From: Planctomycetales bacterium
GTDB lineage: Bacteria; Planctomycetota; Planctomycetia; Isosphaerales; Isosphaeraceae
Reading direction: 5' to 3'
Assembly: GCA_027449865.1 (NCBI GenBank)
Contig: DAIDKV010000084.1
Coordinates: 1-41,346, forward strand
Length of the DNA stretch: 41,346 bases
The notes under the pieces were generated by a model that made no database searches, was not told the DNA's origin, and worked only from the letters and a program-made list of their open reading frames with translations. Position numbers and translations under genes: made by a program. Each line of letters opens with the position of its first letter. The first letter of the stretch is position 1. Shown in pieces: positions 1 through 41,346 of this stretch.

Positions 1-590
1 GAGGTCGCCCGCCACCACGCAAGACTCGCTTCCGGCTGCTGGCCCGGCTTTGCCGGACGGGATTGGTTACCCGCAGGGTTCCGGTAAAAGGTTTCTCGTT
101 GTGAGCGATCCTCCTTTTCCGAGCTTCTTGGCGCAAGGACGCAGCTAGTTTTCAAGTCAGCATGCATTCCGAGAATCTTATTGCGGCTGGGGCGAAGAAA
201 CGGGGACCCAGCCAGTTTGTCGACATGCGGGCCTCCATGATGGGCGCCTTGGCGTACGTCATTCTGGGAAGCCATCCATGCCATGGCAAGGCGTCTTCCG
301 ACAGCGACTCATTGCGGGCTGAGAATGGCTGGCGAGGGTTGCAAGCCTTCGAAACCGTGAGGCCAGCTCGGTTCGGCGTTCGGATCCCGGCGGACGCTGG
401 CCCTCACTCCGGTCGCTCGATCGCCGGTCCTGATCATCCGTAGAGCCGGCGAGTTGACCTGGCCGGAAAATTCGGTTCAAGCAACCCTGTCGGTCGTACC
501 GATAACAGGAAAGGCGAGGACATTCCCCGCGCCATTGGTATCGGTCGTGGACGTCACGAGCCGGACCGGGGCGCGATTGAGGAGGTCGGA
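1..590. other. Leading stretch without a supportable gene
   Basis: No frame on either strand gives a convincing protein here. A 93-residue plus-strand frame (162-443) lacks the strong G/C third-position bias of the neighbouring genes and has no good ribosome site. The first 140 bases could hold the tail of a gene lying to the left (one frame stays open to a stop near 150), but the peptide is not recognisable. Small structures seen: a CCGGC-TTT-GCCGG hairpin at 44-56, and ACCGATA (498-504) facing TATCGGT (539-545) shortly before the synthase gene, which might be part of its control region. Confidence 0.4.
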
Positions 591-1850
591 ATGGCGGATC
601 GGATCTTCATCGTCGGGCACTCTGCGGTCACCTGCCTGGGTCGCGACATGGACGCGACCTGGCGCGGGCTGGTCGAGGGCCGGTCGGGGATCCGTCGCCA
701 CGAGGCGCTGACGTCCGATTCGTATCTCCAGGATATCTGCGGGATTGTGGACGATTTCGGTCCGGGGACCGAGTCGGAAGATCCGGCCATCGCGAAGCTC
801 TCGGCGCGGTTCCTCCACCTCGGGATGGCCGCGGCGCGGGCGGCCTGGGCCGACGCGAAGCTCGACCGACCCGAAACGGGGCTCGACCCGCATCGGGCGG
901 CCGTCGTGATGGGATCGGCCTTCGGCGGGCTCGACCTGCTGGAGGTCGAGCAGGCCAAGATGGCCCGTCGCAAGAGCCTGGCCGTTAGCCCCTATCTCGT
1001 CCCGGCGATGATCATCAATCAGACGGCCGGGCAGGTCGCCCAGGCCCTCGGAATCTACGGACCCGGAGCCGCTCCGGCGAACGCCTGTGCCTCGGGCGGT
1101 CACGCCGTCGTGCTGGGGGCGATGTTCCTCCGGGCCGGCGAGGCTGACCTGGCGGTCTGCGGAGCCTCGGAAAGCGCCTTCACGCCGGCCGTTGTTAATG
1201 GGTTCGCCACGATGAAGGCCCTGCTCGGCAAAAAGGTCGGCGACCGGTCGGAGGCCGATCCCTCGCAGGCGAGTCGGCCGTTCAGCGGAGACCGCGCTGG
1301 GTTTGTCCTCGCCGAGGGCGCCGGGGCGATGGTCCTGGCGACCGAGGCGGCCGTCGATCGGCTCGGATTGAAGCCCCAGGCCGAACTCGTCGCCTGGGTG
1401 ACCAATCACGACGGTCACCACATGGCCATGCCCTGCCGAGACCGGATCACCCGGTGCCTGACCGAGGTTCTACGGCGAGGCGGGCTTGATCCATCGGACA
1501 TCGATTATTACAACGCCCATGGCACCAGCACGGTCCTGAACGACAAGGTGGAGACCGAGGTCTTGAAGGAGGTCTTCGGTGCGTCGGCCGCTCGGCTGCC
1601 GGTCAGCTCGATCAAGGGGGCGTTGGGGCACAGCCTCGGCGCGGCCTCGGCGATCGAGGCGGTGGTCTCCGTCCGGGCGCTGCGGGAGCAGGTCATCCCG
1701 CCGACGATCAACCATCGCCCTGATCCCGAACTCGACCTGGATTACGTCCCCGACCGGGCCCGCCCCGCCCGGCTCGATCGCGTGCTTTCCGCATCCTTCG
1801 GGTTCGGAGGCACCAACAACGCCCTGGTTCTCAGGAGGATCTCCGCATGA
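591..1850 (+). CDS. fabF: Beta-ketoacyl-ACP synthase II-type (FabF-like)
   Basis: Condensing enzyme of the thiolase fold that extends an acyl chain on an acyl carrier protein using malonyl-ACP. The 419 residues match the usual KAS II length. The triad is visible: Cys166 in ANACASGG, His310 in NAHGTST and His347 after the Lys342 motif SSIKGALGH; the glycine-rich GFGGTNN follows at 404-410. The start is set by AGGAGG at about 579-584. The gene overlaps the next one, an acyl carrier protein, by four bases (ATGA), and an acyltransferase follows, so the three probably act in one acyl-assembly route. Whether this is the housekeeping enzyme or a dedicated secondary-lipid synthase cannot be told here; the lack of fabD, fabG and fabH nearby favours a dedicated role. 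Confidence 0.93.
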   Translation: MADRIFIVGHSAVTCLGRDMDATWRGLVEGRSGIRRHEALTSDSYLQDICGIVDDFGPGTESEDPAIAKLSARFLHLGMAAARAAWADAKLDRPETGLDPHRAAVVMGSAFGGLDLLEVEQAKMARRKSLAVSPYLVPAMIINQTAGQVAQALGIYGPGAAPANACASGGHAVVLGAMFLRAGEADLAVCGASESAFTPAVVNGFATMKALLGKKVGDRSEADPSQASRPFSGDRAGFVLAEGAGAMVLATEAAVDRLGLKPQAELVAWVTNHDGHHMAMPCRDRITRCLTEVLRRGGLDPSDIDYYNAHGTSTVLNDKVETEVLKEVFGASAARLPVSSIKGALGHSLGAASAIEAVVSVRALREQVIPPTINHRPDPELDLDYVPDRARPARLDRVLSASFGFGGTNNALVLRRISA

Positions 1851-2122
1851 CACCGACCCTCACCGCCCCTTCTCTACTCGACGAGGTGGTCGACGTCATC
1901 CGCAAGGCGGCCAAGATCCCCGCGCGCGTGCCGATTGGGCCGGAGACGCGGTTGGTCGAGGACCTGGCGATCGACTCGCTAGACCTTGTTGGTCTGGTCC
2001 TCCAGCTTCAGGATGAATTTGACGTTGTCATCGAGGAGGATGATGTGCCAAACTTGTGCCGCGTCGCCGACCTGGCGTCGTACCTGGCCGATCGAAGGGA
2101 ATCGAACGGCCAGCCGGCTTGA
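1847..2122 (+). CDS. Acyl carrier protein
   Basis: A 91-residue acyl carrier protein. The phosphopantetheine attachment motif DSLDLVGL places the modified serine at residue 44, in the loop before helix II, and the acidic helix after it (QLQDEFDVVIEEDDVP) is typical of the recognition helix. It starts inside the end of the upstream synthase gene (ATGA overlap), implying translational coupling and that it is the carrier used by that synthase. It is somewhat longer than a standard ACP, with about ten extra residues at the N-terminus. A second carrier protein with the same DSLDLV core is encoded at 15306-15587, so this may be a pathway-specific ACP rather than the general AcpP. Confidence 0.92.
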   Translation: MTPTLTAPSLLDEVVDVIRKAAKIPARVPIGPETRLVEDLAIDSLDLVGLVLQLQDEFDVVIEEDDVPNLCRVADLASYLADRRESNGQPA

Positions 2123-2211
2123 GGTCCGACCGTCCCGTCGCGGTGGGGGCCATGCCCGGGGATGATCGGCCAAGAACGTACCGTCCGGGATCGGGCGTGA
2201 GGGAGTCGTCG

Positions 2212-3138
2212 ATGGAACGACGAGGGCTCAACATCCGCAAGGGCTTCCTGCGGTTCTGGCTGCCGATGATCCGGGCGTTCCCGCTGCCGCTGGCCTCGCG
2301 ATTTCTCTCGGGGTTCGGCCGGATGGAGTACCGGCTCTCGGGCCGGCTCCGGGGCGAGTTCCGCCAGGCGGTCGAGCGGGGTCAGGAGACGCTGGGTTGC
2401 CGGTGGGACGTCCACGGCGTCAGCCGGGAGCTGGCGGGGAATCACGTCCTCTGGCGGACGCGTGACCTGCTGCTCGACGGCGTGAAGGACGACCGCGCCC
2501 AGGGGATGTTCACGGTGGAGGGGCGCGAACACCTCGACGCGGCGCTCGCCGAGGGACGCGGCTGCCTGATGCTGGCGAGCCACTTCGGCGCCCACCTGCT
2601 GCCGGCGCACTGGCTCTTTCGGCAGGGGCTCCCGGTCCGTTTCTACATGGAGCGCCCGAGGCACATCTCGCGTTATCTTCAACGCCACTTCGCGACGGAT
2701 GGGCCGCTCGGTCAGGACAAGCTCTTCATCTCGCGGAAGGGCGCGGCGGCCGATTCGGCCAGCTCGATCCTCCGCGCCGCTAGGGCGATCAAGGCGGGGA
2801 TGATCCTTTATCTGGCGGGCGACGTCCGATGGACGGGCCAGCTCACCGAGTCGGCGACCTTCCTCGGTCGCGAGATGCGGTTCTCGACGACCTGGGTCGT
2901 CCTGGCCGCGATGACCGGGACGCCGGTGGTCATGGTCTTCTGCCGGATGGAGCCCGACGGCCGATACCACATCGAATTTCGGCCGGCGTTCCACGTTCCG
3001 AGAGACGCCGCCGAGAAGGGCGAAACCGGGCTCTGGGTGAAGCACTTCCTCGAAGTGCTGGAGGAGCAGGTCCGCCGATACCCCGAGAACAGCAACGATT
3101 ACTTCTTCTGGGGCGAGATGGAGAAGCAGTTGGCCTAG
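2212..3138 (+). CDS. LpxL/HtrB-like lysophospholipid acyltransferase
   Basis: A 308-residue member of the lipid A biosynthesis (lauroyl) acyltransferase superfamily, expected to work at the inner face of the membrane and move an acyl group from ACP to a lipid acceptor. Family-like blocks are GRGCLMLASHFGAHLLPAHW around residues 116-134 and the GGDVRWTG-like region near 205. The start at 2212 follows GAGGGAG; upstream in-frame ATGs at 2056 and 2152 would overlap or crowd the ACP gene and lack ribosome sites. The family's HX4(D/E) catalytic motif is imperfect: after His124 (HFGAHLL) the expected acidic residue is replaced by Leu. It sits directly after a synthase and an ACP, which would supply the donor thioester. 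Confidence 0.82.
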   Translation: MERRGLNIRKGFLRFWLPMIRAFPLPLASRFLSGFGRMEYRLSGRLRGEFRQAVERGQETLGCRWDVHGVSRELAGNHVLWRTRDLLLDGVKDDRAQGMFTVEGREHLDAALAEGRGCLMLASHFGAHLLPAHWLFRQGLPVRFYMERPRHISRYLQRHFATDGPLGQDKLFISRKGAAADSASSILRAARAIKAGMILYLAGDVRWTGQLTESATFLGREMRFSTTWVVLAAMTGTPVVMVFCRMEPDGRYHIEFRPAFHVPRDAAEKGETGLWVKHFLEVLEEQVRRYPENSNDYFFWGEMEKQLA

Positions 3139-3169
3139 CCCGGACCGCCCCGGCCCACAGGAAGATCCG

Positions 3170-4558
3170 ATGGCAAAGGACGCCCGGCGGACGTGGAAGG
3201 CAAGGCTCCGACGACAATGGCCCTGGCTGGTCCTTGTGGCCATGACCGTGATCCCGGCGGTCTGGCACGTCGTTGACTTCGACGAGGACATCGACCCCGA
3301 GTTCCCCAAGGTGGAGCGGCCGGCGTTCAGCCCGCTCCCTCCTGCGGCGTACCGGCTGGCCGAGCCGGGCGACACCCTCGACCGGGTCGAATTGTACCTC
3401 TCGGCGCTCGCCGTGGTGATGGCGGCCGGCGGTCTCGCGGCGGGCCGAAACCGTGGCTACTGGCCGGCCGGACTCGCGATCGCGACGGCCGCCCTCTGGT
3501 ACAGCGCCACCCCCGGCCCGACGTTTGACGGCTGGCACGGACTCGGCTGGCGGACCATGTTCGACCCCTCGGCGCCGGTGGCGCTTCGATGCGGGTTGAT
3601 GGTTGCTGCGTTCGCGGTGCTCGGGATCGTCGGGGCGTGCGTGTATCGACATCGATCGACGCTCCGCGAGGACTGGTCGGGGGCCTGGTCGCGACGGCCG
3701 GCGCAGCTCTGGGTTGCGGCGGTCGTGCTGGCGATCGGGCGGCAGTTCGATCTCCACGGCGTCGAGCCGGTGGGCTACTGGCCTCGGTGGTCGATGATCG
3801 CGGCGATCCTGGCGTTCGACCTCGGCCTGGCGATCGAACTGCCGCCTCGTCTGAGTTCAGGGCGATGGCGATGGGCGGTCGGGCTGATGGCGCTGCCGGT
3901 CTGGCTGGGGCTGGTGATGTTCGGGATCGCGGTGACCTGGTATCACCGTCCGCTCGCCCGGATGAAGGTGATCGAGCCCGGCCGGATCCTCATCAGCGCG
4001 ATGCCGACCCCCCGCGGCCTGGAGATCGCTCAGGCACGGCACCACTTCAAGACAATCGTGAACCTCTTCCCCGAGGACACACCGTTTCGCAGCCCGTATC
4101 ACGACGACGAGGTGAAGTTCGCCCGCGAGCACGGGATCAAATACGTCGGGGCGCCGTCGGACCCGTCGCTGGCGGAGTCGGACGCGTTCCTGAGTCAGAC
4201 GCTCGCCCTGGCGCGCGACCCGGATGCCTGGCCGATCCTGGTGCATTGCCACGGCTGCATGGACCGCACTCCGGCCTGGGCGGGAATCTATCGGTTCATC
4301 TACCAGGGACGCTCGCTCCTGGAAATCATGCGGGAGATCGAGCAGCATCGGGGATACCGTCCGAAGGGTTCGGTGACGCTGCTTTACAACCGGGTGCTGG
4401 CGCCTCGGGCGCCCGAACACTACCGGAGCGACCCGACCGCGACGGTCCTCCGCAAGTGCGCCGAGGGGACGATCGACCCGATGATCGGCCCGCCCCGCCA
4501 TCCAAGGGCGGTCGCCGCTCGACCCGAAGGCCAGGAGGCCGCCGCTCCGAAGCGATGA
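3170..4558 (+). CDS. Multipass membrane protein with C-terminal CX5R tyrosine/dual-specificity-type phosphatase domain
   Basis: A 462-residue protein with about seven hydrophobic segments (near residues 17-36, 75-92, 98-115, 138-158, 179-192, 207-223, 234-257), followed by a soluble domain from about 265. The domain carries the phosphatase loop HCHGCMDRTP, with nucleophile Cys360 and Arg366 (CX5R), and Asp331 29 residues earlier as a candidate general acid. Cysteine-based phosphatases of this class dephosphorylate proteins, inositides or phosphatidylglycerophosphate. The loop also resembles the CX5RT motif of Sac-type lipid phosphatases. Ribosome site: GGAAG about 11 bases upstream. It follows the acyltransferase by 31 bases and overlaps the next frame at its stop, so it probably belongs to the same operon. 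A lipid phosphate substrate is an inference from context. Confidence 0.75.
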   Translation: MAKDARRTWKARLRRQWPWLVLVAMTVIPAVWHVVDFDEDIDPEFPKVERPAFSPLPPAAYRLAEPGDTLDRVELYLSALAVVMAAGGLAAGRNRGYWPAGLAIATAALWYSATPGPTFDGWHGLGWRTMFDPSAPVALRCGLMVAAFAVLGIVGACVYRHRSTLREDWSGAWSRRPAQLWVAAVVLAIGRQFDLHGVEPVGYWPRWSMIAAILAFDLGLAIELPPRLSSGRWRWAVGLMALPVWLGLVMFGIAVTWYHRPLARMKVIEPGRILISAMPTPRGLEIAQARHHFKTIVNLFPEDTPFRSPYHDDEVKFAREHGIKYVGAPSDPSLAESDAFLSQTLALARDPDAWPILVHCHGCMDRTPAWAGIYRFIYQGRSLLEIMREIEQHRGYRPKGSVTLLYNRVLAPRAPEHYRSDPTATVLRKCAEGTIDPMIGPPRHPRAVAARPEGQEAAAPKR

Positions 4559-4575
4559 CACCCTGGAGGGACGCC

Positions 4576-5127
4576 ATGACCGCGTCAGTCCGCCGGAAGG
4601 TCACGATCCTGGACGCGATGATTTTGGTGGCGGCGATCGCGTGCGGATTTGCGCTTCGTAGGATCACGGACCCGGCCCTTGGCGACTTCGGGGCCTGGGA
4701 TGCAAACTGGCTGGGACGGGTCTCGGGCCAGTCCCTTGCCGAGGCGGTGCCGTTCCTGATGGCGCTGACCGTCGCCGTGCTGGCGATGCGGGTACGCCGC
4801 CCCCGCCCTCAATGGCGGAGGATCTTCCGCCAACCGGGGACAGCGGCGTGCGTCGCAGCGATCGTACCGCTCGCATCGGCCTGGTTGCAGTTCGCCTTCG
4901 CGGCCTGGAGGAATCCCGGATTTCTCGATCCGTTATCGGGGTCCGTCGATCTGCGACTGACCCAGGGTACGTTCCTCGCCGGCCTCTGGGTCCTGGCGTC
5001 CTGGCTGGCGCTGGCGATCAGCGGTCGGCGACGCCCCGAGCGGAGCCGGCTCGACAAGTTCGGGAGGCTCGTCGGACTCGGCTGGATCGTGGTCTGGGCT
5101 CTCGTCACGCTGGGCTCGATGTCCTGA
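4576..5127 (+). CDS. Small integral membrane protein, paralog of the next gene
   Basis: A 183-residue protein of unknown function with four or five hydrophobic segments. The start at 4576 is preceded by GGAGGGA (4564-4570) at good spacing; another in-frame ATG at 4555 overlaps the previous stop codon but has a poorer ribosome site. Motifs shared with the following gene: RRPRPQWRRIFRQPG, then AACVA, and a C-terminal RRRPERSRLDKFGRLVGLGW. A charged loop lies between the helices. No known family was recognised. Its place right after the membrane phosphatase and the shared-motif neighbour suggest a duplicated membrane component of the same cluster. Confidence 0.75.
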   Translation: MTASVRRKVTILDAMILVAAIACGFALRRITDPALGDFGAWDANWLGRVSGQSLAEAVPFLMALTVAVLAMRVRRPRPQWRRIFRQPGTAACVAAIVPLASAWLQFAFAAWRNPGFLDPLSGSVDLRLTQGTFLAGLWVLASWLALAISGRRRPERSRLDKFGRLVGLGWIVVWALVTLGSMS

Positions 5128-5146
5128 GCGGGAAGGGGCATAACCG

Positions 5147-5845
5147 ATGAACGTCGGCCAGGCGACGGTTCGAAGACTCGATCGCCGGGACGGGCTGATC
5201 CTGATCCTGGCGCCGATCGTGGCGTTCGCGATTGGTCGCGTCTTTCCCGGTCCCACGATCGACGCGGGACAACTGCTGGCGCCCGCGATCCCCAGTCCTT
5301 CGGGGGTCGCGTCGCCGCTTCCTCCGACCTCTCTCGCCCTGCCGGCGCAGGGGGTCGAGGTCCCCTTGCCACCCATCCCTTCTGATAAGTCCGGGCATCT
5401 CTGGAGCACCTCACGACTCCTGCTCTCGGCGTGGTCGGCGGCCTTCCTGGTGATCCGATGGCGAAGGCCCCGACCGCCCTGGCGGAAGCTGGCGAGCCAG
5501 CCGGGGTTCGCGGCCTGCGGGTTCGGGACGCTCATTCTGACGGCGCAGCTCGGCGCCATCTTCCTCCGATGGGCGGCGATCTGGACCTGGACGGCGATCT
5601 GTTATCGGGCTCAGAATCATATCTGGATGTATTTCGTCCCGCGGTCACCGATCCAGATGCTGGGGATCTGGATTCGTCAGGGTTTTCTCGACTCCGCGGC
5701 GGCCGGTCACGCGATCGTGGCGACCTGGCTGATCATGCTCCTGGGCGGCTGGTGGCGTCCCGAGAAGAGCGGGATCGACCGCCTCGGCCGGGCCCTCGGC
5801 GCCGGCTGGATCGCCCTGATGGTCGCCGGCTTCTTCCTGGACTGA
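5147..5845 (+). CDS. Small integral membrane protein, second paralog
   Basis: A 232-residue hydrophobic protein related to the preceding one: it has RRPRPPWRKLASQPGFAAC where the neighbour has RRPRPQWRRIFRQPGTAAC, and WRPEKSGIDRLGRALGAGW where the neighbour has RRPERSRLDKFGRLVGLGW. It differs by a longer proline-rich loop after the first helix (about residues 45-80, probably outside the cytoplasm). Start ATG at 5147, preceded by GGGAAGGGG. Separated from its paralog by 19 bases, so co-transcribed. Function unknown; the pair looks like a tandem duplication that has diverged strongly. Confidence 0.75.
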   Translation: MNVGQATVRRLDRRDGLILILAPIVAFAIGRVFPGPTIDAGQLLAPAIPSPSGVASPLPPTSLALPAQGVEVPLPPIPSDKSGHLWSTSRLLLSAWSAAFLVIRWRRPRPPWRKLASQPGFAACGFGTLILTAQLGAIFLRWAAIWTWTAICYRAQNHIWMYFVPRSPIQMLGIWIRQGFLDSAAAGHAIVATWLIMLLGGWWRPEKSGIDRLGRALGAGWIALMVAGFFLD

Positions 5846-5855
5846 GGACCCTCCC

Positions 5856-6788
5856 CTGGCGACCAACTACCCCGACTCCGCGACCAAGGAACTGATCTGG
5901 GACGACCCCGCCGCCTGGCTGGAGCGGATGGGGATCGACCCGACGGGCGGCGTCGAGGTCGTCGACTCCGATGCCACCACGCTCGTCTCGACGGCCGACA
6001 AGGTCATCCGGGTCGGCGGAGAGCGGCCGTTCCTCGTCGACCTGGAACCGCACTCGTACCACGATTCGGATCTCGTCCGGACGCTCTGGCTGCGGCAGGT
6101 CGCGCTCGATCACCGCCACAACCTGCCGGTGCTCACCGTCCTGATCCTGTTGCACAGGCGGGCCAACTCGCCCGACCTGTCGGGGAGCTATACCCGAGAG
6201 CTACCGGACGGGCGGCTGACGAATCGCTATGATTATCGGGTGGTCTGACTCTGGCAGGAGGACCCCGAGCCCTATCTCAACGGCGGCCTGGCGGTCGTCC
6301 CGCTCACCCCGCTCGCCCCGCTGACGAACGTGGCCGAGGCCGACCTGCCCGCCCTGGTCGATCGAATGCACGAGCGGATCGACCCCGAGCCCCGGCGCCG
6401 CATGGAGAAACTCTGGCTGGCGACCTACATCCTGATGGGTTTCCGTTACAATGTACGGGTGACCCGTCATTTACTGAGAGAGGTACTGCCCATGCTAGCG
6501 GAATCGAAGACTTATCAGCAGATCCTCCGGGACGGTTGGCGGCAGGGGCGACGAGAAGGGCATGACGAGGGGCGGCAGGCGGGGCTTAAGGAGGGTCGGC
6601 AGGAGGGGGAGTTGATCGGGGAGCGCCGGGTCCTGATTCGACAGGGCACGAGGAAGTTCGGCGAGCCGGATGCAGCGACCATCGCGGCCATCGACGCGAT
6701 CCTGGATCCTGATCGTCTGGTGGCACTCTGCGAGCGTATTATTGACGCCGATATTCTGACCTGGGCTGATCTGCTTCGCGGCTTGTGA
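5856..6788 (+). pseudogene. Rpn-like (PD-(D/E)XK transposase-derived) protein gene with in-frame stop
   Basis: One continuous frame from 5856 to 6788 reads as a roughly 310-residue protein of a type common in planctomycetes: an N-terminal nuclease-like part (KVIRVGGERPFLVDLEPHS), then a tail of glycine/arginine/glutamate repeats (WRQGRREGHDEGRQAGLKEG) and a C-terminal helix bundle ending in TWADLLRGL. It is interrupted by TGA at 6246-6248, with perfect family-like sequence resuming in the same frame (LWQEDPEPYLNGG). A single CGA-to-TGA change would explain it. The natural start also appears lost: GAGGA at 5844-5848 is correctly spaced from a CTG codon at 5856, with ATG only at 5928. Either a recently inactivated gene or, less likely, read-through. 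Assignment to the Rpn family is by resemblance. Confidence 0.7.
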
Positions 6789-6803
6789 GCGACGTTCGCT
6801 CGC

Positions 6804-7697
<894 letters not shown>

Positions 7698-7867
7698 GAC
7701 GAACGGGCCTCCGAAGCGGGACGGATCGCGACTCGGCAATCGACATCGTACCGGCCGCGGCAAGCCCGTGCGAGCGTTCCAGCGCGCTGTTGATTCGGCC
7801 GCGGTCAGCCGGTAGTGTCGGGGGCACGGATTCACCGACGAGATCGCCCCTTTCGAGGAAGAACGCC

Positions 7868-8329
7868 ATGGGAGCCGAAGCCCGGATCGCTGAGTTGAAG
7901 CTGGAGTTGCCCCCCGCGCCGAAGCCGGTCGCCACGTATGTCACGGCGATTCGCCACGGAGACCTGCTGTACGTCTCGGGCCACGGCCCCTATCGGACCG
8001 ACGGCACCCTCATCACCGGCCGGCTCGGCGAAAACATGGAGGTCGAAGCCGGACAGGTCGCCGCCCGCCAGACCGGGCTGGCGATCCTCGCGACCCTGCG
8101 CGCCCATCTTGGCTCGCTCGACAAGGTCGTCCAGCTTGTGAAATCGCTCGGCATGGTCAACTCCACGCCCCACTTCCACGACCATCCGAAGGTCATCAAT
8201 GGCTACTCCGACCTGATGAAAGACGTCTTCGGCGAGGCCGGCGTCGGGACGCGGAGCGCCATCGGCATGGTCGCACTTCCCGGCGGGATCGCCGTCGAGA
8301 TCGAGGCTGTCTTTCAGGTGAAGGATTAA
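7868..8329 (+). CDS. RidA/YjgF-family protein
   Basis: A 153-residue protein of the YjgF/YER057c/UK114 (RidA) superfamily, members of which form trimers and hydrolyse reactive enamine/imine intermediates or serve in catabolic pathways. Visible features are LLYVSGHGPYRTDG, a conserved Val-Lys-hydrophobic helix (KVVQLVKSLGMVNS) and the C-terminal GTRSAIGMVALPGGIAVEIEAVF, containing the arginine that usually holds the carboxylate. It is longer than classical RidA (about 130) and belongs to the YjgH/atypical subgroup by its N-terminus. Start at 7868 after GAGGAAG. A long hairpin follows its stop codon immediately. It heads an apparent group with an SDR and a SIS-domain gene. Confidence 0.85.
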   Translation: MGAEARIAELKLELPPAPKPVATYVTAIRHGDLLYVSGHGPYRTDGTLITGRLGENMEVEAGQVAARQTGLAILATLRAHLGSLDKVVQLVKSLGMVNSTPHFHDHPKVINGYSDLMKDVFGEAGVGTRSAIGMVALPGGIAVEIEAVFQVKD

Positions 8330-8333
8330 CGAA

Positions 8334-8407
8334 CCACCGAGACACAGAGACACAGAGAATCCAATCCCTGGTCCTCTCCTGGATTTGCCTCCGTGTCTCT
8401 GTGGTGG
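8334..8407. repeat. Long imperfect hairpin of the 'gagacacagag' type
   Basis: CACAGAGACACAGAG at 8343-8357 pairs with CTCCGTGTCTCTGTG at 8389-8403 (14 of 15). The stem continues inward as AATCCA (8358-8363) with TGGATT (8380-8385), leaving a 3-base bulge and a 16-base loop. CCACC and GGTGG flank the arms. Dispersed repeats of this composition occur in many bacterial genomes. Here the element fills the gap between the RidA-like and SDR genes and may terminate or attenuate transcription; its right arm supplies an alternative GTG codon at 8401. Confidence 0.8.
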
Positions 8408-8424
8408 ATTCCCGCGGAGAAAAC

Positions 8425-9264
8425 ATCGTGCGACGCCCTGGGCGGCTCGACGGCCGCACCTGCCTGATCGTTGGGGGGACTGGTGGGATCGGTCTGGCCT
8501 CGGCACGCCGGTTCCTTGAAGAAGGCGCGCGTGTCGTCGTGGCTGGTCCGTCTCCCGAGGTCAACCGCGCGGCGAAGGCCCAGCTTTCCGCGCTCGGGCC
8601 GGTCTGGGATGTCGCCGTCGAGCTGTCGGCCGGCGTCGCCGAGGTGAATCGAATGTTCACCGAGACCCTCGACGCCCTCGGCGGCCGGCTCGATGTTTTG
8701 CTGCACGTCGCCGGGATCAGCGGGCGACGATTCGGCGACGGACCGCTGCACGAGTGCTCCGACAGCGGATGGTCGGCCGTGATGGACGTCAACGCGACCG
8801 GCGTTTTCCTCACCAATCGAGCCGCCGTCCGGTTCATGCTCCGCCAGCCGATTGACGCCCACGGCCTGCGCGGGACGATTGTCAATGTCGGCTCGGTGCT
8901 CGACCGCGCCCCGTCGCCCACCCATTTTGGCACCATTGCTTACGCCGCCAGCAAGGGAGCGGTCCGATCCCTGACTCTCGCCGCCGCGGCGCGGTATGCT
9001 CCGGAACGAATCCGATTGAATCTGCTTGCGCCCGGGCTGATTGACACCCCGATGTCGGCCCGGGCCGTCCACGACCCGGCCATCCGGCCCTATCTGGCCG
9101 CCCGGCAGCCGATGGCTGGCGGCCCCGGCGCGGCCGCCGACGTCGCCGAGGCCGCGCTTTATCTCTGCGAGCCCGCATCGCGGTTCGTCACGGGGGCCGA
9201 GCTGGTCGTCGACGGCGGATGGTGCGTCTCGGCGCCCGGGGAGCCGATTGAGGCCCTGCCATGA
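8425..9264 (+). CDS. Short-chain dehydrogenase/reductase
   Basis: A 279-residue classical SDR. It shows the dinucleotide-binding motif GGTGGIG at residues 16-22 (first position Gly where Thr is usual), HVAG at about 93-96 in place of NNAG, catalytic Ser156, and the YxxxK pair Tyr172/Lys176. A C-terminal VVDGGW motif is typical of FabG-like members. The GTG at 8425 is chosen because GCGGAG stands at about 8411-8416; the in-frame GTG at 8401 lies inside the hairpin repeat and has no ribosome site. The substrate is not evident. It overlaps the SIS gene by four bases, so the two are translationally coupled and may act on the same sugar or amino compound. Confidence 0.88.
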   Translation: MVRRPGRLDGRTCLIVGGTGGIGLASARRFLEEGARVVVAGPSPEVNRAAKAQLSALGPVWDVAVELSAGVAEVNRMFTETLDALGGRLDVLLHVAGISGRRFGDGPLHECSDSGWSAVMDVNATGVFLTNRAAVRFMLRQPIDAHGLRGTIVNVGSVLDRAPSPTHFGTIAYAASKGAVRSLTLAAAARYAPERIRLNLLAPGLIDTPMSARAVHDPAIRPYLAARQPMAGGPGAAADVAEAALYLCEPASRFVTGAELVVDGGWCVSAPGEPIEALP

Positions 9265-10034
9265 CCGAGCCGCTCTCGCAATACCTCGCCGCGGTTCGAT
9301 CGGCGATCGACGCCATCGAGGCGACCCAGCTTGACCCCATCCGACGCGCCGCCGATCGGTTCGCGGCGACCATCCTTCGCGGCCGGCTGGTCCATGTCTT
9401 CGGCACGGGTCACTCGCGGATGGCCGTCGAGGAGATGTTCCCGCGCTACGGGTCGTATCCGGGGTTCCACCCGATTGTCGAGCTCTCGATGACGTTCCAC
9501 AACCCGGTCGTCGGGGCCAACGGCCAGCGCCAGGCGATGTTCCTGGAGAACGTTCAGGGCTTCGGAGCGGTCCTCTGGCGGAACTTCGCCGTGACGCCGG
9601 ATGACGCCCTGCTGGCGATCTCGACCAGCGGCTGCAACGCCGTCACGATCGACGTGGCCCTCGAAGCAAAGCGACTCGGGATGCCGGTCGTCGCGATCAC
9701 CTCGCTCGCCCACGCCAGGGCCTCGACCTCGCGGCACGAGTCGGGGAAGAAACTCCACGAGGTCGCCGACATCGTCCTCGACCAGCAGGCGCCGGCCGGC
9801 GATTCAGCCGTCTGGATCGAGGGTCTCGAAACGCCTGTCGCGCCGATTTCGAGCGTCAGCGGATGCGCCGTCATCAATCTTCTCAAGGCCGAGGTCGCCC
9901 GCCGGCTCACCGAGGCGGGCGCCCCGCCCATGGTCCTCACCGCCGCCTGCCACCTCGGCGCCGATCGGGCCCGCGAACTCTTCGAGGCCACTTACGACGA
10001 CTATCGACGGCGGATCGGCGTGCTCTACCGGTAA
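9261..10034 (+). CDS. SIS-domain sugar isomerase-like protein (UPF0309-like)
   Basis: A 257-residue protein with a single SIS (phosphosugar-binding) fold: HVFGTGHSRMAVEEMFPRYG near residues 46-65 and LLAISTSGCNAVTIDVALEAK near 113-133, where Ser/Thr residues usually bind phosphate. The arrangement resembles UPF0309 proteins and, more distantly, MurQ etherase and GmhA. The natural substrate is unknown; a phosphorylated hexosamine is plausible by family. Its ATG overlaps the TGA of the upstream SDR. The gene is followed by an AT-rich promoter region for an unrelated kinase. Confidence 0.83.
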   Translation: MTEPLSQYLAAVRSAIDAIEATQLDPIRRAADRFAATILRGRLVHVFGTGHSRMAVEEMFPRYGSYPGFHPIVELSMTFHNPVVGANGQRQAMFLENVQGFGAVLWRNFAVTPDDALLAISTSGCNAVTIDVALEAKRLGMPVVAITSLAHARASTSRHESGKKLHEVADIVLDQQAPAGDSAVWIEGLETPVAPISSVSGCAVINLLKAEVARRLTEAGAPPMVLTAACHLGADRARELFEATYDDYRRRIGVLYR

Positions 10035-10191
10035 ATTCGGGGCTCGGCCTGTCACTCGCTCGCGCTTCCTCCGCGGAATCCCATCTCCCAGGAGGAACAG
10101 GCGAAAGGAGCCCGCTTGCCGGCAACTCCACCAAAAATCAATTCTAGTAATTATATTTTATTTTTATTTATTTCTTTTATTGATGCTCTTG

Positions 10192-10220
10192 TTGACAGAG
10201 GGTTTATCGAGTGAAATAAT
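10192..10220 (+). promoter_or_regulatory. Sigma-70-like promoter for the histidine kinase gene
   Basis: A perfect -35 box TTGACA at 10192-10197 is followed after exactly 17 bases by AATAAT at 10215-10220. It sits in the most AT-rich stretch of the window (about 10138-10225) and lies 53 bases upstream of the kinase start. The AT-rich run before the -35 box could act as an UP element. Confidence 0.65.
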
Positions 10221-10272
10221 CTCGACATGGATTGAAGGCTTTCGCCCCGGAATCAGTCTGAGGACGGACGGT

Positions 10273-11433
10273 ATGCGACTGGCCGAGTTCATCCTCCAGA
10301 ACATGAGCGATATCCTGGCGGAGTGGGAGGCATTCGCCGCCACGCTGCTGCCGGCCGCGGGGAACATGACGTCGCTCGCCCTTCGCGATCACGCGCAGCA
10401 GATTCTGGAGGCCGTGGCGAGGGATCTGAACACTTTTCAGACGCGAGAGGCCCAGGCCGAGAAGGCTCAGGGGAGGGCCCCCAGGATCGCGAACGCGCCG
10501 GATACGGCCGCGCAGACCCACGCCGTCCTGCGGGCTCGAAGCGGATTCGACATCAACCAGCTCGTCGCCGAGTATCGGGCGCTGCGAGCCAGCGTCCTCC
10601 GGCTGTGGATCGATGCTAGCCCGATCGACCCGGCGGAGGTGGAGGACATGGTCCGCTTCAACGAGGCGATCGACCAGGCGGTCGCCGAGTCGGTCGGCCA
10701 CTTCCACGCCCTGGTGGAGCAGTCTCGCAACCTCCTGCTGGGAATGCTCGGGCACGACATGCGAAGCCCTCTCAACGCCATCGTAACGACAGGGTCCTAC
10801 CTGGCGGCCCTGAACGCTGGGGAGGACGTATCGACGGCGGCGGCCCGCCTGATCCGTTGCGGAGCGTCGATGCAGGCGCTACTCAACGACCTGGTGGACT
10901 TCAACCGAACGAAGCTGGGACTGGGCGTCAGAGTCCAGCCGTCCGAGATCGACCTCGCGGCGGTCGTCGCCGACGAACTGGAGCAATTGCGCGGCGCGTA
11001 CCCGGGCCGGCGAATTGAACTGGAAGTGACCGGCAACAGCCATGGCCGGTGGGACGGCGCCCGCTTGCAGCAGTTGGTCCGCAATCTCGTCTCGAATGCG
11101 ATCCGATATGGCTCTTCCGAAACGCCGATCCGCGTCTTGCTTCACGGCCAGGAGGCCAACCTTCGCCTGTCGGTCACAAACAGCGGGCCAACCATCCCTC
11201 CGTCGGTACTCGGACAGATCTTCGATCCGCTCAAGCGAGGCACCGCGCCAGGCGATGGTCGGGAAGGCCTTGGACTGGGGCTGTTCATCGTGCGTGAAAT
11301 CACCCTGGCGCACCACGGCGAGGTCCAGGTTTGTTCCGAGGGGGATGAGACGACCTTCGCCGTGAGCCTGCCCCGCCACGGATCCGAGAAGCCCCCCGGA
11401 TCGTCGCGCTCCTCGGGCGGCCCGCCCGCCTAA
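10273..11433 (+). CDS. Soluble sensor histidine kinase with RsbRD-like N-terminal domain
   Basis: A 386-residue kinase without transmembrane helices. Residues 1-110 form a helical domain (ILQNMSDILAEWEAFAATLL, LRDHAQQILEAVARDL) like the RsbRD-type N-terminus found on stress-response kinases. HisKA follows with phospho-acceptor His161 in GMLGHDMRSPLNAI. The ATPase domain has the N box NLVSNAIRYG (271-280) and G2 motif GLGLGLFIV (332-340), but the G1 motif reads NSG at 303-305 instead of DxG. Start ATG at 10273 after GGACGG. No response regulator is adjacent, so it is an orphan kinase. It has its own promoter, and its end overlaps the convergent next gene by four bases. Confidence 0.85.
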   Translation: MRLAEFILQNMSDILAEWEAFAATLLPAAGNMTSLALRDHAQQILEAVARDLNTFQTREAQAEKAQGRAPRIANAPDTAAQTHAVLRARSGFDINQLVAEYRALRASVLRLWIDASPIDPAEVEDMVRFNEAIDQAVAESVGHFHALVEQSRNLLLGMLGHDMRSPLNAIVTTGSYLAALNAGEDVSTAAARLIRCGASMQALLNDLVDFNRTKLGLGVRVQPSEIDLAAVVADELEQLRGAYPGRRIELEVTGNSHGRWDGARLQQLVRNLVSNAIRYGSSETPIRVLLHGQEANLRLSVTNSGPTIPPSVLGQIFDPLKRGTAPGDGREGLGLGLFIVREITLAHHGEVQVCSEGDETTFAVSLPRHGSEKPPGSSRSSGGPPA

Positions 11434-12413
11434 ACCATCCGTCCGAGCCGCTCGATACTTCGCACCAGGCCGGTCGCCACCGCCAAGGCATCCTCGAATC
11501 GGCGACCCTCGACGTAGTGCCATCGGACCCATCGTTCGCCGATAAGTAGGGCCGTCGAGGTCACGAAGGCCGGGATCGCCGCGGCCTCGTCGGGGGCGAG
11601 CGGGCGGACACACTCATACGCGGCCAGTGCCCCGGCCCGGGCAGCAGGAGCGTCGTCGAGCCAGTCGCCAATCAGTCGGGCCAGGTCGCACGCAACGCAA
11701 TCCATCCCCATCGCGCCGAAGTCGACCAGGCCCGTCACACGGTCGTCTTCGAAGAGAAAATGCTCGCCCCGGGCGTCGCGGAGACAGGGCTGCAACGGGA
11801 CTTCCCGACTCGCCGCCTCACGCGCCGGGCCCAGCAGGCGTGGTGCCATCCGACGAGCCAGCGCCAGCCATCGGATCGCCAGTGCACGCGTCGCGTCGGC
11901 GGTGATCGCCTGCTCCAGCTCGTCGAACCCGCCTCGGATCAGCCCGGCGATCGCCCCGGCCCGATCGGCCAGGCCCGGCGATCTCGCCCGGCGCCGGTCT
12001 CCAGCAAAACACCGGTGGAACGCCGCCAGCGCGGCGAACGCCGAGGCCACCCGGACCGGCGCCGGCGACCCTTCTGACTCCGAGACGCCGGGCATCCATC
12101 GGGAAAGCTCCCAGAGCCCCGACGCCGATTCCTGGAGCGTCGCACCCGATCGATCAGCGATCGGGACCGGGACAAACGGCAGGGCGCTCGCCCGATTGAG
12201 CCATCGATGGACCTGTTCCCGATGCGTCCGCCCCAGGCCGTCCGACGGCCAGAGCCTCAACACCATCGGCCCGCCCGGCGAGGAATACCGCCAGAGCCTC
12301 GACCCGCTCAGCCCCCCCGCGCCACCGAGCGGCTCGGGCGCGGAGGTCGGAGCGACCGCCGCCGGATACCGCGACAGAACCGCGAGCGATTCGGCCTCAA
12401 TCGAAAGCCCCAT
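11430..12413 (-). CDS. Aminoglycoside phosphotransferase/choline-kinase-fold protein
   Basis: A 327-residue protein of the APH fold. The late-domain motif is CLRDARGEHFLF at 210-221 followed by VTGLVDFGAMGMD at 226-238: the DFG-like metal-binding Asp231 is present, and Asp213 stands where the catalytic-loop aspartate is expected, but the usual HGDxxxxN is replaced by CLRDARGEH. Small-molecule kinase activity is therefore possible but not assured. Its start lies inside the end of the acyltransferase gene upstream (17-base overlap), which implies coupled expression. It is not evidence of antibiotic resistance; the family is broad. Confidence 0.75.
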   Translation of the reverse strand: MGLSIEAESLAVLSRYPAAVAPTSAPEPLGGAGGLSGSRLWRYSSPGGPMVLRLWPSDGLGRTHREQVHRWLNRASALPFVPVPIADRSGATLQESASGLWELSRWMPGVSESEGSPAPVRVASAFAALAAFHRCFAGDRRRARSPGLADRAGAIAGLIRGGFDELEQAITADATRALAIRWLALARRMAPRLLGPAREAASREVPLQPCLRDARGEHFLFEDDRVTGLVDFGAMGMDCVACDLARLIGDWLDDAPAARAGALAAYECVRPLAPDEAAAIPAFVTSTALLIGERWVRWHYVEGRRFEDALAVATGLVRSIERLGRMV

Positions 12414-13188
12414 CGCCGTCCTCCTCGGCGATCGCCCGCGCCTGGAGCTGCATCAGGGCCCGATGGAACCGGTCGCTCACCTCCGCCTGCACTGCCTTCT
12501 CGCCGGCGCGGTGCGGAGGGATGTCGGAGAGGTCAATCGGCGCGCCAAAGACCAGCCGGGCCCGCGAGGGCCTCACCATCGATTCGAGGATCTCGTTCGT
12601 CGGCGGCGTCCCCAGAATGTAAGCCGGGACCACCGGCACACCCGCCCGGATCGCCAGGTACGCACTCCCAGGCCGGATCGGACCCAGCCGCCGCCCCGAC
12701 TCGGGAACAATCGTTCCCTCCGGAAAGATCGGAACCACCCGACCCTCCCCCAGCGCCCGGAGGCCGGCACGGATCGCGGCCAGGTCGCGGCCGTCTCGAT
12801 TCACCGGGATGCAGCCGATGAACGCGCAGATCCTTTTTAGCCAGGGCAAATCGTAATATTCGCGGGCGATCATAAATCCCAGCAGCCGCCGACTGTTCGC
12901 CTGGAGCAGCACATGATCGATCCCGCAGGTGTGATTGGCGATCAGGATCGCCGGGCCCGAATCCGGCAGCGGTGCGTATCCGGACGCCCGAAGCTGATGC
13001 CAGAGCCCGCAATAGAGCCGGAACAAGCCGTGCATCCAGCGGAGCGGGCCCCGAATTTCCGGCATCGGCGGCGCCACCTCGCCCGAAAGGCCAGGTATCG
13101 CCAGCAAGATCGTCGTCGATGTGAGCAACATCAGGGAGATCATGGGGAGCGAAAATATCCAGGTGATGCCTTCCGGCCTCGTCGCCAC
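12397..13188 (-). CDS. 1-acyl-sn-glycerol-3-phosphate acyltransferase-type (PlsC family)
   Basis: A 263-residue membrane-associated acyltransferase. An N-terminal hydrophobic segment (about residues 9-33) is followed by the catalytic NHTCGID motif (HX4D: His86, Asp91), a substrate-binding VNRDGRD block and FPEGT at 155-159. The family transfers acyl chains to lysophosphatidic acid or related glycerolipids. It precedes and overlaps the phosphotransferase-fold gene, so the pair may modify the same lipid head group or acceptor; that link is inference. A third acyl-handling locus in the window besides the synthase cluster and the lone ACP. Confidence 0.85.
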   Translation of the reverse strand: MATRPEGITWIFSLPMISLMLLTSTTILLAIPGLSGEVAPPMPEIRGPLRWMHGLFRLYCGLWHQLRASGYAPLPDSGPAILIANHTCGIDHVLLQANSRRLLGFMIAREYYDLPWLKRICAFIGCIPVNRDGRDLAAIRAGLRALGEGRVVPIFPEGTIVPESGRRLGPIRPGSAYLAIRAGVPVVPAYILGTPPTNEILESMVRPSRARLVFGAPIDLSDIPPHRAGEKAVQAEVSDRFHRALMQLQARAIAEEDGDGAFD

Positions 13189-13280
13189 TTTATCCTAACA
13201 CACGCGGTGCATCGGCGACCGGATGGTTCGCCTGGGCCGAGGTGCGGAGCAGGGATGGGAAGGAAGCGGAGGGAGTTTCG

Positions 13281-13370
13281 GATTTCCGATTCAAGATTCA
13301 AGATTTCAGAACCAACATTCAAGATTCGCCCAGGATTCAAAATCCCAGATGGAGGATTTCAAATTTCTCT
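13281..13370. repeat. Cluster of degenerate GATTCAA direct repeats
   Basis: Short imperfect copies of GATTCAAGATT recur between the metalloprotease 3' end and the acyltransferase 5' end: at 13288-13303, 13317-13327, 13334-13344 and 13355-13365. The stretch is AT-rich against its surroundings. One copy, GGATTCAAAATCC (13333-13345), folds on itself. Such degenerate runs are common in planctomycete intergenic DNA; role unknown, possibly transcription termination. Confidence 0.5.
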
Positions 13371-13400
13371 GGCCACTTCGATGACATATTACACAAGAGC

Positions 13401-14594
13401 TCAGGCCGAAGGACGCGTGGATCGACGGCGGTACATCACCAGTCCGCCCATCACACCGAGGGCCCACATCGCGACCGTCGCCGGCTCGGGAGCAATCGTC
13501 TGGTCCCCCTCGACACGCACCCCGCCCGGGTTCAATGTCTCGGCCCCAACCCCGCCGACCGTCGTGCTCCCGCTGAGCGTCCCATACTGACTCGCCAGCA
13601 ACAACTGCGTCGCGTTCGGTCCGAACTGCATGTTCGGATTGATCAGCGACGACCAGTTCGCCGAGGCCGCATCCACATAGTTTCCACCATCCGGATGATA
13701 GCCAATCCCAAACGCGTGCATCATTTCGTGAGAAACATTGTGGGCGATGGCCCAGGCCAGGTCGGTGGGATTGTTGGCGTAGTTAAGCTTGTCGATGAAG
13801 CTGAAGCCGTTGCCACCGACATCCGTAATTCCAATCGCGGAGGGGTTGGGGGCGTAAGAAAGGCCCGAGGCCACGCTGATCGTATGCAGAGCGGGTGTGT
13901 TCGGATCGGTCGTGACCGTGGGGTTCATCCCGGAGATCTGATAGGTGTGCTGGACGTCCTGAAGGACCGTCTGGACAAAATTCGCCTGCTGCTGGGCGTT
14001 GGGAACACCGCCGAAGGCCTGGATCGCCGCCGGGCTATCATACCAGGGCTGGGCGGTTCCGGTCGTCAGACCCGAGGCCGAGGGGAACGGGCCCGACGTC
14101 ATGTTCAGGTAGACATTCGCCGGGGCCTGGCCGACGGAAGGCATCGGCATCGAAACGATCGGCGTCGAGACCGGCATCGAGACCGGCATGGCCATCGTGG
14201 ACATGGTCGACATCGAGACCGGCGCCGCGATAACCGCCGGAGCATCGGAGGGTACCGAGATGGGCGTGGAAGGCATCGCGATCATCGGCGAGTTCGACCC
14301 GGCGATGATCGGCGTGATCGGAGCCGGTGCGGGGATCGCGACCGGGACCGGCGCGGGTGGAGCCGGCGAAGGGATCGAGACCGGCAGAGGGGCAGGGGCC
14401 GGTGCCGGGGCGGGGGCCGGTGCTGGGGTCGAGGCGCCCTGGTAGGTGTTGATCGCTCCGGCCGACCACACCATGGTCCAGAGTCGCTGGGCCTCGGCCC
14501 GGCTGATGCCATCCCCCCGCGCTGGCGACGTCACCAGCAAGGCAAGCCCGGTCCAGACGGCCACGACACTCGCCAGGGACTTGACGGCCGACAT
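13401..14594 (-). CDS. Exported metzincin-type metalloprotease with PEP-CTERM sorting tail
   Basis: A 397-residue secreted protein. Signal peptide at 1-27 (ends SPARG); proline/alanine-rich tract (about 55-98), then a methionine/serine-rich tract (about 104-152). The zinc-binding metzincin motif HEMMHAFGIGYH is at 289-300 with all three histidines and the catalytic Glu290. A PEP-CTERM signal closes the protein: PEP at 369-371, a hydrophobic helix, then RRR. The last signal is normally recognised by an exosortase, which is not in this window. The start at 14594 follows AGGAGG with six-base spacing; upstream in-frame ATG codons lack a site. Likely cell-envelope or biofilm-matrix protease; the substrate is unknown. 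Confidence 0.85.
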   Translation of the reverse strand: MSAVKSLASVVAVWTGLALLVTSPARGDGISRAEAQRLWTMVWSAGAINTYQGASTPAPAPAPAPAPAPLPVSIPSPAPPAPVPVAIPAPAPITPIIAGSNSPMIAMPSTPISVPSDAPAVIAAPVSMSTMSTMAMPVSMPVSTPIVSMPMPSVGQAPANVYLNMTSGPFPSASGLTTGTAQPWYDSPAAIQAFGGVPNAQQQANFVQTVLQDVQHTYQISGMNPTVTTDPNTPALHTISVASGLSYAPNPSAIGITDVGGNGFSFIDKLNYANNPTDLAWAIAHNVSHEMMHAFGIGYHPDGGNYVDAASANWSSLINPNMQFGPNATQLLLASQYGTLSGSTTVGGVGAETLNPGGVRVEGDQTIAPEPATVAMWALGVMGGLVMYRRRSTRPSA

Positions 14595-15305
14595 CACGAA
14601 CCTCCTGTTCGCCAGGGTCCGGGCCGCCATCCTGGGGCCCGCGGATCGTAACCGCCAACCGAGCCGGCCGTTCGGGACGCTCAAAAGACCTGGAGCCCGA
14701 TCGATCGATCCAGAGTCCGGGTCGGACAGGCCGCCCGGCTTCAGGTCGATGCATCGTCGCTGGGCTATTTGGGTCTGCGTCGAGACGGGTCGCCATCGGG
14801 TGGGAAGAGAGACGACTTAATCTTGAGCAAAGAGCATGCCAAGCCTACCTCGCACTCGGCTTATCCCGTGGCAAGTGGAGTCTTCCGGGCAGAATATCCG
14901 GAGATAAATCACTTCCAGGCCGTCGTTTACGAAAAAAGCCCCTTCGACGGACCGAGTGAAAATACGTGGGTCGCGACAACAGGCCGGATTGCGGCGAGAA
15001 GGGAAGTTTTTACAGGAAGACGGAAGACTCTGCAAACAACGGCAAGGAGTCTCCATTTCCCGGGGCTCCCATTTTCCCGGTAATCGCGACGTCGATATCG
15101 GCGCTCGAGCGTGGGAAAGTGGACGAGTGGATGGGGACAGGCATCAGTCGTCAACGACGGGAGCGTGTCCCCATGGGCGAGACGAGGCTCGGACTGCTGA
15201 GCTGAGGAGTCGGAAGCGGGCTCTGGAGCAAGAAGCAGGGGCCTGGGCCTGTGCGGGTTTTCCGAACGTCTCGCTGTTTCTCCAGGTGCCTTGACAGAGG
15301 AATCC
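14595..15305. other. 711-base intergenic region
   Basis: No gene could be supported. It is upstream of the metalloprotease (leftward) and downstream of the second ACP. The part from about 14815 to 15065 is less GC-rich than coding DNA. A CCGTCG (14920-14925) / CGACGG (14945-14950) pair encloses an A-run and could form a small hairpin. Frames on both strands give composition typical of non-coding shadow reading. Promoters for the metalloprotease should lie at its left edge, but none is clear. Confidence 0.5.
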
Positions 15306-15587
15306 TCAGGCGGCCGAACGTGCCTGGTGGCGGAGGTTGGCGGCCAGATCGGCGACCGTGAGCAGGGCGGGGAGTTCGTCGGGATCGATCTCAACGCCGA
15401 ACTGGTCCTGGATCTGGACGACGACCGCGACGAGGTCGAGCGAGTCGAGCCCGAGGTCTTCGAGCAGTCGGGAGTCGTCGCGGATGGTGAGGGTTCGGGC
15501 GCGGGCGGAGACGCCTCGGATGATCTCGGCGAGAGCGGCGATCAGGTCTGGCGACGCGAGACTCGCGGGGCTTTTGGTCGCGTTCAT
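15306..15587 (-). CDS. Solitary acyl carrier protein
   Basis: A 93-residue acyl carrier protein with phosphopantetheine site Ser49 in GLDSLDLVAVVVQIQ, followed by the acidic helix DQFGVEIDPDELP. The start at 15587 (MNATKSP) has GAGG at proper spacing; longer in-frame extensions upstream have no ACP-like sequence. No synthase, ketoreductase or phosphopantetheinyl transferase is adjacent, so it stands alone between two large non-coding gaps. It resembles the clustered ACP at 1847 (shared LVEDLAIDSLDLV / LLEDLGLDSLDLV core), so it could serve the same or a parallel acyl pathway. Confidence 0.9.
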   Translation of the reverse strand: MNATKSPASLASPDLIAALAEIIRGVSARARTLTIRDDSRLLEDLGLDSLDLVAVVVQIQDQFGVEIDPDELPALLTVADLAANLRHQARSAA

Positions 15588-16074
15588 GGCATGCCTCGAT
15601 TCAACAAGAGGATGTGGAAGAGCCGGGTGCTCGGCACCGTCGTCGAGACCTCCTGCCGCCCGTGGTGACGACCAGTTCCAGCCGACGAAGAGCGACGCTC
15701 CAACCAGAGCACCAGGGCCCCGATCGAACGCATCCCTCCTGGTTCGGACGCTCTTTAGATCGATCGCCCCAGGGAGGGCACTTGATCGGCGCCCCGCCGC
15801 CTGGCCCGTCCCCACTTCCGGCCAGACCGATGATGACGATCGCAACGGCCCACAACCGGCGGACCAGCCCGACGAACCCTGAAACGCGAACGCGCGAGCA
15901 TGGACGATCGGGGGGCCTAGTCGGTTGCGGACCCCCGACGCGATGGCCTATAATCCGTCGCCGTGATCGGATTCGCTTTTTCCCGCGAGACGTCGGGAGC
16001 GGATCGATGAGCGTCCCCGGACTGCGGCATCCCCGCGCCGGGGCGGATCCAGACACCTTGAAAGGAGCCCCACT
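15588..16074. other. 487-base divergent intergenic region
   Basis: This lies between the start of the lone ACP (leftward) and the lipoprotein (rightward), so it should carry promoters for both. One candidate for the lipoprotein is listed separately. TCGGGGG (15908-15914) and CCCCCGA (15932-15938) form a seven-base stem around that -35 box. No protein could be supported; a minus-strand hydrophobic stretch near 15810-15890 was considered, but its frame lacks a start with a ribosome site. Confidence 0.5.
15925..15954 (+). promoter_or_regulatory. Candidate sigma-70-like promoter for the lipoprotein gene
   Basis: A perfect -10 box TATAAT at 15949-15954 is preceded after 18 bases by TTGCGG at 15925-15930, matching the first three bases of the -35 consensus. 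It lies 120 bases before the GTG start. A seven-base inverted repeat brackets the -35 box and could form an operator or hairpin. Confidence 0.4.
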
Positions 16075-16365
16075 GTGCGGATCAAGCCCGGATTTCTGGC
16101 CTGGTCGAGCCTTTCGGCCATGCTGCTCTCGCTGACGCTGATCTCTGGTTGCAACGACGAGGGAGGCGCTCCGAGCGGCGCGGCCCCCGCGCCCGGCCCG
16201 ATGACCCCCCCGCCGATGCCGATCCAGAAGCAGGAGCCCAAGCCGGCCACCCCGCCGCCGCCGACGACCGAGGCGAAGCCTGCCGACGCCAAGGCCCCCG
16301 AGGCCAAGCCGGCTGAGACCAAGGCTCCCGAGGCCAAGCCCGCCGACGCCAAGCCGAAGTCCTGA
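16075..16365 (+). CDS. Small Pro/Ala/Lys-rich lipoprotein
   Basis: A 96-residue lipoprotein beginning with GTG, placed by AGGAG eight bases before. The signal peptide ends in a lipobox LISGC with Cys26 as the lipidated residue. The mature part is low-complexity: a proline-rich section, then near-tandem EAKPADAKAP / EAKPAETKAP / EAKPADAKPK units built from repeated DNA at about 16266-16360. No enzymatic domain is visible. Such tails act as extended spacers in the periplasm or cell wall. Followed by a strong terminator hairpin, so it is monocistronic. Confidence 0.78.
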   Translation: MRIKPGFLAWSSLSAMLLSLTLISGCNDEGGAPSGAAPAPGPMTPPPMPIQKQEPKPATPPPPTTEAKPADAKAPEAKPAETKAPEAKPADAKPKS

Positions 16366-16381
16366 TCGGACCGACAAAACC

Positions 16382-16414
16382 GGGACGGCCGCCTCAACGG
16401 GGCGCGGCCGTCCC
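16382..16414 (+). terminator. Hairpin terminator after the lipoprotein gene
   Basis: GGGACGGCCGC (16382-16392) is perfectly complementary to GCGGCCGTCCC (16404-16414), giving an 11-base-pair GC stem with an 11-base loop, 17 bases past the stop codon. No T-run follows, as is often the case in GC-rich genomes. Confidence 0.65.
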
Positions 16415-16536
16415 ACATGGCCCTGTTTCTCGCCGAGTCTCCAGACGCTTTTCATCCTCGGCGGTTTTGAGAGAACACGGAAGAATTCCTACCCGTCCGC
16501 GAACGCGAGATGGCGGAATCTCTTCGTTCGCCCCCC

Positions 16537-17385
16537 TCAATCGACCGGATTCGTCAGCGTCCCAATCCCGTCGATGGCGATCGAGACGACGTCTCCGGGC
16601 TCAAGATGGAAGTCATCGGGCGGGACAATGCCTGTCCCCGTCAACAGAATCACACCGTCGGGGAACCGATCCTCGCGACCCAGCCAGTCGATCAGCTCCT
16701 CCAGTGGACGCGCCATCCGGGCCAGCGTGGTCTCGCCATGAAAGGCAGACTTTCCGTGTCGCTCGATGTCGAGGCGGATGGCGACGCCTGGTCGGGGCGG
16801 CATCGCCGGGGCGAGGGTGATGCACGGTCCGAGCGCACAGGAGCCGTGATAGACCTTGGCCTGAGGGAGGTAGAGCGGGTTCTCGCCCTCGATGTCGCGG
16901 GCGCTGACATCATTTCCCACGGTAAATCCGACGAGCTTCAAGGCAGGGTCAAGGACCAGGGCCAGCTCGGGCTCGGGGACCGACCACTTTGAGTCGCGCC
17001 GGACACGGATCGGCTCGCCAGGTCCGGCGACGCGCGACGGGGTCGCCTTGAAAAACAGCTCGGGGCGGGCGGCGGTGTAAACCTTGTCGTAGAACGAGGC
17101 GGCGTCCTCGGATTCCTCCTGGCGGGCGACCTTGCTCCGCTCGTAGGTAACGCCGGCGCCCCAGACCTCCTGGCGATCGATCGGGGCGAGAAGGCGGGCG
17201 GTGGCCAGCGGAATCGGAGCGCCGGCGTGGTCGAGCCGGCGGCGGACCTCGGCCGAGGGATCGTCGGCGTGGAGGATCGTGGAGAGGGCACCCGCGTCCT
17301 CGGCAATCGGAGTGATCTGACCGTCGCCGAGGACTCCGACGCGGGGGATCGGGGTATCCCCAAGGGTAAACTGAATCAGCCGCAT
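16537..17385 (-). CDS. Fumarylacetoacetate hydrolase family protein
   Basis: A 282-residue FAH-fold enzyme. Metal ligands are visible as Glu138 and Glu140 (VPEPELALV) and Asp159 in GNDVSARDIEGENP; EVWGAGVTYERSK near 73-85 and the RPELFFK block resemble 2-keto-3-deoxy-sugar-acid dehydratases such as 2-keto-3-deoxy-D-arabinonate dehydratase, rather than true fumarylacetoacetase. The enzyme probably handles a 2-oxo acid from sugar-acid breakdown; the substrate is inferred. It is divergent from the MOSC gene across 194 bases. No other genes of sugar-acid degradation are beside it. Confidence 0.85.
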   Translation of the reverse strand: MRLIQFTLGDTPIPRVGVLGDGQITPIAEDAGALSTILHADDPSAEVRRRLDHAGAPIPLATARLLAPIDRQEVWGAGVTYERSKVARQEESEDAASFYDKVYTAARPELFFKATPSRVAGPGEPIRVRRDSKWSVPEPELALVLDPALKLVGFTVGNDVSARDIEGENPLYLPQAKVYHGSCALGPCITLAPAMPPRPGVAIRLDIERHGKSAFHGETTLARMARPLEELIDWLGREDRFPDGVILLTGTGIVPPDDFHLEPGDVVSIAIDGIGTLTNPVD

Positions 17386-17579
17386 GGGAGAGACTCCTGG
17401 GCGTGGATGGGTCGTGATCGGCCTTCGATCGGGACGAGATTAAAGGATCGCCGGCCGGCTCGTCCAGTGGCGGGAGGCCCGGCGTCGCCCCTTGCGGATC
17501 GTGGTCGATTTCGTCAGCCTGGGAGTGAGGCGAGCCCTCGAATCCCTCGACGGGCCCCGCGACAGGAGGAACGATCCCG

Positions 17580-18392
17580 ATGGCGACCGAACGGAGTGGG
17601 ACCATCGCGGCTCTCTGGCGATACCCGGTCAAATCGATGAGGGGCGAACCCATCGAGAGGGCGATCGTGACCGACCGCGGCCTGCGCGGCGATCGGGCCT
17701 ACGCCCTGGTCGATGTCGAGACGGGCAAGGTCGTCAGCGCCAAGAACCCGCGCAAGTGGCCCGATCCCCTGGAATTTCAGAGCGCCCTGCTCCGTTCGTC
17801 CGAGGAGACCTCGGGGACAACGGCAGCGCGGGTGACGCTCCCCGACGGCTCCTCGCTCGACACCGACGCCCCGGACTTCGACGCCCGAATCTCAGCGCTG
17901 CTGGGGCGGGCGGTTCGGCTGGAGTCGTCGGCTGGCGACTCGCCCCGGATCGAGGGCTACTGGCCCGACTTCGACTTTGTCGACAGCCCCGACTCGGTCT
18001 TCGAGGTGAAACTCCCGCCCGGAACTTTTTTCGACGCGGCGGTTGTTCACCTGGTGACCACGGCCACTCTCCGCACGTTCCAGGCGAGCCGCCCCGAGAG
18101 CCGGTTCGACCTTGCGCGGTTCCGGCCCAACATTCTCGTGGAATGGGAGAGCGACGGCTTCCCCGAGGACGGCTGGACCGGCCAGAGCATCCGGATCGGA
18201 GACGAGGTTTGCCTGGCGATCCATCAACCCTGCCCGCGCTGCGTGATGACGACCGTGGGGCAGGGGGGCCTCCCAAAAGATCCGGACGTCCTCCGGACGA
18301 TCGTCCGCGAGAACGGCGGGAACCTCGGCGTGCTGGCCTCGGTCGTCCGCGGCGGGGCCATTCAGCGCGGGGATGCGGTCTCTCTGGGATGA
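17580..18392 (+). CDS. MOSC-domain protein (YcbX-like)
   Basis: A 270-residue protein with an N-terminal beta-barrel MOSC_N part (ALWRYPVKSMRGEP, residues 11-24; TDRGLRGDRAYALVD) and a C-terminal MOSC sulfur-carrier domain with RFRPNILVE near 180-188 and HQPCPRCVMTTV at 215-226; Cys218 and Cys221 are candidates for the reactive/cofactor-binding cysteine. YcbX-type proteins bind the molybdenum cofactor and reduce N-hydroxylated compounds. No redox partner domain is fused. Start ATG at 17580 after AGGAGG. Followed by a hairpin. Confidence 0.85.
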   Translation: MATERSGTIAALWRYPVKSMRGEPIERAIVTDRGLRGDRAYALVDVETGKVVSAKNPRKWPDPLEFQSALLRSSEETSGTTAARVTLPDGSSLDTDAPDFDARISALLGRAVRLESSAGDSPRIEGYWPDFDFVDSPDSVFEVKLPPGTFFDAAVVHLVTTATLRTFQASRPESRFDLARFRPNILVEWESDGFPEDGWTGQSIRIGDEVCLAIHQPCPRCVMTTVGQGGLPKDPDVLRTIVRENGGNLGVLASVVRGGAIQRGDAVSLG

Positions 18393-18395
18393 GGT

Positions 18396-18435
18396 GAGAG
18401 TTCGGATTGCAGATGACGGATGAATCCGATCTCTC
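18396..18435 (+). terminator. Hairpin after the MOSC gene
   Basis: GAGAGTTCGGATT (18396-18408) pairs with AATCCGATCTCTC (18423-18435), 12 of 13, with a 14-base loop. It begins four bases after the MOSC stop codon and ends 48 bases before the next start, so it probably separates the two transcripts. No T-run follows. Confidence 0.55.
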
Positions 18436-18483
18436 CAGCGAGAATCGGGTTGAGTGGCAAGAGGAAATGGGCGAGGGATGGCC

Positions 18484-19785
18484 ATGAGCATCCAGAAACG
18501 ATGGACCTGGGCGGCGCTCGCCCTCGTCGCGACGTGGGCGGTGCCGGCGGCGTCAGGAGCTGGGCCGGGGCGGTCGGTTGAGGTTGCCATCGACGCGGCG
18601 GGCGATGTGCCCGTGGCCGAGATCGTGGACCGGCTGGCGAGGGCGAGCGGGGTCTCCGTCGATCGTCCGCCAGTCGGATTGTCCCTGTCGACACGGGGTC
18701 TTTCGCGGGCTCTGGCGCGGGCGATGCTGGCCGAGGCGCTGGGGCCGGGGGTCGAGGTCGCGTTCCGGCCCGGGTGGATGATCCTCACGATCGACGAAAA
18801 CCGCCTCGCGCCTGACCGCCAGGGCGAGTGGGCCGGTCGGCTGCGCGATCTTTCCGCACGCGCCGCCGAGGCGGCCAGGCGGCGGGAGCAATACGGAATG
18901 CGAGGTCGGGCCTCGTACCGGCCGAACGATCCTACTCGCCCGACGGTCTGCCTGGTCCACGGACTGAACTCGTCGTCGGGAGGATTTGTCCATTTGATCC
19001 CCTGGCTCGAAGAGGCGGGATACGGCGTGGTGGTGCATGATTATCCGTTCAACCGGCCGATCGCGGAGTCGTGCGAGCGATTCGCGAGGGACTGGTCGGC
19101 GTTCCGGAAGCAGGCGGGCGAGCGTCGGCCGTGGGCGATCCTGGCGCACTCGATGGGAGCCCTGCTGGCGCGGGCGCTGATCGAGGACGACGCCACCTGG
19201 GGCCGCGATGTCTCGTCGATGATCCTGGTGGCACCTGTGAACTCGGGCTCGCATCTGGCCCGAATGCAGACGATGATCCAGCTCATGGAAGGTCTGCAAT
19301 CGATCCAGTCGAAGAGGACAGCGCGGGCGATGCTGGACCTCTCGGAGGGCGTGGGCGAGGCGGCGAACGACATGCTGCCGGGGAGTCCGTTGCTCTCGGC
19401 GATGAACCGACGGCCGAGGCGGCGGGGCGTTCCGTATCACATCATCGCGGGGGATCTCGGGTTCCTCGACCGCGAGGGTCGTGCCCGGATTGAGGCGAGA
19501 CTGGACCTGCTGAACCGGAACGCGGGGATTTTCGGCCGGCTGGCGCAGGCGGCGACCGCGGACGTTCCCGCTCTTCTGGACGAGTTGACCGACGGGACGG
19601 GCGACGGCTGCGTGGCGGTCGAGCGGACGCGGCTGGCGGGGGTCTCGGATCACGTGATCGTGCACGCGAACCACGCCGAGCTGATCCGGGCGCCGCTGCT
19701 CTTTCGCGACCCGGGACCGGTCGCCTGCATGCCGGATACCCTCCGATGGTTGGCCGCCGACTGCCCGCGTCCGGACAGAGAGTGA
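18484..19785 (+). CDS. Exported alpha/beta hydrolase (lipase-like) with STN-like N-terminal domain
   Basis: A 433-residue protein with a signal peptide (1-25, ending PAASG). Residues 32-104 (DVPVAEIVDRLARASGVSV, a short spacer, then RALARAMLAEALGPG and WMILTI) resemble the secretin/TonB short N-terminal (STN) fold. Then comes a hydrolase with oxyanion motif VHGLNSSSGG (158-167), nucleophile Ser223 in AHSMGAL, and a C-terminal HANHAELIR block supplying the histidine. Ester or lipid hydrolysis outside the cytoplasm is likely. The start at 18484 is chosen for GCGAGGG at 18471-18477; ATG 18478 and GTG 18454 are alternatives. A fusion of these two folds is unusual. Confidence 0.75.
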   Translation: MSIQKRWTWAALALVATWAVPAASGAGPGRSVEVAIDAAGDVPVAEIVDRLARASGVSVDRPPVGLSLSTRGLSRALARAMLAEALGPGVEVAFRPGWMILTIDENRLAPDRQGEWAGRLRDLSARAAEAARRREQYGMRGRASYRPNDPTRPTVCLVHGLNSSSGGFVHLIPWLEEAGYGVVVHDYPFNRPIAESCERFARDWSAFRKQAGERRPWAILAHSMGALLARALIEDDATWGRDVSSMILVAPVNSGSHLARMQTMIQLMEGLQSIQSKRTARAMLDLSEGVGEAANDMLPGSPLLSAMNRRPRRRGVPYHIIAGDLGFLDREGRARIEARLDLLNRNAGIFGRLAQAATADVPALLDELTDGTGDGCVAVERTRLAGVSDHVIVHANHAELIRAPLLFRDPGPVACMPDTLRWLAADCPRPDRE

Positions 19786-19872
19786 GGCGGCCGGGGCTTG
19801 GGAATCGGCGAAGGTTCGATTAATCTGAGGCAACGCCAGGGATGATTCCGCGATGCCGATGAGGACACCTTC

Positions 19873-21414
19873 ATGTCGCAGACCGTTGTGACCGCGCCGG
19901 GGGGCGAGCTGCCCGCGAGCGAGCCGAGGCCCGAGGGCCATCCGCCCGGGCTTTACGTCCTGTTCACCACCGAGATGTGGGAACGGTTCAGCTACTACGG
20001 GATGCGGGCTCTGCTGGTCCTCTACCTGACGAAGGCGATGGGCCTGGAGCGCAAGGATGCGCTGGACATCTATGCGATCTACACCGGGCTGGTTTACCTG
20101 ACGCCGCTGATCGGCGGCCGGCTGGCCGACCGCATCCTCGGCCAGCGGAAGGCGATCTTCATCGGCGGCATTTTGATGGCGCTCGGGCAGTTTGTCCTGA
20201 CGCAGCCGACGATGCTGAACCTGGGGCTGGGACTTTTGATCGTCGGCAACGGATTCTTCAAGCCGAACATTTCGACGATGGTCGGGACGCTCTATCCGAG
20301 GGGCGATCACCGCCGCGACGGGGCCTACACGATCTTCTACATGGGGATCAACCTCGGGGCGTTCTTCTCGCCGCTGGTTTGCGGCTGGCTGGGCGAGCGG
20401 GTCTCGTGGGGGTCGGGATTTGCCTCGGCGGGGGTCGGGATGATGCTCGGCCTGCTGACGTTCGTCTTCACTCAGAAGATGCTCCAGGGAAGCGGATTGC
20501 CGCCGGGCCGCGAGCCGACACCCGATGCCCGGCTCCACGTCGGAGACTGGATACAGATCGCGGCGATCTCGGCGGCACTGGTCGGGCTGGTCTACGGGGC
20601 GATCGCGTCGTGGGGATCGGTGAGCTGGGTGTGGTCGCCCTCGTGGATGACAAGCACGGCCGCCACGATCCTCTACCGGGGCGCGGTTCTGATCGGTGTT
20701 TTGAGCCTGTTCCTCTATGCGACCGAACCGAGAACGAGCGACTCGGCCGAGGCCGCCGCGCACGAGCCGTTCACGTCGGCCGACTGGCAGCGGATTGGTG
20801 TCATCGTGATCATCAGCCTGTTCTCGATCGTCTTCTGGATGGGCTTCGAGCAGGCGGGGGGGACGATGAACCTGTTCGCCCTGGAGAAGACCGATCGCGA
20901 CCTCTTTGGCTGGGAGATTCCGGCGTCGTACTTCCAGGCGGTGAATCCCGTGTTCATCATCGCGCTGGCGCCGGTTTTCGCCGCGCTCTGGACGTCACTG
21001 TCCCGGCATCGGTTCCCGCTGCCGTCGGTGGCCAAACAGGGCCTGGGGCTGGTGCTGCTGGGAGCGGGCTTCGCGGTGATGTACCTCGCCGACGGACGCG
21101 CGGCGGCCGGGAAGGTCTCGCCGCTCTGGCTGGTCGGTGTGTACTTCGTATTTACGGTTGCGGAATTGTTTATTTCTCCGATCGGGCTTTCGCTGGTGAA
21201 CAAGCTGGCGCACCCGAAGGTCGCCTCGCTGATGATGGCGAGCTGGTTCCTCTGCACGGCCGCGGCCAATTACCTCGCCGGGATCATGGAGGAGACGGTC
21301 AAGGGCTACGACTTTAACCTCTGGGTCTTCCTGGGCGTCTGTGCCTTCGTGCCCGGGCTGCTGATGCTGGCGCTCACGCCGGTTCTGGTGAAGATGTCGC
21401 ACGGGCGCGACTGA
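19873..21414 (+). CDS. POT-family proton-dependent oligopeptide transporter
   Basis: A 513-residue MFS protein with about 14 hydrophobic segments. It carries the POT signatures: EMWERFSYYGMRALLVLYL near residues 34-52, containing the ExxERFxYY motif, GGRLADRILGQRKAIFIGG near 79-97, and FFKPNISTMVGTLYPRGD near 133-150. It couples uptake of di- and tripeptides to protons at the inner membrane. The following S9 peptidase lies 35 bases downstream on the same strand, suggesting a peptide-scavenging pair. Start ATG at 19873; a GAGGA stands about 10 bases upstream. Confidence 0.93.
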   Translation: MSQTVVTAPGGELPASEPRPEGHPPGLYVLFTTEMWERFSYYGMRALLVLYLTKAMGLERKDALDIYAIYTGLVYLTPLIGGRLADRILGQRKAIFIGGILMALGQFVLTQPTMLNLGLGLLIVGNGFFKPNISTMVGTLYPRGDHRRDGAYTIFYMGINLGAFFSPLVCGWLGERVSWGSGFASAGVGMMLGLLTFVFTQKMLQGSGLPPGREPTPDARLHVGDWIQIAAISAALVGLVYGAIASWGSVSWVWSPSWMTSTAATILYRGAVLIGVLSLFLYATEPRTSDSAEAAAHEPFTSADWQRIGVIVIISLFSIVFWMGFEQAGGTMNLFALEKTDRDLFGWEIPASYFQAVNPVFIIALAPVFAALWTSLSRHRFPLPSVAKQGLGLVLLGAGFAVMYLADGRAAAGKVSPLWLVGVYFVFTVAELFISPIGLSLVNKLAHPKVASLMMASWFLCTAAANYLAGIMEETVKGYDFNLWVFLGVCAFVPGLLMLALTPVLVKMSHGRD

Positions 21415-21449
21415 CCAACGAGCCACCCCAAGACGGGAGATTCTGCAAC

Positions 21450-23492
21450 GTGTTCAAGCTTGGATTCCTCGCGGCGATTGGCTTTCTCATGCTTGCGGCC
21501 CCGCTGTTCGCGGCGGGGCGGGCGATGACCATCGACGACCTGCTTGCCGTCAAGGGGGTCGCCGATCCCCAGCTTTCGCCAGATGGCTCGATGGTCGTCT
21601 ACGTCGTCTCGGAACTGGATCGCTCGACCGACAAGACGAACAGCAGCCTCTGGATTGTTCCCGCGTCGGGCGGCGATCCGAAACGCCTGACCACCACGCC
21701 CGGGACCAACAACCACCCGCGCTGGAGCCCCGATGGAAAGACGGTCGCGTTCGTCTCCAGCCGGGGCGGCTCTTCGCAGGTCTGGCTGCTGCCGATCGAC
21801 GGCGGCGAGCCCCGCCAGGTGACGAAGCTCCCCATCGACGTCTCCGGCCCGCTCTGGTCGCCGAAGGGCGATCGCGTTGCCTTCACGGCCGAGGTCTACC
21901 CGGGGCAGTCCCCCGATCAGACCGCCGCGAAGGACAAGGAAAAAGAAGCGGCCAAGAGCAAGGTCCGGACCTATGATCGGCTGATGATCCGCCACTGGAA
22001 CGTCTGGGACGAGTCGAAGCGGAGCCATCTCTTCGTGGCGGACGTCGCGACCGGCGAGGCCCGCGACCTCACGCCGAAGCTCGACGTGAACACGCCGCCG
22101 GCACCCTTTGGCGGGTCGTCGGATTACGCCTGGTCGCCCGACGGGAAGGAGATCGCCTTCACCGCCGAGCCAATCCACGATCACGCCTGGTCCACGAATA
22201 CGGATATCTGGGCCGTTCCCGCTGACGGCGGCGAGCCTCGCAACCTGACCGAATCCAACAAGGGAGCCGACGGCCAGCCGGTCTATTCGCCGGATGGCAA
22301 GTGGCTCGCGTATCTCAGCCAGGCGCGGGCGGGCTTCGAGGCCGATCAGTGGGTGTTGAAGGTCGTCGACCGGGCGACAGGGAAGGCCCAATCGCTCACG
22401 AAGGAACTCGATCGGCCCGTCCTCGCGTTTGCCTGGGGATCGAAGCCCGACGAGATGTTTGCCGTGATCGACGACACGGGGACCGAGCCGATCGTTGCGC
22501 TGAAGGTCGGACCCGATGCGCCGGCAAGGATGACCCGCCTCGTCACTGGCGGGGTCCAGTCCGGCCTGATGGTCGACGCGAAGGCCGGCAAGATGGTTTA
22601 CACCCACCACGACGCCTCGCACCCGGCCGAGGTCTTCGTCGCCGATCTCGACGGCAAGAACGCCACCCCGCTTACTCACCACAACGCCCCGCTTCTGGCA
22701 CAGCTCGACCTGGCAGGGCTGGAAGGCTTCTCGTTTCAGGGGGCCAACGGCGACGAGGTCCACGGCTGGGTGATGAAGCCGCCGGGATACGAGCCGGGGA
22801 AGAAGTATCCGGTCGCCTTTTTGATCCACGGCGGCCCACAGGGCGCCTGGCACGACGAGTGGCACGCGCGCTGGAATTATCCGATGTTCGCCGCGCCCGG
22901 TTATGCCCTGGTCGCGATCAACCCCCGCGGGTCGACCGGCTACGGCCAGAAGTTCACCGACCAGATCAGCCAGGACTGGACGGGCAAGGTCTACGACGAC
23001 CTGATGAAGGGTCTCGATCACGCGCTGAAGACGTATGATTTCCTCGATGGCAAGCGGATGGCGGCTCTGGGGGGCTCTTACGGCGGGTTCATGGTCAACT
23101 GGATCGCCGGGCACTCCGACCGATTCAGGGCGCTGGTGAGCCACGCCGGCGTGTTTGAGCTGACCAGCATGTACGGGACGACCGAGGAACTCTGGTTCCC
23201 CGAGTGGGAGTACGGCGGCCCGCCCTGGGAAAAGGCCGAGCATTACCGAGAGCGGTCGCCCTCGACGTTCGCGGCGCACTTCAAGACGCCGACTCTCGTG
23301 ACCCACGGGGCGCTCGATTTCCGGGTCCCGGACGCACAGGGACTCGGGATGTTCACCACCCTCCAGCGCCGGGGTGTGCCGAGCCGGTATGTCTGGTTCC
23401 CGGACGAGGGGCACTGGATCACCAAACCGGCGAACCGGATCGTCTGGTGGAACGAGGTCCACGCCTGGCTGGCGAAGTATCTGAAGGACTGA
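21450..23492 (+). CDS. Exported S9-family (prolyl oligopeptidase/acylaminoacyl-type) peptidase
   Basis: A 680-residue serine peptidase. Signal peptide at 1-21 (LAAPLFAA), a beta-propeller of WD/TolB-like blades (repeated SPDG motifs between about 40 and 300), then an alpha/beta hydrolase domain with GGSYGG holding Ser543, Asp623 in LDFRVP and His655 in EGHWI. It cleaves short peptides in the periplasm, matching the peptide transporter just upstream. The start is GTG (21450), after GGAG. An ABC ATPase gene follows after 34 bases. Assignment to the S9C subgroup (acylaminoacyl peptidase/DPP-like) rests on overall layout. Confidence 0.92.
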   Translation: MFKLGFLAAIGFLMLAAPLFAAGRAMTIDDLLAVKGVADPQLSPDGSMVVYVVSELDRSTDKTNSSLWIVPASGGDPKRLTTTPGTNNHPRWSPDGKTVAFVSSRGGSSQVWLLPIDGGEPRQVTKLPIDVSGPLWSPKGDRVAFTAEVYPGQSPDQTAAKDKEKEAAKSKVRTYDRLMIRHWNVWDESKRSHLFVADVATGEARDLTPKLDVNTPPAPFGGSSDYAWSPDGKEIAFTAEPIHDHAWSTNTDIWAVPADGGEPRNLTESNKGADGQPVYSPDGKWLAYLSQARAGFEADQWVLKVVDRATGKAQSLTKELDRPVLAFAWGSKPDEMFAVIDDTGTEPIVALKVGPDAPARMTRLVTGGVQSGLMVDAKAGKMVYTHHDASHPAEVFVADLDGKNATPLTHHNAPLLAQLDLAGLEGFSFQGANGDEVHGWVMKPPGYEPGKKYPVAFLIHGGPQGAWHDEWHARWNYPMFAAPGYALVAINPRGSTGYGQKFTDQISQDWTGKVYDDLMKGLDHALKTYDFLDGKRMAALGGSYGGFMVNWIAGHSDRFRALVSHAGVFELTSMYGTTEELWFPEWEYGGPPWEKAEHYRERSPSTFAAHFKTPTLVTHGALDFRVPDAQGLGMFTTLQRRGVPSRYVWFPDEGHWITKPANRIVWWNEVHAWLAKYLKD

Positions 23493-23526
23493 AGCCACGT
23501 CATTAGCCCAGGCGTGAGATTCTCCG

Positions 23527-24306
23527 GTGATCGAACTTTTCGACATCACGCAGCATTACGGAGTCCGGCCGATCCTCCGCGAGATCAGCCTGCGCATCGA
23601 GCCGGGTGAGGTCATCGTCATCCTCGGGCCCAACGGCATGGGGAAAACCACCCTTCTCGGCGTGATGGGCGGTGTTCTGGCACCCCAGCGCGGGGAGGTC
23701 TGGATCGACGGGATACGCCGGCGGAACTCCGAGGACGAGGAACTCGCGATCCGACGTCGGACCGTTTACCTCCCGGATCGTCCCTGGCTGCCGGCCACGC
23801 GGACCGGTCGCGAATTCCTCCTCGCCGTTGGCAAGCTCTACGACATCGAGGAGTTCCGGTTGATGGATCACGTCGACCGCCTCCTCGACCTCTTCGACCT
23901 CGCCGAGAAGGGAGATTCGGCGATCCTGACCTACTCGGCCGGTCAGACGAAGAAGATCGCCCTGGCCTCGGCCCTGGTCGCCGAGACACCGATCCTACTG
24001 CTCGACGAGCCGTTCTCCGGCGGGCTCGATCCGGCCGGCATTCTCTCGCTCAAACGGATCATCCAGCATCACGGCCGTCGCCGCGATCGGACGATCGTGT
24101 TGACCAGTCCTGTCCCCGAGCTGGTCGAGGAGATCGCGACCCGGGTGATTGTCCTGCACGACGGCCGGCTGCTCGCCTTTGACACGATCGACGGATTGCA
24201 GCGGCTGGTCGGGCACCGCGGGCCGCTCGACGAGGTGCTTCAGCGGTTCGTCTTCCCCGACGCCACCCGCAAGCTCGAGGGCTATCTTCAGGACTTCGGC
24301 CGATGA
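23527..24306 (+). CDS. ABC transporter ATP-binding protein
   Basis: A 259-residue ABC ATPase: Walker A GPNGMGKTT (34-42), Walker B ILLLDEP (156-162) and an H-loop-like LTSP motif. The signature reads YSAGQ (136-140) rather than LSGGQ, and the usual Q-loop glutamine is replaced in YLPDRPW (81-87). It probably powers the membrane protein encoded next, with which it shares an ATGA overlap. Starts with GTG after CTCCGGTGA-like weak sequence. The type resembles ABC-2 exporters; the substrate is unknown. Confidence 0.88.
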   Translation: MIELFDITQHYGVRPILREISLRIEPGEVIVILGPNGMGKTTLLGVMGGVLAPQRGEVWIDGIRRRNSEDEELAIRRRTVYLPDRPWLPATRTGREFLLAVGKLYDIEEFRLMDHVDRLLDLFDLAEKGDSAILTYSAGQTKKIALASALVAETPILLLDEPFSGGLDPAGILSLKRIIQHHGRRRDRTIVLTSPVPELVEEIATRVIVLHDGRLLAFDTIDGLQRLVGHRGPLDEVLQRFVFPDATRKLEGYLQDFGR

Positions 24307-25436
24307 TCCGACGCATCCCTCCGGCCGCTCGACGCTGGCTCGGGCAGTGGTTTCCACTGATCGTCTTCTACCTGTCCATGGACTTCATGACGCTCGCGTG
24401 GCTCCATCCGCACGAGATCGGCCGATGGATCCTCGGTGTCGCGGCCGTGTTCTGGGGGGTTCGCCGCGTGGCGGCGTTCCACCCGTGGTACAACGGCGAT
24501 TATCGACAATGGCTCAGGCTAACCCCCTGGACCAGTCGCAAGCCGCTGCCGATGGGTCCGGTCGTGCCGACCTGGGGCGACGGCCTCTACCTGGCGACGA
24601 TCCTCCTGCTGAGCACCACCGCGCCCGAGCCGATGTCGATGCGATATGTCGCCCTGTTTGTGCTCGGCCACGTCGCGGCGATCGTGCCGACGATCCGGAA
24701 GGAGGACGCACCGATCCGGGCCGTCACGATCGCGGGCCTCGGGCTGGCCGTCCGGCATTTTTACAACCCGCCGGTCTGTCTGGCCGTTGGGGCGGCTGTC
24801 TACCTGATCGCGTATCAGGGATTGCGCCGGTCGCTGAATCGGTTCGCGGAGACAGCCGAGCCGTACCGGCTCTCGTCCGAGAACCTCACCGGCGACCCGC
24901 TGGTGGATCAGCTCAACGCCGTCGGGTGGCCGTACGGGCCGATGCTGGTCGACACCCAGGACACCCGGCCCTGGTCCCGGGTCGATACGGCCATCCTCTG
25001 CTTGCTGATCGCCTGGTGGATCGACAGCCTTGGCGCACTCTTTGTCGACCCACAGAAGCGGCTGGCGTTCCTTGGGTTTATCGCGGCCATCTTCGAGCTG
25101 TTTCCTCTGATGCGACTCGGAGGATATGTCCAGGGATGCGCTCCACCGATCTCGTTCTGGGGCCGGGTTCGGACGATGCGACTCATCCTTCCCGGATATG
25201 ATCGGATTCTTGTTGGTCCGATCTGTGGACTACTGGCCGGGCCGATGACAGTCGCGCTGCTGACGGCGATCGGGGCGCCGATGGAGGTCCGGCTCTCAAC
25301 CGCCTGCGGGATGGTTCTGCTCGTCGTCATTCTGACACCACCCAGCCTCCGGCGATGGCGGCTGACGGGGGCGTATCGCATGGACCCGGGATCGCCTGTT
25401 CGGCAGGCCGGGAAGCGGTTCATCCAGGCGGGATAG
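24303..25436 (+). CDS. Membrane protein, probable permease partner of the ABC ATPase
   Basis: A 377-residue polytopic protein with around eight or more hydrophobic segments clustered at both ends, and a polar middle loop (about 185-230). Helices include LIVFYLSMDFMTLAWL, VALFVLGHVAAIVP and GMVLLVVILTPP. No ABC-2 permease motif could be recognised; the partnership rests on the four-base overlap with the ATPase gene. The loop FPLMRLGGY (near 275) is reminiscent of the LMRLDGY motif of peptide-processing membrane proteins, but the similarity is short. Function as permease is inferred. Confidence 0.7.
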   Translation: MIRRIPPAARRWLGQWFPLIVFYLSMDFMTLAWLHPHEIGRWILGVAAVFWGVRRVAAFHPWYNGDYRQWLRLTPWTSRKPLPMGPVVPTWGDGLYLATILLLSTTAPEPMSMRYVALFVLGHVAAIVPTIRKEDAPIRAVTIAGLGLAVRHFYNPPVCLAVGAAVYLIAYQGLRRSLNRFAETAEPYRLSSENLTGDPLVDQLNAVGWPYGPMLVDTQDTRPWSRVDTAILCLLIAWWIDSLGALFVDPQKRLAFLGFIAAIFELFPLMRLGGYVQGCAPPISFWGRVRTMRLILPGYDRILVGPICGLLAGPMTVALLTAIGAPMEVRLSTACGMVLLVVILTPPSLRRWRLTGAYRMDPGSPVRQAGKRFIQAG

Positions 25437-25564
25437 GCGCCTGGGTGCAAGTCCCCTGGCGACGGGGCGGATCGCTCTGATAAGGTAATTCGGCGGCCTG
25501 GCGCGTGGGTGCGATGCGGGCGCCGGGCGACGGGCCGCAATCATCCGAGGGGGGAATCCCAAGC

Positions 25565-27223
25565 ATGTCGGACGACAAGGGGACCGGGCTGAGGCCGATC
25601 GTTGAAGTGGCGGCCGACCTGGGGATCGACGAGGTGGACCTCGAACTCTACGGCCGAGACAAGGCAAAGGTCCGGCTCGACGTCCTGCACCGCGCCGAGG
25701 CGACGCGCCCGCGCGGCCGGCTCATCCTCGTCTCCGCGATCACGCCCACCCCGGCCGGCGAGGGGAAGACGACGACCTCCATCGGACTGGCTCAGGGCCT
25801 TTGCCGGATCGGCCAGAAGGCGGCACTGGCGCTTCGGCAGCCGTCGATGGGCCCTGTCTTCGGTCGCAAGGGGGGAGCGACCGGCGGCGGCGTCAGCCGG
25901 GTCGAGCCGTCGAACAAGATCAACCTTCAGTTTACCGGCGACTTCCACGCGATCACTGCGGCGCACAACCTGCTGGCCGCCGCGATCGACAACCGGCTGC
26001 ACTTCAAGGACATCGATCTCGACCCGACCCGCATCCTCTGGAAACGCGCCCTCGACATGAACGACCGGGCGCTTCGGAACATCGTGATCGGCCTGGGCGG
26101 GTCGTCGCAGGGCGTTCCGAGGGAGTCGGGCTTCGACATCACCGCGGCGAGCGAGGTCATGGCGATCCTCTGCCTGGCCGACTCGCCGGCCGACCTCCGT
26201 TCTCGGATCGATCGGATTCTGGTCGGATCCACCCGGGGCGGGCAGCCGGTGCGAGCCGGCGAGATCGGGGTCACGGGGTCGATGGCCGCGATCCTGAATG
26301 AGGCGATCCTGCCGAACCTGGTGCAGACGACCGAGTCGACGCCGGCGATCATCCACGGCGGGCCGTTCGCCAACATCGCTCACGGCTGCAACTCCATCCT
26401 CGCGACCCGCCTGGCGATGGCGACCGCCGACTACGCCGTCACCGAGGCCGGGTTCGCCTTCGACCTCGGCGGCGAGAAGTTCTTCGACCTGAAGTGCCGG
26501 GCCGGAAACCTGAACCCGGCCGCGATCGTGATCGTCGCGACGATCCGGGCTTTGAAGATGCACGGCGGGGTCGGGCTCGATGCTCTCCAGGAATCGAACC
26601 CGGGCGCCGTCGAGCGCGGGCTGGAGAACCTCGCCGCACACCTGGATAGCGCCGAGCATTTCGGCAAGCCGACGGTCGTGGCGATCAACAAATTTGGTTC
26701 CGACACGCCCGAGGAAATCGAGATTGTCCACGCCTATTGCGCCGGTCGGGGCGTTCCGTGTGCCACGGCGGATGTCTTCAGCGCTGGCGGGGCCGGGGCG
26801 ACCGATCTGGCCGAGAAGGTGGTCGCGGCGGCCTCGGCGCCCGAGACGCCGTTGAAAACGCTCTACCCGCTCGACTGGCCGGCCGAGCGGAAGATCGAGC
26901 AGGTCGCTCGCGTGATGTACGGCGCCGATGGGGTCACGATCCTGCCGGCGGCGTTGGCGAAACTCCGACGCGCGGCTCGCCTCGGTTACGGCGATCTGCC
27001 GATCTGCATGGCGAAGACGCAGGACTCGCTCTCGGACAACCCAAAGCTCCGCGGACGCCCGCGCGGTTTCACGCTCTCCGTCCGCGACATCGAGATTGCC
27101 GCCGGCGCTGGATTCCTCGTGGCACTGACGGGCGAGATCGTCCGGATGCCCGGTCTCCCCCAGCGACCGGCCGCCGAACGGATCGATGTGGACGCCGGGG
27201 CCCAAATTGTCGGGCTCTCCTGA
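25565..27223 (+). CDS. fhs: Formate-tetrahydrofolate ligase
   Basis: A 552-residue enzyme that makes 10-formyltetrahydrofolate from formate, THF and ATP in the cytoplasm. The ATP-binding motif PTPAGEGKTTT is at 61-71, close to the family's canonical position; other family blocks are GRKGGATGGG, ITAAHNLLAAAIDN, LPNLVQTTE and VATIRALKMHGG. The length matches the 550-560 usual for the family. The start at 25565 follows GAGGGGG; upstream in-frame codons add a non-homologous tail. No other one-carbon genes are adjacent. In planctomycetes it serves one-carbon metabolism rather than acetogenesis; that last point is general knowledge, not visible here. Confidence 0.95.
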   Translation: MSDDKGTGLRPIVEVAADLGIDEVDLELYGRDKAKVRLDVLHRAEATRPRGRLILVSAITPTPAGEGKTTTSIGLAQGLCRIGQKAALALRQPSMGPVFGRKGGATGGGVSRVEPSNKINLQFTGDFHAITAAHNLLAAAIDNRLHFKDIDLDPTRILWKRALDMNDRALRNIVIGLGGSSQGVPRESGFDITAASEVMAILCLADSPADLRSRIDRILVGSTRGGQPVRAGEIGVTGSMAAILNEAILPNLVQTTESTPAIIHGGPFANIAHGCNSILATRLAMATADYAVTEAGFAFDLGGEKFFDLKCRAGNLNPAAIVIVATIRALKMHGGVGLDALQESNPGAVERGLENLAAHLDSAEHFGKPTVVAINKFGSDTPEEIEIVHAYCAGRGVPCATADVFSAGGAGATDLAEKVVAAASAPETPLKTLYPLDWPAERKIEQVARVMYGADGVTILPAALAKLRRAARLGYGDLPICMAKTQDSLSDNPKLRGRPRGFTLSVRDIEIAAGAGFLVALTGEIVRMPGLPQRPAAERIDVDAGAQIVGLS

Positions 27224-27247
27224 CGCGAGAGTTGGCCCGGCCAGGCT

Positions 27248-27269
27248 TGACGCAATGCCCCTTGCGTTA
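27248..27269 (+). terminator. Weak hairpin after fhs
   Basis: TGACGCAA (27248-27255) faces TTGCGTTA (27262-27269) with a six-base loop; seven Watson-Crick pairs and one G-T. It lies 25 bases beyond the stop codon and before the next ribosome site. No T-run follows. Confidence 0.35.
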
Positions 27270-27325
27270 CCACCTGAACACGTCTGATCGGTACCAGCGG
27301 AATGACCAGAAGGAGGGATCAAGCC

Positions 27326-27814
27326 ATGTCCGTCGACGTCAAGACAGTGAGCGGGCGGCGGGATCTGCGGTATGGATCGCTCGACGAGTTGCTCGCCGAC
27401 GCCGAGAGGCTCGTCGCCACACCGGGGACCCGGACGCTCGGTAACTGGTCGCTGGCGCAATTGCTCGCTCACCTGGCCTCGGCGATCAAGATGTCACTGG
27501 GGGACGTCCCGCCGCCGAGCGCGCCCTGGCCGGTCCGGATCGTCGGATTTTTCGTCAAGGGCCGACTGCTGAGGAAGGGGCCAAGTCCGGGCTTCAAGTT
27601 ACCGGCCGAGCTCGAGCCGAAGGTCTATCCGACGGTCGCCTCGGCCGAGGAGGGGCTGCAAATGCTTCGAGCGGCCGTCGCACGCGCGAAGACCGAACGG
27701 ATGTCGGCCCGGCATCCGATCCTCGGACCGCTCACGCACGAGGAATGGGGAAAGCTCCATCTCCGTCACGCCGAGCTTCACCTGAGCTTCGCCGTCCCGG
27801 GCGACATGGCCTGA
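27326..27814 (+). CDS. DUF1569-family protein
   Basis: A 162-residue protein of the DinB/DUF1569-like four-helix family: RRDLRYGSLDELLADAERLVA at the start, GNWSLAQLLAHLASAI in the middle, and HPILGPLTHEEWGKLHLRHAELHLSF near the end, where histidines at the helix ends could bind a metal as in DinB-like enzymes. Role unknown; metal-dependent thiol transferase activity is known for relatives only. Start at 27326 is set by AGGAGGGA (about 27310-27317); another ATG at 27302 has a poorer site. It precedes the methyltransferase by 30 bases on the same strand. Confidence 0.78.
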   Translation: MSVDVKTVSGRRDLRYGSLDELLADAERLVATPGTRTLGNWSLAQLLAHLASAIKMSLGDVPPPSAPWPVRIVGFFVKGRLLRKGPSPGFKLPAELEPKVYPTVASAEEGLQMLRAAVARAKTERMSARHPILGPLTHEEWGKLHLRHAELHLSFAVPGDMA

Positions 27815-27844
27815 CCTGGCCCGCCCCTCGACGGAGATCCAGCC

Positions 27845-29452
27845 TTGCTCGACGCCGAGGCCCATCGACAGGACATTCAGCGGAGCCTCGACGCCGAGAG
27901 GTCGGCGGCCGAACGCAACCGGATGGGCCAGTTCGCCACGCCGGAACCGCTCGCGCTGGAGATCGCTCGGTATGCCCGCCGCCTCCGAGAAGGAAGGCGC
28001 GAGCCGGTCGTCTTCCTCGACCCGGCCATCGGCACCGGCTCATTCTACTCGGCCCTGCGCAGGGTTTTTCCAGACCGAGAGATCGCCGATGCCCGCGGAG
28101 TCGAACAGGATCCGAGGTTCGTCGACGCCGCCCGCAGCCTCTGGAGCCAAGCCGGCCTTCGCCTGATCCCCGGCGATTTCACCCGGCTCGCGCCCGACCG
28201 GACCTACAACCTCATCCTCGCCAACCCGCCCTATGTCCGGCATCATCACATTGATGGAGCCAACAAGGCTCGCCTGAAAACGGCCGTTGCCAGGCGGTTC
28301 GGATGGGCGATCAGCGGCCTTGCCGGTCTGTATGCCCACTTCCTCCTGCTCGCCGACGCGTGGATGACACCCGGCGGACTGGCCCTCTGGCTCATACCTT
28401 CGGAATTCATGGTCGTGAATTATGGAGCGATCCTTCGCGCTTATTTGACGGAGAACATCAAGCTTCTTCATATCCACCGATTTGCTCCCGACGAGATCCA
28501 GTTCGGCGATGCCCTGGTGACATCGGCGATCGTCGCCTTCGAGAAGGCCGGGCCGCCGCCCGATCATCGGGTGAAATTCACCCTGGGGGGGTCGATCGCC
28601 AATCCGATCCAGTCGGAAGAGATCCCGCTGGCCGCGCTGCGGGTCGCGCGAAAGTGGTCGGGGATGATCGGCGGGGCGGTGCGCCACGGTGGTCCCTTAC
28701 CGACGCTCGGAGACTTCTTCGCCATCCGGCGGGGACTGGCGACCGGCGCGAATGCGTTCTTCATTCTCGAACGTCGTCAGGCGCGGGAAATCGGCATCCC
28801 GGAGGAGTTCCTTCGACCGATCTTGCCGTCGTCACGGCACCTCTCGACCGCGATCATCGAGGCCGATTCCGACGGCTACCCGACGCTCGAAAAATCGCTG
28901 GCGATCGTCGACTGCGAGCTTCCCGAACCGGATGTCCGCCGCGACCATCCACGGCTCTGGGATTACCTGGAATCGGGGAAGACGATGGGAATTCATGAGG
29001 GATATCTAGCGAGCCGCCGAACGCCCTGGTACGCGCAGGAGCGTCGCGATCCGGCGCCGTTTCTCTGCACCTACATGGGCCGCGGGAAGTCGGGCGCGGG
29101 CCCGTTCCGGTTCTTCTGGAACCGCTCGCGCGCGATCGCGGCGAATGTTTACCTGATGCTCTATCCCCGCGGTTCGATGCAGGCCGCTCTCGCGGCCAGG
29201 CCAGAGCTTTACCCGATCGTGTTCGATCAGCTCCGGTCGATTGGAGGCGAACTTCTGGCGCGTGAGGGACGCGTCTACGGCGGCGGGCTTCACAAGCTGG
29301 AGCCGAGCGAACTGGCGCGGCTGCCGGCCGTCGAGATGGGGCGGGTCATCGAGAAAGCGCTGGCGAGGGCGGTCAGGGGAGAAGGTCATCCACCGGGATC
29401 GGCGGAAGCTCCCGGCCCTCGATCGCGATCGGGACCAATTGGCCCGGCTTGA
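27845..29452 (+). CDS. Adenine-specific class I DNA methyltransferase (Eco57I/PaeR7I-like), orphan
   Basis: A 535-residue N6-adenine methyltransferase. SAM-binding motif I is DPAIGTGSF (59-67), preceded by MGQFATPEPLALEIA (27-41), typical of gamma-class enzymes; the catalytic motif NPPY is at 127-130. The C-terminal half would form the target-recognition domain. TTG start at 27845 with GGAGAT upstream; starting at the internal ATG (Met27) would cut the conserved helix. No restriction endonuclease gene is adjacent, so it is a solitary methylase or a split R-M remnant. Its last 80 bases overlap the convergent Uma2 gene, and the last 25 residues (GEGHPPGSAEAPGPRSRSG...) look non-conserved, suggesting the original stop has been lost. 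Confidence 0.82.
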   Translation: MLDAEAHRQDIQRSLDAERSAAERNRMGQFATPEPLALEIARYARRLREGRREPVVFLDPAIGTGSFYSALRRVFPDREIADARGVEQDPRFVDAARSLWSQAGLRLIPGDFTRLAPDRTYNLILANPPYVRHHHIDGANKARLKTAVARRFGWAISGLAGLYAHFLLLADAWMTPGGLALWLIPSEFMVVNYGAILRAYLTENIKLLHIHRFAPDEIQFGDALVTSAIVAFEKAGPPPDHRVKFTLGGSIANPIQSEEIPLAALRVARKWSGMIGGAVRHGGPLPTLGDFFAIRRGLATGANAFFILERRQAREIGIPEEFLRPILPSSRHLSTAIIEADSDGYPTLEKSLAIVDCELPEPDVRRDHPRLWDYLESGKTMGIHEGYLASRRTPWYAQERRDPAPFLCTYMGRGKSGAGPFRFFWNRSRAIAANVYLMLYPRGSMQAALAARPELYPIVFDQLRSIGGELLAREGRVYGGGLHKLEPSELARLPAVEMGRVIEKALARAVRGEGHPPGSAEAPGPRSRSGPIGPA

Positions 29453-29966
29453 AGTCCTTGCGCGACCGATATCGGCCGTCCTTCGTCGGGCGGGAATAGA
29501 CTTCCACCTGACGCTCGACCAGGTTGATGATCCAGTAGACCGCGATCCCAGCGCGGGCGTAGACCGTCCGCTTGATCCCGCGATCCTGGGCAAGCGACGA
29601 GTCGGAGACCTCGATCAGCATCGCGACGTCGGCGGGCGCGGGATGGCGGCGCCGGTATTCGGAGCGTGGTTCGCGAAGGATCGATATGTCGGGCTCGGGC
29701 TCGTCGAAATCGGGAATTCGGATCGGCTGCTCCGCGCGCGGGAACCAACCGGAGGGGAGCCGGGTGCCCACCGCGGCGAGTGCCTCCGTACACGAATAGC
29801 TGCGACCCGGATTCTTCGGCATCCTGTCCACCAGATAGCCGTCGATCAGCTCGATCCGGTGCGGATGCTCGAGCGCCCCGGAATCGCCAATGCGATCGTA
29901 CTCGTCCACGGTGATCCGATGGATCCGCGGGGCGCTCTTCGATCGAGCGGGCGCGACCGTCGCCAT
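29373..29966 (-). CDS. Uma2-family endonuclease-like protein
   Basis: A 197-residue protein of the Uma2 (DUF820) restriction-endonuclease-like family, widespread in planctomycetes and cyanobacteria. PD-(D/E)XK residues: Glu39 (HRIELIDG), Asp93 in EPDISIL, Glu119 in LIEVSDSS and Lys132 in RGIKRTVYA, followed by AVYWIINLVERQVEVYS. Family activity is poorly defined. The start at 29966 has GGAG at proper spacing; the longer frame begins with unrelated residues. It sits beside the TlpA lipoprotein gene, 75 bases apart, and overlaps the DNA methyltransferase at their 3' ends. Whether methylase and Uma2 work together is an open guess. Confidence 0.85.
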   Translation of the reverse strand: MATVAPARSKSAPRIHRITVDEYDRIGDSGALEHPHRIELIDGYLVDRMPKNPGRSYSCTEALAAVGTRLPSGWFPRAEQPIRIPDFDEPEPDISILREPRSEYRRRHPAPADVAMLIEVSDSSLAQDRGIKRTVYARAGIAVYWIINLVERQVEVYSRPTKDGRYRSRKDFKPGQLVPIAIEGRELPPIPVDDLLP

Positions 29967-30041
29967 GAGTTGCTCCGTCCCCCTGCCTTGACCATCCATC
30001 GCCTGCCGACCTCACCATCGTGGCCAATCGGACCGCGGCGG

Positions 30042-32063
30042 TCAATCGCCCTCGCCGCGGAGGACTCGGTCGATGGTCCGGTCGATCCGTCCGAGGGTCG
30101 TGTCGGTGGCGCCCTGCTGGAAGTCGAGGATGTTCCCCTCGCGGTCGATCAGGATCATCGACGGGTAGAACTGAACCTGGAGCGACTTCTGGACGGGGCA
30201 ATCGCCGCCCATCGTGGTGACAAGTACCGGATAGTTGATACCCAGCTTGCGAGCGGCGGCGTCGGCCGAGGCGCGTCGGGCGGAGAGGGTCTCGCCCTTC
30301 TCGCAGGCGATCCCGATCACCTGCAACCGGCTCGGGCTCACGCGGTCCTGAAGGTCGCGGTGGTGCTGGATCGACGCCTTGCACTCGCGGCACCAGCTCC
30401 CCCAGAAGTCGAGCAGGATCAGGTCGGCATCGATATCAGCCAGCGAGATGGAGCGGCCATCGAGGCCCGGAAGCCGCAGCTCCACGATCTTTCGGCGCCC
30501 GGCGTCGAGCCGGCAAATGGCGGTCTCGTCGTCGATCGCGACCGACGGCCGCGCCGGGACCGGCGAGCCAGGAGCCCGACGGCGACGGGGCGGGACCGGC
30601 TCGCGATCGACCGTTGTCATCGAGCGGCCGGCGCGGACCACCTCGGGCGCCCGACGCGGTCGATCCTGGGCGGCTTCGAGGTCTTCTTCGAGATCCTCCG
30701 AGGGCCGATCCGCCGTCGCGGTGCCGACGGCTCGGACGACCCCGTCATCACGTCGGCGGTCGACCGGGCTCTCGTAGGAGCTTCGGCGGAGAGCCTCATC
30801 GATCGGAACGTCATTGGACTGCGAATCCAGCTCGCGCCAGGTCGGTCGCGTCGACGATCGACTGGACGGGTCGCTCGAAAAATTGGACCCGGCGTCGCTG
30901 GCCGATCGCGAGGAGCGTCTGGGGCGGCCCGAGGCGGAGAGCGGCGGTCGCGAGGAGCGTCGAGAGGTTTCGGCGGATCGGCGCGCGCCCTCGTCGTCCG
31001 TTGAGGATCGGCCGCCGCCGGAGTCAAAGGCATCGGAAGGGATCGATCGGGGCGCCTCGGATGGATCTCGATCGGCGGCGGCGGTCCGGGGCAAGCCTCG
31101 ATGCGAGCGCGGGGCTGAGGACGATTCGCGATGGGCCGACCGAGGCGCTGAGGTACCATCCGCCTCCAGCGCAGGGGGAAGCGGATTCTCGCCGTCGTCG
31201 CTGGCATCATCGGGCAGGGGAGGAGCGTCGGACGGATCCCCGGCCGACTTCCGGCTCCGAGAGCGCTGGGGTTGGGCCTCCTCGGGATCGCGGCGGACCG
31301 TCCAGCCAGCCCGAACCGGGGCCGATCTCAGGGACGGACCCGATGCCAGCCGGGCCTCGGCACCCTCCGCGAGCGATCGATGCGCCCGAGAAGGCGCCTC
31401 GGCAATCGCCTCCTCTTCGGCGAGAGCGCGGTCCTCGGCTGGGGTCCGATCGGCCGAATCGGCGTCCTCGCGAACTCTGGGCCGAGCGGCGACGGGGAAG
31501 TCGTCGGCGACCTCCTCATTGAAGAGACCCGACCGGCCCCGAGACGAGAGAAGGTGCGAGGTCTTCGGCTCGATCCCCTGATCGCGGGCCGCCAGACCGA
31601 TCCGCACGCCCGTCTCAGGCGCCCGGGCCTTCACTCGGCCCGACATCATTCCATCCTCGGCCTGGTACTCGGCGATGAGCGTGTAATCGCGCCCCGGGCG
31701 AAGCCCGTGGAGCGTGAAGGCCCCCGATCGGTCGGTCGTCGCGAAGTTGGCCCGGCCGCCCGACGATCCGCCGACAACCAGCCGGACCTTCGCGTTCGGA
31801 ACGGCGCGTCCATCCTCATCGAAGACCCGCCCCGAGACCCTCGCGCCGGCCGCCGTCGGCCGGGATGGTTCGTCGAATTGCTCGCGACGAGCCAGGCCAG
31901 TCCCCGGTTCACCGGAGGACGACGCCACCGGCTTCCCGTCGATCGACGCAACCGTCTTCATCTCCGCCGGGTCGCGCGGGCGCAACCAACCAGACTGGCT
32001 GCATCCCCCGAAGCCGACGCAGCCGACCCCCAGGAGGCTGACCACCCATCTCGGGATGTGCAT
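30042..32063 (-). CDS. Lipoprotein with carboxypeptidase-regulatory-like domain, long Ser/Arg/Asp-rich linker and TlpA thioredoxin domain
   Basis: A 673-residue exported protein. Lipobox GFGGC with Cys21 anchors it in a membrane. Residues about 75-145 form a CarboxypepD_reg-like beta-sandwich (VSGRVFDEDGRAVPNAKVRL, then FTLHGLRPGRDYTL). A roughly 350-residue linker (about 165-515) is rich in Ser, Arg, Asp and Pro and probably disordered. The C-terminal thioredoxin-like domain carries SWCRECK, redox cysteines Cys558 and Cys561, and the cis-proline loop QFYPSMIL. The start at 32063 follows AGGAGG. TlpA domains reduce disulfides or deliver electrons outside the cytoplasm. The long linker and the domain combination are uncommon. 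Confidence 0.8.
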   Translation of the reverse strand: MHIPRWVVSLLGVGCVGFGGCSQSGWLRPRDPAEMKTVASIDGKPVASSSGEPGTGLARREQFDEPSRPTAAGARVSGRVFDEDGRAVPNAKVRLVVGGSSGGRANFATTDRSGAFTLHGLRPGRDYTLIAEYQAEDGMMSGRVKARAPETGVRIGLAARDQGIEPKTSHLLSSRGRSGLFNEEVADDFPVAARPRVREDADSADRTPAEDRALAEEEAIAEAPSRAHRSLAEGAEARLASGPSLRSAPVRAGWTVRRDPEEAQPQRSRSRKSAGDPSDAPPLPDDASDDGENPLPPALEADGTSAPRSAHRESSSAPRSHRGLPRTAAADRDPSEAPRSIPSDAFDSGGGRSSTDDEGARRSAETSRRSSRPPLSASGRPRRSSRSASDAGSNFSSDPSSRSSTRPTWRELDSQSNDVPIDEALRRSSYESPVDRRRDDGVVRAVGTATADRPSEDLEEDLEAAQDRPRRAPEVVRAGRSMTTVDREPVPPRRRRAPGSPVPARPSVAIDDETAICRLDAGRRKIVELRLPGLDGRSISLADIDADLILLDFWGSWCRECKASIQHHRDLQDRVSPSRLQVIGIACEKGETLSARRASADAAARKLGINYPVLVTTMGGDCPVQKSLQVQFYPSMILIDREGNILDFQQGATDTTLGRIDRTIDRVLRGEGD

Positions 32064-32382
32064 GTCGGGAACCCCTCCTCCTGCACGGGACGTTCGGCGC
32101 GGCCGTGGTGATGCCATCAACCAGGAGACGATCATCCTGATCGCCCCCCACATCGCCCCAGGATGCGGAACAGGTTGCCATCGGCGCCGACGGCGCGCTC
32201 ACGATCCGTGAGCGAACACCGTGTCCCCTTTCATCGGCCAGAAGACCCTCGCTCCTTGAGAATCACCCCGACCTCTTCTTCCTGGGAATACCACCACGAA
32301 TGCACCATAGCAGGAAGAAGCCAGACGGCGGGAAGCGGAGGATCTGAACCTCTTGAGCCGGGCGCTGGACGTCGAGAAGGTT
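32064..32382. other. 319-base intergenic region with a perfect palindrome
   Basis: This lies upstream of the TlpA lipoprotein gene and downstream of the coiled-coil protein gene, both on the minus strand. No protein was found. It contains a 19-base inverted repeat (32196-32214, described separately). The promoter of the lipoprotein gene should lie here, but no clear -35/-10 pair was seen. Confidence 0.5.
32196..32214. promoter_or_regulatory. Perfect 8-base inverted repeat, candidate operator or hairpin
   Basis: CGCTCACG-ATC-CGTGAGCG forms a perfect eight-base-pair palindrome with a three-base loop, about 135 bases upstream of the minus-strand lipoprotein start. It could be a dimeric-regulator operator or a tight RNA hairpin ending the coiled-coil protein transcript. 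The sequence alone does not decide. Confidence 0.4.
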
Positions 32383-33741
32383 TCATCGATCTTTTCGCTG
32401 CTTCAGGAGTAGATCGAGTTTTCGTTCGACCTCGGCGAGTCGGCGTTCCAGGGTGCCGCTGTTTTTTGTCTCTCGCGCGGCGCCCGCGCTCCTCAGGCGA
32501 ATCTCCGCCTCGATCCGAAGGATGCTCGCCTCGGCGACGTCGGCATCGGTTCCTCTCCCGACGGTCATTTCCGCGAGTTCCCTGCTCTCGAGCTCCTCCG
32601 CCAGGTCGAGGAGCCTCCCGAGCGCGGCCAGACGTTGAGCCTCGTCATCGGTCGCCATTCGCTCCGCCTCGATGACCCGGGCCTGGGCATCCAACAGGCG
32701 ATCGTGGGTGATCCGACCTTCATCATGGAGTCGCTTCATCGGCCGATACCGGCGACGCGCGGCCTGGATCCGCAGCAGGGTGTAGGCTTTTTCCTCGGAT
32801 TGCCTGGCGGCTTTGAGGAGTTGCTCGGCCTCCTCTCGGTCCCTCGATGCCTCGGTCAGAGCCGACTCTTGCTCGACGACCCCTGGAGGACTCGGCCCGA
32901 CGCCATCCTGCCGCGGCTTGCTGGCGTTCTCTTTCCTGTTCCGGGCCGCCCCGGACACCTTCACGAGCGCCTCGATCTCCCTGGCTCGCACCAGGTGCCC
33001 CTCGAAAGCGGCGATGAATTCGGAGGAAGTCCGAGCCTCCCTCGCTTCGGCTCCGCGAAGTTTCTCGGACACGGCGCACAGATGAATGATGTCTTCTCGC
33101 CCGATGCCGTCCGCCAGATCGTCGTCGCTCAGGGTCCGTCCCTGTCGGAGGGCTTCCCGCCATTCCACATACCTTCGCCTCAGCGGCAGAATGCGTTGCA
33201 GGGCGTGGGCCTTCTCCCGGGACTGCTTCGCGGCGTCGAGCAGGATCTCGGCGTCCTCACGCTCATGGGTCGCTATCGTCAGTAGACCCTCCTCCGATAC
33301 CTCACCTGGAAATCCGCGCCGGGAGTCGGGTTGGGGCCCGGGCGCTGCTTTGGGCGGCTTCTCCCTGATCCACGCCTTCAAGATCGCCTCGATCTCGATG
33401 GCCCGCGCCAGATGCCCCTTGAAGGCGGCGACGAAGCTGGCGTGATCCCCGGCGGCCGTCGCCTCGGCCTGCCGAAGGCGATCGGAGGCGAAGATCAGAG
33501 AGAGGAGCCTATCGTGGCGATCGGCCATGTCCGGTTCGACGCCCGGCGCGGCGTCCGGTCGATAGGCCTTGCGCAACGTGTCATAATCTCGCCTCGCCTC
33601 GGCGACCGACCCGGCGGGCGGGCGGGTCTGGTCCCGATCCAGACCGGTCGATTCCTGGGCGTGGATCGCGCCAATACTCGCGACGAGCGATCCGACGCCG
33701 AGCATCGCGACGATCGAAAGGGTGGGATTCGCGAGCCTCAT
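32383..33741 (-). CDS. Exported helical protein with internal repeats
   Basis: A 452-residue protein with a signal peptide (1-28, ending AIHA). The mature part is highly charged, mostly helical and repeated: residues 101-123 (SFVAAFKGHLARAIEIEAIL) align with 241-262 (EFIAAFEGHLVRAREIEALV); 153-184 (REDAEILLDAAKQSREKAHA) align with 293-325 (REEAEQLLKAARQSEEKAYT); a third, shorter copy begins at about 326 (AARRRYRPMKRLHDEG). The C-terminus (LERRLAEVERKLDLLLKQR) is a classic coiled coil. No known family was recognised; part of the third copy resembles TolC-like helix repeats. Its left neighbour is the TlpA lipoprotein, its right neighbour a Spy-like protein, so all three may act in the periplasm. 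Confidence 0.75.
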   Translation of the reverse strand: MRLANPTLSIVAMLGVGSLVASIGAIHAQESTGLDRDQTRPPAGSVAEARRDYDTLRKAYRPDAAPGVEPDMADRHDRLLSLIFASDRLRQAEATAAGDHASFVAAFKGHLARAIEIEAILKAWIREKPPKAAPGPQPDSRRGFPGEVSEEGLLTIATHEREDAEILLDAAKQSREKAHALQRILPLRRRYVEWREALRQGRTLSDDDLADGIGREDIIHLCAVSEKLRGAEAREARTSSEFIAAFEGHLVRAREIEALVKVSGAARNRKENASKPRQDGVGPSPPGVVEQESALTEASRDREEAEQLLKAARQSEEKAYTLLRIQAARRRYRPMKRLHDEGRITHDRLLDAQARVIEAERMATDDEAQRLAALGRLLDLAEELESRELAEMTVGRGTDADVAEASILRIEAEIRLRSAGAARETKNSGTLERRLAEVERKLDLLLKQRKDR

Positions 33742-33924
33742 GGTCCTCGATCCTCCTCGATGTGGCCCTGTCGAGATGTGGGAGATCGAGCCGAGCCCAG
33801 GAGAGACCGAGGCCCTGGCCGAACCAGCCGGATTCTACCCGTCCAGCGGTCCCGCGACATGACGCGTGTCCCGCGACGAATCCGGGCGTCAGCGTGGCGA
33901 ACGCCGGCGCCCGATCGTGACCTG

Positions 33925-34329
33925 TTATTTCGCCTGCTTGGCGGCGGCCCGCTTGGCCCGGGCGTCCGAGGCGCGTGTCCGATGTTCGGCCAGAGTCTTC
34001 TTCTGCGCGGGAGTCAGCACCGCCTCGCATTCGCGGAGCGACTCGGCCCGTATCGCGTCGAGCTGTTTCTCCAGATCGTCGATTTTGGCCTGATGCTTCG
34101 CCTGAATGCGGTAAATCATCTCGCGCTGGGCGTCGGTCAGGCCGATCTGTCCGAAATGACTCGGAACACGACGCGACGGATCGTTGGCGCGCCTGGTGCC
34201 AGCCTTCACCTTGGCATCGGCCTTGGCCTGGCCGGGCTCCTGGGCCACGAGGGGCAGGCCGCTGGAGAGGATTGTCAGGGCCGCCGCACTCAGCGAGACG
34301 GCGATTGTTCGACGGAGGGATGTGATCAT
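33925..34329 (-). CDS. Exported LTxxQ (Spy/CpxP-like) protein
   Basis: A 134-residue protein with a signal peptide (1-29, ending PLVAQ). The mature helix-rich part carries two LTxxQ motifs, LTDAQ and LTPAQ, about 39 residues apart, separated by a charged helix (AKHQAKIDDLEKQLDAIRAE); this is the Spy/CpxP periplasmic chaperone pattern, known for ATP-independent folding help and stress sensing. Start at 34329 (MITSLRR) after AAGGA; the longer frame upstream has no homology. It lies 183 bases upstream of the internally repeated protein on the same strand. Confidence 0.75.
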   Translation of the reverse strand: MITSLRRTIAVSLSAAALTILSSGLPLVAQEPGQAKADAKVKAGTRRANDPSRRVPSHFGQIGLTDAQREMIYRIQAKHQAKIDDLEKQLDAIRAESLRECEAVLTPAQKKTLAEHRTRASDARAKRAAAKQAK

Positions 34330-34634
34330 CGAAGAATCCTTGACTCTCGAATCCGACAGGAAGGGACCGACGCCCGGCGTCGCGCACCCTGATGACGCGA
34401 TTGAGAGATTAATGGATCCATCGTTCAATTTCCACTCGTCGTTTCCGAAATCAACACGCGGGTCATCCCGGTCGGAGATGCGACGTCCCACCTTCCTCGC
34501 GCGAGAACCGGGACACCGACCACACGACCGCTCCTCGGGGGGTGAGTTTCCGGAGGTTCTCGGCCATTGCGGGTCGCCTCGTTGTTGAGTCGGACGGGCT
34601 TACCGGCACGATGCGGCCTGTTCCGGCAGCCACC
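34330..34634. other. 305-base intergenic region
   Basis: This sits between the end of the VOC gene and the start of the LTxxQ gene, both leftward. No gene is supported; a long frame reading across it from the VOC side lacks a start codon with ribosome site. A moderately AT-rich patch near 34395-34450 may hold the LTxxQ promoter (TTGAAC on the minus strand near 34422-34427), but no clear -10 box was found. Confidence 0.45.
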
Positions 34635-35051
34635 TCAGACATCGCCCGGTTTCGACCCGTCGGGCCATCCGACCCGCGTCGCCAGCCACCAGGTCGTCCC
34701 GCCGGCGTCGCGCACGCCGGAACGCCGATCCTCGTCTCCCTGCTGCGACGGTTCCTGCACCGATTCCGCACCGACTTCGAGCGCCTGGCGGTAGGCGGCA
34801 TCCACATCCGGCACGTAGACATGCACATGAGCAGCGACCGACGGCCACCCCTCCGCCTGTTCGGCGAGCATGATGACCCCGTCGCCGATGCGGACCTCAG
34901 CGTGCCGCACCCGCCCCTTCGCATCCGAGAACCGGCGAAGCTCGACGCCCCCGAGGGCGACCTCGAGGAAGCGAATTGTCCGATCGGCCCCGTCCACGAT
35001 CAGATAAGGTGAGACCGCCCCGTAACCCTCGGGCTGGAATGTGCTACCCAT
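34635..35051 (-). CDS. VOC-superfamily (glyoxalase/bleomycin-resistance-like) protein
   Basis: A 138-residue PhnB/YdfO-type VOC protein: AVSPYLIVDGADRTIRFLE starts the first beta-alpha-beta-beta-beta unit, GGVELRRFSDAKGRVRHAEV carries a possible metal-binding His, and HVHVYVPDVDAAYRQALEVG starts the second unit. The C-terminal GGTTWWLATR matches the usual GNxWxLATR-like end. Family members bind small metabolites or metal; substrate unknown. Start ATG at 35051, after GGAGG with seven-base spacing. It is separated from the YkgJ gene by 96 bases. Confidence 0.85.
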   Translation of the reverse strand: MGSTFQPEGYGAVSPYLIVDGADRTIRFLEVALGGVELRRFSDAKGRVRHAEVRIGDGVIMLAEQAEGWPSVAAHVHVYVPDVDAAYRQALEVGAESVQEPSQQGDEDRRSGVRDAGGTTWWLATRVGWPDGSKPGDV

Positions 35052-35147
35052 GGTTTTTCCTCCAGGAGTCGGGATGCCGGGATCGTAAGGGTTTGGATCG
35101 GTCCGGGCAAGTGCGCTGTTGTCGGTTCGGCCGGTCGTCGGCCGTCC

Positions 35148-36398
35148 TCATCGACCGTACCACGCCACCAATTTTTCCAGCTCGCCGCGATCGGCGAGGG
35201 TGCGCTGAAGGTGTCGGATGTGGGGCAGACTGAGCATCCGGTCGCCGCCGAAGTGGTCGTCCACGAGCTGGATCGCGCGGTGGAGTGCCTCGGCTGGTGG
35301 CAGGTCGCTGAACGCCCGGTAGAGCCAGAGGATCATCGGGAACGTGAGGACGAGCGATTCGAGGCCCGCCCAGAACGTAAGGTCGAAGTTGGGCGGCCCG
35401 CAGAATTGCATCGAGTTGAGCTTGACCGTGTAATAACGTTCGAGGGTCTCGTCCAGCTCGGGCGGGATTCCGGGGCGTGACTCGACGGCGTCGAAGGTGA
35501 TCTCGGGCATCGACTCGTTGATCCGTGGGACGTGCCCACGTCCGCGGGCGAACCGCCATCCGTCGCGGACACGGGCGAGCCGGCCGCCCACGCCCGGCGT
35601 GCCCGAGACGCCGCGATCCTTCCGGGCGTAGATCGCGAGCAGGACGCGGAATAACAATCGGCCGAGCACGCGGTCGGGCGGCGGGACGTCGGCGACCGTG
35701 CGCGGGATTTCCGGCTCCAGGCCGGCACTGACGACCTTCAGGAACTCGGCGATCTTGTTTCCGCTGAGGTTTTCGAGCTTCGCCTGGGCGCCGATCCTCG
35801 CCACCGCGAGGCAGCGGCGGAGCCGACGCTCGACGCGGTCGCCGCGGTCGCTGACGATCTCCATCAAAACCTGAACGGCGCGAATCAGCTCGGGCCAGGC
35901 GACCTGCTGGCCGGGCCGGAGCGGGGGCGCCGGGGCGCTGTCGGCCGACCGGCCGACGTGCTTTTCGAGCAGTCGGGAGAGCTGAACGAGGTCCTTCTCG
36001 GACTGGGTGACAGGCCGACCGCGATTGGCCGCCGCCGACGGGCAGGAGAACCGCATCCCGACCCGCCACTGATTGCCCGCCGGGATGAGCAGAAACGGGA
36101 AGAGTCGGCAGACGAACGGTTTGACCTCGGCGCCGAAGCGTTCCTGAATCCGGCAATAATTCTTGCCAGTCAGGAAGACGCAGCCGCCGTCGGGCCGATG
36201 GGCGAGGCTCCACTTGTCGCCGCCAGCCGGCCGAAACCACGGCTTCGGGGCGACCTCGGGATCATCGGCCAGGTTGAGCGCCTCGATCCGACGCTTCTCC
36301 TCATCGGTGATGACCGCCTCCATCCGCCGGCAGCAATCGCCGCAGGTGTGACAGTCCCAGTTCTGCGCCACGGGGAGGTTCTTGATCGGATGCGGCAT
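35148..36398 (-). CDS. YkgJ-family cysteine-cluster protein
   Basis: A 416-residue protein. The N-terminal third is the YkgJ (Fe-S/zinc) cluster domain: CHTCGDCC at residues 16-23, then GGCVFLTGKNYCRIQ, KPFVCRLFPF and a fourth region FSCPS, the usual ligand pattern. The remaining 250 residues have no recognised domain; there is a hydrophobic stretch LESLVLTFPMILWLYRAF near 355-372. YkgJ proteins are of uncertain role, possibly metal-cluster maintenance. It is much longer than minimal YkgJ proteins (about 100-250). It follows the toxin gene by 79 bases on the same strand. Confidence 0.83.
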   Translation of the reverse strand: MPHPIKNLPVAQNWDCHTCGDCCRRMEAVITDEEKRRIEALNLADDPEVAPKPWFRPAGGDKWSLAHRPDGGCVFLTGKNYCRIQERFGAEVKPFVCRLFPFLLIPAGNQWRVGMRFSCPSAAANRGRPVTQSEKDLVQLSRLLEKHVGRSADSAPAPPLRPGQQVAWPELIRAVQVLMEIVSDRGDRVERRLRRCLAVARIGAQAKLENLSGNKIAEFLKVVSAGLEPEIPRTVADVPPPDRVLGRLLFRVLLAIYARKDRGVSGTPGVGGRLARVRDGWRFARGRGHVPRINESMPEITFDAVESRPGIPPELDETLERYYTVKLNSMQFCGPPNFDLTFWAGLESLVLTFPMILWLYRAFSDLPPAEALHRAIQLVDDHFGGDRMLSLPHIRHLQRTLADRGELEKLVAWYGR

Positions 36399-36477
36399 CA
36401 GTCAGCGAAACCTTCGAGTCGCGGCGAGCAGGCATGAGGCGACAGACGTTCATTCTGCGGGGCGGGCCGAGGGCTCG

Positions 36478-36828
36478 TCAAGATAGTCCCAACGCCGCCT
36501 TCAGACAGTCGTTGAGCTTCTGACTCATGGCTGGCGATAGCGTCTCTAACACCTGAGCGATGGTATCTGTGTAAACCGCCATGAGCACCAGGCACGAGAC
36601 GACCGAATCCCGGACCAGGCCCGTAGCCTTGCCATCGGGCGTACTCACGTCGATGAACAAACAGGCCGGGGCGCTCTGCATCGTCGCGTTCTTCGTGACC
36701 TCCGTCACAACGACCGTGCTGACCACGCCCGCGTAAGAATCGGACTGCACGACCACCGCGGGGCGCTTCTTTCCTCGGACGCCGGACGGATGGGGGAAGC
36801 GAACGAGGACGACATCTCCCCGGTTCAT
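36478..36828 (-). CDS. mazF: MazF/PemK-type endoribonuclease toxin
   Basis: A 116-residue MazF-fold protein: RGDVVLVRFPHPSGVRGKKRPAVVVQSD at the N-terminus holds the characteristic basic loop, and LVRDSVVSCLVLMAVYTD matches the second conserved strand with the Ser/Asp residues of the active cleft. MazF toxins cleave single-stranded mRNA. Its ATG overlaps the stop codon of the preceding gene (ATGA), the standard antitoxin-first arrangement. Target specificity cannot be read from sequence. Confidence 0.88.
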   Translation of the reverse strand: MNRGDVVLVRFPHPSGVRGKKRPAVVVQSDSYAGVVSTVVVTEVTKNATMQSAPACLFIDVSTPDGKATGLVRDSVVSCLVLMAVYTDTIAQVLETLSPAMSQKLNDCLKAALGLS

Positions 36829-37076
36829 GGCTCATCCGGGAGATTGTCGTACTCGTCCATGTCCTCCCAGCCCGCCCGCTTGCCCGCTTCCCACGCCAGG
36901 GTCTGGAGTTCCTCACTCGTCCAGGGGCTGTCGTCGTACTCGTCGTGCTTGAGCCGCTCGTATTCGTCGAGGCGGAGCAACACGAAGGTTTCCCCCGTTC
37001 GGGGGCTCACCAGACGAAACTGGACAGGCCCGGAATCCTCGAGCACCCGCCATTGCTGCTCGTTCAGTTCGATCAT
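36825..37076 (-). CDS. Antitoxin partner of the MazF-type toxin
   Basis: An 83-residue acidic protein just upstream of the toxin and overlapping it by four bases. It begins MIELNEQQWRVLEDSG and has TGETFVLLRLDEYERLKHDE, reminiscent of the Phd/YefM-like fold's strand-helix with the xxVLxRxxxYERL pattern; the C-terminal part (WEAGKRAGWEDMDEYDN) is likely the toxin-binding tail. It is not classical MazE (no AbrB-type motif). The start at 37076 is preferred over a longer frame extending to 37217, which has no such similarity. Antitoxin role rests on context and size. Confidence 0.75.
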   Translation of the reverse strand: MIELNEQQWRVLEDSGPVQFRLVSPRTGETFVLLRLDEYERLKHDEYDDSPWTSEELQTLAWEAGKRAGWEDMDEYDNLPDEP

Positions 37077-37146
37077 CAGGGGCCTCCACTGCATCGGATA
37101 ATCGAACGGCGGGCCCTGGAAGTGGTGTGGAGGCTGCCGGCTCTGG

Positions 37147-37344
37147 TCAGCCGTGTAAGCCGGGACGGCTCCACCAGAAGACGGCCGCCATCGCCCACAG
37201 TATCGCATCAATCGCACGGATTCCGGTCAGTATCCATGGGCTGATCCGACCGACGAGGCGCGGGAGACCAGCGAAGAGGATTAGCGGCACGGAGAAGACC
37301 GCTGCGATCGATGCCAGCCAGAACAGCAAGCCCAGGCCATTCAT
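37147..37344 (-). CDS. Small membrane protein
   Basis: A 65-residue protein with two hydrophobic helices (MNGLGLLFWLASIAAVFSVP, and ILTGIRAIDAILWAMAAVFW). The start at 37344 overlaps the stop of the preceding gene exactly (ATGA), which supports it over a longer frame from 37413. No family recognised. It forms a two-gene membrane cassette with its neighbour, lodged between two toxin-antitoxin pairs on the same strand. Confidence 0.6.
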   Translation of the reverse strand: MNGLGLLFWLASIAAVFSVPLILFAGLPRLVGRISPWILTGIRAIDAILWAMAAVFWWSRPGLHG

Positions 37345-37715
37345 CTGGCTCGTCCCCGCCGCGTTACCCGAACCATCGAAGTTCCTGGTCGCTGATGCCT
37401 CGGCCCGGGCCACTTCTCACCCCAGAACCAGACCCCGCGACGTCCGGTATACGACCGCCGACGCAGGTCGATGACGAGCGACTCGGACCTGAGCAGCAAG
37501 ATCAAGCCGAAAGCGATCTCGCCCAGGCCAATCAGGACGACCGCGCCAACGAGAAGCCAGGCCGCGGTCCCCTTCAATCCGTACTGTGCCACGGCGTAAA
37601 GCGGTGCTCCCGCGAAGACGGCCCCGTGAAACAGGAGCAGCAAGCCGGGGGCCCGCTCATCGACGGTCGTCTTGAAGACGATTCGGTTCTTATCGTGCGA
37701 GGTGAAGGTCGCCAA
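37341..37715 (-). CDS. Two-helix membrane protein
   Basis: A 124-residue protein. After a polar N-terminus it has two hydrophobic helices (about residues 24-44 and 51-75), then LVIDLRRRSYTGRRGVWFWGEKW, like the cytoplasmic strand of PH-like membrane-protein families; the last 22 residues are low-complexity and arginine-rich. TTG start at 37715 after AGAGGGGGG. Because the tail looks unlike the rest, a frameshift joining it to the next small gene is possible, but the ATGA overlap argues for two coupled genes. Function unknown. Confidence 0.65.
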   Translation of the reverse strand: MATFTSHDKNRIVFKTTVDERAPGLLLLFHGAVFAGAPLYAVAQYGLKGTAAWLLVGAVVLIGLGEIAFGLILLLRSESLVIDLRRRSYTGRRGVWFWGEKWPGPRHQRPGTSMVRVTRRGRAR

Positions 37716-37757
37716 CTCTGGTCCCCCCCTCTGCGACCGATGACTCCGGTGGAATCG

Positions 37758-38150
37758 TTAAACGGCCCTTCGCTCGACGAGATGGGCCCCCAACCAGTCG
37801 GTGAAGGTCTCTCTCTCGAGGTGGCCTGCCGCCAGCTCGAGCACCACCCGCTCCTGTTCATCAACGGAAGCCACGATCTCGTAGCCATGGAGGACAAGAA
37901 ATGTCTCCATCGCCGCGTGGCCGATTCGCTTGTTGCCGTCGACGAACGGATGGTTCATAACCAGTGAGAAGCCCAGGGCCGCGGCCTTCTCCACAATGGT
38001 TGGATACAGGTCGTCCCCGCCGAAGGTCATCCGCGGCTGGGCCACGGCGGAGTCCAGAGCGCCCGGGTCGCGGACCCCTGAGCCGCCGCCGGATTGGTCG
38101 ACGACCAGCCGGTGTAGCTCCAGGGCCTCGTTCGTCGTCAGGTGACGCAT
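37758..38150 (-). CDS. doc: Doc-type (Fic-fold) death-on-curing toxin
   Basis: A 130-residue protein of the Doc/Fic fold. The active motif HPFVDGNKR starts at His67 and keeps the canonical Fic glycine (P1 Doc has Ala there). The N-terminus (MRHLTTNEALELHRLVVDQSG) and RDPGALDSAVAQP are standard for chromosomal Doc proteins. Doc phosphorylates EF-Tu using ATP; with a complete Fic motif, AMP or phosphate transfer are both conceivable. Start ATG at 38150, four bases after the antitoxin stop. Confidence 0.9.
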   Translation of the reverse strand: MRHLTTNEALELHRLVVDQSGGGSGVRDPGALDSAVAQPRMTFGGDDLYPTIVEKAAALGFSLVMNHPFVDGNKRIGHAAMETFLVLHGYEIVASVDEQERVVLELAAGHLERETFTDWLGAHLVERRAV

Positions 38151-38154
38151 CAGT

Positions 38155-38352
38155 CTACGCCAGCCGCCGGTAGAGTTCCCGGTTCTTCCGCAGGACGTAC
38201 GCCGCGGCCTCGGCGAAATCCCGGCCGGGTCGGCTCAACCACTCCTCAACGCCTCCGCGCAGCAACTGTTCGGGAGAGATGCCAGCCTCTCGGGCCAGAT
38301 CTCGGAGCTGTTGCGCCTGCACCTCAGGAAGTTCGACCGTGAAGATGTCCAT
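38155..38352 (-). CDS. Antitoxin partner of the Doc-type toxin
   Basis: A 65-residue protein (MDIFTVELPEVQAQQLRDLAR, then AGISPEQLLRGGVEEWLSRP), of the ribbon-helix-helix-like DNA-binding type that often precedes Doc or VapC toxins. The C-terminal FAEAAAYVLRKNRELYRRLA matches the typical antitoxin tail. Start at 38352; the in-frame extension to 38523 has no such pattern. It is separated from the toxin by four bases. RHH assignment is by resemblance; autoregulation is expected by family. Confidence 0.82.
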   Translation of the reverse strand: MDIFTVELPEVQAQQLRDLAREAGISPEQLLRGGVEEWLSRPGRDFAEAAAYVLRKNRELYRRLA

Positions 38353-38536
38353 CGCGTTCGCCGGCCTCGATGAAGTTCCTGCCCAGGTTCGGATCGCCGC
38401 CCAACTTATCATCTGCTTACACTTTCGCGACCTGATCAACAGGACCGCAATGTGTTCAATGTAGTTCGGAACATCCTTGCTGACAATACGTTGCATCCTA
38501 GGATCTTCGCCAGGTCGCGCCATCGCGGCGCGTGCA

Positions 38537-38577
38537 CGATCGCGAGGCGACGGATCGGCTCCGACGCCTCGCGATCG
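38537..38577 (-). terminator. Strong hairpin terminator after the TlpA-like gene
   Basis: CGATCGCGAGGCG (38537-38549) and CGCCTCGCGATCG (38565-38577) are perfectly complementary, giving a 13-base-pair stem with a 15-base loop. It starts 27 bases beyond the stop codon of the leftward TlpA-like gene and isolates it from the toxin-antitoxin island. No T-run follows. Confidence 0.7.
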
Positions 38578-38603
38578 GTTCGGTTCGAAGGCGATTCGCT
38601 CGA

Positions 38604-40595
38604 TCAGCGGCGCTGGTCGAGGGCCACGCCGGCGGCACCCTTCGGCGCCGGACCAAGCAGCTTCTCAAGCTGTCGGTCGACGTCGGCGGCCGTCCGGATG
38701 TTCCGGTTGACCACCTTGCCGTCCTTGCCCGCCAGGAACATCGTCGGCGCCGAGGTGATCCCGTACTCGATCGCCAGCCGACCCTCCAGGCCGCCGCCTT
38801 CAAAAATCTGCGGCCAGGCCAGCGCGTTCTCCTTCAAGAACGCGGCCACCTCTTCACGCTCGTTGTCGAGGTCCACGCCGATGACCTCCAGGCCGCGGTC
38901 TCGGTACTTCTCCGCGACCTTCTTCAGCTCGGGAAGCTCGGCCTTGAACGGGCTCGCCCAGGTCGCCCAGAAGACGACCAGGACCGTCTTGCCACGGTAC
39001 TGCGCCGCGTCGATCTCCTCGCCGTTGAGCCCCTTCCCCTTCAGCTCGAGCGACTTGCCGACGAAGTCGAGCCGGCGGAGCGAGCCGGCCGCCTTGCGGG
39101 CCGCCTCGGTCCCGGGGTAGCTCTCGACGATCTTCGCATAGCGCTTGTGCGCCTCGTCCTCCTCGCCGTTGAATTCGTTGACGCTGGCGAGCTGAAGGAG
39201 CGCCTCGGGCGCCTCGTCGGAGTTCGGATGCTTCGCCAGGAAATCGGCGAGGTCGGCTGTCCAGGTCTTCTGGTTCGCCATCACGTTCGCGCCTGGTTGG
39301 TCGTTCTTCATCGCGAAGTCGACGTTCACCAGTCGGAACGCGGCGTACGAGCCGAGCTTGCCGCCATCGGCGGCGACCTGCTCGAGCGCCTTGCGGCCCT
39401 GCGGGTACTCGCCGGTGCGCATCGCCTCGACCAGGCTATCGATCACTTGCTTGTTGTACATCAGCCGCTCGTCGTCCGTCTTCAGAGACTTGACGACCTC
39501 GCGAAGGAACGGGACGCGGCCGGTGTAGTACGACGCCTTCTCGCGGCCGGAGCCGGTCATCATCGCGGCGTTCTTGCCGTCGTAGTCGGCCAGTGCCTTC
39601 AGCGCGGCGTCGACGGTCGCGTCGCGAGGCCCGGCGACCGAGCCCGCGGAGGCCTGCTCGAACAGCATCGCGCGGAGCCCTCCGACCGAGGCCACCACCG
39701 GCTTTTCCGGGTCGATCGCGCGAGGAAGCTCGATGAACTTCCAGGTCTCGCCCAGCTTGATCATGTCTGGGATCTGGAGGAAGGCGATCCGAGGGGGCGC
39801 CTCGGCCTGGGCGCCGGCGATCCCCGGGAAGATCATCGCGTTTTCATACAGGGTGATGTCCTTCTCGGGTCCGATGGCTGGGTCGGCGGGGATGACGTGC
39901 GGATACGTCCCGTCGAACCGATTCCAGACGGTCTGGCGGTTCCAGCCCGAGAGCGACTTGAGCAGCGTCTCGACCTTCGCAGGTCGCTCCTGCGCCATTG
40001 CGGCGGCCTTCGCCACCACCTCGCGCGGAACACCGGCGGCGGCCAGCTCGTCGGGGGTTGCCATCACGGAATCGAGCAGCGAGGTGTCGCCGCCGCCCAT
40101 CGCCTGGATCAGACCCTGGACGAAGACCTTCGACGCCTCCTCGGCGGAGATCTGCTTCCAGGCGGCGACCTTCTGTCGGGTGAGGGTCGCGACCCGGGTC
40201 CCGCCGGCGTTCATCCATCGGGCCTCGTCGGGGCGGCGGTCGCCGTCGAGGTCGACCTCGCGATAGACCTCGAAGCCGTCCTGGAAGTAGCTCCACTGGT
40301 CCATCGCTGTCTTCGGGCCGTGGCTGGCAACGAAGCGCCGGAGCATCTTCCCCTGGCCGTCGCGAAGCGCGTAGCCAATGGGCCCCTTCTTCGACGTCAC
40401 CAACTCGACCTTGCACGCCTCGATCGCCTTTGGGTCGGCGGGAACGTCGTACTCGACGAGCCCCGGTAGAGTCGGGCGGAAATCGAGCAGCCGGGCTGCC
40501 GGCGGCAGGTTCGACTGTGCCCGGGCCGAGATCGGGGCTCCTGCCAGTAGCCCGAGCCAGCACCAGACGGCCACGGAGCCGCGTATCCTCCGCAT
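38604..40595 (-). CDS. Large exported TlpA-like protein with cysteine-less thioredoxin fold
   Basis: A 663-residue protein with a signal peptide (1-27, ending ARA). A long N-terminal region of unknown fold (helical, with TPR-like spacing around 355-480: EALLQLASVNEFNGEEDEAH) leads to a C-terminal AhpC/TlpA domain from about 515: GKTVLVVFWATWASPFKAEL, where the usual WCxxC is replaced by ASPF at residues 547-550, so both redox cysteines are absent. The cis-proline loop SAPTMFL remains. Start at 40595 after AAGGAG. It may serve as a scaffold or chaperone rather than a disulfide reductase. Divergent from the next hydrolase gene across 262 bases. Confidence 0.85.
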   Translation of the reverse strand: MRRIRGSVAVWCWLGLLAGAPISARAQSNLPPAARLLDFRPTLPGLVEYDVPADPKAIEACKVELVTSKKGPIGYALRDGQGKMLRRFVASHGPKTAMDQWSYFQDGFEVYREVDLDGDRRPDEARWMNAGGTRVATLTRQKVAAWKQISAEEASKVFVQGLIQAMGGGDTSLLDSVMATPDELAAAGVPREVVAKAAAMAQERPAKVETLLKSLSGWNRQTVWNRFDGTYPHVIPADPAIGPEKDITLYENAMIFPGIAGAQAEAPPRIAFLQIPDMIKLGETWKFIELPRAIDPEKPVVASVGGLRAMLFEQASAGSVAGPRDATVDAALKALADYDGKNAAMMTGSGREKASYYTGRVPFLREVVKSLKTDDERLMYNKQVIDSLVEAMRTGEYPQGRKALEQVAADGGKLGSYAAFRLVNVDFAMKNDQPGANVMANQKTWTADLADFLAKHPNSDEAPEALLQLASVNEFNGEEDEAHKRYAKIVESYPGTEAARKAAGSLRRLDFVGKSLELKGKGLNGEEIDAAQYRGKTVLVVFWATWASPFKAELPELKKVAEKYRDRGLEVIGVDLDNEREEVAAFLKENALAWPQIFEGGGLEGRLAIEYGITSAPTMFLAGKDGKVVNRNIRTAADVDRQLEKLLGPAPKGAAGVALDQRR

Positions 40596-40857
40596 CGGTG
40601 TCTCCTTTCGCACCTTCCGGGTCCCTGGGCTTTTATCCCTCGCCCACGACTGGCGATCGTGGCCCACACCCCTCGATCGTGTCAAGCCGCAACGCCCAAA
40701 CGAGCGCCCCAACCCCTCTTATCGGCATTTTCGCGGCTTCTCCTTCGAGGGATGTCCGGGGTTTCCGGCTTCCGGGCCATGGTAGCTCGATCGGGGAAGT
40801 GGGAGAATCGCGGCGAGGCAGGGGTTACGTGTTGAGTTCGCGATCGGGGGAATGGGC

Positions 40858-41346
40858 ATGAACGCGGTCGGATGGCTGATTGCGGCGGTGCTGGTCGGCC
40901 AGGCGGAGCTCCGGGCGCCCGATTATCCCGATCACCACCGGTTGATGTTCGTCCGCGATGGCGAGGGTCACGAACGACCGGTCGCCGATCGCAACGACTG
41001 GGAGGTCCGCCGCGCCCACATTATCGCCCACTTCCAGGAGGTCGCCGGACCGCTTCCGGGCGGCGAGCGGAGGGTGCCGCTCGATCCACGCGTCGTCTCG
41101 GAGACGCGGGAGGCCGGGATTGTACGTCGGAAGATCACCTTCGCCACCGAGCCCGGCGACCGCGTTCCCGCCTGGCTCCTGGTTCCGATGGAGACGGACG
41201 GGGCTCGGGCAAGGCGCCCCGCCGTGCTTTGCCTGCATCAGACGGTTGCGATCGGCAAGGACGAGCCGGTTGGACTCGGTGGGAAGCCCGACCTCGCCTA
41301 TGCGCTGGAGCTTGCCCGACGCGGATACGTCGCCCTCTCGCCCGAT
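40858..41346 (+). CDS. Exported alpha/beta hydrolase (dienelactone-hydrolase/acetyl-esterase-like), truncated by window end
   Basis: The frame stays open to the end of the window, giving the first 163 residues. An N-terminal hydrophobic stretch (VGWLIAAVLVGQ) may be a signal peptide. WEVRRAHIIAHFQEVAGPLP and KITFATEPGDRVPAWLLVP match the lead-in of large planctomycete alpha/beta hydrolases; VLCLHQTVAIGKDEPVGLGG, followed by YALELARRGYVALSPD, is the characteristic oxyanion/strand region. The catalytic serine lies beyond the window. The start at 40858 follows GGGGGAA at six-base spacing; ATG at 40852 is too close to it. Substrate unknown. Confidence 0.8.
   Translation, partial: MNAVGWLIAAVLVGQAELRAPDYPDHHRLMFVRDGEGHERPVADRNDWEVRRAHIIAHFQEVAGPLPGGERRVPLDPRVVSETREAGIVRRKITFATEPGDRVPAWLLVPMETDGARARRPAVLCLHQTVAIGKDEPVGLGGKPDLAYALELARRGYVALSPD

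Follow-up and report, generated by a model that had tools for sequence, protein, structure and literature searches.

The window, by which we mean the whole 41,346-nucleotide stretch of planctomycete DNA that was analysed, carries near its beginning, on the forward strand, a FabF-like ketoacyl-ACP synthase (KS) gene (591..1850; PF00109/PF02801), an acyl carrier protein (ACP) gene (1847..2122; PF00550) and an LpxL-like acyltransferase gene (2056..3138; PF03279, E 1.2e-15), the last of which is a conserved neighbour of the gene studied here and agrees with the original prediction that this gene is placed after a lipid acyltransferase. The true start of the acyltransferase is probably near 2212, because most matches, those of its closest relatives aside, start at residues 16-56. 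The gene of interest starts 31 bp after the acyltransferase gene (3170..4558, forward strand; 462 amino acids, ATG start), and its conserved catalytic residues and fold prediction mark it as a putative membrane-anchored phosphatase of the DSP fold. Its product comprises an N-terminal region of seven transmembrane (TM) segments (residues 1-257, 3170..3940 +), delimited by averaged hydropathy and AlphaFold helices, and a DSP-type phosphatase domain (residues ~258-420, 3941..4429 +), delimited by PF03162 and fold match; the domain contains the P-loop HCHGCMDRTP (residues 359-368, 4244..4273 +), with C360 as predicted nucleophile, R366 as predicted phosphate-binding residue and D365 as candidate general acid. 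Right after the phosphatase lie two small multi-TM ORFs (4543-5127 and 5147-5845, both +), neither of which matched a Pfam family above cut-off, and the first of which probably starts at an ATG overlapping the phosphatase stop codon; among loci L032-L062, relatives of the two were seen only in L033 and L062, where they replace the aminotransferase-lptFG genes of other genera.

Our alignment comprises 33 sequences, one of them from the window itself (that of L006 is incomplete, that of L009 is truncated at a contig edge, and the split orthologues of genomes G020, G031 and G035 were omitted), and gave the loop consensus HCH[GA][CSN][MQ]DR[TS]PxW, with H359, C360, H361, D365, R366, P368, W370 and G372 invariant in 33/33. 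The CX5R[ST] P-loop of the Cys-based PTP/DSP superfamily is therefore present, and the motif, with the Cys360 and Arg366 that had been singled out in the original prediction, lies at the residues expected, both being invariant. The same prediction had described an 'HCxxG start', which did not hold: Gly lies at C+2, whereas the canonical position, C+3, is residue 363 (C in 24, S in 7 and N in 2 sequences), so that the Gly of the canonical DSP P-loop HCxxGxxR is absent from all 33. Its 'CMDRT end' was right in its letters, although residue 367 is T in 18 sequences and S in the other 15 (T or S in 33/33). HCx5R[TS] was found once across the six frames of the window, and when the protein was shuffled 20,000 times this pattern appeared in 0.155% of the shuffles, HCx4DR[TS] in 0.015% and CxxCxDR[TS] in none. 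Among related planctomycete DSP domains with the motif, Gly stands at C+3 in 26/27 and Asp directly before the P-loop Arg in 10/27 (the tree of DSP domains contained 12 of the 33 sequences and, since L080 has no motif and was dropped, 27 out of 28 outside domains); because Asp-Arg is also found in these other domains, a Sac-like 'CMDRT' does not have to imply descent from Sac phosphatases.

The best Pfam match of the protein was Y_phosphatase2 (PF03162; E 1.2e-4, 22.1 bits), below the gathering score of 27; the orthologue in L043 scored 30.9, above it, and PF03162 was matched by 13/13 family sequences at E<=0.1 (best 7.6e-9). A 13-sequence profile searched against the PDB found Siw14 at E 1.5e-9, with the next matches starting from 4.7e-5 and including TpbA (7.1e-5) and At1g05000. 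NCBIfam gave no match for the phosphatase protein at E<=1 and PHROGs gave none, and the plasmid collection searched held partial DSP matches only (5 records). From an input of 13 sequences, the best AlphaFold (AF2) model reached a mean pLDDT of 72.6 and a pTM of 0.66 (mean pLDDT of the remaining four, 63.4 to 55.1), and the loops in it that hold conserved residues (31-65, 116-125, 198-201 and 394-397) mostly had a pLDDT <50. The modelled P-loop consists of a strand (356-359), a loop (360-365) and a helix (366-379), and its geometry is thus kept as far as secondary structure tells. The predicted model matched AtPFA-DSP1 (Z 13.7, rmsd 3.2 Å, 148 residues), Tk-PTP (Z 13.0, rmsd 2.5 Å, 139 residues), Siw14 (Z 12.9, rmsd 2.9 Å, 143 residues) and PTPMT1 (Z 12.6, rmsd 3.6 Å, 151 residues), rows that differ by <1 Z being counted as tied; TpbA was a further fold match (E 9.6e-4). 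Profile and predicted fold agree that the domain is a DSP, with Siw14/PFA-DSP as its nearest group. A comparison with PTPMT1, Sac1 and DSP folds had been proposed at the outset, and the model matched DSP folds, PTPMT1 among them.

The P-loop motif of Sac phosphoinositide phosphatases is CLDCLDRT, with which the loop here shares the letters CxDRT, having Cys at C+3 and Asp at C+5. At E<=1 Pfam, whose library presumably includes a Sac model, gave no Sac family, and the PDB profile search gave none either; Sac phosphatases have no detectable sequence relation to the protein, for which a DSP fold is predicted instead. The loop also has the C-x5-R-[TS] given as the Sac catalytic motif in PMC9436410, a pattern general to such phosphatases and hence weak evidence for Sac. 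Further against a Sac-type phosphoinositide phosphatase, the Cys at C+3 is replaced in 9/33 sequences, D-R-T arises in other planctomycete DSPs, and the loop has few basic residues, the number of which is described as critical for poly-phosphoinositide activity in PMC3091653. We therefore rejected Sac membership on sequence profiles and predicted fold and consider it very improbable indeed (missing Sac, MTM and INPP4 entries among the VIA rows were not counted as evidence). What survives of the original Sac comparison is the resemblance of letters in the P-loop; the domain itself goes, by profile and predicted fold, with Siw14/PFA-DSP.

The likeness to Siw14/PFA-DSP (PF03162; AtPFA-DSP1) covers the best profile match, the top fold matches (~residues 255-416) and the Cys-Arg P-loop, and that group is likewise without a WPD catalytic acid; in our alignment the WPD acid zone (residues 315-349) holds no invariant Asp or Glu, D331 being present in 21/33. 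In PMC9038691, the AtPFA-DSP1 P-loop residues K151, R152, K154, H155 and R156 are said to bind inositol pyrophosphate, and the enzyme is proposed to act without an amino-acid general acid. The first four of these positions correspond here to H361, G362, M364 and D365 (numbering of AtPFA-DSP1 after the same paper), and across the 33 sequences the basic PP-InsP-binding P-loop residues of PFA-DSP are absent, being H361, G/A362, M/Q364 and D365, so that a polyphosphate substrate appears unlikely. Also unlike Siw14/PFA-DSP, the protein has seven TM helices fused to the domain, is predicted to be extracytoplasmic and is family-specific in bacteria. The MptpB-type atypical lipid phosphatases, as PMC3091653 describes them, have the signature HCXXGKDR[TA]G and no WPD motif, and their Asp before the P-loop Arg is important in catalysis and the proposed general acid. 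The Asp before Arg is common to both (here in 33/33), whereas three other signature residues differ in the present loop (Gly to Cys363, Lys to Met364 and the trailing Gly to Pro368); unlike the MptpB type, moreover, the protein here matches PF03162 and is membrane-anchored. Because no invariant acid is found where the WPD Asp would be, we infer that D365 acts as the general acid; it is not the sole candidate, since D350, 10 residues before C360, is conserved in at least 90% of the sequences.

Of the 37 genomes searched in the family to which the window belongs (f1), 36 have an orthologue, split over two contigs in four of them (G003, G020, G031 and G035), and the sole genome without one (G021) is 77% complete. 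We take f1 to be Isosphaeraceae, because the named relatives of the protein include Isosphaeraceae MAGs, Aquisphaera insulae and Tautonia sociabilis. When 22 genomes from the class's other families were searched, the matches listed included no full-length copy (best E 4.4e-12) and started at residue 202 or beyond, inside the C-terminal domain or a little ahead of it; in a profile search of 294 genomes of the phylum, 54 matched at E<=1e-6, full-length only in two own-family genomes among the matches listed. In titles and abstract openings of the literature on DSP-type lipid A phosphatases, planctomycete PGP phosphatases and Isosphaeraceae lipids, we recognised no description of this protein. 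The protein is real, conserved and family-specific; its phosphatase group is known, whereas its architecture and its P-loop variant are new.

Near-universality in the family (36/37) is also what would be expected of a housekeeping enzyme, and the main rival explanation, which we judge unlikely, holds that the protein is the family's missing phosphatidylglycerophosphate (PGP) phosphatase, in place of PgpA, PgpB or PTPMT1. PgpA (PF04608) was found in 0/32 family genomes (control rings, 4/14) and the YqeG/PgpC-type TIGR01668 above cut-off in 0/32; a PTPMT1-like protein (PDB 3rgo, E 2e-21) is strong in 4/4 genomes of family f5 (the genome that supplied the query counts among the four), against at best E 2e-14, or no match, in the 37 f1 genomes; and PTPMT1 is among the fold matches listed above. 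On the other side, sub-cut-off HAD matches to TIGR01668 occur in 32/32 family genomes, and the window's own genome has one PAP2 protein. Families f2, f3, f4, f6 and f7 are also without either a strong PTPMT1-like match (best 2.8e-9) or a full-length copy of the protein, so that some other PGP phosphatase seems present in the class; this and the PAP2 protein weaken the argument for PGP; moreover, the orientation predicted is extracytoplasmic, and the genes nearby have to do with LPS, not with phospholipids. PTPMT1 itself shares the predicted DSP fold and the suggested membrane-lipid substrate, but planctomycete PTPMT1-like proteins, which occur in another family, have the P-loop HCKAGRARS, different from HCHGCMDRTP, and the PTPMT1 chains present in the PDB set were not matched by the protein or its profile at E<=1. 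The PTPMT1 of R. baltica has reportedly been the subject of earlier published work. Were the protein a PGP phosphatase instead, it would fill a missing step in Isosphaeraceae.

The 'about seven' TM segments of the original prediction were recovered in the averaged data: hydropathy of the single sequence showed five clear hydrophobic regions, while averaging over 33 sequences gave seven segments, of which the third is weak (peak 1.21); seven helices also appear in two AlphaFold models. Lys/Arg density was higher in the predicted cytoplasmic loops in 32/32 sequences with all loops, and we infer from this a cytoplasmic N-terminus and an extracytoplasmic phosphatase domain. Judged by charge in the same way, residues 258-275 after TM7, with a net charge of +2.6, favour the cytoplasm, against the predicted topology; TM3 is weak, and if it does not cross the membrane the topology is flipped. 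With segment borders set by hand, columns conserved at >=97% number 4/32, 4/23 and 2/13 in the predicted outer loops (~37-68, 114-136 and 192-204), 0/16, 0/7, 0/18 and 0/10 in the N-terminus and inner loops, and 1, 2, 0, 0, 1, 0 and 1 in TM1 to TM7; outside the TM helices of the N-terminal region, such columns thus all lie in the three predicted extracytoplasmic loops. The N-terminal TM region alone gave no confident fold (Foldseek best E 0.35; VIA best, a GPCR with Z 6.5, rmsd 4.3 Å and 143 residues, within the helical-bundle range). A periplasmic protein phosphatase of the TpbA type, regulating an envelope protein and having its lipid neighbours by accident, would fit the appearance of TpbA among both the PDB sequence matches and the fold matches; we nevertheless regard it as distinctly unlikely, given that seven TM helices with conserved extracytoplasmic loops exceed what an anchor needs and that the lipid/LPS synteny recurs.

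The phosphatase and the acyltransferase are both restricted to their own family in the genomes searched. The acyltransferase gene lies <=350 bp from the phosphatase in 26/36 genomes and elsewhere in 9, and none was seen in G014, where the phosphatase match starts at a contig edge (in this count, G015 enters with a tandem second acyltransferase copy, the better-scoring copy being one gene further, 1.1 kb away, and G003 and G031 enter with the phosphatase fragment on the acyltransferase's contig). Phosphatase, aminotransferase, lptF and lptG are consecutive in 15/27 loci, the window not counted, these loci having been picked for long flanks or contigs and not at random; of eight acyltransferase regions apart from the phosphatase, six (L093-L098) keep acyltransferase-aminotransferase-lptF-lptG, one (L099) has the acyltransferase alone and one (L100) has KS-ACP-acyltransferase. 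Over-cut-off LptF/LptG matches sit in one place per genome (32/32), and this place is <2 kb from the phosphatase in 14/26 genomes with both located; in the other 12, among them the window's own genome, it lies elsewhere. Both LpxC and LpxK occur in 32/32 family genomes, so we expect their lipid A to carry a phosphate added by a kinase; the outer-membrane protein LptD is reported in PMC3422733 from the planctomycete genomes published at that time. The neighbouring KS-ACP-LpxL-like acyltransferase set resembles by analogy the AcpXL/FabF-XL/LpxXL very-long-chain lipid A acyl genes of rhizobia, a cluster in which we know of no phosphatase. This synteny support is guilt by association, the acyltransferase and lptFG lying apart from the phosphatase in part of the genomes and the window itself having, downstream of the phosphatase, membrane ORFs with no Pfam assignment.

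The block carries its own KS, ACP, acyltransferase and aminotransferase, from which one might suppose that the substrate is not lipid A but a polyprenyl-linked or other envelope lipid made by these genes (the undecaprenyl phosphate carrier or an aminolipid precursor). Relocated phosphatases do follow an Acyl_transf_3-type gene in three loci (L040, L049 and L053; Pfam was run on two), but the intact block is closed by lptFG and not by a polyprenyl gene, and nothing in it is specific for such a lipid; we think this substrate improbable.

That the protein is a membrane-embedded lipid phosphatase, as first suggested, is plausible, and the synteny with lipid and LPS-export genes gives it support. 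Because of its acyl-chain and LPS-export neighbours, its predicted extracytoplasmic placement and its loss of polyphosphate-binding residues, we favour an integral membrane phosphatase specific to Isosphaeraceae, acting outside the cytoplasm on an envelope lipid, most likely lipid A/LPS or a related one, a reading to which we would give a little less than an even chance. Its narrower form, a DSP-fold, Cys-based lipid A (LPS) phosphatase that works in the periplasm beside LptFG with an MptpB/Sac-like in-loop Asp as acid and replaces the PAP2-type LpxE/LpxF in one family, is rather doubtful. The role proposed in that form is the one shared with the lipid A phosphatases LpxE and LpxF, which are members of the PAP2 superfamily; the protein here had no match to the PAP2 domain (PF01569) at E<=1. 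A PAP2-DSP fusion such as E. coli YnbD was ruled out for the same lack of a PAP2 match.

For the envelope-lipid phosphatase we envisage the following scheme; the motif and its conservation, the DSP homology, the fold prediction, the synteny and the loop charges come from computation, and the activity, topology, general acid and substrate are proposals. Seven TM helices (N-in) would anchor the Siw14/PFA-DSP-like Cys domain on the outer side of the inner membrane, where the conserved extracytoplasmic loops and a membrane-proximal P261/R264 stretch may together bind the lipid headgroup next to the P-loop. C360 would attack the phosphate to give a phosphocysteine, R366 and the loop amides would bind the phosphate, and D365, within the P-loop, would protonate the leaving group, a role already proposed for the Asp of MptpB and relatives. 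The substrate would most probably be a monophosphorylated envelope lipid at the periplasmic leaflet, either lipid A/LPS core or the lipid of the neighbouring KS-ACP-acyltransferase genes, dephosphorylated before or during LptFG export. If this is true, a planctomycete family trims envelope-lipid phosphate with a Cys phosphatase whose group is chiefly associated with inositol pyrophosphate turnover, which would be a new enzyme class in LPS remodelling, a testable handle on planctomycete envelope chemistry and a further case of a P-loop Asp replacing the WPD acid.

Several arrangements of the phosphatase gene and its surroundings were seen besides. In five genomes (G010, G018, G027, G032 and G036) and in locus L042, the relocated phosphatase sits directly behind a kinase-like gene (upstream at L050:8044-8904, L039:4988-5953 and L042:4938-5864), whose best NCBIfam matches are PRK12274/PRK09188, far below the cut-offs, and which matches Kdo kinase more weakly (E 0.009 for one neighbour and 2e-4 for a copy elsewhere); the two genes are possibly a kinase-phosphatase pair, and their arrangement in the five genomes counts in favour of the envelope-lipid reading. 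In L047 (7540-10377, reverse strand; genome G005) the phosphatase and a PLP aminotransferase share one open frame of 946 amino acids, possibly a natural phosphatase-aminotransferase fusion, and in L052 (6908-8889; G015) a tandem pair of LpxL-like acyltransferase genes precedes the phosphatase. About 7 kb downstream of the phosphatase, the window carries on its reverse strand (11433-13928) an APH-like kinase, a PlsC-cluster ORF and a third ORF of a PEP-CTERM-like cluster; in relatives such as L043 and L044 these ORFs are found beyond the KS gene, so that this region is rearranged in the window.
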